DNA from: a virus | Strand: one strand, 5' to 3' | Length of the DNA stretch: 54,743 nt | Virus record (IMG/VR): IMGVR_UViG_3300032401_000014 | Coordinates: 1-54,743 of that record | Shown: positions 1 to 54,743 of the stretch, one piece after another | Numbering within the stretch: position 1 is the stretch's first letter | How the letters are laid out: the number at the start of each line of letters is the position of its first letter | The notes under the pieces: generated by a model | What the model saw: only the letters and a program-made list of their open reading frames with translations | Told to the model about the DNA's origin: nothing | The model's database searches: none | Translations under genes and position numbers: made by a program

Positions 1-60
1 TTGTATAACTGACGAACGAATCATCATAGAACAAATTTCAATTTTTTCCTCTGGTGTCAT
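1..60 (-). CDS. 5' part of a small hypothetical gene (cut by window edge)
   Basis: ATG at 60, reading off the left edge. The 20 visible codons are identical to the start of the complete gene at 54504-54650, because 1-92 repeats 54591-54682. The start overlaps the stop of the gene at 57-254 as ATGA, with a GGAGGGG ribosome-binding site formed by that gene's last codons. This is the same gene as the right-end copy, split by where the circle was cut. Function unknown. Confidence 0.75.
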   Translation of the reverse strand, partial: MTPEEKIEICSMMIRSSVIQ

Positions 61-254
61 TTCCCCTCCATTGCTTTTACTGTGGATTGCCACACCTTCC
101 ATAATTCACGCAATTTAGTTCCTTCATCTGGACATTGAAGTTCCCATATATATTCTTCTGCCGCCTTGCATCGCCGTTCATAATTATATAGTCTTTGCAA
201 CACATCTAAAATTGACATGTGGCCGTATATTTTATTTAATTCTGCTAATGTCAT
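57..254 (-). CDS. Small hypothetical protein, KAME-tail paralogue A (65 aa)
   Basis: I place the start at ATG 254 because a GGAGGCGGGGAA ribosome-binding site lies directly upstream; the frame is open further. The protein shares RCKAAE in its middle and WQSTVKAME at its end with the gene at 399-647, so the two are near-tandem paralogues. Its final codons form the ribosome-binding site of the next gene, and its TGA overlaps that gene's ATG. It is charged and soluble with no recognised domain. A variant sequence at the right end of the window lacks most of it. Confidence 0.75.
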   Translation of the reverse strand: MTLAELNKIYGHMSILDVLQRLYNYERRCKAAEEYIWELQCPDEGTKLRELWKVWQSTVKAMEGK

Positions 255-405
255 TTCCCCGCCTCCACAATATTTTGCAACCGCAATGTGGGCAATAATC
301 ATATCCCTGATTTATGGGATAACCACATCCACCGCAATTATAGGGATTGCCCAATTCATGCTTATCATATTTTGGTAAAATTGTTTTGTCTCTCTTATCT
401 AACAT
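232..405 (-). CDS. Small zinc-ribbon protein (57 aa)
   Basis: ATG 405 follows GGAGGAAAA, which is made by the last codons of the upstream gene, and overlaps that gene's end by 7 nt. The protein has two knuckles, CGGC (about residues 24-27) and CPHCGC (39-44), a Cys4 zinc ribbon. Its 3' end overlaps the next gene by 23 nt. It may bind nucleic acid or protein, but nothing here shows which. Confidence 0.7.
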   Translation of the reverse strand: MLDKRDKTILPKYDKHELGNPYNCGGCGYPINQGYDYCPHCGCKILWRRGNDISRIK

Positions 406-647
406 TTTTCCTCCATTGCTTTTACTGTGGATTGCCAGTTTATAAAATCTGCTCCCTCAAATCCTAAATCACTACCTTTGAAAACATTCTCTGCCGCCTT
501 GCATCTATTCTCCCATTGCAGACGGAGGGTGTGCTCGGCTTCGTAATCCATAATATCTTCAAAATTACCACAATCGCCCGGACACATGGCATCATCATAT
601 TTACACACGCAAGCGTGGATACAATCTGATCGTTCTGGTAATTTCAT
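399..647 (-). CDS. Cys-rich small protein, KAME-tail paralogue B (82 aa)
   Basis: ATG 647 follows a GGGGGGAAT ribosome-binding site shared with neighbouring genes. The N-terminal half is Cys-rich (CIHACVCKY, then CPGDC), probably metal-binding. The C-terminal half (ENRCKAAENVF ... WQSTVKAMEEKC) matches paralogue A at 57-254. The right end of the window carries another copy of its C-terminal half joined to the end of paralogue A. Function unknown. Confidence 0.75.
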   Translation of the reverse strand: MKLPERSDCIHACVCKYDDAMCPGDCGNFEDIMDYEAEHTLRLQWENRCKAAENVFKGSDLGFEGADFINWQSTVKAMEEKC

Positions 648-673
648 ATTCCCCCCATGATTTTATTTATAGG
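645..673 (-). repeat. Junction repeat beta, copy 1
   Basis: A 29-bp stretch nearly identical (28 of 29) to 2121-2149. It holds the end of one gene (TATAAATAA), a G-rich ribosome-binding site and the ATG of the next gene (start 647). The two copies sit between unrelated gene pairs. Confidence 0.85.
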
Positions 674-833
674 TTTCGTTCGGATTATCTATTGACATGG
701 TAAATTGGCAACATTCAGGCCAGCCCATTTGTAAACATTCGGCAACATCGACCAACTTTTGTTTGCCGCATATTCTACAAAAAACAATCCCAAGTTTTAA
801 CGATTCATGGCTATTTGCTATTTGATTATACAT
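663..833 (-). CDS. Possible independent small zinc-binding protein (56 aa), nested in frame
   Basis: ATG 833 follows AAGGGGGGAAT, the same ribosome-binding site used by the separate gene starting at 2307, and lies in the same frame as the radical SAM gene. The product has CRIC near residue 20 and a Cys pair near 40. It is probably translated both as the tail of the long protein and alone. An independent gene is inferred from the ribosome-binding site and the junction repeat, not proven. Confidence 0.55.
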   Translation of the reverse strand: MYNQIANSHESLKLGIVFCRICGKQKLVDVAECLQMGWPECCQFTMSIDNPNETYK

Positions 834-1667
834 ATTCCCCCCTTGATTCTTCTGCTCCAATGATAGTTTTGATCCAACAATAATACGATTGGCATATTCA
901 CGTTGAAATTTTCTCCATTCTCGTTTATCTTCTCGATCTTCGCCTCGATTATATAACATGGCCATTGGCATTAAACCCAACCTCAAAACTTGATGTAATC
1001 GTTTCTCAGCCTTTTCAAAAATGTCGCCCTTGTATCCGATCAAAACATAACATGAATAAATTCTATTGGTGTCTGTTAATGCCCCCGCCTCTCGTAACAT
1101 TTTACACGCCTCGATAAGTGGTTCATAATCGTCAAAAGTATCATAAGCGAAATAAACAGTTAATGGATTCAATTCCCTTAATCGTTCGGCGATCCATGGT
1201 TTCATTCTTTTTGCTTCCAGACCCCCGGTAAAACGTGGTCGAATCAGTTGTCGTTCCAACATTGTAAAAACTCGTTTAATATGATCCTCCGAACAAGCCA
1301 ATAAGTTAGAATCAAGTATATTATAACCGTTTTTAATTTCCAATTCTCGAATATTCCCCTCTCTTTTCGGCACTAAACAAAACCAACAATTATTGGGGCA
1401 TCCTCTCGATGTTATGATATAACCATACTTTAAGTATAAACCAGGTTCAAATTCATCACCCGGATCGTCATAAGCGGGGCCACCGATTGAAACCCTACTT
1501 GTCACTGATCGCCACGCCTCGGCAAGTTCCTCGCCTCGTTGCTTGTCCCATGTCCATGTCACTGATACCTTCACTTCGTCGGCCTCATCAAATAAATTTG
1601 GTTCAGTAAACCTTACATTTTCATCATCTGGTGTCGCCTTTGTTCGTCTGGGAAATACTCTAATCAA
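663..1667 (-). CDS. Radical SAM protein, fused in frame to a small zinc-binding protein
   Basis: The start is TTG 1667, set by a GGAG site about 9 bases upstream inside a 20-bp junction repeat; the methyltransferase gene at 3321 has the same arrangement. Residues 90-97 carry the radical SAM cluster motif CxxxCxxC (CPNNCWFC) followed by LVPKREG, so the protein should bind a 4Fe-4S cluster and S-adenosylmethionine. Upstream, SIGGPAY resembles the end of a degenerate cobalamin-binding-like domain. Residues 1-278 are the enzyme; the last 56 begin with a Met that has its own ribosome-binding site and carry CRIC and CC. The enzyme's stop codon seems lost at the junction. A related protein lies at 49022-50005. 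Substrate unknown. Confidence 0.85.
   Translation of the reverse strand: MIRVFPRRTKATPDDENVRFTEPNLFDEADEVKVSVTWTWDKQRGEELAEAWRSVTSRVSIGGPAYDDPGDEFEPGLYLKYGYIITSRGCPNNCWFCLVPKREGNIRELEIKNGYNILDSNLLACSEDHIKRVFTMLERQLIRPRFTGGLEAKRMKPWIAERLRELNPLTVYFAYDTFDDYEPLIEACKMLREAGALTDTNRIYSCYVLIGYKGDIFEKAEKRLHQVLRLGLMPMAMLYNRGEDREDKREWRKFQREYANRIIVGSKLSLEQKNQGGNMYNQIANSHESLKLGIVFCRICGKQKLVDVAECLQMGWPECCQFTMSIDNPNETYK
845..864 (-). repeat. Junction repeat alpha, copy 1 (inside fused radical SAM gene)
   Basis: On the minus strand the core is ATCATTGGAGCAGAAGAAT. Here it encodes SLEQKN just before the nested start at 833. Other copies are at 1665-1686, 2323-2342 and 3319-3340. Confidence 0.9.
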
Positions 1668-1686
1668 TTCTTCTGCTCCAATGATT
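1665..1686 (-). repeat. Junction repeat alpha, copy 2 (RBS of radical SAM gene)
   Basis: This copy is non-coding and supplies the GGAG site and TTG start for the radical SAM gene. It begins just downstream of the stop of the gene at 1692-1877. Confidence 0.9.
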
Positions 1687-1691
1687 CTAAT

Positions 1692-1877
1692 TTATCCTTT
1701 TACAAATTTAGATGCCTCTTTCAAATATTTTGCCACCTTTTTTATCTGTTTACCCCCATCATGTAGATTCCATTTTATTCTTTCATGGTTAATCATTTGT
1801 GCCCAATCCACATGACAAACTTTTCCGTTTTTAATTCCTATGCGTATATAATAATCTGGTATAACTTGTTGTATCAT
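1692..1877 (-). CDS. Small hypothetical protein (61 aa)
   Basis: ATG 1877 follows AAAGGAATTGGA, a moderate ribosome-binding site. The protein is basic and Lys-rich at its C-terminus (KQIKKVAKYLKEASKFVKG), with an N-terminal half of beta character (PDYYIRIGIKNGKVCHVDW). I recognise no domain. It sits in the small-gene run between the zinc-ribbon gene at 1890-2123 and the radical SAM gene. Its coding status rests on position, spacing and start site. Confidence 0.65.
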   Translation of the reverse strand: MIQQVIPDYYIRIGIKNGKVCHVDWAQMINHERIKWNLHDGGKQIKKVAKYLKEASKFVKG

Positions 1878-1889
1878 TCCAATTCCTTT

Positions 1890-2123
1890 TTATATTATTC
1901 CTCTAAACTTTCCATTTATTTTACCTCTTGTATTTTCTTTTGACTTATTAGCAGAGTTTCTACATCCACATTGAGGACATTCGAGACTTAAATCATCCGT
2001 GCCACGTGGATATACCGCCGTCCATTGATAAAAACAACGCATACACATAACCAAATCATTAACAACCCACTGCATTGGTTTTCTATTGGCAGGTAATATA
2101 ATTTTACGAAGTTCCCGCATCAT
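1890..2123 (-). CDS. Zinc-ribbon protein (77 aa)
   Basis: ATG 2123 (ATGATG) lies in junction repeat beta behind GAGGGGAAT. Two Cys pairs, CMRC (about residues 27-30) and CPQC (49-52), form a classic zinc ribbon. The ends are Lys/Arg-rich, which suits nucleic-acid binding. Role unknown. Confidence 0.7.
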   Translation of the reverse strand: MMRELRKIILPANRKPMQWVVNDLVMCMRCFYQWTAVYPRGTDDLSLECPQCGCRNSANKSKENTRGKINGKFRGII

Positions 2124-2149
2124 ATTCCCCTCATGATTTTATTTATAGG
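2121..2149 (-). repeat. Junction repeat beta, copy 2
   Basis: Matches 645-673 at 28 of 29 positions. Here the TATAAATAA part lies just outside the upstream gene, whose stop is at 2152-2154, so it looks like a relic of another gene's end. The RBS-ATG part drives the zinc-ribbon gene starting at 2123. Confidence 0.85.
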
Positions 2150-2151
2150 AT

Positions 2152-2307
2152 TCAATTATCTCTGAAAAATCTAAAACCACTTGCGCCATGCAATAATCCG
2201 ATAGTAATAACAAAAAAAGGAAAGCCGATTGTTATCATATAATTTTCTAATTTAATATAAAATCCTATCTGAATTTCAAAATAAAATGCCAATCTATATT
2301 GTCCCAT
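2152..2307 (-). CDS. Small hydrophobic protein (51 aa), probable membrane peptide
   Basis: ATG 2307 follows AAGGGGGGAAT, identical to the site upstream of 833. The middle is hydrophobic and aromatic (MITIGFPFFVITIGLLHG), enough for one membrane span, and the ends are polar. The stop is TGA at 2152. The shared, strong ribosome-binding site is the main argument that it is real. Function unknown. Confidence 0.6.
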   Translation of the reverse strand: MGQYRLAFYFEIQIGFYIKLENYMITIGFPFFVITIGLLHGASGFRFFRDN

Positions 2308-2316
2308 ATTCCCCCC

Positions 2317-3321
2317 TTAAGTATTCTTCTGCTCCAATGATTCAAATAATTTCCCCTGTTCTTTCAGATACGCAATTCGTTTATTTGCTATATTTATATA
2401 TTTCTGATTTAATTCTATACCGATATATTTACGGTCAAGTTTCAATGCCACGAGTGCCGTAGTCCCTGCACCCATGAACGGGTCAAGAACTATCCCACCT
2501 TCGGGACATCCGGCTTTAATCATGGGTATTATTAGTTTTTCGGGGAAGGTAGCAAAGTGAGCACCCTTAAATGGATGGTTCGGCACTTCCCATACAGATC
2601 GCTTATTCCGAATCATGTTCCCTTCTTCGTCTTGTTGCCATCGTGCATGACCCCTTGCGTGAATAGTTTGAGCATTTGAAACAGGCGTAAACCCATCAGT
2701 ATATTTCATAGAACCTTTCATCCTTGTTGCTTTTCGCCCATCATAGCTTGCTGTTTCTTTTATCGCTTCATTATCAAAATAATATCTCGGTGATTTACTC
2801 AACAAGAAAACATACTCATGCGATTTCGTGCATCGGTCAGTCACGCTCTCCGGCATCGAGTTTAGTTTCGACCAAATAATGTCTTGCCGTAAATGCCAAC
2901 CATCAGCCTGTAATGCAAAGGCGACATGCCAGGGGATACCCACAAGGTCTTTCGATTTTATTACAGGATGAAACGGGTCTTTCTGCATGTTTTTCCCTGC
3001 CAGTGTTCCTTTGTTTGTTCCTTGCTTCGTTCCTTCGAGATCAGTCTTGCTTCCCTTCCATCCACCGCCATAATAACTATCACCAAGATTCAGCCACAGT
3101 GTCCCGTCATTTTTCAGCACCCGCTGGACTTCTCTGAATATCTCGACCAATTTCCCGACATATTCTTCCGGCGTTTTTTCAAGTCCAATCTGTCCTTCAA
3201 TTCCATAATCACGCAATCCCCAGTATGGCGGGGAAGTTACGCAACAATTAACCAACTCATTCGGTAGTGTTTTCAAAACGGTTAAACTATCGCTATGAAT
3301 GATTTGATTGAGTTCTATCAA
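2317..3321 (-). CDS. Site-specific DNA methyltransferase (N6-adenine or N4-cytosine), 334 aa
   Basis: Transfers a methyl group from S-adenosylmethionine to an exocyclic amino group in DNA. Catalytic motif IV is SPPYW (residues 30-34) and the cofactor motif is DPFMGAG (about 280-286), an order seen in the beta-like amino-methyltransferases. Between them lies a variable recognition region with DKCTKSHEYVFLLSKS-type sequence. The start is TTG 3321 inside junction repeat alpha; the C-terminus (SLEQKNT) is encoded by another copy. No partner restriction nuclease is seen, so it is probably an orphan enzyme for protection against host restriction or for epigenetic control. Confidence 0.92.
   Translation of the reverse strand: MIELNQIIHSDSLTVLKTLPNELVNCCVTSPPYWGLRDYGIEGQIGLEKTPEEYVGKLVEIFREVQRVLKNDGTLWLNLGDSYYGGGWKGSKTDLEGTKQGTNKGTLAGKNMQKDPFHPVIKSKDLVGIPWHVAFALQADGWHLRQDIIWSKLNSMPESVTDRCTKSHEYVFLLSKSPRYYFDNEAIKETASYDGRKATRMKGSMKYTDGFTPVSNAQTIHARGHARWQQDEEGNMIRNKRSVWEVPNHPFKGAHFATFPEKLIIPMIKAGCPEGGIVLDPFMGAGTTALVALKLDRKYIGIELNQKYINIANKRIAYLKEQGKLFESLEQKNT
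2323..2342 (-). repeat. Junction repeat alpha, copy 3 (3' end of methyltransferase gene)
   Basis: Encodes SLEQKN at the end of the methyltransferase, then a stop, then the G-rich ribosome-binding site of the next gene. The composite resembles 831-864, where the stop codon is missing. Confidence 0.9.
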
Positions 3322-3340
3322 TTCTTCTGCTCCAATGATT
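3319..3340 (-). repeat. Junction repeat alpha, copy 4 (RBS of methyltransferase gene)
   Basis: Supplies the GGAG site and TTG start (3321) of the methyltransferase gene, and overlaps the stop of the gene ending at 3339. Same arrangement as 1665-1686. Confidence 0.9.
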
Positions 3341-3938
3341 AAAATTTTCCACCTGCGGGCAATACTTTCCCGGCAGGGAACAATTCTCCAGCGTCCACGA
3401 CCATGCCCTCGTCACCGCCTTCTTCCTCAATCCCGAATCCCTTGTTGCGGTGATACTTTGCCTCCGGGCTCGTGATCGCCACCTGTAAATCAGTGAAAGC
3501 AAAATTCTCGACCTTCTTCACAAAGTCGATCGCTTCTCTGTCGGTAAGATTCGCCATCGACGGAATCCATCCGCAGGGCTCTCGCCTGGGCTTGCCGTCC
3601 TCCTGCCATGTGTTATACTCGATAATACACCTGTCTCTGTGCTTCTGCGGTATCTCTTCGAGAGCTGTTACAAAATTATAGAGAAACATCCGCTTGAGTT
3701 CTATGTGAGCCTTGAGCATATTTCCGTCGAACGCTTCAGCGGAAATCGGCGGCAGGAGATAGCCACGGTAATATTTATGCCGATGATACCTGATACCCTT
3801 GTCGTGGGTCTCAATACTGATCTCGCCATACATCCCGTCGTTCTCAGGAAGATTTTTAAACTTCGTAAGATTCTCAATGAACGCATCAAGATGTTTTATC
3901 TTTCCGCCTTTTATTCTTATGTTACCGATGATCTTCAT
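3339..3938 (-). CDS. NinB-like or related recombination protein (199 aa)
   Basis: ATG 3938 overlaps the end of the previous gene. The central pattern HKYYRGYLLPPI ... AHIELKRMFL, followed by NLTDREAIDFVKKVENFA, resembles a phage family often placed near NinB recombination proteins, where a (Y)YW/RGxxxP motif precedes a helical end. The tail (residues 165-199) is Gly-rich and acidic and looks disordered. Its place between replication and methyltransferase genes fits DNA metabolism. The family assignment is from pattern memory and is tentative. Confidence 0.6.
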   Translation of the reverse strand: MKIIGNIRIKGGKIKHLDAFIENLTKFKNLPENDGMYGEISIETHDKGIRYHRHKYYRGYLLPPISAEAFDGNMLKAHIELKRMFLYNFVTALEEIPQKHRDRCIIEYNTWQEDGKPRREPCGWIPSMANLTDREAIDFVKKVENFAFTDLQVAITSPEAKYHRNKGFGIEEEGGDEGMVVDAGELFPAGKVLPAGGKF

Positions 3939-4542
3939 TCTTTGCCCATTCAGTCAGCTCTTTCTCCAGTAAGGGATATTTTATCCCTATTGTATCCATG
4001 AGCTTGCGAACTTCTTCCTTGTCCCCTATGATCTTTGTCTCGACCCCGATAAAATCAGGGCCGTACTCATCTCTGTAATACCCCTTGAGAAGTCTCGGCC
4101 TCACGTCCACGCCGAACTTCGTCGCATGGACATACCGATCTATAAAATCCTTGTGCACGACTTCCTGGTATTGGCCGTCACGCTCTTCGCAAAACTTCCG
4201 CCAGGTCACGAATCCGGCAACGACAAAGTGAGCCACTGGGTCAGCGATCAGCACATCAGGAGATACGCTCACGGTCATGAGGCTCTGCCACGCTTTCTCT
4301 GCTCGTATCTTCATCCATGAGCCGTGATGCTTCTCATGGACATTTACCATGATAGCCTTGTCGGGAAGCGTTTTCCACTTCTTCGAGTGGGCGTCTGTCA
4401 CCTTATGAAAAAATACTTCAAGCTGATCTGCTTTTATAACTCTGTTTAAAAATTCAATAATAACTTTTACTTCAAGCTGTGTGCTGTATTCCAGCTCATA
4501 ATACTCTTCGATCGCTGTTATAAATTCCTGTGCTGTATCCAT
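3922..4542 (-). CDS. Putative helicase loader or replication protein (DUF6475-like), 206 aa
   Basis: ATG 4542 lies directly after the initiator gene, at GGATAATATG. The middle, KIRAEKAWQSLM ... VSPDVLIADPVAHFVVAGFVTWRKFC, matches a phage replication pattern I associate with DUF6475: an A-W motif, then DP-x-x-H, then W-x-x-FC, then a conserved xFxxRY. Genes in this slot after an O-like initiator usually load the replicative helicase. That role is inferred from position and pattern only; no Walker motif is present. Confidence 0.55.
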   Translation of the reverse strand: MDTAQEFITAIEEYYELEYSTQLEVKVIIEFLNRVIKADQLEVFFHKVTDAHSKKWKTLPDKAIMVNVHEKHHGSWMKIRAEKAWQSLMTVSVSPDVLIADPVAHFVVAGFVTWRKFCEERDGQYQEVVHKDFIDRYVHATKFGVDVRPRLLKGYYRDEYGPDFIGVETKIIGDKEEVRKLMDTIGIKYPLLEKELTEWAKNEDHR

Positions 4543-4543
4543 A

Positions 4544-5293
4544 TTATCCTTCGGCTATTTTTCTGATCTCTTCGGCACGGGCCGCCCGGCTCTCAGGCGT
4601 GGGCTTCTTCTTGTTGTTGCCAGACGCCAGTATCGAGTCCACTCTTGATAAAATGCTTGATGCTGTTATGGGAGCATCGGCCCAAAATTCCTTTGTTGCT
4701 TTTTTCTTTATGTCTAAAAATTTATTCATCATTGCGAACAGCTCATCCCCGGTCTTGAATCTGTCGAGTAGCTTCCCGATGTTTTTTGCTTCCTTGCCGT
4801 CGTAATAATACGAGTCGTTATGGAGAGAAAAGAATTTCCGCATTTCAAGCCGGAAGAACGCCTTATCACTGTTAATATCATTGTCATTATAATCCGTTAA
4901 TATAAAGTCCTTATTGTGAGAGGTTTCCTCTCTCTCGGAGAGAGGTTTCTGCTCACCTGCGTGAGAGGTTTCCTCTCTCGACGTGAGAGGTTTCCTCTCA
5001 CCCGTGAGAACTTTCTGCTCACCTTTGCTGTGCATCCTTTCGACCTCGGCGTTCCATTTGTCGGTGGTTTCTATGCCTGTTTTGTGCCTGAGTATCAATC
5101 CTTTCCTCTCAAGATCGTTCAAAATATCCTGCACGCTCCGACGACTAACCCCGATGAAATCTCCCAGATATTGTTTTGCCGCCGTGCAATATTTCCCTCT
5201 CGATAAAAAATAAATGCTGTCGCAGATCGCATACTGATTTAAACTCAATTCGAGCTTTTTTCTGACATCGTGGTCGATCGTTGTATATGGCAT
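4544..5293 (-). CDS. Replication initiator with winged helix and internal origin repeats (249 aa)
   Basis: ATG 5293 follows AAAAAAGGAGGTCTC, an ideal site; the frame is open further upstream. Residues about 15-70 form a winged helix (YLGDFIGVSRRSVQDIL ... LERKGLI) typical of phage replication initiators. Residues about 91-126 are a repetitive charged linker (GEQKVL, GERKPL, SREETSH, GEQKPL, EREETSH) encoded by palindromic 19-bp DNA repeats. The C-terminal part (FFRLEMRKFFSLHND ... ASSILSRVDSIL) is helical and may contact the helicase or loader. This mirrors lambda gpO, which binds iterons within its own gene. A promoter and structured leader precede it. Confidence 0.75.
   Translation of the reverse strand: MPYTTIDHDVRKKLELSLNQYAICDSIYFLSRGKYCTAAKQYLGDFIGVSRRSVQDILNDLERKGLILRHKTGIETTDKWNAEVERMHSKGEQKVLTGERKPLTSREETSHAGEQKPLSEREETSHNKDFILTDYNDNDINSDKAFFRLEMRKFFSLHNDSYYYDGKEAKNIGKLLDRFKTGDELFAMMNKFLDIKKKATKEFWADAPITASSILSRVDSILASGNNKKKPTPESRAARAEEIRKIAEG
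4862..5020. other. Putative replication origin: five 19-bp palindromic iterons plus AT-rich stretch
   Basis: The 19-mers at 4916-4934, 4936-4954, 4959-4977, 4981-4999 and 5002-5020 are variants of GTGAGAGGTTTCCTCTCAC, which has 8-bp arms around TTT. Their starts are 20 to 23 bp apart, about two helical turns. Directly beside them, 4862-4915 is roughly 75 percent AT, suitable for unwinding. All lie within the initiator gene, as in lambda, where O binds four imperfect 19-bp palindromes next to an AT-rich region. Confidence 0.7.
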
Positions 5294-5392
5294 GAGACCT
5301 CCTTTTTTACCCAAAAAAAACTCTGATCTTATAGCAACCAAACATCGAGTCCTCTCTGCGATCTTATCCTCGTTGACTTCTCTTCGTTCGGC

Positions 5393-5451
5393 CTCGGCCA
5401 GATGTGCTATAAAACCAGAGTCTTGCTTTTAAGGCAAGGGAGCTGGCCGAG
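5393..5451 (-). ncRNA. Structured leader element upstream of the initiator gene
   Basis: A perfect 9-bp outer stem (CTCGGCCAG with CTGGCCGAG) encloses an inner hairpin, CTTGC-CTTAAAA-GCAAG. It begins about 20 nt after the expected start of transcription from the promoter at 5481-5509. The shape recalls a tRNA anticodon arm on an acceptor stem, but there is no T arm. The non-coding stretch 5294-5511 holds only this and the promoter. A regulatory role is inferred. Confidence 0.5.
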
Positions 5452-5480
5452 AGAATCCTTTGACTTAAACTATAAGACAT

Positions 5481-5509
5481 AAGATACTCTCGACCGTCCT
5501 TTTTGTCAA
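5481..5509 (-). promoter_or_regulatory. Probable sigma70-type promoter of the replication genes
   Basis: Minus-strand TTGACA (5504-5509), 17-bp spacer, then TATCTT (5481-5486, 4 of 6 to consensus). It starts 1 base past the stop of the gene at 5512-5706 and precedes the leader and the initiator. Confidence 0.6.
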
Positions 5510-5511
5510 TA

Positions 5512-5706
5512 CTAAAACGCTTCTTTTTCCTCTTTTTTATTTTCCTTTTTCTCGTACTCGGCAAATACCATATTGTAGTCAGGATGTTTGTCTTCTTTCT
5601 TCATCTCATTTTTAAAGACCATGACCTTGACGCCGCCGAGCCTGCCGAGAAGATAGTCCTTGCCTTCCTTCGACGTTACCTTCCAGAGACCACAAGCGTT
5701 TATCAT
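5512..5706 (-). CDS. Small conserved-looking phage protein (64 aa)
   Basis: ATG 5706 overlaps the previous stop as ATGA. The core GKDYLLGRLGGVKVMVFKNEMKKEDKHPDY is of a kind common in short phage and plasmid proteins: a beta-hairpin with a VFKN strand and a PDY motif, then a Lys/Glu-rich tail. I do not know a function. The place between small regulators and the initiator fits an accessory replication role, which is inference. Confidence 0.7.
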   Translation of the reverse strand: MINACGLWKVTSKEGKDYLLGRLGGVKVMVFKNEMKKEDKHPDYNMVFAEYEKKENKKEEKEAF

Positions 5707-5954
5707 TTCTTCTCTCCCTCCTGCCGCTTCAAAAGATCAGCCATGAGCCTGTCCATTGCAGAACCTTTTGAAAGGCTATCATTCATAACCTCCCGCCTCC
5801 GAATCTTATCGAGAGCTTCAGTCAACATCCCGATTATCTCGTGACTGTAAAGACCATTGACGCTGACAATCAAAAAAACCCCGTTTTTCTCAGCCAAGAG
5901 TTCAAGAGTGATAAGCCTTCTCCTTTCATTTTTTTTCTGTGATTTACTCTTCAT
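5703..5954 (-). CDS. Small hypothetical protein (83 aa), possible paralogue of 5944-6123
   Basis: ATG 5954 lies behind GGAGGAGTTAAAAG. After a basic N-terminus comes a beta strand (FLIVSVNGL), then HEIIGMLTEALDKIRRR, a layout also seen in the adjacent gene (LVVAGNGFSDIEMLGILARAGNEILKK). The tail (MDRLMADLLKRQEGEKK) is an amphipathic helix. The two may be diverged tandem duplicates. Function unknown. Confidence 0.7.
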   Translation of the reverse strand: MKSKSQKKNERRRLITLELLAEKNGVFLIVSVNGLYSHEIIGMLTEALDKIRRREVMNDSLSKGSAMDRLMADLLKRQEGEKK

Positions 5955-6123
5955 CTTTTAACTCCTCCTTTTCTATTCCATCTTTTTTCAAAATTTCATT
6001 GCCCGCTCGTGCTAATATGCCGAGCATTTCAATGTCTGAGAACCCGTTTCCCGCAACCACCAATTTCAAGCTCGATGAATCTCCCTCTTTTATCACTTGT
6101 GCCCGTAGTGAAAACTCTTTCAT
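5944..6123 (-). CDS. Small hypothetical protein (59 aa)
   Basis: ATG 6123 has a strong AAAGGAGGTTTTGAA site. The protein is beta-strand-rich at first (FSLRAQV, LKLVVAG) with a helix IEMLGILARAGNEILKK and a charged end. Its layout resembles the next gene, 5703-5954. Its last codons (AAAAGGAGGAG) make the ribosome-binding site of that gene. No function assigned. Confidence 0.7.
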   Translation of the reverse strand: MKEFSLRAQVIKEGDSSSLKLVVAGNGFSDIEMLGILARAGNEILKKDGIEKEELKDEE

Positions 6124-6359
6124 TTCAAAACCTCCTTTTGTTCTTTTGTTATTAAATTAAAAGCCAGATAAAGAGCGAATAGCCGCAACTCCAACGGAGC
6201 CCCGGCCTTCAGTCTGTTCTCAAGTTTTTCTGTAAGCTGGCTGGTCGTTCCAGCATCTATCATTATCCCGTGAATCATGTCGTTGAAGTATCTGAGATCA
6301 TGTCGGGATAACCCGCAGGCCCTTGATATAACGTGCTTGCTGTGATTATAGTTCTTCAT
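6120..6359 (-). CDS. Small helical hypothetical protein (79 aa)
   Basis: ATG 6359 overlaps the stop of the helix-turn-helix gene. The protein is mostly helical with His and Arg near the start (ISRACGLSRHDLRYF) and a Leu-rich end (LELRLFALYLAFNLITKEQ). It could be a small DNA-binding or partner protein of the neighbouring regulator. No recognised domain. Confidence 0.65.
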   Translation of the reverse strand: MKNYNHSKHVISRACGLSRHDLRYFNDMIHGIMIDAGTTSQLTEKLENRLKAGAPLELRLFALYLAFNLITKEQKEVLK

Positions 6360-6586
6360 CTCGCCTCCTTCTCACTTAAAAATTGTATCGCCCTGCCACT
6401 GCCCCGGCCTGCCTGCTTGATATAGCCCTTCTGAGCACATAGCCGCAGAATCGACTCGACAGCTCCCTTCGATATTCCAAAAGCCTCGCCGATCTCTGCC
6501 TGCGACGGCTGATACTTTCTTGTAGCCGTGAAGTTTTTAATATAATCCAGCACGGCCAACTGCTTCTCTGTTAGTTTTTTTCTCAT
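6356..6586 (-). CDS. Winged helix-turn-helix regulator, LexA N-domain type (76 aa)
   Basis: ATG 6586 has an AAGGAGGTAAC site. The sequence follows the LexA DNA-binding domain layout: LTEKQLAVLDYIKNF, then PSQAEIGEAFGISKGAVESIL with the recognition helix at about 38-50, then a wing (GYIKQAGRGSGRAIQF). No peptidase domain follows, so this is a free-standing DNA-binding domain. It may regulate the early operon, whose promoter at 10599 lies in a dyad; that link is inference. Confidence 0.75.
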   Translation of the reverse strand: MRKKLTEKQLAVLDYIKNFTATRKYQPSQAEIGEAFGISKGAVESILRLCAQKGYIKQAGRGSGRAIQFLSEKEAR

Positions 6587-7164
6587 GTTACCTCCTTCTT
6601 TTTCCGTGATATAAAATCCTTGATGGCCTGCTCTGCCTTGTATTTGCTGAGACATGCCAAAAAAGTAACGTCGGCATCCTTGTCGAAAACGTCCACCGAT
6701 TTGAACTTCCTGCCGTCGTACCAGAGCACAAGCCACTGATTTGTTCTTTTGATAATTTTATTCTCTATCGCCAGCCTATGATACCCGGCGAACTGCACCG
6801 GAGTATAGAGATATGCGGGCTTCGATCTTTTAAAGTCAATAATAGCCTTTTCACATATCAAGTCTGGCACTCCAGCATACATGTGTTTCCGTGACCATAA
6901 CGGCCGCTCGCTCTGAATCACATGCCCAGTCTCAGGATGCTCGTCGAACCACCGATCGAGAGCTATCAACATCGGATTCTCTCCAGGGTCATGAACATCG
7001 AAATACATCTGTATCAAATTGTGAGAATCCTTACCCTCTTGCCTCAAACGCTCCAGATGCTCCGGTGAGACAAAGAACTGCTTCGCCGGGAGTACATGGG
7101 TGACAGATGGAACCCGAACATCGTCAATAAAAAATTCATGCTTCTCTCTGTCAAAAATCAACAT
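6583..7164 (-). CDS. PD-(D/E)XK nuclease, RecB/Cas4-like (193 aa)
   Basis: ATG 7164 follows GAGGGGAGGAAAA and overlaps the end of the ERF gene by 14 nt; the frame is open upstream but that part lies inside the ERF gene. The nuclease motifs are GVPDL (D101) and IIDFK (D110, K112), with a QFAGY helix after them that resembles the conserved Q-x-x-x-Y of RecB-type exonucleases. Next to an ERF annealase it is most likely the 5'-3' exonuclease that makes single strands for annealing. Confidence 0.8.
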   Translation of the reverse strand: MLIFDREKHEFFIDDVRVPSVTHVLPAKQFFVSPEHLERLRQEGKDSHNLIQMYFDVHDPGENPMLIALDRWFDEHPETGHVIQSERPLWSRKHMYAGVPDLICEKAIIDFKRSKPAYLYTPVQFAGYHRLAIENKIIKRTNQWLVLWYDGRKFKSVDVFDKDADVTFLACLSKYKAEQAIKDFISRKKKEVT

Positions 7165-7957
7165 TTTTCCTCCCCTCGACCGCCTTGTCGATTGCCGCCT
7201 TGATCTTCTCATTGTCCCATTTACGATCTTTGCAAAATTGGAACGACGTGCTCTCATTGTAATTGAGAAGTTTAAACCCCTTCTGAATATACTCAGGCAA
7301 TTCTTTAAGCATCTTCTCGGCCTCGGCGAACTGTTTCTTTTTCTCTTCGTCTTCGATCTGGTTAGCGTCATTGTCCTCTCCGCTGACAACAATACCGAGA
7401 GCGTTCCTGATTGCATACCGTGACGCAAACGTCATGGCACTCGCCCATTTCTGCGGCTCGGTCATGAAGGCATCCTCCTGCACTCTGGCGGTAAAGGTAG
7501 ATTCTTCATAATGTCCCAGAATATGAGACACCTTCGCCACTACTTTCACTGCCGATGGCTCGTCAATAATGAGCGTGTCGAATTTATATAACAGGTCATG
7601 CTTCGACAAAAGTGGCTGAACGACCTTCATTATATCCTCGATCGCTGAAAACTTATATCGGGTTTTCGATTTGTCGTTTTTTTCAGGAACCCTTCTCCCT
7701 TTCGGAATGATCGGGCACTCTCCTTGAAACTTAGCCAATGCCGACCGATACGCTTGCTCAGCCTTCTCTTTCTGGAGCCGTTCTCTAAGATTGAATAAAC
7801 GCTCCAGTGTCTCCACGTTCCCGCCCTGCTTGATAGTCTCCATCATCATCTGCTCTGGAGTCACATCAACAGGAACCGAAACACTCCACTGGCCCGGAGC
7901 AACTGGATACTCAGGCTTGTGTACGATTCTTTTAACTGATTTTTTTTTATCTTTCAC
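7151..7957 (-). CDS. ERF-family single-strand annealing protein (268 aa)
   Basis: The start is GTG 7957, chosen because GGAGG lies 6 bases upstream; the frame is open to an unsupported TTG at 7978. Residues about 65-180 show the ERF pattern: AYRSALAKFQGECPII, then KGRRVPEK, RYKFSAIEDIMKVVQPLLSKHDL, and the later AMTFASRYAIRNALGI motif. ERF proteins anneal complementary single strands during recombination and genome circularisation. The exonuclease gene directly downstream completes a two-gene module. Confidence 0.88.
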   Translation of the reverse strand: MKDKKKSVKRIVHKPEYPVAPGQWSVSVPVDVTPEQMMMETIKQGGNVETLERLFNLRERLQKEKAEQAYRSALAKFQGECPIIPKGRRVPEKNDKSKTRYKFSAIEDIMKVVQPLLSKHDLLYKFDTLIIDEPSAVKVVAKVSHILGHYEESTFTARVQEDAFMTEPQKWASAMTFASRYAIRNALGIVVSGEDNDANQIEDEEKKKQFAEAEKMLKELPEYIQKGFKLLNYNESTSFQFCKDRKWDNEKIKAAIDKAVEGRKNVDF

Positions 7958-8297
7958 GTCTTGCCTCCTCTCTTTCAATATAAGAATCTGCTATGTCGCT
8001 CTGTCGCTGTGCTCTCATCTCTGAATAAACCCTGTCAGTCAGATCGGCATAGATTTTTTTAACTTTTTCTTCCGAGTATAGTTTCTCAATCGGGCTCCTT
8101 CCGTTTGCTATATTCACGAACAAACGGAACTCGCAATACTCGTCGTCACCAGGGTCATAATAAGCCGCATGGTCAGGGTTTCTGCACCACGGGGCCTGCC
8201 TCGCCGGAACGTAATTGTCCACGTCCGCCTCCAGCTCGATCTCGACTCCTGGCCTGATCTCATAATTCAACTCGATTGTGTTTCTTTTTTTTCTCAT
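7947..8297 (-). CDS. Hypothetical protein (116 aa)
   Basis: I choose ATG 8297, 9 bases after GAGG, over ATG 8306, which lies too close to it. The first half is acidic and beta-rich (TIELNYEIRPGVEIELEADV) with WCRNPDHAAYYDPGDDEYC, possibly a metal or carbohydrate site. The second half is helical and charged. It overlaps the ERF gene slightly and is co-transcribed with it. No known domain. Confidence 0.7.
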   Translation of the reverse strand: MRKKRNTIELNYEIRPGVEIELEADVDNYVPARQAPWCRNPDHAAYYDPGDDEYCEFRLFVNIANGRSPIEKLYSEEKVKKIYADLTDRVYSEMRAQRQSDIADSYIEREEARRER

Positions 8298-8412
8298 GGC
8301 GTACATCCTCGCATTGAGAACATTTTTTTACTAAGGCCACGGGGCTATCGGTCTCGATCATAACATCGAACCCGCACCCCGGACACTGATACGATACCCT
8401 CGTCGTTTTCAT
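8260..8412 (-). CDS. Small zinc-ribbon protein (50 aa)
   Basis: ATG 8412 follows AATAGGAGGCGAT. Cys pairs CPGC (residues 10-13) and CSQC (31-34) make a zinc ribbon. The end is a Lys run encoded by the same A-tract that starts the next gene, in another frame, giving a 38-nt overlap. Function unknown. Confidence 0.7.
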   Translation of the reverse strand: MKTTRVSYQCPGCGFDVMIETDSPVALVKKCSQCEDVRHEKKKKHNRVEL

Positions 8413-8420
8413 ATCGCCTC

Positions 8421-8603
8421 CTATTCATCGTTACTTGATCTGAAATTAGTGTCCAAACAGATCGCACATCTTTTTTTATATCCCAGCACGACGGCAATAA
8501 TGCCCCAGCCGAGAGTACACGCCAACATGATAAGCGTTCCCACTCCGATGTGTCTTTTCGCCGCCACCTGCTGACCACAATTTAAACAAAATACAGTCGT
8601 CAT
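8421..8603 (-). CDS. Zinc-ribbon protein with a membrane span (60 aa)
   Basis: ATG 8603 follows GGAGGTAGAAT, behind a small GAAA-loop hairpin. CLNC near the N-terminus and CAIC near the C-terminus flank a hydrophobic stretch, GTLIMLACTLGWGIIAVVLGY. The Cys4 site would be formed across a membrane hairpin or fold, as in some small zinc-ribbon membrane proteins. Function unknown. Confidence 0.7.
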   Translation of the reverse strand: MTTVFCLNCGQQVAAKRHIGVGTLIMLACTLGWGIIAVVLGYKKRCAICLDTNFRSSNDE

Positions 8604-8615
8604 ATTCTACCTCCT

Positions 8616-8625
8616 GCCTTTCGGC
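8616..8625 (-). promoter_or_regulatory. GAAA-tetraloop hairpin next to ribosome-binding site
   Basis: GCC-GAAA-GGC ends 1 base before AGGAGGTAGAATATG of the gene starting at 8603. A similar GTCC-GAAA-GGAC hairpin precedes the DUF932 gene at 9739-9750. Confidence 0.5.
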
Positions 8626-8673
8626 TTGCCGCCCCCTGAGTACCAGATTGATCTCGCCGGGGCGACTCTCGCT

Positions 8674-9726
8674 CTATGCGGCCTTCGGAACTTCCTGAAG
8701 GACGCTCCACTCACTCGGAGACATCTCAATGATCTTGCCTCCGATCTTCTCGATCTCGAATCCCTGGTCTAAATCCATGTCCTTCGCCAGTGCTGTTATC
8801 CCGTTCAACAGACCATAGCGGCTGATATTTCCCTCGGCGACCATGTTCCCCAGTATCGCTTCGTTCTTGTCTTGAGCAATTCCGAACCGCCGTGTTACGT
8901 TTTCGATAACCTGATTGATTTTTGCGGGCTCAATCAGATCGCCGCTCGCCCTCTGAAGTTTCTCAAGCTGGACATTGAAGGCTTGCTCGGTGACTGCATC
9001 GGCAAGCAGGTCACGAATCCTGAGCCTGTACGACTCCAGTTCGGCCTTTATCGTGTCAGACCTGAATATATTATAATCATCTTCGAGGTCTCCGATCTTC
9101 CGGCCAGCGTGACGCTTCCTGAATATGCTCTCAGAAATAGCCCCGTTTTTGCAGATACACCGCCAGATCATTGACAGTATCTCGACAAAGGAGAGACCGA
9201 CTTCGCTGTTGGCAATCGTGATCGCCAGTTGAACAACGTCACCTTTCTTCACTTCGCCCTCGAACTTCTTAAAAATAATCTGAAGAAAAAGGCGACTCTG
9301 ACTCAGGCCCAGAGTCTTAAATTCGATCTTGTCGCCGTACTCTTGAAGCACTGGCAACAGAGCACTCAGTAAAAGATAATGGTCAACGGGCTTGAACGAA
9401 TCAGAAAGATACGCTCTCGCATTACCGTCGAGCGTCCTGACAAGGTGCTTCTCGTCTGACTGCCCCAACAGTGCGTTGACGTTGTACTCTCTCAGCCCCG
9501 GAACTGCCGCTATCCTATCGTAATAGGGTTTCGGTATCTGAAGTTTGCTTGCGAGCTGACTGTGGAAATGGTCGGTTGCGATATATGCTCCCTGCCAATC
9601 CTCAACGACGATCTTGTTCTCGACCAACTGCAATTTCTTATCGGGAACTATAAGGTCGTTTTTCTCGCCTTCTTGTCTCTCGATCTCTCCGGCTAACGCC
9701 GACAGGTTTGTATAGTTACTCTTCAT
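8674..9726 (-). CDS. DUF932 phage/plasmid protein (350 aa)
   Basis: ATG 9726 follows GGAGGTACAAT. The pattern (IPKPYYDRIAAVPGLREYNVNALL, then GNARAYLSDSFKPVDHYLLLSALLPVL, and a later RHAGRKI) fits the DUF932 family found in phages and plasmids, typically 300 to 400 residues. Family function is unsettled. Here it is the first large gene of the early operon, ahead of the ERF and exonuclease genes, which suggests a role in recombination or replication. Its mRNA leader (9731-9828) looks highly structured. Confidence 0.85.
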   Translation of the reverse strand: MKSNYTNLSALAGEIERQEGEKNDLIVPDKKLQLVENKIVVEDWQGAYIATDHFHSQLASKLQIPKPYYDRIAAVPGLREYNVNALLGQSDEKHLVRTLDGNARAYLSDSFKPVDHYLLLSALLPVLQEYGDKIEFKTLGLSQSRLFLQIIFKKFEGEVKKGDVVQLAITIANSEVGLSFVEILSMIWRCICKNGAISESIFRKRHAGRKIGDLEDDYNIFRSDTIKAELESYRLRIRDLLADAVTEQAFNVQLEKLQRASGDLIEPAKINQVIENVTRRFGIAQDKNEAILGNMVAEGNISRYGLLNGITALAKDMDLDQGFEIEKIGGKIIEMSPSEWSVLQEVPKAA

Positions 9727-9730
9727 ATTG

Positions 9731-9828
9731 TACCTCCAGTCCTTTCGGACATTCGGCAGTGAGGGAGTCGGGCCCTCGACGAGCTATCATTCGCCGTAAC
9801 CGTACCCTGCCATGTGCCGGGTCAGCCC
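9731..9828 (-). promoter_or_regulatory. Structured leader of the DUF932 gene
   Basis: About 100 nt with several hairpins: GCCGGG-CTGA-CCCGGC, a GTCG/CGAC stem around AGGGCC, and GTCC-GAAA-GGAC (9739-9750) directly before the GGAGG site. It also holds a possible 8-codon leader ORF (MAGYGYGE). No gene fits here. Regulation of translation is inferred. Confidence 0.45.
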
Positions 9829-9830
9829 GG

Positions 9831-9977
9831 CTACTTGTAGAAATAAAATCCGTAGGTTTTGCGAAAGAAAAATACATACACTGCGAATAAACAAGGAACT
9901 CTCACGAATGGATTTCTTTCAAAATCTATTCCGAACTGGTTACTTCCCCACTTTGATGCTGAACATGATATTTTCAT
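9831..9977 (-). CDS. Small hypothetical protein (48 aa)
   Basis: ATG 9977 follows GGAGGTAACGCA, right after the hairpin at 9992-10037. The first half is polar; the second half is hydrophobic and aromatic (VPCLFAVYVFFFRKTYGFYFY), perhaps membrane-associated. Its existence rests on the strong ribosome-binding site and the shared leader hairpin. Confidence 0.55.
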   Translation of the reverse strand: MKISCSASKWGSNQFGIDFERNPFVRVPCLFAVYVFFFRKTYGFYFYK

Positions 9978-9991
9978 TGCGTTACCTCCAT

Positions 9992-10037
9992 AAATAGATT
10001 CAAGGTCGGGGCCTAAGCCCCCGCCTTCAAGCTATTT
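9992..10037 (-). promoter_or_regulatory. Early leader hairpin, copy 2
   Basis: A 46-nt stem-loop with outer stem AAATAG/CTATTT and inner stem AAGG/CCTT plus a G+C-rich top, ending 9 bases before GGAGG of the gene starting at 9977. It is homologous to 10417-10462 (37 of 46 identical), with paired changes in the inner stem. It overlaps the end of the gene at 10013-10228. Confidence 0.65.
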
Positions 10038-10228
10038 CGGTGTATCCTGTTCCAACGCTCGTTGACAAGCGTGTTGACTTCAGCGTCCCAGTCTCCTTTC
10101 AATATTTCATTGAAGGCGATACTGGATGCCTCAGTCGGAGTGAGCTTATAATCCGCAATCAGCTCGCTCATTCTCTTGCCGTGGATAAGCAGTCTGGCCT
10201 CAATAGCGATGTCATGTTTGCGTTGCAT
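10013..10228 (-). CDS. Small helical hypothetical protein (71 aa)
   Basis: ATG 10228 follows GGAGGTACGAT. The protein is helical and charged, with YKLTPTEASSIAFNEILKGDWDAEVNTLVNERWNRIH; it could be a small regulator. Its stop lies within the leader hairpin of the next gene, so translation of this gene would disturb that hairpin. No recognised domain. Confidence 0.7.
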   Translation of the reverse strand: MQRKHDIAIEARLLIHGKRMSELIADYKLTPTEASSIAFNEILKGDWDAEVNTLVNERWNRIHRNSLKAGA

Positions 10229-10245
10229 ATCGTACCTCCGTCTGG

Positions 10246-10401
10246 CTAATCGTCCCAGCCTTCTCGCTCTGCCATTTCTTGCAGGTCTGCCGGGTCTATA
10301 CCGCCAGTAATTTTTAAAATCAATTCTCTCTGCTTTTTCTCTCTCTGATATTTTTCCACTTCGATGTCGTTAAGACGTTTTAGAGTTTCTAATCCGTACA
10401 T
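10246..10401 (-). CDS. First early gene: small charged protein (51 aa)
   Basis: ATG 10401 follows GGAGGTAGATT, downstream of the leader hairpin at 10417-10462 and the early promoter. The product is a charged helix (LKRLNDIEVEKYQREKKQRELILKI) with an acidic tail (DPADLQEMAEREGWDD). As the first gene of the early transcript it may be a host-takeover or regulatory peptide, by position only. Confidence 0.65.
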   Translation of the reverse strand: MYGLETLKRLNDIEVEKYQREKKQRELILKITGGIDPADLQEMAEREGWDD

Positions 10402-10416
10402 AATCTACCTCCAATA

Positions 10417-10462
10417 AAATAGATTCAGGGTAGAGGCCGGAGCCCCTGCCCTCAGTCTATTT
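10417..10462 (-). promoter_or_regulatory. Early leader hairpin, copy 1
   Basis: 46-nt stem-loop, outer stem AAATAG/CTATTT, inner AGGG/CCCT, ending 4 bases before the GGAGG site of the first early gene. Homologous to 9992-10037; the inner-stem pair G-C here is A-T there, so pairing is kept. Confidence 0.65.
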
Positions 10463-10574
10463 ATCCTCTGGCGACTTCATTCCCGTAGTAGTCACGCACG
10501 ACCCTTCCGGCCTTCGCTCACATCAGGTTTCAGTGGGGGGGCAGTGTCGCTCAATCTCTGGTATCGGTCTCTTG

Positions 10575-10627
10575 CTCTCCTGCTCTTACTGTACTACTAA
10601 TATACTGACATAGCAGGAGAGTGTCAA
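10575..10627 (-). promoter_or_regulatory. Early promoter within a 10-bp dyad
   Basis: TTGACA (10622-10627), 17-bp spacer, TATATT (10599-10604). A perfect inverted repeat CTCTCCTGCT/AGCAGGAGAG has one arm in the spacer (10612-10621) and the other just past the start of transcription (10575-10584), the layout of a repressor operator. The rest of 10463-10725 holds untranslated leader, the terminator at 10648-10688, and no gene. Confidence 0.75.
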
Positions 10628-10647
10628 CTATTTATTCGCATATCATA

Positions 10648-10688
10648 GAAAAAAAGAGCCCCTGGCGAGGTATTTCACCAGAGGCTCT
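10648..10688 (-). terminator. Intrinsic terminator of the late operon
   Basis: On the minus strand an 11-bp stem (AGAGCCTCTGG with CCAGGGGCTCT, one G-T wobble) and 12-nt loop are followed directly by a run of seven T. It closes the late transcript after the lysis genes and insulates the early promoter. Confidence 0.85.
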
Positions 10689-10725
10689 ACAACAAAATTG
10701 GAGGTAGTAACGAGATGAATGTATA

Positions 10726-11229
10726 TCAAAAACTGATCTTGCCGCCTCCCAGTGCAATGATCTCAAGTCTCGACGGCCACTTTATAAAGCCAGGGCCGAG
10801 CTGTAATGCCGCAGGGCCGAATGAATATCCATACAAGCCCGCCGCCCCGTATCCAGGCTCGATCTTCTTCGTCAAGTTATCATACGCCACGCCGCCGATA
10901 CCGAGAAGCGACAGCTCGTGATGTCGCACCGGACACGTCACATCAACCTGCATCGTCCTGATCGCATACTTGTACGCATCAAAACAATGAACATCATATT
11001 GGAAACCATGCTGAGTTCCCATGATCGTCAGCGGTGCTTGTGCTCTGGCTTTCCAGTCAACAGTTTCGCCGGGCTTCGTCGGCTGATACGTTGTCGGAGA
11101 TGTCGGCTTGAGCCAGTGTACTTCAACGATCGGCTTTGCCTTGAAGTACCGATACGTCCCGTAGATGCCAGCACCGACCCCCACGACCAGGGCCACGGCG
11201 ATAGCGATGAGTAAAGTTTTCCACGTCAT
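10726..11229 (-). CDS. Membrane-anchored protein at end of lysis region (167 aa)
   Basis: ATG 11229 follows GGGAGGCAACATT. Residues 5-27 form an N-terminal membrane anchor (LLIAIAVALVVGVGAGIYGTY), then a Pro/Thr-rich linker (KPTSPTTYQPTKPGE) and a periplasmic-type domain ending in a Gly-rich part (GIGGVAYDNLTKKIEPGYGAAGLYGYSFG). Its position as last gene before the late terminator suggests a lysis accessory or spanin-like role; no known spanin motif supports that. Confidence 0.65.
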   Translation of the reverse strand: MTWKTLLIAIAVALVVGVGAGIYGTYRYFKAKPIVEVHWLKPTSPTTYQPTKPGETVDWKARAQAPLTIMGTQHGFQYDVHCFDAYKYAIRTMQVDVTCPVRHHELSLLGIGGVAYDNLTKKIEPGYGAAGLYGYSFGPAALQLGPGFIKWPSRLEIIALGGGKISF

Positions 11230-11444
11230 AATGTTGCCTCCCTTCCGAGATAGTCGCTCATCTTCCCGTCCTCGGTCAGCTTCTTTCTTTTACATACGCA
11301 AAGCACGGTATAGTCTGGAACATTTTTATTTTTCGGATTGTACCAGACGAAACAGTGCTTTCCGTTACGGCAATGGAACGCCTTTCGGAGTCTCCGCTGT
11401 TTTATCCACGTTAGAATGTCCAACGCCGTTACCGTTCTTATCAT
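11226..11444 (-). CDS. Small hypothetical protein (72 aa)
   Basis: Open from ATG 11444, which overlaps the upstream gene by 80 nt and has only a weak ribosome-binding site; a later TTG start is possible. It has HCRNGKHCFVWYNPKNKNVPDYTVLCVCKRKK, giving four Cys/His residues that could bind a metal, and a basic character. The end overlaps the next gene as ATGA. Confidence 0.55.
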   Translation of the reverse strand: MIRTVTALDILTWIKQRRLRKAFHCRNGKHCFVWYNPKNKNVPDYTVLCVCKRKKLTEDGKMSDYLGREATL

Positions 11445-11727
11445 TGAAATAATTGTACGTTTTGAACACGCCTTCCCATACCGCTATAAAACTGAGCATC
11501 CCCAGGAACAATGTATCGCTGACAATTACATCTCCTTTCGGCGAGAGCTTCTCCATCCATGTCGCAACCGCCAGCAAAAGAAAGATATTTGACCAGAAGT
11601 GCGGAGCGTAAAATTTTCCGTTACGATAGGTGAGTGCTTTCCAAATCCTCAGCATCCTATGAGAAAAGCGGTCTTTTATCCGCAAAGGAACGGTAATAAA
11701 AACACTGTGGTCGTTATGTTTTCCCAT
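11365..11727 (-). CDS. Membrane protein of the lysis region (120 aa)
   Basis: ATG 11727 overlaps the upstream stop as TAATG; there is no clear GGAGG, so translation is probably coupled. Two hydrophobic stretches, FWSNIFLLLAVATWM and LFLGMLSFIAVWEGVF, are separated by a short loop (EKLSPKGDVIVSD), with a polar tail. A two-span layout like this occurs among holins. Holin assignment is inference. Confidence 0.6.
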   Translation of the reverse strand: MGKHNDHSVFITVPLRIKDRFSHRMLRIWKALTYRNGKFYAPHFWSNIFLLLAVATWMEKLSPKGDVIVSDTLFLGMLSFIAVWEGVFKTYNYFNDKNGNGVGHSNVDKTAETPKGVPLP

Positions 11728-11975
11728 TAAACTGGAGGAACCACTGGCAACACTGCCTTTTTCAATTTGTCTGTGATGCTTCGCCACTTGATGACGATAC
11801 CCACTGCCGCACCGAGAACGAGACAATTAAACACTGTCGCCGCTATGAACATGCCGAGCTTCTGAACGACGACCTCGAACACGTAAATCGTGCAGGCAAT
11901 GTCCAGGCCGAGAGCCACGCAAAACACGGCCACGAATCCGGCGAGAAGTCCGACATCCAATTTGTTAATTCCCAT
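11727..11975 (-). CDS. Two-span membrane protein, holin candidate (82 aa)
   Basis: ATG 11975 has an AAAGGAGGTTTATT site. Two hydrophobic helices (LLAGFVAVFCVALGLDIACTIYVF and FIAATVFNCLVLGAAVGIVI) are followed by a basic segment (KWRSITDKLKK) and a Pro-rich end. Size, helices and charged tail fit a small holin. Three other small membrane genes here compete for that role. Confidence 0.6.
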   Translation of the reverse strand: MGINKLDVGLLAGFVAVFCVALGLDIACTIYVFEVVVQKLGMFIAATVFNCLVLGAAVGIVIKWRSITDKLKKAVLPVVPPV

Positions 11976-11987
11976 AATAAACCTCCT

Positions 11988-12221
11988 TTATTTTTGTACT
12001 GAGCAGTTCATTGAGATTGTCCCTGCCGTATTGCTCCAGATGCGAGGCTGATACGGCCACCACCACGGCCTGTCATACGTCGGATACGCCACGGGAATGA
12101 TCTCTCTCTCCTTCCCGAAAATCTCTTTCAATTCGTAGAACAGTTCTCTCGCATCTTCAGACTTCAGGGTCACTTCCTTTCCGTTATCCATCTTAATTTT
12201 TACTTCTACATTGAGCTTCAT
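11988..12221 (-). CDS. Small hypothetical protein (77 aa)
   Basis: ATG 12221 follows AAGGAGGTTCGC. The first half is a beta pattern of alternating residues (KLNVEVKIKMDNGKEVTLKSEDA) followed by a helix (RELFYELKEIFG). The end is rich in Trp and Pro (PWWWPYQPRIW). A similar small fold is common in phage accessory proteins, but I cannot name a family. Confidence 0.65.
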   Translation of the reverse strand: MKLNVEVKIKMDNGKEVTLKSEDARELFYELKEIFGKEREIIPVAYPTYDRPWWWPYQPRIWSNTAGTISMNCSVQK

Positions 12222-12231
12222 GCGAACCTCC

Positions 12232-12369
12232 TTAGATGTCTTTACCATTGATAAAATATCGAACGATGTCAATAACTATTTTGGCCACACACCCGACAAA
12301 AATCAGAGCCGCCAGCACCAGTGTAATCACCGAAATGCCGAACAGCTCCAGCTTGTTAAACGAGTTCAT
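12232..12369 (-). CDS. Single-span membrane peptide, holin candidate (45 aa)
   Basis: ATG 12369 overlaps the stop of the peptidase gene. The protein is one hydrophobic helix (ISVITLVLAALIFVGCVAKIVIDIV) between short polar ends. It lies directly after the predicted endolysin, where small holins or pinholins are often found. The start lacks a strong site and is probably coupled. Confidence 0.55.
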   Translation of the reverse strand: MNSFNKLELFGISVITLVLAALIFVGCVAKIVIDIVRYFINGKDI

Positions 12370-12958
12370 AATAGAGAGCACGGCAACACTCCGGATTCAT
12401 CGTAATAAATGGAATCAGCCACGGCAAAAAATACGGCACGTCCGCCCCGTCGTCGCTCACGTAACGAGTCCGAGCATTGCCAAAAGGGTCATTCATTATC
12501 AGGCTGTTCGATTCTGAATCAAAGTCCACGGCCAGCACGATGTGTCCGCCGGGAAGCCCGCCCATTTTATTCGTCTGAAGTATCACCGGGGCGTTCTTCA
12601 GAATCTCCGGCAGAGAACTGATCGGCAGTCCCCCGTCATTAAATACACACTGACCCCCGACTCCCTGTCGCCAGAGCCACTCTTCGATGCCAGCTTTCTG
12701 AACCAGCCACCAGTAGCTCGTGTCCCCTGTAATCCATTTGTATTTCTGCTTTATTTTTTCAGCGATGCCAGCAGTCCCGATAGAAGCCTCGACATCATCG
12801 AGGTATCGTGACAGCATTTCGTCATCAGAGCCTTCGATCTGATCGGTATAGTAACTCATGAGCATGAACGAGCAGGTCGAAAAACATTGATGAAAAGCCG
12901 GGAACTTCCCGGCAAAATCAATATTGTTTCGTTGACTGTTGTATGTTATCTGTCTCAT
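12356..12958 (-). CDS. C39-like cysteine peptidase, probable endolysin (200 aa)
   Basis: ATG 12958 follows CAGGGAGGTTGG; the frame is open further upstream inside the previous gene. The papain-like active site is visible: QCFSTCS (Q24, C29), GGHIVLAVDFD (His) and MNDPFG (Asp), matching the C39-like family. Phage proteins of this family are found as endolysins cutting peptide crosslinks, and the neighbours are membrane proteins of the lysis type. No signal peptide is seen, so release would need a holin. Confidence 0.75.
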   Translation of the reverse strand: MRQITYNSQRNNIDFAGKFPAFHQCFSTCSFMLMSYYTDQIEGSDDEMLSRYLDDVEASIGTAGIAEKIKQKYKWITGDTSYWWLVQKAGIEEWLWRQGVGGQCVFNDGGLPISSLPEILKNAPVILQTNKMGGLPGGHIVLAVDFDSESNSLIMNDPFGNARTRYVSDDGADVPYFLPWLIPFITMNPECCRALYYELV

Positions 12959-13265
12959 CCAACCTCCCTGACATCTCCCATTTGAGCTTGTGAAGTTTGT
13001 ATAAAACATCCATTTGATGCCGTATAATTAAATTCTGTTGCCGTAGCTCATTCAAAAATTTCAGTTGCTCCTCATTTTTTTTTGCGTTTGCCTTTGCGAT
13101 CTCTTTCGTTTCATCGAGAGCGGCAGAAACAGACTTTCGCCACTCCTGAGTTGCGATCTGATCGTCTGACATTTTCATGAATCGAGCACCGAAAAACGTG
13201 ACTGCGGCCAGGGTCAGACTCATTAAAAAATACATAAAAATCGTGTGCTTACTCCCGTTGAGCAT
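12918..13265 (-). CDS. Membrane-anchored coiled-coil protein, possible inner-membrane spanin (115 aa)
   Basis: ATG 13265. Residues 8-30 are an N-terminal anchor (TIFMYFLMSLTLAAVTFFGARF), followed by a long charged coiled coil (TKEIAKANAKKNEEQLKFLNELRQQ). This is the layout of Rz-type inner-membrane spanins. Upstream, 13266-13325 holds only a weak G4/C4 hairpin. The 3' end overlaps the peptidase gene. The spanin role is inferred from layout and place. Confidence 0.6.
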   Translation of the reverse strand: MLNGSKHTIFMYFLMSLTLAAVTFFGARFMKMSDDQIATQEWRKSVSAALDETKEIAKANAKKNEEQLKFLNELRQQNLIIRHQMDVLYKLHKLKWEMSGRLDETDNIQQSTKQY

Positions 13266-13325
13266 CGTGTCACCCTTAGATAAAAGATGAAGGGGAGCTT
13301 GTGCCCCCCTATCATCATTTTGAGT

Positions 13326-13673
13326 TTAGATAACGCCTTGAACGCCTTCACCGTAGATCGTCAGTGAAGTCGCCGCTGAAGCACCCCCAACGAGATAGTC
13401 GGTCGAGATCATTCTGAGTGAGCAATAATAATCGAACGTACTGTATGATGCCACTGAATAAGCGTTGAACAATTCAGTACCAGCCGCATTACCGCCTGTC
13501 GCACCGAGCCAGAGCGAGAACGTCACCGCACCTGCGGTCTTGTTGACGACGTGAATGTGCTTAACAACGTCATAAATCGTTGCTGTACCGCCGTTGCCGC
13601 CCTGATAAATGTTCGTGGTCATAGTCGCTGACATAGCCACTGGCCCGAAACTTCTTACAACTTTGTCTGCCAT
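13326..13673 (-). CDS. Virion-associated beta protein (115 aa)
   Basis: ATG 13673 with AAGGAGAAGGATT. The sequence is Gly/Ala/Ser/Thr-rich beta (ATIYDVVKHIHVVNKTAGAVTFSLWLGATGG), a pattern found in small phage decoration or tail proteins that form jelly-roll-like folds. It closes the structural region. An upstream AT-rich hairpin (13700-13738) may regulate it. Confidence 0.65.
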   Translation of the reverse strand: MADKVVRSFGPVAMSATMTTNIYQGGNGGTATIYDVVKHIHVVNKTAGAVTFSLWLGATGGNAAGTELFNAYSVASYSTFDYYCSLRMISTDYLVGGASAATSLTIYGEGVQGVI

Positions 13674-13699
13674 AATCCTTCTCCTTAAAATAGTATAAT

Positions 13700-13738
13700 A
13701 TTATTTGATTTCAATGTATCTCATTGAACTTAAATAAT
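13700..13738 (-). promoter_or_regulatory. AT-rich nested palindrome
   Basis: ATTATTT ... AAATAAT outer arms (7 bp) and TTCAATG/CATTGAA inner arms (7 bp) with a 5-nt loop, separated by 3-nt bulges. It lies in the 81-nt gap before the gene starting at 13673. It could be an mRNA processing or stability hairpin or an operator. Confidence 0.45.
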
Positions 13739-13754
13739 CAATAGAAAAATTCTC

Positions 13755-14267
13755 TTATCCATTTGCGAAAAACAGCCCTCCTCCTGCCGGAGTGTAATCA
13801 ACTACAACGTATAGCTGATAGCAATAAATCACCGACCACCACGGAGATTTGTTGGTATAATACACTGGGTGCATATATATTCCCGCCGTCAAGGAATCAA
13901 TGTCGCTCCACGTCCATGCGACACCTGAACTCGGATTTATATTCCATGTCGAATAGTACAAGGTATCAGTTACTGAGGTGCCTTGTTCTCCTGCCTGATT
14001 TGTGTTGCACCGCAATTTTATATATTCCCCAGAAACCCCAGCAACATGATTAGCCCGCGCATATACCTTTACGTTATTTATTGTTCCGACTTCCGTACCG
14101 TGGTCTTGCATCGTATAGTCATCATAGTAATAACCGCTTGGAGAGTAAACTCCATTCGTTTCATCGAGCGTGACTTCGTTGACATGCCCATAGTTATCTG
14201 TTCCAGCCCCGAACCCGACAAGACTTATAGAAGAATTACCGTTTGGTCTTAAAGTTAAAGTCGCCAT
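13755..14267 (-). CDS. Beta-rich virion or fibre-associated protein (170 aa)
   Basis: ATG 14267 overlaps the stop of the previous gene. The sequence is Gly/Ser/Tyr-rich beta (YYYDDYTMQDHGTEVGTINNVKVYARANHV, WTWSDIDSLTAGI, YQLYVVVDYTP), resembling jelly-roll modules in phage and virus surface proteins. It belongs to the fibre block. No enzyme motif is visible. Confidence 0.65.
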   Translation of the reverse strand: MATLTLRPNGNSSISLVGFGAGTDNYGHVNEVTLDETNGVYSPSGYYYDDYTMQDHGTEVGTINNVKVYARANHVAGVSGEYIKLRCNTNQAGEQGTSVTDTLYYSTWNINPSSGVAWTWSDIDSLTAGIYMHPVYYTNKSPWWSVIYCYQLYVVVDYTPAGGGLFFANG

Positions 14268-14761
14268 TATTTTGTATGCCAGTCTATATCAAAATCAAAA
14301 ACACGTTTGTCAAAGTCGATAAAGTGCCAACCGTGCCCTTCGGGACAGCCACGATAAACTCCGCTGTTGGTTACGAAAGATGCCTTGTCCCCACTATATA
14401 TTTCCTTGTCCTTGTATCGCCACTTGTAAACCATACGATATATGCTTTCAGTCGTCATTTTATTATAAAAACAAGCGTGGTCTGCGTGTCTCAAGACGCA
14501 AGGAGGAGTCCCTTCGTATCCTTCGCAGAAATCGCAATCGCCTTCTATTTTTGATTTTGATTTCCATTCGTCATAGTTCGCAAGCTCGTTATTCGTTTCA
14601 AATTCCTCGAATGACTTAAAACCGAGAGCCGCCAGTCCGTCATACATCTCCTGCGTTGACTTGTCGTGGTCGTCATCTTTCTCGTTGTAAAGTTGTCGGT
14701 TGCGGTGCTTATCGACTATTACTCGACCCGCAAGCACTTTATCAACATCTTCTTTATCCAT
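14267..14761 (-). CDS. Hypothetical Cys/aromatic-rich protein (164 aa)
   Basis: ATG 14761. The N-terminal half is charged and helical. Then comes CDFCEGYEGTPPCVLRHADHACFY, a Cys/His cluster that could bind metal, and an aromatic end (GHGWHFIDFDKRVFDFDIDW). It lies between two fibre genes, so may be a fibre chaperone or virion protein. No family recognised. Confidence 0.6.
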   Translation of the reverse strand: MDKEDVDKVLAGRVIVDKHRNRQLYNEKDDDHDKSTQEMYDGLAALGFKSFEEFETNNELANYDEWKSKSKIEGDCDFCEGYEGTPPCVLRHADHACFYNKMTTESIYRMVYKWRYKDKEIYSGDKASFVTNSGVYRGCPEGHGWHFIDFDKRVFDFDIDWHTK

Positions 14762-14769
14762 CGTCCCTC

Positions 14770-16614
14770 TTAGAAATTCTTATTGATGTCTGCGTAATAA
14801 ACGCCATTCGCATACACAAGCGTTACGATGTCGGCTTTATACGGCGTCGTCGTCAACGTCGGAGCTGAACCGCCAGCCCACGAAATAGTCGGCCACGTCG
14901 TTATCGTCTTTGAACCGCCTGAATCTTGAATGATAATAAAACGGTAAACTCCACCGACGACCGGATTGGCCATCGTTACGGTACGCCCTGTTGAACCGAG
15001 TGTTACATACTGCGTGTTTCCGTTGTTCCAGTCGATTGCAATAGTAGTGCTGTCGGTGAGCTGGTATTGACCGTAAACTCCTTTACCTTGCGGGCCGGGT
15101 ATCGGCCAGCCGTCGTCGCCTTTGTCTCCTTCGTCGCCGGGAATCGTAATGCCCACGCCTTGCGGCCCCTGCGGGCCAGTCAATCCACGAGGGCCGGGCA
15201 GTGGGTAGCCATCTTCACCCGTATCACCCGTATCACCCGGAATCGTTATTCCATACGGCCCCTGAATCCCCTGCGGGCCAGTCTGTCCCCTGTTCCCCGG
15301 TATCGGCATCCCGTCCTCGCCTGTGTCGCCTTGCTCTCCCGGAGTTCCCGGCGTTCCAGTTGTTCCCTGCGGCCCCTGCCGACCTTGTACGCCGGGCAGT
15401 GGATAGCCGTCCTCTCCGTCATCTCCTGCATCTCCAGTCATTCCTTGAAAACCACGCAAACCACGCTCGCCTTGTATTCCCTGTGGGCCGGGTAAAGGAT
15501 AGCCGTCCTCGCCAGTATCGCCAGTATCGCCAGTCGTCCCCGGAGTTCCCTGAGCCCCTTGAGCCCCAGTTCTTCCTTGAACACCGGGAAGTGACCACGC
15601 ATCATCTCCAGATTCTCCCTGATCTCCCGGAACGAAAGATACTCCCGGAGCTCCCTGTGGGCCTTGCCGTCCCTGTGGGCCGGGGATAGGCCAACCATCT
15701 TCGCCCGTGTCTCCCGTGTCTCCTGTTGTTCCCGGAGTTCCCTGAACGCCCTGTGTCCCTGTCACTCCACGAGCACCGGGTATCGGCATCCCATCTTCAC
15801 CCTGATCGCCCTGTTCGCCCTGTATCCCAAGTCCAGCCGCTCCTCGGTCGCCAGTATATCCACGAGGCCCTTGTATCGTCCAGCCGTCATCGCCTTGATC
15901 TCCAGCTTCTCCCGGAGTCCCCGGAGTCCCTGAACTTCCTTGAACACCCTGCCGCCCCTGAACACCCGGAATCGGATAGCCGTCATCGCCCGAATCTCCC
16001 TGATCTCCCTGTATCCCTATCCCCGGAGTCCCTTGTAATCCTCTCTGCCCCTGTGAGCCTTGAATAGTCCATCCGTCCTCACCAGCTTCACCAGAATCTC
16101 CGGGAGTTCCGGGGACTCCGGAACTTCCCTGAGCACCTTGTTGACCTCTCGGCCCCGGTATCGGGTATCCATCTTCACCTTGATCGCCCTGATCTCCTTG
16201 TATGCCTAAACCAGCAGGCCCTTGCAATCCCTGAGCACCTCTCAGCCCTGGTATCGGTATCCCATCATCACCAGTATCTCCGATCTCTCCGGGTATTCCT
16301 ATGCCGGGAACTCCCTGTATTCCACGAGCACCCGGAGGGCCAACGATATGACCATCCTCGCCAGTCTCTCCTTGTTCTCCGGGAACGAAAGAAACTCCGG
16401 GAGCACCCTGCGAACCCGTGAGTCCCGTCAAACCACGTGGGCCGGGAACATTGCTGTCGTCGCCCTGATCTCCCTGTTCACCGGGAACACCACGGCCTTG
16501 AGCACCCTGAGCACCTGGAGGGCCTTGCACTGCCGATACAGAGAGACTGATCGGATTGACAGGATTCAGCTCGATCGAGATGCTGTTGATCGTTACTATA
16601 ATTGGCATATTCAT
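14770..16614 (-). CDS. Collagen-like tail fibre protein (614 aa)
   Basis: ATG 16614 overlaps the previous stop (CGATGA). A short N-terminal beta segment (MPIIVTINSISIELNP) is followed by a long Gly-X-Y region, about residues 30-510, with repeated modules such as GDTGEDGYPLPGPQG and GVQGRQGPQG that would form a triple helix. The last ~100 residues are a globular beta domain (GQYQLTDSTTIAIDW ... VVGGVYRFIIIQDSGGS) likely to trimerise the shaft or bind a receptor. Extensive DNA repetition makes it prone to length change. Confidence 0.88.
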   Translation of the reverse strand: MNMPIIVTINSISIELNPVNPISLSVSAVQGPPGAQGAQGRGVPGEQGDQGDDSNVPGPRGLTGLTGSQGAPGVSFVPGEQGETGEDGHIVGPPGARGIQGVPGIGIPGEIGDTGDDGIPIPGLRGAQGLQGPAGLGIQGDQGDQGEDGYPIPGPRGQQGAQGSSGVPGTPGDSGEAGEDGWTIQGSQGQRGLQGTPGIGIQGDQGDSGDDGYPIPGVQGRQGVQGSSGTPGTPGEAGDQGDDGWTIQGPRGYTGDRGAAGLGIQGEQGDQGEDGMPIPGARGVTGTQGVQGTPGTTGDTGDTGEDGWPIPGPQGRQGPQGAPGVSFVPGDQGESGDDAWSLPGVQGRTGAQGAQGTPGTTGDTGDTGEDGYPLPGPQGIQGERGLRGFQGMTGDAGDDGEDGYPLPGVQGRQGPQGTTGTPGTPGEQGDTGEDGMPIPGNRGQTGPQGIQGPYGITIPGDTGDTGEDGYPLPGPRGLTGPQGPQGVGITIPGDEGDKGDDGWPIPGPQGKGVYGQYQLTDSTTIAIDWNNGNTQYVTLGSTGRTVTMANPVVGGVYRFIIIQDSGGSKTITTWPTISWAGGSAPTLTTTPYKADIVTLVYANGVYYADINKNF

Positions 16615-16931
16615 CGCTGTATCACCTTGAAAGTCCCAGCTATCAACGTGCGATATGATTGAACTCCGGCCCAGGCCAGATACCATTTATAATTTATCTT
16701 GAGCAACTCGGCAGTATCGAGAGCTGAAAGGCTGAGATTGATTTTTCCGAGAGGAAGGCTCACTGTATCCACGGTGAACGATTGAACATCTTCGCCCTCG
16801 TATGTTATCGCCCCCGTAAAATCAATTCCAGTAATATCGAACCCGAACGTGACCAGCATAGAAACAACGTCACCTGCAATCATTGAGATGTCCAAGACGG
16901 CAGGCAAAACATTGTACTGTTGATTGCTCAT
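16611..16931 (-). CDS. Ig-like baseplate or fibre adaptor (106 aa)
   Basis: ATG 16931. The pattern is a single beta sandwich: VLDISMIAGDVVSMLVTFGFDITGIDF, then LSLSALDTAELLKINYKWYLAW and a final RTLIAGTFKVIQR. This resembles the N-terminal domain of BppU-type receptor-binding protein adaptors. Lying just before the collagen-like fibre, it may anchor it. Assignment is by pattern. Confidence 0.6.
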   Translation of the reverse strand: MSNQQYNVLPAVLDISMIAGDVVSMLVTFGFDITGIDFTGAITYEGEDVQSFTVDTVSLPLGKINLSLSALDTAELLKINYKWYLAWAGVQSYRTLIAGTFKVIQR

Positions 16932-16941
16932 AGTGTTGTCC

Positions 16942-18006
16942 TCACGATAATACGATGACTTTGCTCAAATCAGAAAAGCTGTCGATTCCAAAACACGACG
17001 TAATATATATTGTATGCCTAAAGCTCCAAATATTTGATAATGTTTGCGTAAAAGAAAGTCCTGGCATTAGTCTCCAATCTCCATTTTGGTATATTTGCAA
17101 CGAATAGCCACTAAGGTCGGCATAGAACCTGTAATGTCCTGGGTTCAGGGTTATCCCATAAACAGTAGTATCCCACGTTGAATTATATACATACCAGAAA
17201 AGAACAACAGGGCGATAAACATATCCGACCACCGTCGCTGGAGACCATGAAGTGCCCCAATCCTTTTGAAGAATGAGAGTTCCTGAATCATATATTTTAT
17301 TAACAGAGAACAGGTTGTTAAGTTTTATTTTCTTTTTTGTACTGCTTGGAGTTTCAAGAATCGTCAAATCGGTTCCAGCGGGAGCCGTATTTTCGGTCAA
17401 TGCCGTAATCTCTCCCGCTCTGGTCGCTCGCAGAACATTGTCAATCGGGAAGGAGCTGAACGTAAAAGCCCCGCCGATGTTTCCAACCATCTGAGCGATT
17501 GCGAGTTCATACGTTGTCGGTGCGTTTGTGTCCACTGTTATAACAAAAGAAGGAACTCTTTCATACGCATACGAGCCTGACGACCGTGCTCTCGTTCTTG
17601 TGTTTCCATCGGTTTCGGTGTATGCGATTTTTATATAATTTATGGTACTGCCGTCCAGAGTAGCAGAAGGAAGGGTCATGTTTGTCTGTTGCGTCGTACC
17701 AACGAATTTTATAATATCGGCAGTCATGTACGACGGCGGGAAAGACGCAAACGTGTCCGGTATCGTGACTTGATAATTAACCAGAGCGTACACCGGAGTT
17801 ATATTTATCGTGTCTCCTGTTCCTTTCGATACCGTCCCGCCAGCGAGAAGGCAGGGAACAGCCCCAGCCAACGATGCGGTAATAGCTCCCGCCTGATCGA
17901 GTACATACTGCAAGTCACGAATCTTGTCAGGGCTGTAATAGCGGTCTCCGACATTTATCGGAGTTGTTCCTGAGTACGTCCAGTTTCCATGTTTATTTAT
18001 TGGCAT
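16942..18006 (-). CDS. Tail fibre or tail-collar protein (354 aa)
   Basis: ATG 18006, after the gpI-like gene, where tail fibre genes follow in P2-like and related phages. The N-terminus (WTYSGTTPINVGDRYYSPDKIRDLQYVLD) suits attachment to the baseplate; the middle has a repeated Thr/Ala-rich beta character. The C-terminal part (YSLQIYQNGDWRLMPGLSF) may be the receptor-binding domain. No collagen or enzymatic motif. Confidence 0.65.
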   Translation of the reverse strand: MPINKHGNWTYSGTTPINVGDRYYSPDKIRDLQYVLDQAGAITASLAGAVPCLLAGGTVSKGTGDTINITPVYALVNYQVTIPDTFASFPPSYMTADIIKFVGTTQQTNMTLPSATLDGSTINYIKIAYTETDGNTRTRARSSGSYAYERVPSFVITVDTNAPTTYELAIAQMVGNIGGAFTFSSFPIDNVLRATRAGEITALTENTAPAGTDLTILETPSSTKKKIKLNNLFSVNKIYDSGTLILQKDWGTSWSPATVVGYVYRPVVLFWYVYNSTWDTTVYGITLNPGHYRFYADLSGYSLQIYQNGDWRLMPGLSFTQTLSNIWSFRHTIYITSCFGIDSFSDLSKVIVLS

Positions 18007-18016
18007 TTCGATTCTC

Positions 18017-18682
18017 CTAATCTATTGTTCCGTTCGCATATACGATCGTCTGACCGCTCGAATTTATGTATGATAGATATACCGCAAAATAAGCCGGGCA
18101 GTCGTCCTCCGCTATCGCATCGACGATCTGTGCGATCTGCGACGATGTAAGAACTGGCGTATTTATTCCAACGTGACAGTTAATATAAATATTTCCTCTC
18201 ATCTCAGGGTCGGTGTAGCCGCCGATCTCATTTATGCCGAGATACGCAGAATCGAACCCGACTCCCTCGCTGTTCCAGTACGTCCCCGCAGAAACGATAC
18301 CATCATCTTCAATCCAGTCCTCGGTCGTCGATGGCACATAGATAATCGCCGAGCTATATCCGGTGATCGTATCTATTTTTATTTTAACATTCTGCGTCCA
18401 GAGTCCTCTTTTTTTGTGAGTGGCGATCGCATTTTTTATCTTCAGCCGCTTTGTGACTTCCGAATCATACGGCAAGAATCCTGCCCCCAAAAAGTACCCA
18501 AGCTCATTGAGCAAATCGGATGAGACTCGTTCCGGCATCTTTGCGAAATACAGCTCCATGAGTTCATTGTACCACGACAGCATGATCGAGTTCATCTTCG
18601 CCACGAGAGCAAGATACGCCGCATCGGGATTGTCCCGATGAAGTTTTGAAGCATAATTCTCAAAAGGATACGGCAACAGCAT
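18017..18682 (-). CDS. Tail protein I-like baseplate protein (221 aa)
   Basis: ATG 18682, directly after the baseplate J-like gene. Order J then I then fibre is conserved in P2- and Mu-like contractile tails. The N-terminal half is helical (LVAKMNSIMLSWYNELMELYFAK), followed by RLKIKNAIATHKKRGLWTQNVKIKIDTI, a pattern typical of gpI; the C-terminus is beta. It should link the baseplate wedge to the fibre. Confidence 0.7.
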   Translation of the reverse strand: MLLPYPFENYASKLHRDNPDAAYLALVAKMNSIMLSWYNELMELYFAKMPERVSSDLLNELGYFLGAGFLPYDSEVTKRLKIKNAIATHKKRGLWTQNVKIKIDTITGYSSAIIYVPSTTEDWIEDDGIVSAGTYWNSEGVGFDSAYLGINEIGGYTDPEMRGNIYINCHVGINTPVLTSSQIAQIVDAIAEDDCPAYFAVYLSYINSSGQTIVYANGTID

Positions 18683-18683
18683 A

Positions 18684-20450
18684 TTAAATCACCTGTGTGA
18701 TATTCGCCGGATTCACGTTCGCCTGCGTTATCTGATTCTGAGCACATACGATCGGAAACGTCGGGCTTGTAATCGTGAGATAGTTAACCCCAGTTACATA
18801 TTCCTGAATAAATCCGAGCACTTCAGACTCCTGGAAAACCTGTCCGAACACGGCAGGCTCAAGCACGAGTAACATTCTTTTGATCGCATTGTAATCGGCA
18901 GAAGTAAAACTCGTGCCCCACTTCACATTGATATACGCAACGGCGGCAGAAATACCTCCTGACGAATACGCTGTCTGAATCTCTTTCCCTGCTTCAAAAA
19001 ACAAGAGCCTGAACGCCAGCACGACGTATGCCTGCACCGTCGCCCAGACCGACCCCGTTGTGATATTCACCTGTGCGTAGGGATTCTGCGGCAGGTATAA
19101 AGCTGATGAAGTTCTTACATCCACCGATTCAAACAGCGTCAATCCGATAAGATACGCCTGGAGATTCGCCAGTAGCGGAGCTGAAGGAGTCCCGCCGCCG
19201 GAGGGAACGACGCTCACGCCACAACTCATGAGTCCATATTGATTTTTATATATCCCGGCAGTGCAGACTCCAGGATACGCCGACGCAAAAGCCAGTCCAT
19301 CTGCCGATGACATGAAATGACTCCGTGCCTTGAGTAACATGGGAGCTATGATCTTCGCATCTATAATTGATTGCTCGTCAGCTCCTCCGGTAAAATACTG
19401 AGAGTTCGTCACGCCGTTGATATTCGAGTTCCCCCCTGAGTATGCGGTTATCCGATTATAAGACGATATATTCGACGATGAACCACCGCCAACTGCGTAC
19501 ATAGAAGAGATCGGAAATGCTCCTGGTATCGCACCGTATATCCCGTTACCGAACATTATCCCCGACGCTCCATTCTGCAAGTGAATGATTTTATAAACCG
19601 TGTCAGTTGAAATTGAATTTACAAACGACGTTACCTGAGTCCACGTCACCGAATTTATGACGATCGCCAGCGTCAAGTCGAGAATCTTGAGATCGGGAAG
19701 CTGATAAAATTGCCACTGTGTCACGCCGTCGCTTGTCCCGATGACGGTACTATTTACAAGGCTTTGTTGCTGATAGACAGTCATGTGGAATGAGAACATG
19801 CTGATCGTGTGAACACCAGTTCCGTTCGTCGTCAGCGTAATCGCCGTCCCTGCGAACGCATCTGACACGCTGGCGGCGAGCTTTATCTGCGTGGCACTTA
19901 CATAAATCACGTAATAGCTCACGGCAAGCTGAAGCGGGGAAGGAAGTGTCCCTGTCGTTGTGAGCCGTACTCTATCGCCTGTCGCATAGACCCCGGCGAC
20001 TGTTAATTTCCCAGTCGTGAAGTCTGTCGTGAAATTCTCGCTGGAAGCATTAACCACCATCCCTGTCAAGGTCTCGAAATTTAAAGACGGAAACGTCATC
20101 GAACCTTGTGACTGTGCTTTCAAATCTGTAACACTGAAGGTTACAGGGAACGCAACATAGTTCGGGTCAAGATAAAATGTCAAATCTCCGATTGATGTTG
20201 AATGAGCTGTGAGCTGATAGTCGATCAGAGCACATAGATCGGCCACGGCCTGACGTGTAAAGGCTGTCCTTAATAGCGACTGATTTGCTATGGCGTTCTC
20301 CATGACTGCCGAGCCGTCCCGTGCTCCGGCGATAAGTCGCTTGAACCATACAGGCTTGTCTTTCAGATCAGGGTCGTTGTTGATGTCGTTCATAACCGAG
20401 TCAAAATCGGTGCTCGTGTATTGAATCGGATTCGTTAAAAGCTGTGTCAT
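18684..20450 (-). CDS. Baseplate J-like wedge protein (588 aa) with inserted beta module
   Basis: ATG 20450. Overall layout fits baseplate J/gp47-type wedge proteins: a helical start (RLIAGARDGSAVMENAIANQSLLRTAF), a central beta region (GASGIMFGNGIYGAIP), then helical repeats. Residues about 140-225 hold an insertion (GDRVRLTTTGTLPSPL ... YYVIYVSATQIKLAAS ... GTAITLTTNGTG) of a kind that recurs in unrelated phage virion proteins. Neighbours on both sides are baseplate genes. Confidence 0.75.
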   Translation of the reverse strand: MTQLLTNPIQYTSTDFDSVMNDINNDPDLKDKPVWFKRLIAGARDGSAVMENAIANQSLLRTAFTRQAVADLCALIDYQLTAHSTSIGDLTFYLDPNYVAFPVTFSVTDLKAQSQGSMTFPSLNFETLTGMVVNASSENFTTDFTTGKLTVAGVYATGDRVRLTTTGTLPSPLQLAVSYYVIYVSATQIKLAASVSDAFAGTAITLTTNGTGVHTISMFSFHMTVYQQQSLVNSTVIGTSDGVTQWQFYQLPDLKILDLTLAIVINSVTWTQVTSFVNSISTDTVYKIIHLQNGASGIMFGNGIYGAIPGAFPISSMYAVGGGSSSNISSYNRITAYSGGNSNINGVTNSQYFTGGADEQSIIDAKIIAPMLLKARSHFMSSADGLAFASAYPGVCTAGIYKNQYGLMSCGVSVVPSGGGTPSAPLLANLQAYLIGLTLFESVDVRTSSALYLPQNPYAQVNITTGSVWATVQAYVVLAFRLLFFEAGKEIQTAYSSGGISAAVAYINVKWGTSFTSADYNAIKRMLLVLEPAVFGQVFQESEVLGFIQEYVTGVNYLTITSPTFPIVCAQNQITQANVNPANITQVI

Positions 20451-20866
20451 TGTATCACTCCAGTCGATAGCATTATTTGACTCGGATTTTTAACATCGGC
20501 GTATAAAAAATAAAAAATTGATAAATCCAGATTTCCAGCATCGTCTTGTTTATATTCAATCGAATCCTGGCTTACTGCCAACCGCCGATCGGGATAGTCT
20601 TCTGAGCCGTCCGTGACCACCGTATTTCTAAAAGCAACGGCGTTCGCTATTCCGTACGTCACGGCAATTCTCAATCTCAATCCAGACGGAAAATTCTCCA
20701 TGTTTTTAATCCCGGCCCCGAACTCTCTGAAAAAAAACATTGATTTCTGAGGCTGAACAATTACCTCGATAAGATCGTGTTTCGCTTCATCCTTCGAGTC
20801 AAGAAGCCCATAATTAAAAAAATAATCTGAGCTTGCATATTGTTTAAATAAATTGCTGGCCTGCAT
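20447..20866 (-). CDS. gp25/W-like baseplate wedge protein (139 aa)
   Basis: ATG 20866; its end overlaps the J-like gene by 4 nt. Position between the spike-like and J-like genes, size, and the pattern IEVIVQPQKSMFFFREFGAGIKNMENFP followed by GLRLRIAVTYGIANAV ... RRLAVSQDSIEYKQD fit the gp25-like lysozyme-fold wedge family. The conserved EPR core of that family is not obvious, so assignment leans on gene order. Confidence 0.65.
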   Translation of the reverse strand: MQASNLFKQYASSDYFFNYGLLDSKDEAKHDLIEVIVQPQKSMFFFREFGAGIKNMENFPSGLRLRIAVTYGIANAVAFRNTVVTDGSEDYPDRRLAVSQDSIEYKQDDAGNLDLSIFYFLYADVKNPSQIMLSTGVIQ

Positions 20867-20867
20867 G

Positions 20868-21497
20868 TCAACTTCCCTTTATGATCTCGCTCAAGTAATC
20901 AGGCCCGATCTGAGGCGACTGCGTGGGCGGGGCCTGTACTGTGCCCGTCCCTATGAAATTATGCGTATGCGTATCGAGCCAAATTTTTAACTCATCAAGC
21001 CATTCGTCGAGCTTCTGCCCTCTCACCGTCTTGTACGTCCCATCCTCCGGGGACATCATCGTCGTATCAATCACCAACTTGTCGAATACAGAATATTCTT
21101 TCAGCATTGAATTGAACGTGATAGTATCAAGCGAGTTTGCAGGGTCTTGAAAAAGCAGATGATCTGTCGGCTTTCCCCCGAACCCTGACGGCGTGTTTCC
21201 CTGAATCTCGACCGCCGGGAAAAGATACACGGCCCTGTTCTGATCTCCTCCCATGAAATAAATCTCGACGTATGTTCCGATTGCAGGGACACTCATCCCG
21301 TTTCCCTGGCGGGGCCGTGCCCAAATCTGAATATCGTTCCAGCCCAGCTCGTCGATCTCGACCTGTACGCACCCGTTCTGCGTTGTGTCATTGTTATCGA
21401 CGACCTTCGCTATCCAGTGCTTCAGAAACATTGTCTCTTCATAAATGAAGCATCGAATCAATCCAGCTAAACCCTGTTTTTGATTTACAAAACTCAT
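20868..21497 (-). CDS. gpV/gp5-like baseplate spike protein (209 aa)
   Basis: ATG 21497. An N-terminal OB-fold is visible (FLKHWIAKVVDNNDTTQNGCVQVEID, then RPRQGNGMSVPAIGTYVEIYFMGGDQNRAVYLF), and the C-terminus has HTHNFIGTG followed by Pro-rich sequence, typical of gpV-type spike hubs where HTH repeats coordinate metal. It would form the central membrane-piercing spike at the tail tip. Confidence 0.8.
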   Translation of the reverse strand: MSFVNQKQGLAGLIRCFIYEETMFLKHWIAKVVDNNDTTQNGCVQVEIDELGWNDIQIWARPRQGNGMSVPAIGTYVEIYFMGGDQNRAVYLFPAVEIQGNTPSGFGGKPTDHLLFQDPANSLDTITFNSMLKEYSVFDKLVIDTTMMSPEDGTYKTVRGQKLDEWLDELKIWLDTHTHNFIGTGTVQAPPTQSPQIGPDYLSEIIKGS

Positions 21498-22789
21498 CCG
21501 ACGAATGAACCTCCCGTAATCGTGAGAATATCCGCAATGTCCAAGTCCATGTGATACCCGCTGGAGTCAATCGTGTGCGTCACCTTGCGAGTCCAGAAGC
21601 TCGTTTTCGGTTGGCGGCTATATACTGACGACTCGCTTATTACATCCGGTGCGATGGCCCGCATCTGTGCGATCGCAGGGAACCCTTCTCCGAACATTAT
21701 CCGCATCGGAGCGACATAGAGAGGATTTCCGAGAGCACGAACATTGAACGTCCAGCCGTACCCCTGCGGGGCGGTCGTATATTTCTTTGAGATAAAAAAG
21801 CCTTTATCTACCAACGTCTGAAATTTATTGATTTGCAAAAGTTCTTTTATCGCTGACGCTCTGTTCTTTGTGCCAGGATGGTCTTTTATGTATTTCTTTA
21901 TGGCATCGGGAGCGATCTCATAGTCCTGTATCTCAAGCGTTTTTGCCTTGAATCTTCTGAATGTTGGCTTTCCGCCGAGATAAATAATCTGCACGTTGTC
22001 GCCTGCGGATTCTCCGGCCATCTGCTGAAATGAATAACTCATTACGTTTCTGACTCCATGCTTATAGTCGAGAATCCCTGAGAAGCCGATCGAGTTCCCG
22101 ACCAAGTTTGCGAACTGTTCCATCTCTGGAGAATTATAATCAGCGAACAGAGCGATCGAACCTTTCTTTCCCTGCCCGATCGAAAATACAACACCGTATC
22201 GAAAAGACATGTCGGCAACGAATCTGAAATATGACTCCCATTGGATGAGAGCCGTGTCTTGATTAAGCACTTCACTTTGTCTGCTGAAATTCACGAGCTG
22301 GTTTTCGTATGGAATACCCATATTGAAAAGAGCATCTCTTACGGCATCGCCTCGTGTCCCTCGACCATAAACCATTGTCGTGCTTCCGCCGAAATATTCA
22401 GAGCCGAGAAAATTACAGTTATACACTATGTTCCCATTGCTGTCGGCACTACCACTGGGGCTGGTCACGAAAACATTAAGCCCTCCTCTTGATAATGGCC
22501 CGTTGATTTCTTTCGAGTTTGCTTTCATTGCCAGAGCCAGCTCTATCGGATTATCAGGCTTCTTGTAGCCCCACTTTATTTTCAACTTCTGCCCCAGGCA
22601 CAAAATTCGATCAAGAGAAACATTGAACGGGTCATACATCTGAATTGACCCTGTAATAATCCTGCCGACTTCTTCGGTTATCGTCAATGAAATGACATAC
22701 TTGTTTATCGACTCGGCCTCTGCCACGTCCTCATCGTACTGCGTGAGCACTTCAAAAAATGAAGAGTCTTGATTTAATAATCCTATCAT
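21494..22789 (-). CDS. Baseplate hub, late control D-like (431 aa)
   Basis: ATG 22789, overlapping both neighbours. Beta-rich hub pattern (YVISLTITEEVGRIITGSIQMYDPF, then LGQKLKIKWGY) as in gpD/gp27-like hubs, with a later region KGFFISKKYTTAPQGYGWTFNVRALGNP and a C-terminal beta domain. It joins the tube to the spike. Order with the LysM-like protein before it and the spike after it matches other contractile tails. Confidence 0.75.
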   Translation of the reverse strand: MIGLLNQDSSFFEVLTQYDEDVAEAESINKYVISLTITEEVGRIITGSIQMYDPFNVSLDRILCLGQKLKIKWGYKKPDNPIELALAMKANSKEINGPLSRGGLNVFVTSPSGSADSNGNIVYNCNFLGSEYFGGSTTMVYGRGTRGDAVRDALFNMGIPYENQLVNFSRQSEVLNQDTALIQWESYFRFVADMSFRYGVVFSIGQGKKGSIALFADYNSPEMEQFANLVGNSIGFSGILDYKHGVRNVMSYSFQQMAGESAGDNVQIIYLGGKPTFRRFKAKTLEIQDYEIAPDAIKKYIKDHPGTKNRASAIKELLQINKFQTLVDKGFFISKKYTTAPQGYGWTFNVRALGNPLYVAPMRIMFGEGFPAIAQMRAIAPDVISESSVYSRQPKTSFWTRKVTHTIDSSGYHMDLDIADILTITGGSFVG

Positions 22790-23061
22790 GGCAGTGGTAT
22801 ATTCAAAGTTTCTATTTTATTCAAATCAAATTTCACATCAAACAACAATGCGATATTATGCTCGACTATCTGATAATAATTCGCTTCGCTTCCTGACCCA
22901 TACACGTTCGATTTGCTTGCTATCTCATCAAGATCATCTCCCGTCTGAACCGGGTATTGAAACCACGTCGAATATTTCGGATACGGTTGAAAATCATTTA
23001 TCGCAAACGTCCGTCCGTTCGCATCGGTGAAGGAGAGAGTCGGCGTTGTTAAATTTCTCAT
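22786..23061 (-). CDS. LysM-like or gp53-like tail protein (91 aa)
   Basis: ATG 23061. Size, position before the hub gene and the pattern WFQYPVQTGDDLDEIASKSNVYGSGSEANYYQIVEHNIA fit the short LysM-containing baseplate proteins (gp53 or gpX type), which mature the tube-baseplate joint. The LysM motif (GDDLDEIASK) is visible; the family call is moderate. Confidence 0.7.
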   Translation of the reverse strand: MRNLTTPTLSFTDANGRTFAINDFQPYPKYSTWFQYPVQTGDDLDEIASKSNVYGSGSEANYYQIVEHNIALLFDVKFDLNKIETLNIPLP

Positions 23062-23627
23062 ATCGGCTTTCCTCCGGTCAGCACGTTCATCGGCGGCATG
23101 ACCTGACCTGTTCTCGCCATTGCGAACCTGAAAACTTCCTCCATCATATACATCGGATTTGATTCATCGAGCCAGAGTTCAAAGTCGATCTCCGAATACA
23201 TCGGATAGCCTGCACGATTGACCCAACCCTGCTTGTTTGCCGGATCGCATTTTTTCACCCAGTAAATTTGTGGAGTCGAACCTGTCCCCCAGTTGTAGAG
23301 TACCTGCGGAGTCGGGATAAACTGTCCTGAAAAAATCTGAGTGATGCCCTGTGCTTGATTTCTCAACATGTCGAATTGCTTGAGTATCGCCAGGTTGCCG
23401 ATGAACGGGTCACGTTTTATCAGGGGAAGCGTGAAGGCGAGCTTGCGATTACCGCCGCCTCCGTATGCGATCGGCCTGTAATTCAATCCGGGGATTGGAT
23501 TCTCAACGAGTACGATCTCTTTGACATCATGAATGTCTCCTGGAATACACCACGGCGACGTGATGAGCTGGGCGTTCGCTATGTCGAACATGAACCACGA
23601 AATATGAAAATCAACTTTGCCGCTCAT
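23058..23627 (-). CDS. Baseplate hub-associated protein (189 aa)
   Basis: ATG 23627, after the tape-measure gene. Pattern: WFMFDIANAQLITSPWCIPGDIHDVKEIVLVENPIPGL, RKLAFTLPLIKRDPFIGNLAILKQFDMLRN, typical of tail proteins preceding the LysM and hub genes in myoviruses. It is probably part of the tail-tip hub. No enzymatic motif. Confidence 0.65.
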   Translation of the reverse strand: MSGKVDFHISWFMFDIANAQLITSPWCIPGDIHDVKEIVLVENPIPGLNYRPIAYGGGGNRKLAFTLPLIKRDPFIGNLAILKQFDMLRNQAQGITQIFSGQFIPTPQVLYNWGTGSTPQIYWVKKCDPANKQGWVNRAGYPMYSEIDFELWLDESNPMYMMEEVFRFAMARTGQVMPPMNVLTGGKPI

Positions 23628-24874
23628 GATGTCCCTCGTACATCGAGACTCATCGTGAGAAATTCTTGCTGAAGTGCCGCCGCCAGTCCTCTCGATATGG
23701 TTTCGTTTATTTTATTTACGTCGCTGTACGGGCCGACATGGACATTGACCTCTATGTTCGCACCATACCAATTTTTCGGGTCAATTTTTTTAATATCCAT
23801 TTTCTCAATTTTCTTCTTCGTCTTGTCCTGTTGAGTATTCTGAGCGTTCGGAGCCGTAAGGTCTCTTGCCGCTTCACCAGCATCTTCCGCCATCGGCAAC
23901 AAACTTCTGTGTACGTTCACACCTGACTTTTGCCATGCACGAGCGTAATCTTCCAAAACTTTGTCAATTCGATCTTCATAATATTTCTTTCTCTCATCTG
24001 TCTTTGAAAAAGCCAGCCCAGATACTTCGGGCAGTAATCGTAATGATGTGACTATCGTTTGAAGAGCAAGGGCGATGGCTTCCAAACCTATTACTAATGA
24101 AACAGAAATTGATTGTCCGAGAAGCTTGAATACCCCACTTACTACTCCCCCAAATTTCAAAAGTTCACTGCCAATACCGAGTAAATTTTTTAAAGAATCC
24201 CAAACACTTTCAAAAGCCTCGGCAAGAGTTCCAATGTCAAACCCGGAGAAAAATGCCTTGCTGTATTTTATGAGCAACAAAAACGCATCGGTTAAAAAAT
24301 TAAGAATAGGCTCAATCGCCATTTGAACTGCCGTGGTCACGACCACGAATTTGAATAACAATACATTGAGAAGCTCAGATACCGTTTTAAAAGTCCCTCC
24401 AAATATTTTTGAGATACCTGAAGCAACCCGCTCCCAAACACGAGAGAGCATCCTGAACCATGATGTCACCACCGACCAAATAACCCGGAATACGTTTGCG
24501 ATCGTCACGCCCCAGCGAACGAACATCGCCCGATGATCTCGTATCCAGTTCAGCATACCCTGTAAAAGCGGTATGAGCTGTTGTCGCAGTGGCCAAAGTA
24601 GATTTCTTCCGATGATGTCTCCTGCAATTTTAAATGAGTATCCGATCTCAGGGATAAATCCCATTATTTTATGAGCCAGCGATATTAAATAATTCAGCCC
24701 GGTCGTCATGAGAGCCGTCCAGAGTCCGATTGACTTAGCTCCTGACGTTTCCATGCGTGTCGTGCTCTTTGTCACGTCTGTCAGTTTTTCTTCGATACGA
24801 CCCATTACTCCCAGTATCTCGGTGAATCCACGTTTAAACATCTCAGGGTCGAAAGTTAGATCAATGTCGTTCAT
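23624..24874 (-). CDS. Tail tape-measure protein (416 aa)
   Basis: ATG 24874 overlaps the chaperone reading frame's end as ATGA. It is helical with hydrophobic segments (LWTALMTTGLNYLISLAHKIMGF, VFRVIWSVVTSW, LLFKFVVVTTAVQMAIEPIL) that suit a tape-measure protein passing into the membrane. At about 1.5 angstrom per residue, 416 residues predict a short tail near 60 nm. Position after the frameshifted chaperone is canonical. Confidence 0.78.
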   Translation of the reverse strand: MNDIDLTFDPEMFKRGFTEILGVMGRIEEKLTDVTKSTTRMETSGAKSIGLWTALMTTGLNYLISLAHKIMGFIPEIGYSFKIAGDIIGRNLLWPLRQQLIPLLQGMLNWIRDHRAMFVRWGVTIANVFRVIWSVVTSWFRMLSRVWERVASGISKIFGGTFKTVSELLNVLLFKFVVVTTAVQMAIEPILNFLTDAFLLLIKYSKAFFSGFDIGTLAEAFESVWDSLKNLLGIGSELLKFGGVVSGVFKLLGQSISVSLVIGLEAIALALQTIVTSLRLLPEVSGLAFSKTDERKKYYEDRIDKVLEDYARAWQKSGVNVHRSLLPMAEDAGEAARDLTAPNAQNTQQDKTKKKIEKMDIKKIDPKNWYGANIEVNVHVGPYSDVNKINETISRGLAAALQQEFLTMSLDVRGTS

Positions 24875-25134
24875 ATCATTTCTTCTATTTCGCCAGCAGT
24901 GTCCCTAATCCTCTGGCTTGCTATCTCAGTCTGCTTGCGAATTATTTCATATTCCTTAAACTTCATTTTTTTTATTTCCTCAAAAGAAAAACCGCCTCTC
25001 GAACAGTACGCTATGTCGAAATACTCCTGAACAAAAACCTCCATCGTAAAATCAATATACTTCAGGCTCTCAGCCAACCACAAATAATCACGGCTCCCCT
25101 CGCCTCTCAGAATGACAGGGGAGCGGAGGCGAAA
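24871..25134 (-). CDS. -1 frame extension of the tail assembly chaperone
   Basis: Eighty-seven codons read after a -1 slip at 25134-25140, starting R-L-R-S-P-V after a Phe. It has no convincing start of its own; the only early start is a GTG at 25185 within the upstream gene. Content is helical (FTMEVFVQEYFDIAYCSRGGFSFEEIKKMKFKEYEIIRKQ). Fused to the upstream 269 residues it gives a 356-residue protein, the usual long chaperone form that binds the tape measure. Confidence 0.7.
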   Translation of the reverse strand, partial: FRLRSPVILRGEGSRDYLWLAESLKYIDFTMEVFVQEYFDIAYCSRGGFSFEEIKKMKFKEYEIIRKQTEIASQRIRDTAGEIEEMI

Positions 25135-25140
25135 AAATTT
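25094..25140 (-). promoter_or_regulatory. Programmed -1 frameshift signal (slippery heptamer plus pseudoknot)
   Basis: A AAT TTT (25134-25140) is a canonical X-XXY-YYZ heptamer in the phase of the upstream gene (codons N268, F269). Two bases later, stem 1 is CGCCTC (25126-25131) with GAGGCG (25101-25106); stem 2 pairs CTCCCCT (25117-25123) in its loop with AGGGGAG (25094-25100) directly after stem 1, an H-type pseudoknot. The spacer is shorter than the usual 5 to 8 nt. Confidence 0.75.
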
Positions 25141-25940
25141 GACGTATTGACCTGAGCACGCCAGACCTTCCCGCACTTCGGGCACTCTTTCTCAACTGAA
25201 GTATCCAGTCCAAATTGATTGATCGAATCGGAGAGAACCTTCAGGTCTTTTTTTATAGATCGAATGTTTCCGAAAATATACATGCCATAAGCATCTCGAT
25301 ACCGAGAATCAATCGGCTGACCATTCACTGCGATGAGACACTCGACATAAATGGCAAGCTGAAGCCGTATCCGATCTGATGACGTTTTGCCCTCGGCCGC
25401 TATACACTTCTCAAGCGTAGGAGCTTCGATCGTCAGGCTCTTCACTTCTTCGATGACTTCATTCGTCACCTTGTCCTGAATGAGAACAGGAGTCGCAAGA
25501 TCGACTGTGATCGGGCCTTGTTCATCATCGCTGTATTTCACTGTCAGCTTCGAGATGTGATCTCTCGTGTCGATGATAACCCCGTCCCTATCGCTATACT
25601 CGGCAATAACATCATGGCCGCACCGGGGACAGGGATACATTCCTTCAATGCCGTCATCACCATCATTATGCTTTAATACAGCCTGGAGAGCCAAATATTC
25701 GACCGTCTTGAAAGGCAATTTCGGGATGATTGATTTTATCGAGATCGGGTCAGTGATCGACTGTCCGTCCGATGTTTTGAACTCATCGACACAACTATTG
25801 CAGAACGCCCTGAGCGACTGGAAAAAACTTCCGCTCTTCGCCATCTTCTGTGTCTCTATGGCGGCATTAACTGTCGGCTCAGAAACTTCAGCCTCGGTGT
25901 ATAGAACATCCTTAATTCTTTTCGGAAGTGGCAATCTCAT
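25107..25940 (-). CDS. Tail assembly chaperone, short form, with zinc-binding motifs (277 aa)
   Basis: ATG 25940. Located between the tube and tape-measure genes, where tail chaperones lie. Two zinc pairs are visible: CPRC near residue 104 and CPKC near 255. A conserved-looking core RIRLQLAIYVECLIAVNGQPIDSRYRDAYGMYIFG separates them. The frame ends in SAPLSF, but a -1 slip at codons 268-269 would extend it into the frame at 24871-25134. The zinc sites recall the T4 gp26-like proteins; that link is tentative. Confidence 0.75.
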   Translation of the reverse strand: MRLPLPKRIKDVLYTEAEVSEPTVNAAIETQKMAKSGSFFQSLRAFCNSCVDEFKTSDGQSITDPISIKSIIPKLPFKTVEYLALQAVLKHNDGDDGIEGMYPCPRCGHDVIAEYSDRDGVIIDTRDHISKLTVKYSDDEQGPITVDLATPVLIQDKVTNEVIEEVKSLTIEAPTLEKCIAAEGKTSSDRIRLQLAIYVECLIAVNGQPIDSRYRDAYGMYIFGNIRSIKKDLKVLSDSINQFGLDTSVEKECPKCGKVWRAQVNTSNFFASAPLSF

Positions 25941-25949
25941 GGCTCCTCC

Positions 25950-26360
25950 TTACAGCGAAATAATGTCCCAGGGTGCGACCTGAATCGTCACGACCATAAG
26001 CTCAGGATTCTCAGCTCGATATGGTGAATCAACCTTGTCGATACACTCGCACTGCGGCCAGAGCCGACGCTGTATCTCGTTGTCGTACTGATCGACCCTG
26101 ACCTCTGTGCAATCCTTACATTGCTCGGTGAAGAAGAATGTCTCGAAAAACTTCATGGTCGATGTTCCCTTTTCAACCTTGTACTTGAGTTCCAGAACCG
26201 GAATCTCGATGATGTTAGACGAGATCGTCCGCAGACGCTTAAATCCGGGAACCTTGATCGTCGCCTTTGTGAGCTTCATTTCCTGAACGTCTATCAGACC
26301 GGGCACTTCTTCACCGTCCCAGAATATACGTTTCTTTTCAGCAGAACTTGACTTTTGCAT
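25950..26360 (-). CDS. Tail tube protein (136 aa)
   Basis: ATG 26360. Length and beta pattern (RIFWDGEEVPGLIDVQEMKLTKATIKVPGFKRLRTISSNIIEIPVLELKYKV) match contractile-tail tube proteins, and it follows the sheath gene. A Cys cluster (CKDCTEVRV ... CECIDK) in the second half is unusual and might bind a metal or form disulphides. The assembled tube would lie inside the sheath. Confidence 0.75.
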   Translation of the reverse strand: MQKSSSAEKKRIFWDGEEVPGLIDVQEMKLTKATIKVPGFKRLRTISSNIIEIPVLELKYKVEKGTSTMKFFETFFFTEQCKDCTEVRVDQYDNEIQRRLWPQCECIDKVDSPYRAENPELMVVTIQVAPWDIISL

Positions 26361-26372
26361 TTGTTATCCCCC

Positions 26373-28196
26373 TTATGATCTCAGCATCAGGCCAACGCCG
26401 ATTTTAATACTGCCCGCCGGAGCAGGAAACGTAAACCAGCAATCCTCGTTCCGGTTGCCGGAATCGACCGATGCTTGCGGATTGTTTATAAGATCAGCCC
26501 TGACAAAAAAGTGATCTGTCGGCTGTGTGTATGTCCCGTCGTCGTTGATAGACTGCCCGAAAGTTTCCCCTGCGGCCACGCTTCCCGTCGAGCCAGCTTC
26601 CCAGAGGCGATAAAAGAAATTCCAGATCGCCGATGCAGAGTTCTTTATCCTCGCCCAGTTATTCGGCTCGTTGTGCGTTCCAAGCAACGAATTGACGATC
26701 GAGATTTTGATATAATCTCGCATCAGGATACCGTTCCCGAACATGAACTCTTTCGTGACCGACGGTGTGAACCATGACTTCACTATGTACCCGTCCCCGG
26801 TCTGGAAGATCGTCGTGTTGATGCCAGCTTCGGCGAGATCAGTGCGATCTTCAGCGGATGAGAACTGAGTCCCGACGACCCCCTGTATTCCAAAAATCGG
26901 AGTGTTCACCGTGGCTGGAACCCAGTGGATTCCGTATGTCCCGATACAGCGAATCCATGCTCCCATCGTGTGACCAACGCTCGGTATCGTCCGCAACGGA
27001 GCCAGCGGGGAAGTAGTGAACGGGTCTGGAACCTGATACCATTTTTCCTGTATCACGCCCAGCACGTCATCTGCTCTCTGGTAGTTGTTCCCGATCGTGA
27101 TGAGTTGTGTCTTGCTCTGATTTGACGGCACATTGTAGATGATCTTCGGCTCGTCCCATCTGCCCCTTGAATAAACTTCGAGAGCCAACTGCGTCGCAGT
27201 GTCGGTCGTTTCGCAGTTCGTTAGAAACCTGATCGGCAAAGAGTCGAACGTGGCATTGTTGATGCCCCAGTGGGCTGAAGTCGTCGGGGCCGTCCCGTCC
27301 GCTCCGCTGGTGAGGTACACTGCCGTTGAAACTGCGACAGGCTGATCGAGACCAACACCCGACCCTGAATTTAGATTCGTGACCTGTGCCCATTTTGAGT
27401 TCATGAACACGTTCACGACATAGAAGTCTGTGACTTCAGGGGCCATCGTGCAATATATTTTTCCGAGATCGGTGTCCACTTCGGCGAGAACTCCGAGAAG
27501 AGATTTCCTCCAGAGATGAAGCTGGAATCCCATAATCCCGGCAAAGTCTCCGACCTTCGCATAGCTGGAAGCATGAATCGCTCCTGAGAAATAGAGCCTC
27601 CCGGTCGATGCGTCTATTGACGTTATCTTTTTATATACGGTGACGGCAGAGCCTCCGGTGATGTTCATTTTTAGCTCATCCCCGATCTTCGCTCCGGCGA
27701 CGCTGTAAACCGCAATCCAGTTGTCCGTAGCCGAACCCTGAAAAGAGCATGTCGTCGAGAATCTGAAGCCAGGAACGATCGTGTATGCCGTATTATTCCC
27801 CCACGCTGAAAACTCAGGGATGTTCATGTATGCAGAGTCGAGTCTGATCGTCGGATTTGACGCATCCAGAATCAACGTCCCTGATGTTGCCTGCACTCCA
27901 TCGTACGCCGAGCCTGTATAGCCGACATGCGACTTGACATAGAGCTTCGCATCAACGCCTCTCGTGTTGTCGAAAAATCCTTTTGCACAATCCCAGCCGT
28001 AAAAGGTAGGCGTGACCTGCACATCGAAAATATCTGCCATCTCCTCCGTGTTTCTGCATTGAAAGGGAACTTTATATCTTCTCTGAAACAGCCCGATGAG
28101 TCCTCCGATCAGCATGTCAGAAGGATTTACTGAAACCGTTTTTTTTGTCGGCAGAGAAGTCCCATATACGTCTTGAGTCCTTAGTCGATTTCCCAT
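26373..28196 (-). CDS. Tail sheath protein (607 aa)
   Basis: ATG 28196. The length, the position directly before the tube gene, and the end (DDGTYTQPTDHFFVRADLINNPQASVDSGNRNEDCWFTFPAPAGSIKIGVGLML) fit the sheath family: a C-terminal domain with a strand that joins the sheath ring. Central Gly/Ser-rich beta segments (GSGVGLDQPVAVSTAVYLTSGADGT) carry the usual AYLxGGxDG-like motif. The N-terminus is smaller than in T4-type sheaths. Confidence 0.8.
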   Translation of the reverse strand: MGNRLRTQDVYGTSLPTKKTVSVNPSDMLIGGLIGLFQRRYKVPFQCRNTEEMADIFDVQVTPTFYGWDCAKGFFDNTRGVDAKLYVKSHVGYTGSAYDGVQATSGTLILDASNPTIRLDSAYMNIPEFSAWGNNTAYTIVPGFRFSTTCSFQGSATDNWIAVYSVAGAKIGDELKMNITGGSAVTVYKKITSIDASTGRLYFSGAIHASSYAKVGDFAGIMGFQLHLWRKSLLGVLAEVDTDLGKIYCTMAPEVTDFYVVNVFMNSKWAQVTNLNSGSGVGLDQPVAVSTAVYLTSGADGTAPTTSAHWGINNATFDSLPIRFLTNCETTDTATQLALEVYSRGRWDEPKIIYNVPSNQSKTQLITIGNNYQRADDVLGVIQEKWYQVPDPFTTSPLAPLRTIPSVGHTMGAWIRCIGTYGIHWVPATVNTPIFGIQGVVGTQFSSAEDRTDLAEAGINTTIFQTGDGYIVKSWFTPSVTKEFMFGNGILMRDYIKISIVNSLLGTHNEPNNWARIKNSASAIWNFFYRLWEAGSTGSVAAGETFGQSINDDGTYTQPTDHFFVRADLINNPQASVDSGNRNEDCWFTFPAPAGSIKIGVGLMLRS

Positions 28197-28200
28197 AGCT

Positions 28201-28443
28201 TTACTCCTTTATGTAGAACAATGATTTTATTTCATCGGTAAAGTCAGGATGGCTCAAGTCCTCTGCCGGGAAGGGAACCGGAGTATTGCCCACACACCGA
28301 TAAATTTTACGATTGACATGAAGCTCGAATGTTCTATTTTCTTTGAAATAGAGCATTACCAGTGCCCCATCCTCGTAGGGCTTCTCTTGTTTCCCCACTA
28401 AGTTCTCGGCACTTTCCTCAGATGGATATTTTTCTTTTGGCAT
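28201..28443 (-). CDS. Small acidic tail-region protein (80 aa)
   Basis: ATG 28443 follows GAGGGTCATT and begins after the stop of the previous gene. Content is charged with a beta centre (YFKENRTFELHVNRKIYRCVGNTPVPFP). Small proteins in this slot before the sheath are often tail completion factors. No known domain. Confidence 0.6.
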   Translation of the reverse strand: MPKEKYPSEESAENLVGKQEKPYEDGALVMLYFKENRTFELHVNRKIYRCVGNTPVPFPAEDLSHPDFTDEIKSLFYIKE

Positions 28444-28451
28444 AATGACCC

Positions 28452-29642
28452 TCACTGTATTGTTATATTCATTGTCGTGGTTTCAGTCACGAGTTTTGGA
28501 ACCCTCTGCTTCGCCCACACGTTCTCTTTTATTTCAACCGTGATCGGATATTGAATCTTCGGTAAATTGTTTGATATATCAGCCGGCTCGATAAATGTCG
28601 GCAATCCTCCGAAATACATACAACATCGTTTTCCATTTATCCAGAGCGTTTTTTGTGCTATCATCATTCTGGCTATTTCAGACATTACCGCCACCAGCTC
28701 CATCGAGTCATTCTCGCAGTCGATAAGAAGTGAATACTTGAACCACTGCCCGGTGCGAGACACTGCCACCGAGCCGTCAGGCTTCCATGAGTCAAAATCA
28801 TCCTGAACATCACTTTCGATCGGTGTCTGTTCCGGCGTGAATCCCCAGATCGTGATTGACGGCAGTATGATTTCAGTCTGAAGTTTTCCATACCCCACGT
28901 CGATTGCCAGATACACCCACGTTCCAGTATCGAAAGAATTTTTCAACGTCACGCTGTCAAAGTATGTGCTGAAATAAACTGTCTTGCCCGATTTCTTGTT
29001 GATATGATGATACTCGCTATTGTTCCCGTCAGTTATGAGAATCTTCGAGTATCGTTGAATCCACGCAGGGTCTTGAATGAAAGTTATGCAATCTTCGCTC
29101 GAAACGCCCGGCTGAATCTGTCCTGCTGGATATGCCAGACGATACGTAGCCGCAATATAGTTTTCCAGTTTCGTCTTGATCGCATTGTAAATATCAAGCG
29201 GCATCTCGTCGTGTGAAGCCACCAGGAACGAGACAACCAGATAGTCCTCGCTGGAAGTCAGGGCCTCGATGTGAATACTGTCGATCGTTCCAAAATCTGC
29301 GATGTCGAACGATACGTCGGTGAACTCTGAAAAAACAGGGAGCAGATATTCTTTTCCCGTGGCCCCGAACTTTATCTTATATGCAAAATCAGTATAATTT
29401 CGATAATCGTCGTTGCCTTTCATTCGTGACCAGACATGCAGTGTCAGCATATCGTACGCAGACACGTCAATAGCCGTGAATATTTTCTCGACATAGCTCC
29501 CAGTCCCCTCAAATTTAAACATGAGAGAGCCTGCGAGGTCTCCGGCAATACACTCAGAGATGGCATTGACTCCATAGATAGAAGCCCCGCCAGCCGCCGT
29601 CCAGCCTGTCACTGCGTCCAGATTGTCGATGACAATGTTCAT
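28452..29642 (-). CDS. Virion protein with beta-sandwich domains (396 aa)
   Basis: ATG 29642. The first ~140 residues look like a carbohydrate-binding jelly roll (GSLMFKFEGTGSYVEKIFTAIDVSAYDMLTLHVWS, then KIKFGATGKEYLLPVF). The second half has NIKYSEYHHINKKSGKTVYF-type beta sequence and a structural end. It lies between head-tail and sheath genes, so may be a neck, collar or terminator component. No catalytic motif seen. Confidence 0.55.
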   Translation of the reverse strand: MNIVIDNLDAVTGWTAAGGASIYGVNAISECIAGDLAGSLMFKFEGTGSYVEKIFTAIDVSAYDMLTLHVWSRMKGNDDYRNYTDFAYKIKFGATGKEYLLPVFSEFTDVSFDIADFGTIDSIHIEALTSSEDYLVVSFLVASHDEMPLDIYNAIKTKLENYIAATYRLAYPAGQIQPGVSSEDCITFIQDPAWIQRYSKILITDGNNSEYHHINKKSGKTVYFSTYFDSVTLKNSFDTGTWVYLAIDVGYGKLQTEIILPSITIWGFTPEQTPIESDVQDDFDSWKPDGSVAVSRTGQWFKYSLLIDCENDSMELVAVMSEIARMMIAQKTLWINGKRCCMYFGGLPTFIEPADISNNLPKIQYPITVEIKENVWAKQRVPKLVTETTTMNITIQ

Positions 29643-30289
29643 TCGATCAGGTCTCCATATTCAGATTGGTACGTTCTCATCAGCGACTCGAACCACTCGC
29701 TCCGGCCATACTTGATATAGGTTGCGATTTCTTTCTTGATCTTCGCCGCATCGTTTCTGTTTTTTATCGTTCTCTCGATCTTGTCGCAGGCCATTTTGAA
29801 CGCTGGCCTGGGCGGTATGCGTATGACAGTCGTGTCGGCTTTCAGGTGAAGTCCCGCTCGGTGTAAAAATTTCCTCATCTTCGCTGTCACCTTGATCGTA
29901 ATTCCGGCCTCATGAATATTGAGAAGATGTCTCAGCGTAAGATTCGATTTATGATGACGGCCCAGAGAACCGAAAACCTTCCAGCCATTGTGTATCTTTC
30001 GCATCCTTAGCATGTTGACGTATGCCTTGAGCTTCGCATCGTCGCCTTTGCCGTATAGCGGTGTCTCCGGGAGCTTGTACCCAAATCCTTCTTTCCGTTC
30101 CACGGTGAACGGATGCAGTCTCAGGAGACTGAACTTCTCATTTTTTATCCCTGAATGAAAATACGAAATGAGCAGTGCGGCATCCTTCTTTCTGAGCCCG
30201 TACATGATATTATTCATCATCGTGGGAAGCTCTTGAATCCTTCGCTTCTTCGCACGATATGAATTGTTAAATCGCACTTGTGCACTCAT
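29639..30289 (-). CDS. Virion morphogenesis protein, Mu gpG-like tail completion (216 aa)
   Basis: ATG 30289. The pattern fits the gpG/phage virion morphogenesis family: a helical basic start, central HEAGITIKVTAKMRKFL, then TTVIRIPPRPAFK with the (I)PxRPF signature followed by helices. It sits in the expected place after the head-tail connector genes. It would cap the head-tail joint or terminate the tail. Confidence 0.7.
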   Translation of the reverse strand: MSAQVRFNNSYRAKKRRIQELPTMMNNIMYGLRKKDAALLISYFHSGIKNEKFSLLRLHPFTVERKEGFGYKLPETPLYGKGDDAKLKAYVNMLRMRKIHNGWKVFGSLGRHHKSNLTLRHLLNIHEAGITIKVTAKMRKFLHRAGLHLKADTTVIRIPPRPAFKMACDKIERTIKNRNDAAKIKKEIATYIKYGRSEWFESLMRTYQSEYGDLIE

Positions 30290-30720
30290 GGTTTTTTGAA
30301 TAATCCCATCGTGAAATATAAATGTTCGTCTGCAAAATCCACGGCCTTATTTTTCTCTCGTATTCCGTAATCGTTCCCATCCAGGACGACCGTTACTTTT
30401 TCATTCTCTATTTTATCAAAATCAAGTTTTCGATCAAGAAGGTCTTTCATAGCGAACCAGACTATCGACTGGCAGTCCTCTCGAATCCCCGCTTTCTCCA
30501 TCTGCTGTCGATTCGGGTTATGGTCAACGGGCTTCGCCTTCAGATTGTACGTGAGATCAACAGAAGTCGATTGCTTCGTGATCGAATTATATTTGTCTCT
30601 GGTCACGTCGCCCTCGCCTCTGATAATAATGGTCACGTCCTCGCCATACTCATTCACGATGTCGCTTACATCCTTCAGTGCGTGCCACTTTTCAAAATTG
30701 ACTCTTGTTGATACTGCCAT
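30286..30720 (-). CDS. Head-tail joining protein (144 aa)
   Basis: ATG 30720 follows AGGGGCGTAAC; the frame extends to an unsupported Met upstream. It lies between the connector and the gpG-like gene. Beta pattern (YGEDVTIIIRGEGDVTRDKYNSI, NDYGIREKNKAVDFADEHLYFTMGL) suits small stopper-type proteins. Assignment is from gene order. Confidence 0.6.
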   Translation of the reverse strand: MAVSTRVNFEKWHALKDVSDIVNEYGEDVTIIIRGEGDVTRDKYNSITKQSTSVDLTYNLKAKPVDHNPNRQQMEKAGIREDCQSIVWFAMKDLLDRKLDFDKIENEKVTVVLDGNDYGIREKNKAVDFADEHLYFTMGLFKKP

Positions 30721-30721
30721 G

Positions 30722-31639
30722 TTACGCCCCTGCCACACGAGTCATATATTTTCTCAAAATTCCGTATGCCTGGCGAGCAAGATCGTTCCTGATCTCTGTG
30801 TACTTTCCCCGGTCTCCAAAATTTCTGCTGTATGCCTGACCTGAGATGTCGCCGCCGCCAGTCCTTGAGCCGATGAATCCGAGCACCTGTTCCGCCGAGA
30901 GCATGATGCAGGCTTCCTTGATGTCATCAGGAAACGTCAAGTATCCGTACGTGTACGTGATTTTAAGATTGAAGTTTCCTCTCGCAAAAATAGGCATGTA
31001 GTAGGCTTCTTCATAATTCGATTTCGCCTTCAGTATCCCCAGGGCCGAAATGGTCTCGATGTTTCCCATGTTCACGACGGTAAAATAGTTGCCGCCGAGC
31101 ACGTATTGAATCGACTGCACGGCAACGATCGGCCTGCGATTTAATATCAGGTAGTTTTGTCCTGCCCCTGAATAATATTCCGTTATGGAGCTAATACCTG
31201 AAAATGTTTGTCTGGTGACAGATTCAACATACGGGACAATGAATCTCGCCAGTCGTTTCTCAATCCAATCATTCGAGATTATATCAGTTTCAATGCCGTA
31301 TCCCTCAAGATATTCTCGCACGTCGGAAGGGATGACTTCTGCGATCTCTGGAGCCTGATTATCAAGCACGTAGAATTGAAGCGGCTCCCGCCGTCCGGTG
31401 AACGTCCCGTCATTTATCCACGGCTGAAGGCTATATTCACCGATCTGCGAGAAGTCCCCAGCCTGTGAGAGCCATTTTAGTTTCGTGCCGACGATCGTGA
31501 CGTTTGTTTTCTCGACCTCAGTTCCATCGGGTTTTAATAGATACATCTTGTACGCAATGAGCCCGGCGAGACTGGTATCAAAGTCAGCGAAAAATTCCTG
31601 ACCGACTGAATCCTTCCATATTTTTCTTGTTAAAAGCAT
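30722..31639 (-). CDS. Head-tail connector fused to an N-terminal Ig-like domain (305 aa)
   Basis: ATG 31639 overlaps the upstream stop (TGATG), with GGAG 9 bases upstream; the earlier Met at 31654 has no site. Residues 1-90 form a beta sandwich of the BppU N-domain kind (EFFADFDTSLAGLIAYKMYLLKPDGTEVEKTNVTI). From ~105 it is a helical head-tail connector: VIPSDVREYLEGYGIE, RLARFIVPYVESVTRQTF and KEACIMLSAEQVLGF. The fusion of a surface Ig-like domain to a connector is unusual. Confidence 0.65.
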   Translation of the reverse strand: MLLTRKIWKDSVGQEFFADFDTSLAGLIAYKMYLLKPDGTEVEKTNVTIVGTKLKWLSQAGDFSQIGEYSLQPWINDGTFTGRREPLQFYVLDNQAPEIAEVIPSDVREYLEGYGIETDIISNDWIEKRLARFIVPYVESVTRQTFSGISSITEYYSGAGQNYLILNRRPIVAVQSIQYVLGGNYFTVVNMGNIETISALGILKAKSNYEEAYYMPIFARGNFNLKITYTYGYLTFPDDIKEACIMLSAEQVLGFIGSRTGGGDISGQAYSRNFGDRGKYTEIRNDLARQAYGILRKYMTRVAGA

Positions 31640-32109
31640 CAGTCTGCTCTCCATGTAATGTCTTTAGAAAGGTCGGGCCGCCACTTGAGCTGTGAATCGC
31701 TCTCACTCGCTTCCATCGCTTCTGCTGGAGTCGTGCCCCACCTGAACAGCGACGACATAAAGTCGCTGAATCGAATATCTCCGGCTAAAAATGATCGCCA
31801 GAGAATTGCAGGATATATGGTCGGCTTGAGTGCTGTGAATACGCTTGTCAGTCCGATAGTATTAAGAACCGTCCTTACGAAAGTAGCGGAGCGTGAAACA
31901 ACGTCTGTCATTCCAATAATATTGTTGATCGTTCTATAAAACGTTCCTGTTCTCGTAAGGGCGGTCGTCAATCCTATCGTGGCCGAAACCGACCTCGAAT
32001 AAATTCCGGTACGAATCACAACGTCAGAGAGACCGAGCGTATCTAAAATTAAGATCGACCATGCTGTCGGCCCTGCTGAATCAAAACTGTCGAATAAAAT
32101 CCTGCTCAT
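31639..32109 (-). CDS. Virion protein with 20-residue repeats (156 aa)
   Basis: ATG 32109. About residues 25-90 repeat an exact 20-residue unit, consensus GLTDVVxRTGTFxRTxxxTI, three and a half times. Similar GLTD/RT repeats occur in other phage proteins with adhesive or structural roles. The C-terminus is polar. Position between beta-sandwich virion proteins and the connector suggests a head or neck decoration. Confidence 0.6.
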   Translation of the reverse strand: MSRILFDSFDSAGPTAWSILILDTLGLSDVVIRTGIYSRSVSATIGLTTALTRTGTFYRTINNIIGMTDVVSRSATFVRTVLNTIGLTSVFTALKPTIYPAILWRSFLAGDIRFSDFMSSLFRWGTTPAEAMEASESDSQLKWRPDLSKDITWRAD

Positions 32110-32651
32110 CAGAATACCAGTAAAATAAAATTGTCTGCCGCACTCGGTGTCCCGGTAAAAGCCGCCGAGACTGTTATGAACTTCGTGGCCCCGGTGTACG
32201 CTGATACCTTCTTGACCTGATTTATCAAGCCCCCACTCGTGAATAAAAGCAATGCGTCCTTGTGATAATCGTTCGTTGCTTCTGATAGATCGGTCTTAAA
32301 TGTCGTCGCCGTGTTTCCCCCGTCACTGACGACTGACCCTCGCTTTAAAACTATATTCTCAATCACGAATCGACCGACGACTGATTTCGATGCTGTCCCG
32401 CCGACCGTGGCTGAAGCTATCACGTTATAACTCTTGCCGACCTCGAATCCGTTCGCCGCAGTGCACGCCACGGGAACCCTGTAATCCCCTGTCTTTCCTG
32501 TCCTCTTCGTTACCGTCAATGAATAGACGGTCGTGTCTGTATCATCCTCGAACACTTCCGCAGTAGGCAGTGAATCAGCATCGCTCACAACGCCAACAAC
32601 CGTATTCGTGATGAAGTCAAAATAAAGAGTTCTTCCGAGCAGAGCGTTCAT
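32109..32651 (-). CDS. Beta-sandwich virion protein (180 aa)
   Basis: ATG 32651. It starts with an Ig/BppU-like domain (RTLYFDFITNTVVGVVSDADS, AANGFEVGKSYNVIASATVGG) and ends in a second beta module (LLLFTSGGLINQVKKVSAYTGATKFITVSAAFTG). Likely a surface or neck protein of the virion. No catalytic residues seen. Confidence 0.6.
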   Translation of the reverse strand: MNALLGRTLYFDFITNTVVGVVSDADSLPTAEVFEDDTDTTVYSLTVTKRTGKTGDYRVPVACTAANGFEVGKSYNVIASATVGGTASKSVVGRFVIENIVLKRGSVVSDGGNTATTFKTDLSEATNDYHKDALLLFTSGGLINQVKKVSAYTGATKFITVSAAFTGTPSAADNFILLVF

Positions 32652-33589
32652 GCCGACCTCACCAGCCCCGAATTTATGACCGGGAGCCCGACCGAACCGC
32701 CTGCCAGCGTGGTCACATCATACAGGTATATATTGACTGACGTATCCGATGCTTGAAGTGAGTTATCGCTTATCCCTCCGACATCGGGAGATGAATTTTG
32801 AAAAGCCACGAGCTGATACCTCTGGAAACTGCCGGATTGATGCACCGATATTGTGAAATTTCCGCTTCCATCAGAAACAGTGCGAGCGATAATTGTATTG
32901 ACCGGAGTACCGGAATCATCGACCTGCATAGCGACAACTGTGCACCCTCCGAGAGCCGCACCGTTCTTGTCTTTCGTTATTCCGCTTATGAGAAACGTCT
33001 GTGTGCTCTCGGTGAAATATTCAAGAACCGTGTGCATCTGAAAGTCAGAAGGTAGAGTCACTGCCGTTGTTCGTTTCGAAAGACCGCTTCTGTAAATAGC
33101 TCCTCTCGGTATCGTTACTGTGATGTCGCCGAGTTCTTCTGTTTCAAAAAGAACAAGCTGATTTGTCGCTTCCGACGCTCCGAGAATCTGAAAATCTGCC
33201 AATAGTGCTCCTGTCGAATCCGTTTCATCTGTTGACTTGAGCCACTTCCGAGTCGGCTCTACATACGGTGCGAGCGGGTCAGGCGGAGTCCCTCCGATGT
33301 CCAGCATTTCTATTCTGCCGCCCGCCTGTCGCATGGGCCCAACCAGTCTCGGTCTTATCCCGTACCAATCAGATTGCCCGATAATCGCTCTGGGAACAGG
33401 AAACCCTTTCATTTTGTAATCTCCTATTACATCTCCCTGAATAAGCGGTATCAAAGCAGGACACTCAAATTTTTCGTCTGCGGCTTTTCCAAGAGCAAAC
33501 CTCCAGTCCATAGCACATGAATCTCCGATAATTTCGCCTTGAAGCACCACGTCAGTCGGGTCTTGCAAGCAAGGTAGTATTACAATCAT
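32648..33589 (-). CDS. Virion protein with carboxypeptidase-regulatory-like Ig domain (313 aa)
   Basis: ATG 33589 overlaps the previous stop as ATGA; an earlier Met at 33625 lies inside that gene. The C-terminal third has LISGITKDKNGAALGGCTVVAMQ ... ARTVSDGSGNFTISV, the pattern of a carboxypeptidase-regulatory-like beta domain found in surface proteins. The N-terminal part is not recognised. Probably a decoration or neck fibre. Confidence 0.6.
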   Translation of the reverse strand: MIVILPCLQDPTDVVLQGEIIGDSCAMDWRFALGKAADEKFECPALIPLIQGDVIGDYKMKGFPVPRAIIGQSDWYGIRPRLVGPMRQAGGRIEMLDIGGTPPDPLAPYVEPTRKWLKSTDETDSTGALLADFQILGASEATNQLVLFETEELGDITVTIPRGAIYRSGLSKRTTAVTLPSDFQMHTVLEYFTESTQTFLISGITKDKNGAALGGCTVVAMQVDDSGTPVNTIIARTVSDGSGNFTISVHQSGSFQRYQLVAFQNSSPDVGGISDNSLQASDTSVNIYLYDVTTLAGGSVGLPVINSGLVRSA

Positions 33590-33786
33590 CCCTTCAACTT
33601 CCTTTGCTGAATTGTTGCCATACATAAATCAACGGTATTCTCAAGCTCGTCGCCCACGGGCGGGTCTGGAGGAAATGGAGAATTTCCAGCGTCGAGCCAC
33701 GCTAAAAAATCGGGGTCATCTGTTTCAATGACTTCTCCGTCCTCCGACCTGACTACCACATCAGGAGAAAACATTTTGTAATCCAT
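33586..33786 (-). CDS. Small acidic protein (66 aa)
   Basis: ATG 33786 with AAGGAGGGAATC. Acidic and Pro-rich (EVIETDDPDFLAWLDAGNSPFPPDPPVGDE). Lies among virion genes. No recognised domain; could be a chaperone or a virion peptide. Confidence 0.6.
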   Translation of the reverse strand: MDYKMFSPDVVVRSEDGEVIETDDPDFLAWLDAGNSPFPPDPPVGDELENTVDLCMATIQQRKLKG

Positions 33787-33820
33787 GATTCCCTCCTTAC
33801 CACAACCTATACAAATTAAA

Positions 33821-34372
33821 TTAGGGTGTGAGCTGTTCGATACAGAACATGTGCATCGTCATTGAACCCGTTGCCGCCGTCTGCGTGAAACGGAAATCCA
33901 TAGCGTTAGCCGCCGTTGAATCAAAACCAGTACCCACCACCGGAGCCGTATTGTACGGTAACGTATTACCGCCGGGGCCGGGGCCAGTCGCAGGAAGCGG
34001 AACGAGCAAGGCGGCTTCCGATAGCCAGTAACCTTGTCCGAATAAAGTAGCACTTGTGCTTGAACCGACTGAACGGCATTGCAAAACAATCTCCAGCCAC
34101 CACGGAACGTTTACTTTTGCCACGACGTTTAGAGGTATCGCCAGCGTATCGAATACTGTAATCGCCGCCATTCTCAAGTCCCAGCGAGCTGTTCCGGGTG
34201 TGGTGATAACGCACGAAATACGACCTGACGCAGTTATTCTCCACGTCCGTCCGATCTGCCAGTACCCTGCCGGGAGAGTGGTCGGAACATACGTCGGCAA
34301 ACATGATGCGGTCGCCGCCGCCGTCAAAGTTGGCCCGTCCGAATACGCGCTTGCAACAACTTGTACTGCCAT
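33821..34372 (-). CDS. Beta-rich decoration-type protein (183 aa)
   Basis: ATG 34372. Ala/Thr/Pro-rich beta sequence (VVASAYSDGPTLTAAATASCLPTYV; YWQIGRTWRITASGRISCVITTPG), of the type found in phage capsid decoration and tail fibre proteins. No enzymatic motif. It is one of three such genes directly after the capsid genes. Confidence 0.6.
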   Translation of the reverse strand: MAVQVVASAYSDGPTLTAAATASCLPTYVPTTLPAGYWQIGRTWRITASGRISCVITTPGTARWDLRMAAITVFDTLAIPLNVVAKVNVPWWLEIVLQCRSVGSSTSATLFGQGYWLSEAALLVPLPATGPGPGGNTLPYNTAPVVGTGFDSTAANAMDFRFTQTAATGSMTMHMFCIEQLTP

Positions 34373-34394
34373 AAAATTTCTCCTTCAAATAAAA

Positions 34395-34949
34395 TTAAGC
34401 TCCGAGTGCCGTGAGCTCCCAGTCAACTTGCAACGAGTCCGTCGATGCCACGATCACGTTCGGTACTACCTGAGCATACGCAAGACAGTCGCCAGCTCCG
34501 TCAGTCGCCGCACTCGTGAGAGCCGCTTCGTTTATCGTTGCCGACAAGTCTCCTATCGCATAAAGAGCTCGATATTGAACCACGTTATCGTTCGCCGCAC
34601 CCCATGAACCCTTCTGCTTCGGATACGTCGCTGACAGTGCTTTTGGAGTTCCTGTAACTGCATTGACAAACGTGTTCGACTTGATGCTCGTTCCCGTATA
34701 GCCAGTTCCAACAGGAACAAATCCGTGAGTATTATCGAGCTTCTGCCGAGCTGGAGTCTGACTCATCAGGTCGGCAACCATCGCATCACCCTCGTCGGTC
34801 ACGATGTTGTGATTGACCGAAATCATCAGCTTGCCCGGAATCCTGAACAATCTTCTCCAGAATCCCGGAGCATGACGCTTGATGTTTCCGTTGCTGTCGA
34901 AAACAGTAACCGTCAGCTTTCCCGTTAATCCAACCGTACTTTTTATCAT
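34395..34949 (-). CDS. Beta-rich virion protein (184 aa)
   Basis: ATG 34949. The centre HNIVTDEGDAMVADLMSQTPARQKLDNTHGFVPVGTGYTGTSIKSNTF resembles a phage structural family where a helix precedes a Gly-rich beta domain. The C-terminus is beta (LAYAQVVPNVIVASTDSLQVDWELTALG). Likely a decoration or fibre protein. Confidence 0.6.
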   Translation of the reverse strand: MIKSTVGLTGKLTVTVFDSNGNIKRHAPGFWRRLFRIPGKLMISVNHNIVTDEGDAMVADLMSQTPARQKLDNTHGFVPVGTGYTGTSIKSNTFVNAVTGTPKALSATYPKQKGSWGAANDNVVQYRALYAIGDLSATINEAALTSAATDGAGDCLAYAQVVPNVIVASTDSLQVDWELTALGA

Positions 34950-34952
34950 AGC

Positions 34953-35408
34953 TTATGACTTCTTGAACAGTATTGTTAAAAGCCCTCTGTCAGACGCACC
35001 GTTGCAAATGACGTTCAGCGTAGTTCCTGCCGCAAGTATCGAGTACGCATCGTCAATCGTACCCGCCCGAACCATCGTCTTGTCCACCGCCATAATCATA
35101 GCGTTAGTTATCGGGTTCGTTGTTCCGTTTCTGAGCGTCGCCGTTCCTGAGGCGTTAGCCGCACGACATTGGACAAACACGTCCAGAACTTCACACGCAA
35201 ACGGAACGGTGAGAATCGCCGTTGACGTGGTAGTGTCCGCCGCTATTGAGTAGTTGAATAAAATCAGCGGTGAGAAGCTGGTCGGGAGCGTTTCGTCCAT
35301 CCCTGTGCGTTGTTGAACTTCACGCATCAGATCGCCCATCGTAATGATCTGTTCCGCTGGGGATGCTGTATTGAATTTCGCCGCTTGATCTGTTGATAGT
35401 ATAGCCAT
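34953..35408 (-). CDS. Beta-rich virion protein (151 aa)
   Basis: ATG 35408. A short helical start (ADQAAKFNTASPAEQ-like, then MGDLMREVQQRTGM) is followed by a beta domain (TTTSTAILTVPFACEVLDVFVQCRAANASGTATLRNG) of jelly-roll appearance. It is the first large gene after the capsid-end gene, so a head decoration role is plausible. Confidence 0.6.
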   Translation of the reverse strand: MAILSTDQAAKFNTASPAEQIITMGDLMREVQQRTGMDETLPTSFSPLILFNYSIAADTTTSTAILTVPFACEVLDVFVQCRAANASGTATLRNGTTNPITNAMIMAVDKTMVRAGTIDDAYSILAAGTTLNVICNGASDRGLLTILFKKS

Positions 35409-35409
35409 A

Positions 35410-35691
35410 TCAAATCTCCTTTTCGTACATAAAAATAAATCCTTTCGACTTCAAAATATCACTCTCTCGCTCATCCGTTACCGTGATGACTCCATCCATG
35501 ATTTCATGGTCGGTTATCTTTCCTTCAAGCTCGATCTTATAAATGCCATTGTATCGTGAACCATTCAACGGAATCTCAGGATATAAGAGTCGATATTCTT
35601 TAGTCGGTTTTTTAATAACGGGGGGCGGCTGACTTACTACGACAACCGCCTCCTGTTTTACTTCTTCGTTGAAACGAATGACGTTTATCAC
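35410..35691 (-). CDS. Small capsid-adjacent protein (93 aa)
   Basis: ATG 35691 overlaps the capsid gene's end by 4 nt. Beta content (YNGIYKIELEGKITDHEIMDGVITVTDERE) with a Pro-rich start (VSQPPPVIKKPTKEYR). Position after the capsid gene suggests a capsid stabiliser or head completion factor, not shown by motif. Confidence 0.6.
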   Translation of the reverse strand: MINVIRFNEEVKQEAVVVVSQPPPVIKKPTKEYRLLYPEIPLNGSRYNGIYKIELEGKITDHEIMDGVITVTDERESDILKSKGFIFMYEKEI

Positions 35692-37118
35692 GCCACCCTC
35701 ATTCCTCTGAGAATACTCGAAGTCGCCTCGTATGAAGGAGCGACTGCGGCATAGCTCTTTATCAAGAACGGCAGGAAGTCGTCTGTCCTTGCCAAGTCCT
35801 CGATCGTGACAAGCCCGTTGAACTGCGAACCGCCCTGATTGGTATATGGCAATCTTCCAAGACCTTGAAACTCATCAAAGTCGATGAAGAAAATATACTC
35901 AGGTGCGTACGTCGCTGTAATCACCAACGGCAAGTCTGCCTGCATCGCTGTCGGAATCGTGGTCGGTGTCCATGATGTGAATGTGCAGGTATTGACCACG
36001 CTTGAAGCGTTCGACGTACAGGTCAACGTGGTATTGATCGTATTGGTCGTCGAGGCCGCTATCGTTCCGTTTGCATCATACGCATAACCAGGAACGACGG
36101 CGATAAGAACTTCAGAGCCGCTTGTGACACTGAAATAAACCTTGTATCTGAACGCATCGGCGATCGGAGTCCACGTCAGCGTGAAGGTCGATGTACTGGA
36201 GCCTGTGGTTGCTAAGTTTGAAGTCTCTGCACTCGCCAGTGACTCGCCGTCCTTTGTTACAGCCGACACTCTGAAGTAGTTCGTCGCACTGTTCGCTATC
36301 GTCCCGCCAGTAGTTGCGGTGGACGGTGTTACCGTTCCCATTGTAATCTTCGGGCGACAAAACGATGACATGATGATCGGTATATCCCGATACGCATTGA
36401 GCCGCCAGCCGCCGTTGATGTCCACTTGCGACATGCTCCCGGTGAGACCTTGATTCAATCTCACGTTGGAGAGCAGGGCTGAATACTTCGAGAGCATCTG
36501 CGGAGACATAATGAACGCCTTGTTGTGAGCCGCACCTTGCTTTTCAAAGTTAGCATCTATCATCGTGTCCAGATCGGTAAAATTCGTCGGTGCGACACCG
36601 CCAAGAGCTTTATTCGTTCGATAGGTCGTGACGTAGGTATCGAACCCCGTGAACTCATACTGATTGCTCGATGCGTTCCCGAAGGCGATATAATTTTCCA
36701 TGTCATAGACGTGGGCCAAAAGCTCGGATTCCATATTGGCGGCCGCCGCATCTATGTTCTTTTTACTTGCGTCTTGCAGAAAGTTCGTGGTTGCTCCTTT
36801 CCTTCTGATGACTTTCAGAGAAACGTTCGCCCGTGTGTAAACAGGCTGAGTAGTCGGAGTCACCGCACCTTCACCCATCGCCCCGCCGGATGCCGGGAGC
36901 GAAGTTAATTGATCGAACTCGTGCAACTTCTGATTGTCGAACTTCGGTGTCATCATTGCCACCAGAGGCGATAATCTCGGCACGGCGTTCGTAATGACCT
37001 GCTCCAAGTGTTGTGGTATGAGTGCTTCACCACTTCCTGTTGCGGCGGTCAATGCTTTCTGTATGAGGCTCTTGTTCTCGCCCCAGTACCAGTTAAATTG
37101 TTTGATAATGTCTGCCAT
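35688..37118 (-). CDS. Major capsid protein with inserted Ig/FN3-like domain (476 aa)
   Basis: ATG 37118 with AAGGAGCAATTCA. The HK97-like fold is suggested by size and place after protease and scaffold, with ENYIAFGNASS and a conserved-looking N-arm. Residues about 256-395 (TTGGTIANSATNYFRVSAVTKDGES ... TLTWTPIADAFRYKVYFS ... GYAYDANGTIAAS) look like one fibronectin/Ig-like domain inserted before the final capsid strand, so an external decoration would stand on every capsomer. Highly expressed virion protein. Confidence 0.8.
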   Translation of the reverse strand: MADIIKQFNWYWGENKSLIQKALTAATGSGEALIPQHLEQVITNAVPRLSPLVAMMTPKFDNQKLHEFDQLTSLPASGGAMGEGAVTPTTQPVYTRANVSLKVIRRKGATTNFLQDASKKNIDAAAANMESELLAHVYDMENYIAFGNASSNQYEFTGFDTYVTTYRTNKALGGVAPTNFTDLDTMIDANFEKQGAAHNKAFIMSPQMLSKYSALLSNVRLNQGLTGSMSQVDINGGWRLNAYRDIPIIMSSFCRPKITMGTVTPSTATTGGTIANSATNYFRVSAVTKDGESLASAETSNLATTGSSTSTFTLTWTPIADAFRYKVYFSVTSGSEVLIAVVPGYAYDANGTIAASTTNTINTTLTCTSNASSVVNTCTFTSWTPTTIPTAMQADLPLVITATYAPEYIFFIDFDEFQGLGRLPYTNQGGSQFNGLVTIEDLARTDDFLPFLIKSYAAVAPSYEATSSILRGMRVA

Positions 37119-37143
37119 TGAATTGCTCCTTATTCCTTTTTTC

Positions 37144-37872
37144 TTATCTGACTGCTTTCGAGTTTAGAGGGAACATTCCAGTCAACAGCCTCCCGCTATC
37201 TGCCGCCAGCGACTTGCTGAGAAAGTGCGGGTCTCGTTGCTCTTGAGTGGGCTCTGCTTTCGGCAGAACGCCAGCCATCTGCTGAATAAAATCGAGTGTC
37301 TTTTTGACATCGGGGCCGTACCCTGCTGGAACATCTCTCGGCTCATCTTTTTTCGGATGAGCTTCGTCCCAGGCTTTCTCGACGGTTGAGACTATTCCCG
37401 TACCTTCGAGAATCCCCTGGATTGCTTTATTCTGCTCCATCACTTGCTTGCCGATAAGTTGAACTGCGTCCGCAATTTTGGCAATCGGGTCTTGTGATTT
37501 TTGTACGCCTTTACTCTTTCTGAGAAGGCTGATAATTGCCTTTGCGACTTCCGGTATATTCTCAAGGTTGAGATCAGGCTGATCTTGTATTTGAGTTTCT
37601 GCCGGGTCTTGAGCGGCCGGGCTGTTAGCGGATTTCTTCGCAAACTTTCCAGAGTCCTCTCCGTCGCCTTTCTCTTTTTTGTTCTTGTCCTCTTCCATCT
37701 GTTTCATGATTGCAATAGCCTTCATGATAATATCCTCGTCCGCTTGAGGCGGCTGATTTTGAGGCACTGGAGGAGTCTGATCTTCCTGAGCCACTCCGCC
37801 TGCTCCTGCCTGCTTGATCTGTTCGATTATGGATTCGAGGTTATTTAAAGCGGTTAAAAGTTCAGTATCCAT
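37144..37872 (-). CDS. Putative scaffold protein (242 aa)
   Basis: ATG 37872 follows AAGGAGCACATTAA. Acidic, Gln/Pro/Lys-rich and helical (IIEQIKQAGAGG; MKQMEEDKNKKEKGDG; KAIISLLRKSKG), as expected of a scaffold between protease and capsid genes. No homology is claimed. Alternatively a minor head protein. Confidence 0.6.
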   Translation of the reverse strand: MDTELLTALNNLESIIEQIKQAGAGGVAQEDQTPPVPQNQPPQADEDIIMKAIAIMKQMEEDKNKKEKGDGEDSGKFAKKSANSPAAQDPAETQIQDQPDLNLENIPEVAKAIISLLRKSKGVQKSQDPIAKIADAVQLIGKQVMEQNKAIQGILEGTGIVSTVEKAWDEAHPKKDEPRDVPAGYGPDVKKTLDFIQQMAGVLPKAEPTQEQRDPHFLSKSLAADSGRLLTGMFPLNSKAVR

Positions 37873-38829
37873 TTAATGTGCTCCTTGTTTTTCTAAAATT
37901 TTTTGCACCGTATCCAGATTGGATAGGAGCGATTTAAACAGGACAATCTTCGGATTCATGTCCTTGTTCACTTTTATATTTTCCACGACTGCTTGAGTCG
38001 GGTCTATATCCGGCATGAAAAAATTCTGAGAGCCGAGAATGACTTCGAGCATCATGTCTCGGTACTCGTCAAACAGCATGATGAGCCGATCTTCCTTGTC
38101 CTCGACTTCTTCATCCTGCATGATCTCTTCGATGTTGTCCTCCAGAGCTTCTTGAATCTGATACCGCTTGCGAAAATAATTCGTGTCTGATTCGCCCGCT
38201 TGTATCTTTGCTCTGAGCGACTCTTTGATTGATTTTTGTACTACCCACGGGGCCGTTTCGCCCAGGGCCTTGTAGATGGCGTGAACGACAGAACTCTGAT
38301 ATGCGGGCCGTGGCACGACCACAACCCCGTCGAGTATCATGTCATTGATGACTCGCTTACCGTCAAAAGACATCTGCAATATGCCACCGTCGGGGATATA
38401 TCCCTCGACTGAGAAGCCTTTCTGTTTCGGTTTCTTGTACGGCGGCAGGCCGAGCATCTGTCGCCAGAGTTTGTCTGCGGTCTCCAGGGTGTTCGCTCCC
38501 AGGCCGTCGGATTTGTCGTACAGCCTGAACTCTGGTTTCCAGTCACCATTATTATCGACATGAAAGTCGCTCAATATCCCGATGTCCTCAGTATAGGCAA
38601 CCCCGTGGCGATCGGCATAGAGCAACACGTCGCCAGACTGAGCTTGTTTCGTTATTGATTGAATAGCGTTCTCAGTCATGCGTTCACCGTGGCCGTCTTT
38701 CTTGACCCCGGTGCTTATGCCATAGAGATAACGATGTTTGTTTCCTGAAGCGTCCGCCTTTTCGACGGCGTGATGACCTTCACGGTCGTTTGGATGGAAA
38801 TTGAATTTGATGCGAGTTTGACCTGTCAT
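37873..38829 (-). CDS. Prohead protease (318 aa)
   Basis: ATG 38829 follows GGAAACGT. The HK97-like prohead serine protease pattern is present: YLYGISTGVKKDGHGERMTENAIQ, catalytic His in ADRHG (H75), catalytic Ser in KGFSVEGY (S140), then VVPRPAYQSSVV. The C-terminal third is a helical coiled region that may be a scaffold-like domain fused to the protease. Promoter 38947-38975 precedes it. Confidence 0.85.
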   Translation of the reverse strand: MTGQTRIKFNFHPNDREGHHAVEKADASGNKHRYLYGISTGVKKDGHGERMTENAIQSITKQAQSGDVLLYADRHGVAYTEDIGILSDFHVDNNGDWKPEFRLYDKSDGLGANTLETADKLWRQMLGLPPYKKPKQKGFSVEGYIPDGGILQMSFDGKRVINDMILDGVVVVPRPAYQSSVVHAIYKALGETAPWVVQKSIKESLRAKIQAGESDTNYFRKRYQIQEALEDNIEEIMQDEEVEDKEDRLIMLFDEYRDMMLEVILGSQNFFMPDIDPTQAVVENIKVNKDMNPKIVLFKSLLSNLDTVQKILEKQGAH

Positions 38830-38877
38830 ACGTTTCCATGTGGCAGGTCGGGGCGTTCCGGTGGACTGCGGGTTTTA

Positions 38878-39045
38878 TTATACGTCGTACTGGGTGATGT
38901 TCATTTTGATCTTGTCACCCGTGCAATTTATCTCCACTCTGATACTATTATAATGTTTCAGTATCATAATGTCAAGAATATTCTTTTTGATCTGATCTAT
39001 CTTTTTTTCTTCTTCGCTTTTTAATATATCTGCCGGAATTAACAT
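38878..39045 (-). CDS. Small charged protein with embedded late promoter (55 aa)
   Basis: ATG 39045 overlaps the MuF gene's stop (TGATG), behind a weak AGGT site. Product: KSEEEKKIDQIKKNILDIMIL, then beta (YNSIRVEINCTG). The complete promoter at 38947-38975 lies inside its codons. Between its end and the protease start (38830-38877) I see nothing else. Confidence 0.55.
   Translation of the reverse strand: MLIPADILKSEEEKKIDQIKKNILDIMILKHYNSIRVEINCTGDKIKMNITQYDV
38940..38975 (-). promoter_or_regulatory. Perfect sigma70-type promoter of the protease-capsid genes, in a dyad
   Basis: TTGACA (38970-38975), 17 bp, TATAAT (38947-38952). Arms TGATACT (38960-38966) and AGTATCA (38940-38946) form a perfect 7-bp inverted repeat with the -10 box in its 13-nt spacer, suggesting an operator. 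It would make the prohead protease through lysis transcript. Confidence 0.8.
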
Positions 39046-39824
39046 CAATCTTTACCTATGATATAAACTAACTCGCACTGACATGAGATCACTTCCTCTG
39101 CTGGCAGGCTCTCGTGATGCGGGTGCGGGGCCAGGTATGTTGTCCCTGTATTTTTGTCATGAATTACAAAATCCCTGTTGAATCCGATCGTCACGCCGTT
39201 TAATGCGACATGGTGCTGGCGTGCGTTCTTTCTGTCCTTGAGCAACGACATGTTATGAATCCATCTTTTCTTGACGTAGATCGCAGAGTTTCTTCGTCTG
39301 ATCTCCTGCACATAGCCATGCTTCACCTGATCTACAACGCTCCGGGTCTCAGTCGTGGCGATCGCATACAAATTCGTCGGCATACCCACGGCCGGGTCAC
39401 GCCGGACATACCCTCGGAACGTCTTTTTGATGGCCTTCTCAAAGTCAGCCAGTACCGCTTGTTTCATGCGGCCCGCATACGTCCCCCTGGCGACCACGTA
39501 TTCAGGCTTCTCAAGCACTGCACGGAGATTCTGAGCGAGGCTATCCCGCAGATCATCCGAGAGCAAATCGCCTCGTGTAGCCCCCTTCCTGATAAATACA
39601 GCCTGTTTTGGCAGGGCCTCACGGATGTCAGGTAAAACAAACAGCTTCTCTCTGCCTGGCCGATAGGTTGTCATCTTTCGCTTGAAATTGTCGTCGGTTA
39701 TTCTGCCGATCGCCCCGGCGATCTCCTCAGTGTTTGCGGCTATGATCTTACGCATCAGGGCCCGATACGGCTCCCCCACGTACCCGTGCCGTTTGCGTAG
39801 CCTGTCAAGGTGTATTTTTGCCAA
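39045..39824 (-). CDS. MuF-like head morphogenesis protein (259 aa)
   Basis: I place the start at TTG 39824, about 5 bases after GAGGTGG in the previous gene's end; the frame is open to 39938. The MuF signature is seen: YAIATTETRSVVDQVKHGYVQE, then HHVALNGVTIGFNRDFVIHDKNTG, and PHPHHESLPAEEVISCQCELVY. MuF-like proteins associate with the portal and enter the head or cell early. It follows the ART-like protein and precedes the protease. Confidence 0.75.
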   Translation of the reverse strand: MAKIHLDRLRKRHGYVGEPYRALMRKIIAANTEEIAGAIGRITDDNFKRKMTTYRPGREKLFVLPDIREALPKQAVFIRKGATRGDLLSDDLRDSLAQNLRAVLEKPEYVVARGTYAGRMKQAVLADFEKAIKKTFRGYVRRDPAVGMPTNLYAIATTETRSVVDQVKHGYVQEIRRRNSAIYVKKRWIHNMSLLKDRKNARQHHVALNGVTIGFNRDFVIHDKNTGTTYLAPHPHHESLPAEEVISCQCELVYIIGKD

Positions 39825-40083
39825 TACCCACCTCGTATGATACAATCTCGTCAGTATCCGGGTCTCTCCTCCATAGAGTTCCATCCTGACGTTTCCATGT
39901 GTCGCCCGGTTTATGAATAGACCGCTCAAGTATTTCAATGGCTTTTTTTACAATTTTTTCTTGTTCAATTTCTTTTTTAAATTCCGCAAGAGCCTCGTCG
40001 AGTGCTTCCTCCTCCCAGTCTGCCAATTCACCATTGACAAACCCACAAGTCCCGCCTCCGTCTGGATGCCAACTATTTTTCAT
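39805..40083 (-). CDS. Small acidic protein with DG-x-LW motif (92 aa)
   Basis: ATG 40083 overlaps the giant gene's end (ATGA). An acidic helical middle (ELADWEEEALDEALAEFKKEIEQEKIVKKAIEILERS) is followed by DTWKRQDGTLWRRDPDTDEI, matching motifs in the giant protein (TDGSWWWHNPNTG). It may be a split-off module of that protein. Confidence 0.65.
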   Translation of the reverse strand: MKNSWHPDGGGTCGFVNGELADWEEEALDEALAEFKKEIEQEKIVKKAIEILERSIHKPGDTWKRQDGTLWRRDPDTDEIVSYEVGIGKNTP

Positions 40084-43000
40084 TCTGTCTGTGCCCTCCT
40101 TGCTCTAAATTGCATATATTTTTCATACTGTCTTAAAGATCGAGAACCGGGTGTCAAATCAAAAACAGCGTTGCTCAATGAAAATCCGTAACGCTCCCAA
40201 ATCTCCGGCCCTTTCGGTAAATCAATTATATCCTGTACGGAAGTACACCGCTTCACCTGCGTAATTTCTTCTTCAGTCCATGTCGGGCCTGTTCTGCCCG
40301 TCATCCTGCTGGCAACTGAACTCCCCTGTATGTCCTGATTAAATCCAAACTTCGCCCATGTGATATACCCGCAATACGACCCAGTTCTACGCATATTTTG
40401 TTTCAATCTTTTCGCCGCATCCTCGTGCGTCATTCCTTCGGCGGTCATAATCAATTTTATTTTTTCCTCTTTCGTATATCCATCCCCATCCCCTGCGGCT
40501 TGACATTTTACACTGCGGGCTCCAAGCTGAGCTGATGTTGTGAAAAGCTGGAGGGCGGCCTGACTCACCGCACCTTCGGAATATTCAGGGTGATCGGGAT
40601 TCGTGCGTATGTAATGAAAATCAACATTGACTCCGTTACTGCCCTTGCGGATTGTCGTTCTCGTAACATACGGAACGCCATTTGAATTGTTGCCTCCTTC
40701 GGGATTTATAGATACCTCTATTTCATAAGCATCAATGCTCTGCACGACAATATGGTCATTCAATCTAAAAGCACCTGATATTTGTGCCAAGTCTCGGTCG
40801 TTTATGTCCCAGCCGTTATCCCAGAGTTTTTCTTTTATCTTGTCACGAGAAAGACCTAAACCCTCAAAATTTGTATAACTCTTATAATTCTCACGGGGCC
40901 GTGCTTCGCTAATCCTCTCAAATTTTTTCCTCGCTTCGGCTATCTGACGAGCCTGCTCCTCGGCCTCTTTCCGTTTCGCTTCGTCATACACGGCGACGTG
41001 CTTATCAACAGCCTCGATAAATTTCTTCGGCTTGAACCCGGTATAATGATTGAGCATGGCTTCGCTGACTTCATTTTTTAATTTCGTCTGCTGAACAGGA
41101 GTCAATTTTCTGCTGTTTGAATCTATGTAATGATTCATCGCCCACGCCTGCTCGAACTCTCGCCTCTGCCGAAGTCCCTGCGTAGCGGCTTCGGGCAGTC
41201 CCGACAGCCAGTCAAAATATTCGGCATGAGCATCTCTGACGCCGTTGCTAATTCTGCCCGTTATATCCTCTGCGGTTGAAGCTCTTTTCTGAAAGTCTTT
41301 ATAATTAAATTCAGTCCCCAGTGCGAGTGCTTCTGCGACAAAAATATCCAACTGATACGGCCGCAGAGTCCTGTTTTGAACATTGCGAATCAATTCTTTG
41401 CTTGCGTTATCCTTATCTCCAGCATCGAGGTAATGTTTAAATCTATCCTCGACTGACATATCCTCCTGAGCTTTCGCACTGGCCTGGTCTCGCCTTCGTA
41501 TCAGACCTTTTTTCGTTTTCGTCAATACGTCAATAGTCAAAGTTCCACGGGAAAATTTCTCATTTACTCCCTGCACGATAACCGTTTTTTCTGTCTCTTC
41601 GAAAAAATCCTGTTTCTTTATATACGCAATAAGCAGGTCTCGTGCCTCTTCAATTTTCCCCTCCCGTATTAGCTTTCTATATTTTAAATTCGTGCTTCTG
41701 AACTCTTTCAAAAATGCTTCATCTGTCTGTGTGAGACCGATACGAGTTCCGGGTACGGCTGGCTCCTCTGCGGCCCCCACGGGCTCCCCGGTATCAGGGT
41801 CGATCGCTGGCTCTGCCGGAGTCGCTGGAGCTGTCCGGGTGCGTCTTTGCCGTGTACTCTCGTGCCCTGCGGCCGCCTCCTCCATCCCTCTGCGGAACAA
41901 GTGCCCGGCGAGCGATCTTGTAAGGATGTCATTCTTCATGGCATCGAGATCGGCCTGCGTGAGAGTTCCTCTTTGTAGCTTCTGGTACATCTTTTTCATG
42001 ATCGAATCCCGTGCCGTTCCGGGAGCATATTGATCGGCGAGATATTCCCTGAGAAGTCGTTTTACTTTGTTAGTGTCACTGCCTGCATCTAAAACCTGAT
42101 CTCGCATATTCTTGAACTGGGCATCATCGAACTCTGCCGATGATGCGATAGTACCAGAAACAGGAGCATTGCCCTGACCCTGCCCTTCTGCCATCTTTAG
42201 CCATGCTGTTAGATTAAAACTTCTAAAGTCATTGTGATTGTCACGAGCCGCCGAAAGAGCTTGTTCTAAAGCCTCTCTCTGCACTCTCGTTATACGTCCT
42301 GCTTCTTCTAGTTGTATTAAATATCCATTCAATATACTGCTGGCTGTTGCAAAATTATTAGTTGACAATGAACGAACAACTGCATCCAGAACTCTCGTAG
42401 TCTCTGATTCACGAAATCCGTGTGCCTCTGGTGCTGTAGTATCCGCCGCCGCCTCTCGTGGGCCCGGAGCCCGTGTCTGCTCGATTGCCCCGGTGTTAGG
42501 ATTGTGCCACCACCACGAGCCGTCAGTATGTTGCCACTTCTGCGATTTATAGACCATCGACTTTTTGATGTTCGGGTCTTGAGGATTGAACGTCCCGGCG
42601 TTGTCAGTAGCCTTTATCTGCGTAGGCTCAAAGGCTATCCAAACTCGATGAGGCTTTCCACCTGATATTTTCCCGCCAATGTGAGTCAGTCCGTCATACC
42701 CGAAAGACTTTATCATCTCGCTGACTCCATCATTTGAAATTAACGATGCGAGACCTCCCCACTGATCTGTCCCGTATTGGTTCGAGTTAATTAAAAATAT
42801 ATCGCTGTCTTTATCTTTAATTCCGATCATCGTTCCGGGCCCATACTCAGGCCCGGTTCTTGATCCAATTTCGTATTTGTACCCGTTGCCCTGTAAATGC
42901 TTCGCAATCAATTCATACATTTTTTTCTCTTGACCAAAACCATTATCAACATCGAACGGTTGTCTGATATTCAAATAACATTCATATATTTTATTTGATG

Positions 43001-45008
43001 TATCAACTCGTTCTGTTTTCAATTTGATTTCTTGTCGTTTTTTATCCCAATCATCACGGATACTTGTGTCCATGAGACTGTCATCCCTCGGATTTACAGC
43101 AGGCAACTGAAACATATACGCCACAATTGGGTCAACTCCTGAAACGTCAATGTTGTCCCCACTCTCGGCTATTTTCTCGTATGATTCTCCGTGTCCGTTT
43201 ACCATTTCGAGCTTTTTAATTCCACCTTCATCAAGTATCTCTGCCGTTACTTCATCATCAGCATTATATAAACCTGTCTTGAATACATCAATATGCTCAT
43301 TCAGAAAATCTTTTATTTTCTCAAGCTGTTCTTCGCTTATCGTAGTTTTGTATTTCGTTGATCTGCTTGTCGCATAACCCTCTGCAACATTTTTATCTTC
43401 TGTAAAATAAAAACCATGTCCATATAATCCCGGAGCTGTCCTCGATTTATCAAAGGCTTCAAATCCGCCCGTCGGTGTCCCGTGATATACAACCTTGACT
43501 CCCTGCGGCGTCTCGGCGTGCGTCATGTGTGCTGTCTCCTGCGGCTCTCCACTGCTTTTCTTGACAACCTTGCTGGCGTGAGCTGGGTCGCCCTCCCAGT
43601 CACCGAACCAGCTCTTGAAAGGCTGGCTCTTCACAAGCTGGGCCTTGTTGACGGCTGGTGCTTTCTGCTGTGCCGCTTCTCTCGGAGCTGACGGCTCGTC
43701 AGTGTGTGCCTGCCGAGACTTCGGTGCTGGAACCTCGACGATATTCCCTGTCTTGTCGTAATCGTGCCAGCCTGTCGAGCTTCTCTTCGCAGGCCACGCC
43801 TTCTCGACTGACTGATCGTCAGGCGGCAGATCGCCTTCTCCTTTCAAAAAGGCAATGTACTGGTCAAGTTCCCGTCTCGTTTGCTCAGGTACGAGAGTCT
43901 CGTCCATTTTTCTAAGAGTCTCTCGACTGATCTCATGAATATCTTCTGACATCTGCACCATCGTTTGCAGTTCTTTTTTGAGCTTCATAAAATAAATTCT
44001 CGGCCTGCCATCTCTCACATAGTCCCATCCGGGCGGAGCATACTGATCGTTCCACGGCTCTGTCTTGTAAATCTCGAACCCGTGCTCTTCGTATAGACTG
44101 GCCAACTTGTCTCCGATGCAATCAAGATGATTTCCTCCGTTGATGATCGCCGTGTTAATCAACTTTTTAATACGTCCCTTTCCTCCAGAAAAAACAGAGA
44201 TGATGTCTCCATCGGGAGCGACCGCACATCCAGACTTTCCGTCGTCAGAAAGAAACGTCTTGACCTTCATGGCATCATACTCTTTCTCCGAGTAGGTAGT
44301 GAGCCACGGCTTCCATCGAACCGGAATATTTGTGTCACGACTATTTACAAACTTATTGAAATCCGAAAGATCATAATTGACAACCTCTTTGTCCAGAGGC
44401 TCGTTCTCTTTTTGCCTGGGCATGTACTCTGGTTTTTTGTTTTCTGCCGGAGGTCTGTTTTTCCCTGGGGCCTCCCCGGTATCCTTTCTGTCGTCTGTCG
44501 TTACCAGCTCCCAGTCCCCGCCGGGAGTCTTTCTGTGCTTCGTCCCATCCGACCATGTGTGAACCGTTCCCTGCGGAACTTCTTTCGCCTTCTCAACCAT
44601 GATAGACTTCGCAACACCGATACACCTGAACATGAACTCACGAGTCGATATGCCGAGTATCTGAGCGGCGGCATAGTGATTAAAATTACTTTTGTTTATC
44701 AGTAGATTCTCGATCTGAGAATTGATGTGGTTGTCCCGTTCGATCTCTTTCAAGAGTAAGCGTTCGGTCTGAGACTTCAGGACACGAATACGATTTGCGA
44801 GCTGTGATTGATAGAGACTCTTGTACGAGAGCCCGGCTTCGGAAAGTGCAATCGCAAGTGCCTGGTCATAGTCGGTAACGACCTTGCCATTCGACTTCAA
44901 TGTGCCAGCCTTGAACTCGCCCATGACACGGGCCATCTTATCGTCCTTCGCATCCTTGTTCACGACCTTCTTTTTTGTTATGACGGTGACGTGCTTTTTA
45001 GAGGCCAT
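40080..45008 (-). CDS. Giant polyvalent-type virion protein with ADP-ribosyltransferase-like domain (1642 aa)
   Basis: ATG 45008. N-terminal ~20-60 (KMARVMGEFKAGTLKSNGK ... ALAIALSEAGLS) matches the DUF6496-type pattern. Residues ~223-350 look GNAT-like (FLSDDGKSGCAVAPDGDII; GDKLASLYEEHGFE). Residues ~465-810 hold an ADP-ribosyltransferase-like domain: QPFKSWFGDWEG, VVYHGTPTGGFEAFD and GHGFYFTEDKNVAEGYA. Residues ~850-1330 are helical repeats. The C-terminus ~1376-1640 includes GYITWAKFGFN, again acetyltransferase-like. Encoded between portal and protease, it may be packaged and injected; function inferred from polyvalent-protein precedents. Confidence 0.75.
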   Translation of the reverse strand: MASKKHVTVITKKKVVNKDAKDDKMARVMGEFKAGTLKSNGKVVTDYDQALAIALSEAGLSYKSLYQSQLANRIRVLKSQTERLLLKEIERDNHINSQIENLLINKSNFNHYAAAQILGISTREFMFRCIGVAKSIMVEKAKEVPQGTVHTWSDGTKHRKTPGGDWELVTTDDRKDTGEAPGKNRPPAENKKPEYMPRQKENEPLDKEVVNYDLSDFNKFVNSRDTNIPVRWKPWLTTYSEKEYDAMKVKTFLSDDGKSGCAVAPDGDIISVFSGGKGRIKKLINTAIINGGNHLDCIGDKLASLYEEHGFEIYKTEPWNDQYAPPGWDYVRDGRPRIYFMKLKKELQTMVQMSEDIHEISRETLRKMDETLVPEQTRRELDQYIAFLKGEGDLPPDDQSVEKAWPAKRSSTGWHDYDKTGNIVEVPAPKSRQAHTDEPSAPREAAQQKAPAVNKAQLVKSQPFKSWFGDWEGDPAHASKVVKKSSGEPQETAHMTHAETPQGVKVVYHGTPTGGFEAFDKSRTAPGLYGHGFYFTEDKNVAEGYATSRSTKYKTTISEEQLEKIKDFLNEHIDVFKTGLYNADDEVTAEILDEGGIKKLEMVNGHGESYEKIAESGDNIDVSGVDPIVAYMFQLPAVNPRDDSLMDTSIRDDWDKKRQEIKLKTERVDTSNKIYECYLNIRQPFDVDNGFGQEKKMYELIAKHLQGNGYKYEIGSRTGPEYGPGTMIGIKDKDSDIFLINSNQYGTDQWGGLASLISNDGVSEMIKSFGYDGLTHIGGKISGGKPHRVWIAFEPTQIKATDNAGTFNPQDPNIKKSMVYKSQKWQHTDGSWWWHNPNTGAIEQTRAPGPREAAADTTAPEAHGFRESETTRVLDAVVRSLSTNNFATASSILNGYLIQLEEAGRITRVQREALEQALSAARDNHNDFRSFNLTAWLKMAEGQGQGNAPVSGTIASSAEFDDAQFKNMRDQVLDAGSDTNKVKRLLREYLADQYAPGTARDSIMKKMYQKLQRGTLTQADLDAMKNDILTRSLAGHLFRRGMEEAAAGHESTRQRRTRTAPATPAEPAIDPDTGEPVGAAEEPAVPGTRIGLTQTDEAFLKEFRSTNLKYRKLIREGKIEEARDLLIAYIKKQDFFEETEKTVIVQGVNEKFSRGTLTIDVLTKTKKGLIRRRDQASAKAQEDMSVEDRFKHYLDAGDKDNASKELIRNVQNRTLRPYQLDIFVAEALALGTEFNYKDFQKRASTAEDITGRISNGVRDAHAEYFDWLSGLPEAATQGLRQRREFEQAWAMNHYIDSNSRKLTPVQQTKLKNEVSEAMLNHYTGFKPKKFIEAVDKHVAVYDEAKRKEAEEQARQIAEARKKFERISEARPRENYKSYTNFEGLGLSRDKIKEKLWDNGWDINDRDLAQISGAFRLNDHIVVQSIDAYEIEVSINPEGGNNSNGVPYVTRTTIRKGSNGVNVDFHYIRTNPDHPEYSEGAVSQAALQLFTTSAQLGARSVKCQAAGDGDGYTKEEKIKLIMTAEGMTHEDAAKRLKQNMRRTGSYCGYITWAKFGFNQDIQGSSVASRMTGRTGPTWTEEEITQVKRCTSVQDIIDLPKGPEIWERYGFSLSNAVFDLTPGSRSLRQYEKYMQFRARRAQTE

Positions 45009-45029
45009 AGCCGATGTCCAGATATGTTT

Positions 45030-45215
45030 TCATGATAGCACCCTCTCTATTCTGTCTATCATCTGTTCAGGTGTGAGGCTATCGTCGCCCAACACATTCG
45101 TCATGATGTCGTCCTGCACTGTGTTATAAAACGACGAGAGATCAAGAACCAGCGGGCTTATGATCTCATCGAACTCTGACATTTTCAATTTGCGATCTTT
45201 TACGATAACTGGCAT
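45030..45215 (-). CDS. Small protein after portal accessory genes (61 aa)
   Basis: ATG 45215 has GAGGAGCTGAA upstream; the frame is open further but overlaps the previous gene. Helical acidic sequence (SEFDEIISPLVLDLSSFYNTVQDDIMTNVLGDDSLTPEQMIDRIERVL). No family known; perhaps a portal or packaging accessory. Confidence 0.6.
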   Translation of the reverse strand: MPVIVKDRKLKMSEFDEIISPLVLDLSSFYNTVQDDIMTNVLGDDSLTPEQMIDRIERVLS

Positions 45216-45216
45216 T

Positions 45217-45384
45217 TCAGCTCCTCGTGCAATCGTTCTGTTTGCAGTGCAGGCAGTCCTCGTCGCAAGGATACCCTGCAAGCACCGGGCTTAAAAAAAT
45301 AATATCACGGGTGAATTGTTCATAGTTCAGATTTATTTTCTGATTCGTACCATCTCTCAAAAAGTGCGAATCGAGAACTCTCAT
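45217..45384 (-). CDS. Cys-rich small protein (55 aa)
   Basis: ATG 45384 overlaps the previous stop as ATGA. The end holds CDEDCLHCKQNDC, a compact Cys cluster suited to zinc or iron. The first part is basic and polar (RVLDSHFLRDGTNQKINLNYEQF). Found within the portal block; function unknown. Confidence 0.65.
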   Translation of the reverse strand: MRVLDSHFLRDGTNQKINLNYEQFTRDIIFLSPVLAGYPCDEDCLHCKQNDCTRS

Positions 45385-45629
45385 GCTTCTGGGTCTTTCG
45401 GCCCTTCTGCTTCGAGTTTTTTCTTCTCGATCTCTGCGTCTATCTTGATGTTATATAGTTGATCTTCAGAGAACGAAACATACGCCCCAGGAATCCCTTC
45501 CAGCTCGACGAGATATACGATCGTCCCGCCTTTCTTGAATAGTATCTGCTCGACAATTCCTCGTCTGAGTGGTTGGGCCACTTCTGACACCGTATCGCCC
45601 AGTCCGTACTTCGTGGTAAAATCTGCCAT
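45381..45629 (-). CDS. Small SH3-like portal accessory (82 aa)
   Basis: ATG 45629 follows AGAGAGGTTTAAC directly after the portal gene. Sequence YGLGDTVSEVAQPLRRGIVEQILFKKGGTIVYLVELEGIPGAYVSFSEDQLY resembles a small SH3-type barrel. Possibly a portal- or tail-associated factor. No family named with confidence. Confidence 0.65.
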   Translation of the reverse strand: MADFTTKYGLGDTVSEVAQPLRRGIVEQILFKKGGTIVYLVELEGIPGAYVSFSEDQLYNIKIDAEIEKKKLEAEGPKDPEA

Positions 45630-45630
45630 G

Positions 45631-47202
45631 TTAAACCTCTCTTGTATATTGTGGATTAAGTTGATCTTGCCCTGGCTGTCCTTGTTGCTGTCCCTTCGCT
45701 CCTGCTGGCTTATCAAACTCTTCGCCGTCAAACGGGTCTTTGTTCAAGTCCTCAGCTCTGATCTCGTTTACCGATACAACGCCTGAGCTGATCTTACGTT
45801 GAATTAAGTTCCATTCTTTCTCCTCGTTTTTCTGTGCCTCAAACTCCAGCTTATAACCATAACCGAACCGATAGGGCACGATGTCGTATGTCCAAAGTGA
45901 TTCGAGTTGCTGAAGTATCGGCAGAATCGCCCGGCTGTGCATGATCTCCTCTTGAGACTCCGCTGTCGATCGACCGCTCGTCGTGTCTGAACCTGATAGA
46001 TTCATTTCCATGTTTGTCGCTCCGAACACGAGAGCGACTTCTTCCCTGATTTTGTCCTGCCGGGTCATCTGCATCTCCATCGTATTCTCACGAGATAGGT
46101 CAACGACCTCGATCGTGTTCCCTGAGTACGTGGCGATCGCATTTTTTCTCGGCGTGCTCATCTTCTGCTCGATTCTCTGCATCTCATCTGAATTGATCGG
46201 CACTCTCATATCGTCAGCGTCCATTCTGCCGAACGGAAAGTTATCAGCTATGACAACCATCTTTTCGGGTGGCTTCGTGCCATCTGCCTGCTCCGCCATG
46301 AGTTTATCGAACATGAGACTCTCTGCGGTTTTGTTAATGAGGGCTTCGAGCGGAATCAGACCGTAGGCTCTGGCTGAGGTAGGGATATAACAAGAGTAGG
46401 ACAGCTCGTCGCCGTAATATATCTTAGGCTCGTATCCGGCCATGACCTGCACGTATGCGTTGAGTCCCCCAACGAATCGCTCCTTGAGGGGCATAATTGT
46501 TCCTCCGGGCAATATAAATACATTTTCTATTTTACCTCCGACTTTCTGTTTGTAGTGTGAGCATTGCCCATGAACCAGAAGATCGAATACGAATTGCTTC
46601 GTGTGATTCTCCCATGTCTCTTTGCTGTTGGGCCGCAAGCACCAGTCCTGAACCCTTTCAGCAACGTCCATCTTCGCAGACTTGATTCTCTTTCCCCAAC
46701 GCCAGATACAGCCTTTGAAGTTCGAGCCGTCAGGGAGCAGATCGGGAAGCTCGACCGAGAGCTTCTGATACAGGCGGTTGCGGGCGACCATGAATTTTAA
46801 GTCCTCAGAACCCTCGAACTCTCTGAACATCGAGTAAAACATCTTCATCTTATCTGCGGTCTTGTCTTCGTCGTTTTTCATCGGTATGATTTTGAATGGT
46901 ATGCCTGAAATGCGGTTCATGCGATTGACGACGACGGCGTGCACTGGTGCACACAACCTTGTAATGCCAAGCCGCTCGTCAATGGAGAGATAGAATAACG
47001 CCTGCTCATACGTTCCGGTCATCAACTCCCCGGTGCGTGTACGTCCTGTGATTGCTTGTACTTGTGATAGAGTATAGACTGAGTAGCCACGCTTGAGAGC
47101 ATCGCCCTGGCCCAGCGTGAAGCGTCCTGGGAGGTCTGGATAGAGTGTCTCGTAAGTGTTTGCGATCGCCTTCTGAATCTCACGTCCGTAAGCATCTAAC
47201 AT
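45631..47202 (-). CDS. Portal protein (523 aa)
   Basis: ATG 47202 follows GAGAGGCTTGCC and a perfect promoter. The sequence follows the portal pattern downstream of TerL: RLCAPVHAVVVNRMNRISGIPFKI, SYCLRPN-like stem region, SARAYGLIPLEALINKTAESLMFDKLM and a C-terminal helical wing with RAILPILQQLE. Length 523 suits a phage portal. It forms the dodecameric gateway at the head vertex. Confidence 0.85.
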   Translation of the reverse strand: MLDAYGREIQKAIANTYETLYPDLPGRFTLGQGDALKRGYSVYTLSQVQAITGRTRTGELMTGTYEQALFYLSIDERLGITRLCAPVHAVVVNRMNRISGIPFKIIPMKNDEDKTADKMKMFYSMFREFEGSEDLKFMVARNRLYQKLSVELPDLLPDGSNFKGCIWRWGKRIKSAKMDVAERVQDWCLRPNSKETWENHTKQFVFDLLVHGQCSHYKQKVGGKIENVFILPGGTIMPLKERFVGGLNAYVQVMAGYEPKIYYGDELSYSCYIPTSARAYGLIPLEALINKTAESLMFDKLMAEQADGTKPPEKMVVIADNFPFGRMDADDMRVPINSDEMQRIEQKMSTPRKNAIATYSGNTIEVVDLSRENTMEMQMTRQDKIREEVALVFGATNMEMNLSGSDTTSGRSTAESQEEIMHSRAILPILQQLESLWTYDIVPYRFGYGYKLEFEAQKNEEKEWNLIQRKISSGVVSVNEIRAEDLNKDPFDGEEFDKPAGAKGQQQGQPGQDQLNPQYTREV

Positions 47203-47227
47203 GGCAAGCCTCTCAATATATAGTTAA

Positions 47228-47256
47228 ATTATAGCACTCTAACATCTATTTGTCAA
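47228..47256 (-). promoter_or_regulatory. Perfect sigma70-type promoter of the portal and head genes
   Basis: TTGACA (47251-47256), 17-bp spacer, TATAAT (47228-47233) on the minus strand, with 26 bp between the -10 box and the portal start. Six of six matches in both boxes at ideal spacing. Confidence 0.85.
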
Positions 47257-47265
47257 TGATTTTCT

Positions 47266-48585
47266 TTATGCCGCACGCTTCATGGCCTGAATGAATCCGC
47301 CCAGAGAATCCGGTGCGTCGTTACGCTTCGCATACTCGCTGTATTTCACGATCTGCGTCACGTACTCACGGGTATCAGGGTCAACAAGCAGACCGTTGTT
47401 GAAATAAATACTGTTCCAGTTCTTCTTCGCATAGTGCACAATTCTGAAGTGCTTATTCTTATACTGCTGAACGCCTCTCACGACCAGTCCTCGCTTTTCC
47501 ATCTCGTAGCCGACGGCAACCTGGGCGGCGTTGTACTCGATATTGAGCACTCTGACGTTGTAGCCCTTGCAGTAGAACTCGACTCTATCATACGTCTTGT
47601 CGATCTGTCCGTACCAAGCGTAGCCTGCCGCAACGTAATACTTCCCGCCACTGAACCCACCGATCGTCAGTGCGTTTGAATCCTCTCCTCCGAACGCTGG
47701 GTCGAGATATGCCACGAGCACCAGGTCGTCCGGAACGTCAATGTATTTGATGTCAGGGAATATCCGCTCGGTAACGTCGATCGGGTTTTGTTGATAGAGA
47801 GCCTCCCAAATCTTGAGAGTCGTCCCGCTTTTTATCGACATGAGTTCTTCGAGTGAGTATCGTTCAGGCCAGAGCGGTTGATTATTCTCATCTACTGCCG
47901 GAAGCGTAAGCACGTCCCAGATACCAGGCTCGTGCATGAGAAGTTTGCCCGTCAGGTCGTCCTCACCCCACCGAGTCTGAATTATTACTATGGCGGCGTT
48001 CGGGTGCAACCGTGTCCTGAGTGTCGAGCAATACCAGTCCCAAATCTTCTCTTGAATCGTGGTTGACATCGCCTCTTCCCAGTTCTTCACCGGGTCATCA
48101 ATGATCGCAAGGTCAGCTCCCCTGCCAGTGATCGCACCGCCAACGCCAGCACCCACGCCCACGCCTCCTTGCACTGTCTCCCAGCGGTTAGCGGCTTTAA
48201 TGTCGTCCTTGAGCTGAACGTCAAAAACCCGCTGGTATAGCGGGTCTTGAACTATATTACGAATCCACCGGGTAAAGTCGATGGCAAGCGTATCTGCGTA
48301 GGATGTTATTATAATCTGCGAGCTGGGCCTGTTGCCGAGGAACCATGAAGGAAATAGTTTCGAGGCAAGCCAACTCTTGCCGTGTCGTGGCGGCTCGTTG
48401 ATTATCAGCCGCTTTATCTTTCCATCATACACCTGCTGGAGCTTCTCTGCAATCTGCTTGATGTGTTTCGGTGTCTGGAACTCTGGATTGATAACTTTTG
48501 CGTAAGTGAGAAGATCGAGCCTGCTCGCCTGAACCAGAAATAGACGACGTGCGGCTTCCATCTGTTCGTTACTCAACGCCTGCAA
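47266..48585 (-). CDS. terL: Large terminase subunit (439 aa)
   Basis: ATG 48585 overlaps the small subunit gene by 17 nt. Motor motifs: Walker A EPPRHGKS (64-71), Walker B LAIIDD (159-164), and TRW (205-207). Nuclease motifs: LDPAFGG (D295) and IEYNAAQ (E350), typical RNase H-like terminase nuclease. It packages DNA into proheads through the portal. The gene is followed by the promoter driving portal and head genes. Confidence 0.95.
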   Translation of the reverse strand: MQALSNEQMEAARRLFLVQASRLDLLTYAKVINPEFQTPKHIKQIAEKLQQVYDGKIKRLIINEPPRHGKSWLASKLFPSWFLGNRPSSQIIITSYADTLAIDFTRWIRNIVQDPLYQRVFDVQLKDDIKAANRWETVQGGVGVGAGVGGAITGRGADLAIIDDPVKNWEEAMSTTIQEKIWDWYCSTLRTRLHPNAAIVIIQTRWGEDDLTGKLLMHEPGIWDVLTLPAVDENNQPLWPERYSLEELMSIKSGTTLKIWEALYQQNPIDVTERIFPDIKYIDVPDDLVLVAYLDPAFGGEDSNALTIGGFSGGKYYVAAGYAWYGQIDKTYDRVEFYCKGYNVRVLNIEYNAAQVAVGYEMEKRGLVVRGVQQYKNKHFRIVHYAKKNWNSIYFNNGLLVDPDTREYVTQIVKYSEYAKRNDAPDSLGGFIQAMKRAA

Positions 48586-48973
48586 GCATCCTCCCGATCT
48601 TGATAATCTCTTCTGCCGACTGCCCGCCCAGTAGCGTCATGATGTCCCGATCTTCGCCTTCCTTCCCGACGAATCGGTGAGACTCGATCGGCTTACCATA
48701 CGCCCTGTCCTCGTAATTCTTAATGAGTCGCTCATCACAGGTAAGGTACGAGTTCAATATAACTCGCTCGCCCAGTGTAATGTCGGGGGCCTTGAACCGC
48801 CTTTCTGCTTCGGCGAGAGTATAACCCCGGATTCTCACAACGTCGCCCACCAGTTTATCGTAGCTGTCATGGAGAGCCGATCTGATCTCAGCCGGGAGCT
48901 TCTTGCGACCACCAGTGCTCACATGCCCCGGCTTGAACTGTCCTGAATGTCGTTGTCCCTTTTTAAGTGGCAT
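48569..48973 (-). CDS. terS: Small terminase subunit (134 aa)
   Basis: Starts at ATG 48973, downstream of a promoter-like sequence; overlaps terL. Pattern: basic start (KKGQRHSGQFKPGHVSTGGRKKLPAE), helical middle (AEAERRFKAPDITLGERVILNSYL) and acidic end. Size and order before terL fit TerS, which recognises packaging DNA. No specific pac site is evident. Confidence 0.8.
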   Translation of the reverse strand: MPLKKGQRHSGQFKPGHVSTGGRKKLPAEIRSALHDSYDKLVGDVVRIRGYTLAEAERRFKAPDITLGERVILNSYLTCDERLIKNYEDRAYGKPIESHRFVGKEGEDRDIMTLLGGQSAEEIIKIGRMLAGVE

Positions 48974-49003
48974 CTCAATTCTCTCTCAATTCTATGTAAC
49001 CAA

Positions 49004-49030
49004 GTTATACACTTTATTTGTTTATGTCAA
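49004..49030 (-). promoter_or_regulatory. Possible promoter of the terminase genes
   Basis: TTGACA (49025-49030) and TATAAC (49004-49009) with a 15-bp spacer, shorter than ideal. The -35 box overlaps the last codons of the radical SAM gene. It lies in the only gap before terS. Confidence 0.5.
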
Positions 49031-50005
49031 GAACATTTTCTGTTGCTCTCCGTCCTTTCTGCATTTGAAAGTATCTCTGTCCACGGGTTTCTCTTTCACC
49101 CATCGGTTAAAATCGGCTAAAGTTTTCTGTGCCTTATACTCTTTTTTGCACCACGCAGGCAGGGTACATTTTTGCCACAATCGTATAATCGTCTCGTCGT
49201 GCTTTATGACTTTCTCAAAGTCCCTGTACTTCATCACGAACGGGTCAAACCCCAGTTGCTTGACAATGAACACCTTCTCGATGTCCTGATCTATCGTATT
49301 TTTAAATCCGACAAGCACATATACGGATACGTTCGCATCGGGTATCTTCGCCTGCTTTAATAGCTGGGCCTTCTCGATAAACAGGTCTTTGTCCTTGATG
49401 TCGTCCAGACTGAATCGCCACTGCTTGACAGGCCGCATCCGCTTGAGCAGGGCGGCTCTCTCCGGGGTCAGCAGGCGTATGTCCATCCCCTGATTGAAGT
49501 CGGCCCGCACCTTCTCTCGTATCAGTTGCTCGGCAATCGTCTCGAAGTGTCCCCGTGCGGCGAAGATGTTGTTGTCGATAAAAATAATGCCATCACTCCC
49601 CTTCATCCAGAACTCGTAAATGTCGGCATTTTTCTGTATGAGCCCTTCTTTTCTTGGAACAACACACCACGGACATTTACGAATACATCCACGGGTGGCA
49701 AATCCCACGGAATACGGGAAGTGAGGGTACAGCGAATAGTCCGGCATGATGTGTTCGATCTCCGGCGGAAGGCAGGTTCCGTAGTCCCGGTATCCAGTCC
49801 CCCCGGTAACGATCTTATCAGCCTGATAGCAATAGAGCGGGTCTTCAGTCCATGTAAATACCTTGCTCTTATAGATAACATCATAGTGCTCGAACATCGT
49901 CGCAAACTCAACACTGTCGCCCTGTCCCTTGTGCCACGCTGAGAGCTTCATCAGTGCAAGGTTCGGGAAATTTTTGCTGTCTACATCGAGTAATCCTATT
50001 TTCAT
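49022..50005 (-). CDS. Radical SAM protein with cobalamin-binding-like N-domain (327 aa)
   Basis: ATG 50005 follows AAAAGGAGACGC. The radical SAM motif is CIRKCPWC (C107, C111, C114), with GFATRG before and VVPRKEG after it. The N-terminal ~85 residues (KIGLLDVDSKNFPNLALMKLSAWHKGQGD) resemble a degenerate B12-binding Rossmann domain without the cobalamin His motif. It is a distant relative of the gene at 663-1667. The substrate is unknown; methylthiolation, base modification or peptide chemistry are possible. Confidence 0.85.
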   Translation of the reverse strand: MKIGLLDVDSKNFPNLALMKLSAWHKGQGDSVEFATMFEHYDVIYKSKVFTWTEDPLYCYQADKIVTGGTGYRDYGTCLPPEIEHIMPDYSLYPHFPYSVGFATRGCIRKCPWCVVPRKEGLIQKNADIYEFWMKGSDGIIFIDNNIFAARGHFETIAEQLIREKVRADFNQGMDIRLLTPERAALLKRMRPVKQWRFSLDDIKDKDLFIEKAQLLKQAKIPDANVSVYVLVGFKNTIDQDIEKVFIVKQLGFDPFVMKYRDFEKVIKHDETIIRLWQKCTLPAWCKKEYKAQKTLADFNRWVKEKPVDRDTFKCRKDGEQQKMFLT

Positions 50006-50286
50006 TGCGTCTCCTTTTTGTAGCTCTTCATCGGCGGCGGCAGAACATGGCCAGCGAGATACGCCTGCTCCCTGAACGTCCGCTCGTCCCAGATATTCTC
50101 AGGCTTCATGTGTGCGTGAGACACGTTGCAACGAGAACATACCATCATCGAATTGAATCGAGCGTATATCAAATCCTTTCCGTAGTGCTGGATGTTCTTA
50201 GCTTTCTGAGCGAACTTCTCATGCCATTGAGTCGCCGGGCGTTGATGACAGTTCTCACATAAAGTCATAATGATCTGCGGCCTCAA
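50002..50286 (-). CDS. Zinc-finger/HNH-like small protein (94 aa)
   Basis: Open from TTG 50286; ATG 50268 is an alternative. Zinc pairs CENC and CSRC, with CNVSHAHM between, resemble HNH or recombination-type small zinc proteins. The rest is polar with no nuclease motif complete enough to name. It overlaps the radical SAM gene's start by 4 nt. Confidence 0.6.
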   Translation of the reverse strand: MRPQIIMTLCENCHQRPATQWHEKFAQKAKNIQHYGKDLIYARFNSMMVCSRCNVSHAHMKPENIWDERTFREQAYLAGHVLPPPMKSYKKETQ

Positions 50287-50447
50287 TCTGCGTTATCCTT
50301 GAACCGCTCGGCTCTGTTCTTTCTGACGACCTGATCGTCGAGCTTCTTTTTCCTCGACTCAAACATGCTTCTCAGCACGATCAACAACAACAGGGCGGCC
50401 GCACCGATCGCCACGATGTTGAGAAACCAGTCTGCGAATGTTCTCAT
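50283..50447 (-). CDS. Small single-span membrane protein (54 aa)
   Basis: ATG 50447 follows AGGAGAGCCC. One hydrophobic helix (ADWFLNIVAIGAAALLLLIVL) and a basic tail (ESRKKKLDDQVVRKNRAE). Lies among early small genes, so a lysis role is unlikely. Function unknown. Confidence 0.65.
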   Translation of the reverse strand: MRTFADWFLNIVAIGAAALLLLIVLRSMFESRKKKLDDQVVRKNRAERFKDNAD

Positions 50448-50455
50448 GGGCTCTC

Positions 50456-50857
50456 CTATGCAAATGATAGTAGACCACTGCAAAGGGGATACACGTCGTC
50501 GAGGTTCCGCACGATCATGTATTCCCCCCCGTGAGTTTCGATCTCCTTCTGAAATTTTACTTGATTGTCGCTCTGCTTCGATGTTCTCACTGGCTTCTTG
50601 AACTCCATAAAGATAACTCGCCCATCTTTCAGCACGGTCACGTCTGAATATCCAGGATGAGAGCCGAGCGTCTGGAAGTTATTCATAACGTACCAGCCGT
50701 CGAGCTTCAGGAAGTCGAGCACCTGTCTCTTGATGTCCCGCTCTTTTATTTGCAGTGTCCCAGTAATCATGTCACAAATATACTTCCGTCCTCTCCAGAG
50801 ATCAAGCATTTTATTATAGCTTGAACCCTCTCCCCTGTATCTCCTGTTCGAGAACAC
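50456..50857 (-). CDS. VRR-NUC domain nuclease (133 aa)
   Basis: GTG 50857, with AGAAGG a few bases upstream; shorter starts at 50809 or 50770 lack sites. The VRR-NUC pattern is clear: SHPGYSDVTVL (D72), VIFMEFKKP (E85, K87) and helix VKFQKEIETHGGEYMIVRN. Such nucleases act on branched DNA during replication or recombination. Overlaps the upstream gene by 44 nt. Confidence 0.8.
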   Translation of the reverse strand: MFSNRRYRGEGSSYNKMLDLWRGRKYICDMITGTLQIKERDIKRQVLDFLKLDGWYVMNNFQTLGSHPGYSDVTVLKDGRVIFMEFKKPVRTSKQSDNQVKFQKEIETHGGEYMIVRNLDDVYPLCSGLLSFA

Positions 50858-51071
50858 TCCAGCCTTCTGATTGAAAATTCTCTGCTATTTCGTCGCTATG
50901 TTTGTACCAGTAAGCATCATAATCGTAACCATGTTTAATACTGGTCTTGAGTCTGTTCATGTTAAAAACATGAAACAAAAGTCGAGCCTCCTCAATATCG
51001 TCAATCGTCAGCATGAGTATTATCGGGTCAGTGCTAAGACCACATTTTTTACCTTTGAGTTCCACCTTCAT
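50814..51071 (-). CDS. Small hypothetical protein (85 aa)
   Basis: ATG 51071 follows GGAGGGGACTGAAC, formed by the tail of the Gly-rich gene. Helical/beta content (DIEEARLLFHVFNMNRLK; DAYWYKHSDEIAENFQSEGWS). No recognised domain. Possibly a regulator or accessory replication factor. Confidence 0.65.
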   Translation of the reverse strand: MKVELKGKKCGLSTDPIILMLTIDDIEEARLLFHVFNMNRLKTSIKHGYDYDAYWYKHSDEIAENFQSEGWSVLEQEIQGRGFKL

Positions 51072-51073
51072 GT

Positions 51074-51583
51074 TCAGTCCCCTCCGACCCCTCCGCCACT
51101 GTCCCCGGAACTTGCTGAGCCGGAATCACTGCCTGAACTTGAGTCGCCTCCGCCAGAGTCGCCGCCTCCAAAATCTCCAGAGGCCCCCCCACCTGAGAAC
51201 TCTCCGCCGCCGCCTTCAGCGTCAGGAGTGCTGATTGTCTCGGTCTCGCTCGACATCTCGCTCTCTGGTATCTGCGATGGGCTCACGGCCGGGCTCTCGT
51301 CCTCTTCTTCGTGCATTGCTTTCTTCGTGGGCTCTATTCTTTTGAACTGTCCGTTGATATAATGGCCCAGGGCAGGGATGCTCATTCCGAATTTATCTTT
51401 GAAAAGCACCCAGATTTTCTCACCTGTGTATCCATTATCCTTGAGTTTATAAAGCAGTTCCAGCCCTGTGCTCTCTCCGTGAAATGCAATCAGATCGGCC
51501 ATTACTCTGACCGCACCGGGATTGCCCTCGCTCATCTCCACAATTAAATCTTGAATCTCGCCTGATTCTCTTTGCTCTTCCAT
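51074..51583 (-). CDS. Protein with helical domain and Gly/Ser-rich tail (169 aa)
   Basis: ATG 51583 follows AAAGGAGGACAGGGAAA. Residues ~1-80 are helical (DLIVEMSEGNPGAVRVMADLIAF; LLYKLKDNGYTGEKIWVLFKD), then an acidic stretch and a tail of GGG and GDS repeats (GGGDSGGGDSSSG). The tail's codons end in GGAGGGG, which is the RBS of the next gene. Function unknown. Confidence 0.7.
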   Translation of the reverse strand: MEEQRESGEIQDLIVEMSEGNPGAVRVMADLIAFHGESTGLELLYKLKDNGYTGEKIWVLFKDKFGMSIPALGHYINGQFKRIEPTKKAMHEEEDESPAVSPSQIPESEMSSETETISTPDAEGGGGEFSGGGASGDFGGGDSGGGDSSSGSDSGSASSGDSGGGVGGD

Positions 51584-51609
51584 TTTCCCTGTCCTCCTTT
51601 TTTATTTTA

Positions 51610-51825
51610 TTAAGTAGTCGGTTGAACTTCGATCGGCTTCGGGAAAAATCCGTCGCACGATTCCAGCCACACCGGGTCAAAGTTATATGGCCAGTTGAAC
51701 CAGCCTTTTTTTATCCCGGACTCAGCTCCAGTGACATGTGCCTTCCCATTCCCGCAAACAGAATGAGCACTGCCTTGAACCTTCAGAAAATAATGGCACT
51801 CGTAACAATTCGGTTTTCCATCCAT
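51610..51825 (-). CDS. Cys-rich small protein (71 aa)
   Basis: ATG 51825 has AAAGGAGGAGAGAG. Cys pairs CYECHYF and VCGNGK and a final CDGFF may bind a metal. Otherwise polar and aromatic (KGWFNWPYNFDPVW). Unknown family. Confidence 0.65.
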   Translation of the reverse strand: MDGKPNCYECHYFLKVQGSAHSVCGNGKAHVTGAESGIKKGWFNWPYNFDPVWLESCDGFFPKPIEVQPTT

Positions 51826-51843
51826 CTCTCTCCTCCTTTTTTT

Positions 51844-52050
51844 TTATTCAAGTTTGTCTTTTATTTTGATATACTCTTCAATTCGTATCCCCAGCTCATG
51901 TGCCCAGCGAAGCAGAACTAAATCCTGCATATCTTCCGACACTCGCTCATGTATCGCTCTCGTGAGATCGAGGATACGATTCCTCTCAAAAAAGAATTTC
52001 GGCATAACGCCGAGAGGCGGCTTTTTATAATCCTCCGGTTTTCGTCCCAT
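51844..52050 (-). CDS. Small helical protein (68 aa)
   Basis: ATG 52050, behind GGAGGAAGGAG; an earlier Met lies inside the previous gene. Basic start (GRKPEDYKKPPLGVMPKFFFERNR), then helix (DLTRAIHERVSEDMQDLVLLRWAHELGIRIEEYIKIKD). The pattern occurs in small phage proteins of unknown role near replication genes. Confidence 0.65.
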   Translation of the reverse strand: MGRKPEDYKKPPLGVMPKFFFERNRILDLTRAIHERVSEDMQDLVLLRWAHELGIRIEEYIKIKDKLE

Positions 52051-52345
52051 CTCCTTCCTCCAGTATCTCAAACTCGACCGACATCCCTGATATATCATTC
52101 AGGTTTATGCCGACAAGTGGCTCGGTCAAGTTCAAAATCAAAAGTGCATTGTAGTGCCCCACATCCGACATCACACCCTCTGGAACTTTTTGCACCATCA
52201 TTGAATGAACTGTCGCTTTATACTTCATCTTTATTTCCTCCTCGTGTGATTCTGTTATGATACCCTCAATGTAAACATAACCGTCTTTTTTGACAACATT
52301 CGCAATACTAAAATCATCAACGACTGTCGTGACTCTTACTTTCAT
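52025..52345 (-). CDS. Small beta-rich protein (106 aa)
   Basis: ATG 52345 has AGGAAAAAT upstream; an earlier Met at 52357 is less well spaced. Beta pattern (KVRVTTVVDDFSIANVVKKDGYVYIEGIITESHEEEIKM; LLILNLTEPLVGINLNDISG). Overlaps the next gene by 26 nt. No known family. Confidence 0.65.
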   Translation of the reverse strand: MKVRVTTVVDDFSIANVVKKDGYVYIEGIITESHEEEIKMKYKATVHSMMVQKVPEGVMSDVGHYNALLILNLTEPLVGINLNDISGMSVEFEILEEGDGTKTGGL

Positions 52346-52363
52346 ATTTTTCCTCATGGCCTC

Positions 52364-52630
52364 TTATTTCATCATCTTCGGGAACATGTGCCACGCCAGC
52401 CGCTTCATATCACGCACCCAACGATTGACGGTGTAAACGTCTGCGATCGTGTACTCAGCATTGAGCGAATAGTCCTTGCCTTCAAGTAGAATCGTATGCT
52501 TGACCACGATATCTCTCGAACTGTCCGCCCGTATATGCAAAACTGCCACCCATGCCGTCAAGCAGAGTATCCATACAAGGGACAAACCCATCGCCGCCAG
52601 AATTATTTTTGATATAGTGTCTCGTGTCAT
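52364..52630 (-). CDS. Membrane-anchored small protein (88 aa)
   Basis: ATG 52630 overlaps the HNH gene's end. An N-terminal hydrophobic helix (IILAAMGLSLVWILCLTAWVAVLHI) is followed by an extracytoplasmic-type domain (IVVKHTILLEGKDYSLNAEY). Function unknown; could be a superinfection-exclusion candidate. Confidence 0.65.
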   Translation of the reverse strand: MTRDTISKIILAAMGLSLVWILCLTAWVAVLHIRADSSRDIVVKHTILLEGKDYSLNAEYTIADVYTVNRWVRDMKRLAWHMFPKMMK

Positions 52631-53193
52631 GCGTTATTCAGCCTTGCGAACTCGCCGTGCATCCTGACAGCCGCCCGATCATACGCTCTCGCCGCATCAA
52701 CGGCATTATCGAAATGACCTAAAAAATAACGCCGCCCATTTCTACTTATTCTTGCTTTGAATTTTCCTGCTGATTTAAAAAAAGATACTCCTTTATATCC
52801 TGATGTGTTGTTTTTACTTTTCCCTCTGTTCCATAAATTTTCAGATAAAAAACTCTCCCTGAGATTACTCCTGCGATTATTCAAAGGGTCTCCGTCAATA
52901 TGATCTCCATACGCTTTACTTTTTTCCCCAAGAATTTCTAAATGTAAATATACCGTTTTGTGTTTTTTACGGCCTTCTTCTATAAGATAATATCCTCGTC
53001 CGACGTAGTTTATATTAGCCGCTGTTTTTGTCCCAACAAAATACCATCTCCACTCCTGCACAATATTGAAATAAACTGTGGAATCAACCTTCACAACAAA
53101 CTTCTCGCCATTTTTCTTTTTAATTAAAAAATGAATCTCATCATCATCCTGAAAAACTATTTCATTTGTTGGCCCCTTCTCACCTTTTTTCAT
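52627..53193 (-). CDS. HNH homing endonuclease with AP2 domain (188 aa)
   Basis: Starts at ATG 53193. The HNH motif is H84, then DHIDGDPLNNRRSNLR (D97-H98 and N105/N110). Residues ~128-185 are an AP2 DNA-binding domain (YKGVSFFKSAGKFKARISRNGRRYFLGHFDNAVDAARAYDRAA). This is a classic free-standing phage homing endonuclease. It is in line with neighbouring genes and overlaps both, so it has settled into the operon. Confidence 0.9.
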   Translation of the reverse strand: MKKGEKGPTNEIVFQDDDEIHFLIKKKNGEKFVVKVDSTVYFNIVQEWRWYFVGTKTAANINYVGRGYYLIEEGRKKHKTVYLHLEILGEKSKAYGDHIDGDPLNNRRSNLRESFLSENLWNRGKSKNNTSGYKGVSFFKSAGKFKARISRNGRRYFLGHFDNAVDAARAYDRAAVRMHGEFARLNNA

Positions 53194-53753
53194 TCAATCT
53201 CCTCCAGCTTCAGCCCGATCAACTTGTCAATACGATCTTTCTGTTTATCAAGCCGTGTATTTATTCGTTCGGCGTTCTCAAGACACGCACTGATCTCCTG
53301 CACGTTGATGGCGTTCCTGCTCATGGCAAAGGTGAGCTTCTCTTTTTCATTCTGCATGATCGCTTCAGTTCTCTCCTTGAGCACCAAACAAATATTCTGT
53401 ATTGCCAGCTTCTCTGGGAACACGCTTTCGCATAGGCTCTGGGCATACTCGACGTTCTGACGCATAACCTTGATTCGCTCTTTATATTCCTTCACTCGTG
53501 ACTCGTACTTATCGACGATCTCCTGTACTTCTTTTTTATGCCGAGATTCCTGATCGTTGAGAAGCTGTTTGTTCTCTCGTTCCAATTTCGATTGGAACTC
53601 AATCTTAGAGCGATAGTGTTCAATCCTTGTCTTGTTCTGGGCCCGCTGGTGCTGTATCTCTTTCAGCTCCAGGGCAGTTTTCACTTCCGTTTTGATTGCC
53701 TCGCCCACGTTGGAGTCCACCCATCTCATCAGTCTCCTTTTGAACCAATTCAT
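53190..53753 (-). CDS. Coiled-coil protein (187 aa)
   Basis: ATG 53753 follows GGAGGTAAAAA. Long heptad-like charged helices (KTRIEHYRSKIEFQSKLERENKQLL ... QEIVDKYESRVKEYKERIKVM) with a membrane-like basic start (MNWFKRRLMRWVD). May be a structural or regulatory coiled coil. Overlaps 53620-53958 by 134 nt. Confidence 0.75.
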   Translation of the reverse strand: MNWFKRRLMRWVDSNVGEAIKTEVKTALELKEIQHQRAQNKTRIEHYRSKIEFQSKLERENKQLLNDQESRHKKEVQEIVDKYESRVKEYKERIKVMRQNVEYAQSLCESVFPEKLAIQNICLVLKERTEAIMQNEKEKLTFAMSRNAINVQEISACLENAERINTRLDKQKDRIDKLIGLKLEEIE

Positions 53754-53958
53754 TTTTTACCTCCACTCGACTTCCATAGAGTATCTTTAAATTTTTAGAT
53801 AACGCTATATTCGCATCTGTCTCGATCATCGCCCTTGTCGATTGCGTTATAAAATTATCAATGGAAACTCTGCCAAGACCCTCGACTTCAAGCTCTACCG
53901 ACGATGTTTCTGTCCCTGAAAAAGAGTTCCAAAAAACATGAGCACTTCTTATTTTCAT
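53620..53958 (-). CDS. Small beta-domain protein whose tail overlaps the next gene (112 aa)
   Basis: ATG 53958 follows GGAGGCGAA. Residues 1-67 are a beta domain (SAHVFWNSFSGTETSSVELEVEGLGRVSIDNFITQSTRAMIETDANIAL). The last ~45 residues lie out of frame over the coiled-coil gene and look low-complexity (RGRGNQNGSENCPGAERD), so the tail may be a run-on after a shifted stop. Confidence 0.65.
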   Translation of the reverse strand: MKIRSAHVFWNSFSGTETSSVELEVEGLGRVSIDNFITQSTRAMIETDANIALSKNLKILYGSRVEVKNELVQKETDEMGGLQRGRGNQNGSENCPGAERDTAPAGPEQDKD

Positions 53959-54230
53959 TTCGCCTCCTTCATCTCTTTGAAATATTTCTTAGCCGCCTGT
54001 TCCAGCCGTTTCTTTTTCCCCTTTCTGTAATAATAACCCAGGGCAATTTCGTTATGCCGTTCACGATTATCTGCTATCCATTTTTTATGACGCTTCGTAA
54101 TTTTATCCTTATGTTTTATGTATGATCTGCGAGAAGTGTCCCTTGAGCAAATCTTACATTGATTAGCCCTGACGTAAAATTCAGAAACAGGTTTAAATTC
54201 CTTACAATGTGAACAGCGTCGCTCGCTCAT
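53955..54230 (-). CDS. Zinc-finger protein, HNH/endonuclease VII-like (91 aa)
   Basis: ATG 54230. The zinc motif CSHCKEFKPVSEFYVRANQCKIC is typical of phage proteins related to recombination endonuclease VII or HNH small proteins. The rest is Lys/Arg-rich helix (HKDKITKRHKKWIADNRERH), which suits DNA binding. Nuclease activity is not shown. Confidence 0.7.
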   Translation of the reverse strand: MSERRCSHCKEFKPVSEFYVRANQCKICSRDTSRRSYIKHKDKITKRHKKWIADNRERHNEIALGYYYRKGKKKRLEQAAKKYFKEMKEAK

Positions 54231-54232
54231 TA

Positions 54233-54358
54233 TTATTCTTTCATCTCACTTTCTATGTCTAAATTCGTGCTCCCGCACTTCGGGCAGTGTGTCGTCTTGA
54301 GTCTCGACTTCCAAATCCACCAGCACCATTTACAGCAGTATGAATATATCCGGTACAT
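54233..54358 (-). CDS. Small zinc-ribbon protein (41 aa)
   Basis: ATG 54358 overlaps the previous stop (TGATG), with AGGTGA upstream. Cys motifs YCCKWC and CPKCG with aromatic WWIW between form a tiny zinc ribbon. Function unknown. Confidence 0.65.
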   Translation of the reverse strand: MYRIYSYCCKWCWWIWKSRLKTTHCPKCGSTNLDIESEMKE

Positions 54359-54507
54359 CACTTCACCTGTTCTAAAATATATTTAGCTTGAGACACTGCC
54401 TGAGAGTACCCCAGTGGCATCGCCCAGCCGTCGGGAACGCTATTGACGAGAAGATGCACGGCCTCGATCAATTTTTTTATCTTCTGCTTGTCGTTCAGTA
54501 TTTTCAT
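54358..54507 (-). CDS. Small helical protein (49 aa)
   Basis: ATG 54507 overlaps the previous stop as ATGA, with GGAGGCGGGGAA made by that gene's last codons. Helical (KQKIKKLIEAVHLLVNSVPDGWAM ... QAVSQAKYILEQVK). An earlier start is possible in frame but unsupported. Function unknown. Confidence 0.7.
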   Translation of the reverse strand: MKILNDKQKIKKLIEAVHLLVNSVPDGWAMPLGYSQAVSQAKYILEQVK

Positions 54508-54650
54508 TTCCCCGCCTCCATTGCTTTTACTGATATAACGTCCTGTATGCCAAAAAACTTCTTTACTTCTTCTGCATTGTAGTTGGCTCCTTGTATAACT
54601 GACGAACGAATCATCATAGAACAAATTTCAATTTTTTCCTCTGGTGTCAT
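54504..54650 (-). CDS. Small hypothetical protein with KAME tail (48 aa)
   Basis: ATG 54650 overlaps the end of the previous gene and is preceded by GGAGGGGAA. Contains EEKIEICSMMIRSSVIQGANYNAEEVKKFFG and ends SVKAMEAGK, like the paralogues at 57-254 and 399-647. Its first part is repeated at window positions 1-60. Confidence 0.75.
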   Translation of the reverse strand: MTPEEKIEICSMMIRSSVIQGANYNAEEVKKFFGIQDVISVKAMEAGK

Positions 54651-54743
54651 TTCCCCTCCATTGCTTTTACTGTGGATTGCCAGTTTATAAAATCTGCTCC
54701 CTCAAATCCTAAATCACTACCTTTGAAAACATTCTCTGCCGCC
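54591..54743. repeat. Terminal repeat: 92-bp circle overlap, then jump to a second copy
   Basis: 54591-54682 equals 1-92; 54683-54743 equals 438-498. The switch occurs at the end of a 28-bp sequence found at 65-92 and 410-437. So the right end follows a genome form lacking 345 bp (115 codons). Confidence 0.9.
54647..54743 (-). CDS. Hybrid of KAME-tail paralogues, 5' cut by window edge
   Basis: Codes for AAENVFKGSDLGFEGADF then INWQSTVKAMEGK. The first part equals the gene at 399-647; the end equals the gene at 57-254. It is what an in-frame crossover between the two paralogues would make, removing the zinc-ribbon gene at 232-405. Confidence 0.8.
   Translation of the reverse strand, partial: AAENVFKGSDLGFEGADFINWQSTVKAMEGK

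Follow-up and report, generated by a model that had tools for sequence, protein, structure and literature searches.

Repeated gene-boundary sequences in the accessory region of a tailed-phage genome and their probable use in module exchange by short homology

The swapping of whole phage genes without frame damage has been explained in two competing ways, by random joining with subsequent selection and by recombination at short shared boundaries; the second is rarely seen directly because the boundaries can usually not be found. Lambdoid boundary sequences are shared between the same junctions of different phages. In these phages, short conserved gene-junction sequences have been proposed to serve modular exchange by homologous recombination (Clark et al. 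2001, as cited in PMC3029335). In the Cluster I mycobacteriophages Island3 and Brujita, two neighbouring genes share 3'-end DNA (18 residues), and a sister genome carries a single recombinant copy (PMC3029335). The Start-Associated Sequences (SAS) of Cluster K mycobacteriophages are short repeats with an embedded Shine-Dalgarno (SD) sequence, confined to non-structural genes (PMC3203893), and phage integron attC cassettes form accessory-gene arrays with a repeated boundary (PMC9892861). The promoter-early stem-loops (PeSLs) of T4-type phages are repeated intergenic elements thought, according to the citing paper, to mediate modular shuffling (Arbiol 2010 and Comeau 2014, cited in PMC4503421). 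Homologies that are short or diverged can be recombined by the Rad52-like phage recombinases, among them Erf (PMC3945230).

The window analysed here is a whole 54,743-base virus record of a tailed phage, which encodes terminase, portal, major head protein, tail sheath and a collagen-like tail fibre; the gene calls used are all on the minus strand. Four exact copies of the 19-nt sequence ATCATTGGAGCAGAAGAAT, named R, were found near the left end of the window, each on the minus strand, within a series of small accessory genes. The chance expectation was 0.04 matches, four copies were reached in 0 of 100 shuffles, and no further site appeared in the window at up to 3 mismatches. All four copies lie at gene junctions, and two unrelated genes, encoding a DNA methyltransferase and a radical-SAM protein, each lie between two direct copies.

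3321..3339, minus strand: R copy 4, start-type, directly after the stop of g3339-3938; GGAG Shine-Dalgarno and TTG start of the methyltransferase gene
2317..3321, minus strand: N6_N4 DNA methyltransferase gene (PF01555, E=1e-52; phrog_67), bracketed by R copies 4 and 3
2323..2341, minus strand: R copy 3, end-type, encoding the methyltransferase C-terminus SLEQKN, then T-stop and the next gene's GGGGGGAATATG
1667..1685, minus strand: R copy 2, start-type, SD and TTG start of the radical-SAM gene
846..1667, minus strand: radical-SAM gene (phrog_9298, E=3.5e-20), bracketed by R copies 2 and 1; the ORF continues to 663
846..864, minus strand: R copy 1, end-type, encoding the SLEQKN that ends the radical-SAM gene; without a stop, read through in frame into orfB

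A preliminary description had reported a 20-bp junction repeat at four gene boundaries. The four exact copies stand, but the length common to all of them, over which they are 100% identical, is 19 nt, and the coordinates had been drawn 1-2 nt too wide. Its reading of two copies as ribosome-binding site (RBS) and TTG start of the radical-SAM and methyltransferase genes was borne out by those at 3321 and 1667, in both of which the SD GGAG is placed 8 nt before the TTG; these start-type copies are exactly alike over 24 nt (3317-3340 vs 1663-1686) and at 29 of 31 nt overall. The other two copies had been described as encoding a terminal SLEQKN followed by a G-rich RBS. This was found at 2323 and 846, with GGGGGGAATATG, but the copy at 846 has no stop and reads on, so that the radical-SAM ORF spans 663-1667 (334 aa). 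After the SLEQKN codons of both end-type copies comes AAGGGGGGAATATG, which gives the next gene its SD and start. Within the window, no R was found at other gene starts, folding of R gave no notable inverted repeat, GTTRRRY core, stable fold or stem-loop, the promoter and terminator scan listed no site inside any R copy, and the Rfam search returned no match.

Read 5' to 3' on the minus strand, the region runs g3339 - R - methyltransferase - R - orfA - J1 - zinc-ribbon gene - g1692 - R - radical SAM - R - orfB - J1 - g399 - J2 - g260 - g57 - J2, where J1 and J2 are further repeats described below. The window also encodes an HNH-AP2 endonuclease and the following genes.

1890-2123, minus strand: zinc-ribbon gene, with a J1 copy (2132..2149) upstream
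7151..7978, minus strand: ERF-family single-strand annealing protein (PF04404, E=8e-23; phrog_155, E=3e-31)

R resembles the lambdoid boundary sequences, as known from a secondary citation, in being a short gene-junction sequence and, in outline, in its probable mode of action; unlike them, it is a single sequence that recurs at four junctions within one genome, partly as coding and partly as non-coding DNA. PeSLs, as characterized in the citing paper, consist of a promoter and a stem-loop, whereas R lacks a stem-loop and overlaps coding sequence.

Three further junction-repeat families (J1, J2 and K) and a 14-nt pair (G6) were found in the accessory region that holds R.

2305..2318, minus strand: G6 junction AAGGGGGGAATATG, SD and start of orfA
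831..844, minus strand: G6 junction AAGGGGGGAATATG, SD and start of orfB
2132..2149, minus strand: J1 CCTATAAATAAAATCATG, upstream of the zinc-ribbon gene; 32 of 34 nt shared with the other copy
656..673, minus strand: J1, second copy, upstream of g399-647
410..437, minus strand: J2 TGGCAATCCACAGTAAAAGCAATGGAGG, 28 bp, end of g399
65..92, minus strand: J2, second copy, end of g57 and SD of the next gene
54655..54682, minus strand: J2, recombinant form; upstream flank as 438-498, downstream flank as 1-64, without the two genes between the J2 copies
54515..54532, minus strand: J2 core, 18 nt, end of an unrelated small gene (MTPEEK..VKAMEAGK)
54504..54520, minus strand: K junction TGGAGGCGGGGAAATGA; other copy at 251-267
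251..267, minus strand: K junction TGGAGGCGGGGAAATGA, SD and start of g57

When the contig ends are joined, exact repeat pairs of 16 nt or more number 15 in the accessory 11 kb, where chance would give 0.05; the G6 pair, at 14 nt, is too short to be among them. Five such pairs were found in the remaining 43 kb; three of these fall in a low-complexity stretch (15.2-15.5 kb) inside the collagen-like tail-fibre gene. Every copy of R, J1, J2, K and G6 touches a gene edge, as do 13.8% of positions, with copies within a family not being independent of one another. The other repeat pairs of the accessory region lie within genes: g4544 contains a palindromic repeat, and two paralogues share a 16-mer. 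J1, J2, K and the relation between the contig ends were absent from the preliminary description.

R (19-24 bp) is probably a reused gene-boundary sequence of the accessory region and the basis of module exchange by short homology. Together with J1, J2, K and G6, it would punctuate an array of small exchangeable modules, each boundary supplying the final codons of the gene before it, the SD and start of the gene after it, or both. Homologous recombination between copies of such a boundary would remove, add or swap whole genes with frames unbroken, since what is shared is a gene end and/or an SD and start. The recombination route would be single-strand annealing between short repeat copies, and the ERF protein of the phage is a plausible agent that may catalyse the exchange at R or J2.

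An apparent product of such an exchange was found for J2, which has three copies plus one recombinant. The 89 nt at 54655-54743 match 410-498 and the 92 nt at 54591-54682 match 1-92, with no mismatch in either case, and the two matches overlap in exactly the 28-bp J2. The right contig end is an exact J2 x J2 recombinant of the left end with a 345-bp, two-gene deletion: the long form reads g399-J2-g260-g57-J2-next gene and the short form g399-J2-next gene. On the simplest reading, the contig ends would overlap, and the gene cut at position 1 would be complete at the right end. Both flanks of the short-form junction agree 100% with the long form, which is what a contemporary variant would show. 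Judged from these matches, the short form looks like a real population variant; it could also be a PCR, library or assembly chimera formed through the 28-bp repeat, and we infer that it is a variant rather than a library or assembly chimera. The repeat itself may stem in part from gene duplication, J2 lying in the C-termini of the paralogues g399 and g57 (46% identity over 41 aa). A search of IMG/VR viral contigs with the J2 core gave three matches, close to chance (about one by our own estimate), inside frames of unrelated contigs.

The Island3/Brujita case is the closest precedent for J2, with an event of the J2 x J2 type. It involves two isolated phages and one repeat, whereas here both forms stand on the ends of one metagenomic contig that carries several repeat families. 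With several boundary families visible in one genome, and J2 apparently in parental and recombinant form, the idea of recombination at short boundaries becomes directly testable across a handful of junctions.

At R, the radical-SAM homology to the loci L006-L009 and L094 spans exactly the stretch between the R copies. The relatives' protein begins M-K-L/I-I-R-V-F-P and has variable residues after a closing ..IVGSK(L/M); in the window, homology runs from the TTG directly after R to the last codon before R, with R in place of the native ATG-AAR start and SLEQKN in place of the tail after IIVGSKL/M. Homologues of the methyltransferase likewise have both ends close to the R edges. The position of R where native gene ends would stand fits gene bodies joined into R-type boundaries, and both genes may have arrived through them.

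All six R x R deletions keep the flanking and neighbouring ORFs open, and in the R3 x R2 product the methyltransferase end SLEQKN-TGA overlaps the radical-SAM TTG, both as results of a frame check. With frames intact in all R x R joins, R is usable as a stop/SD/start adaptor, and it may itself still recombine. The mechanism is known in principle; what sets this case apart is one sequence as such an adaptor at several junctions of one genome.

A bolder form of this reading, rather doubtful at present, is that the R-bounded units make up an active, integrase-free cassette system, in which one adaptor would be under selection to serve in register as C-terminal tail, stop, RBS and start, the phage annealing protein would insert, delete and reorder any R-flanked gene, and comparable adaptors of different sequence would have arisen in other phages. 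A point against the main reading of R as a reused boundary is that its copies are not uniform: other SDs come after the end-type copies, and the copy at the radical-SAM end lacks a stop.

An exact search of IMG/VR viral contigs for R returned no other copy, and close relatives, sought through the gene adjoining R, the terminase, the small genes and the zinc-ribbon gene, gave none near enough for synteny. The search of related genomes for the repeat that the preliminary description had proposed thus yielded no exact copy in IMG/VR and no close relative; at the sensitivity of that exact search, no other sequenced phage has R in common with this one. R, J1, J2, K and G6 are all short conserved sequences at gene junctions, as boundary sequences are. 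Coincidence with the edges of gained, lost or replaced genes is suggested for J2 by the contig-end recombinant, with its risk of being a chimera, and for R by homology borders only. Since R has no exact match in IMG/VR, strict membership in the lambdoid type is unsupported, and R would work like that kind as a variant. The earlier suggestion of a boundary for cassette exchange by short homology was thus upheld in part, by the homology borders at R, the kept frames, the J2 breakpoint and the L008 bracketing described below; for R itself exchange was not observed.

The four R copies could also be the fossil of a tandem block duplication (R-gene-R-small gene-J1) whose inner genes were replaced or diverged, with no continuing role in exchange. 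The order R-x-R-GGGGGG-small ORF-J1 does occur twice with an equal distance from R to J1 (198 and 197 nt), and the presence of J2 in two paralogous genes points the same way. By BLASTP, the genes enclosed in one block show no relation to those in the other, whereas R is 100% identical in all four copies, and replacing genes between intact repeats would itself require recombination at the borders. We regard this origin as unlikely.

Still less likely is that R is a translation-initiation or regulatory element under selection at gene starts, as the SAS are. Like SAS, R is repeated, carries an embedded Shine-Dalgarno sequence and stands at accessory-gene starts, and GGAG lies at the same 8-nt spacing before TTG in two copies. 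SAS, however, lie nearly all at starts, just upstream of the start codon, whereas half of the R copies (2 of 4) are coding C-termini, followed by a different, G-rich Shine-Dalgarno sequence; other starts in the window lack R, and R has no stable fold.

The preferred reading of R as a reused gene boundary finds a parallel in an unrelated phage contig, L008, where a 70% identical radical-SAM gene lies between perfect 24-bp repeats, AAACAGGAGATACTTATATGAGCA. There, the radical-SAM gene and the upstream nuclease-like gene both end KQEILI*, and both 24-bp copies carry the SD and ATG start of the next ORF. By these sequence features, the bracketing in L008 is R's design in a different sequence. It was clear in this one relative alone; bracketing was weaker, 13-18 nt, in L009 and L095. 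As a control, gene-flanking repeats scoring at least 17 were found in 5 of 791 ORFs, one of them the L008 radical-SAM gene, which indicates that bracketing is rare; the set comprised ORFs of at least 120 aa from fetched loci, with duplicate records and both strands included. Among methyltransferase homologues (80 loci), flanking repeats were not general; bracketing therefore does not come with that gene family as such. A search through the upstream nuclease gene for relatives of L008 without the radical-SAM insertion retrieved the same record and distant partial matches, and no empty site.

In L006, L007 and a MAG contig, L094, the radical-SAM gene is 77% identical to that of the window and lies among attC-like stem-loops; a 981-bp unit with edges at AAC cores is common to L006 and L094 at 99.7% identity. 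L094 also carries a homologue of the window's zinc-ribbon gene (56%). The attC-like arrays in these three loci and the repeats in L008 place these genes in a shared accessory pool that moves under more than one boundary type. That R marks a site-specific cassette system as its core site (integron attC-like, or an endonuclease or recombinase target duplicated on insertion) is very improbable: the R-bounded units do resemble a cassette array, the closest radical-SAM relatives lie between attC-like stem-loops, two of them in a shared unit, and the window encodes the HNH-AP2 endonuclease, but R has no notable inverted repeat, GTTRRRY core or stable fold, and the other repeat families and the L008 repeat differ in sequence, with no single enzyme target evident. 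Phage integron attC cassettes are like R in being an accessory-gene array with a repeated boundary; unlike them, R has no attC structure, and the window yielded no integrase. An integron origin of R was rejected, the scan having given no attC-like site, the window no match to the integrase model TIGR02249, and R no fold.

A copy of the radical-SAM gene is carried by an Alistipes plasmid.

Relatives of the radical-SAM gene bounded by R, the 19-nt gene-junction repeat, were found in arrays punctuated by attC-like stem-loops on two virus contigs (L006 and L007) and on a contig of a Bacteroidota MAG (L094). A 981-bp unit with AAC cores as its ends was common to L006 and L094, with 99.7% identity. 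Integron integrase was absent from the two virus records with these arrays.

Arrays with attC-like stem-loops around radical-SAM relatives
L006 5867-6847, 981-bp unit
L094 3097-4077, 981-bp unit
L007 5201-5262 and 6841-6902, in the array with a radical-SAM relative

At another compared locus (L028 3566-4662), near-identical 36-nt repeats were observed on both sides of a GIY-YIG-like ORF, possibly an endonuclease insertion with flank duplication.

In the window, the R-bounded radical-SAM ORF was fused in frame (663-1667) with orfB, a small, cysteine-rich ORF, and its end boundary was 3 nt shorter than that of the methyltransferase gene and lacked the stop of the latter. A second radical-SAM gene (49022-50005; phrog_9298, E=4.5e-88) showed 27% identity to the R-bounded one.

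The contig ends overlapped exactly over 92 nt (1-92 = 54591-54682); the record, despite its listed class of linear, therefore probably represents a genome that is nearly complete and either circular or permuted. Repeated palindromic GAGAGGAAACCTCTCAC units were also observed at 4916-5024, within the HTH gene g4544-5341.
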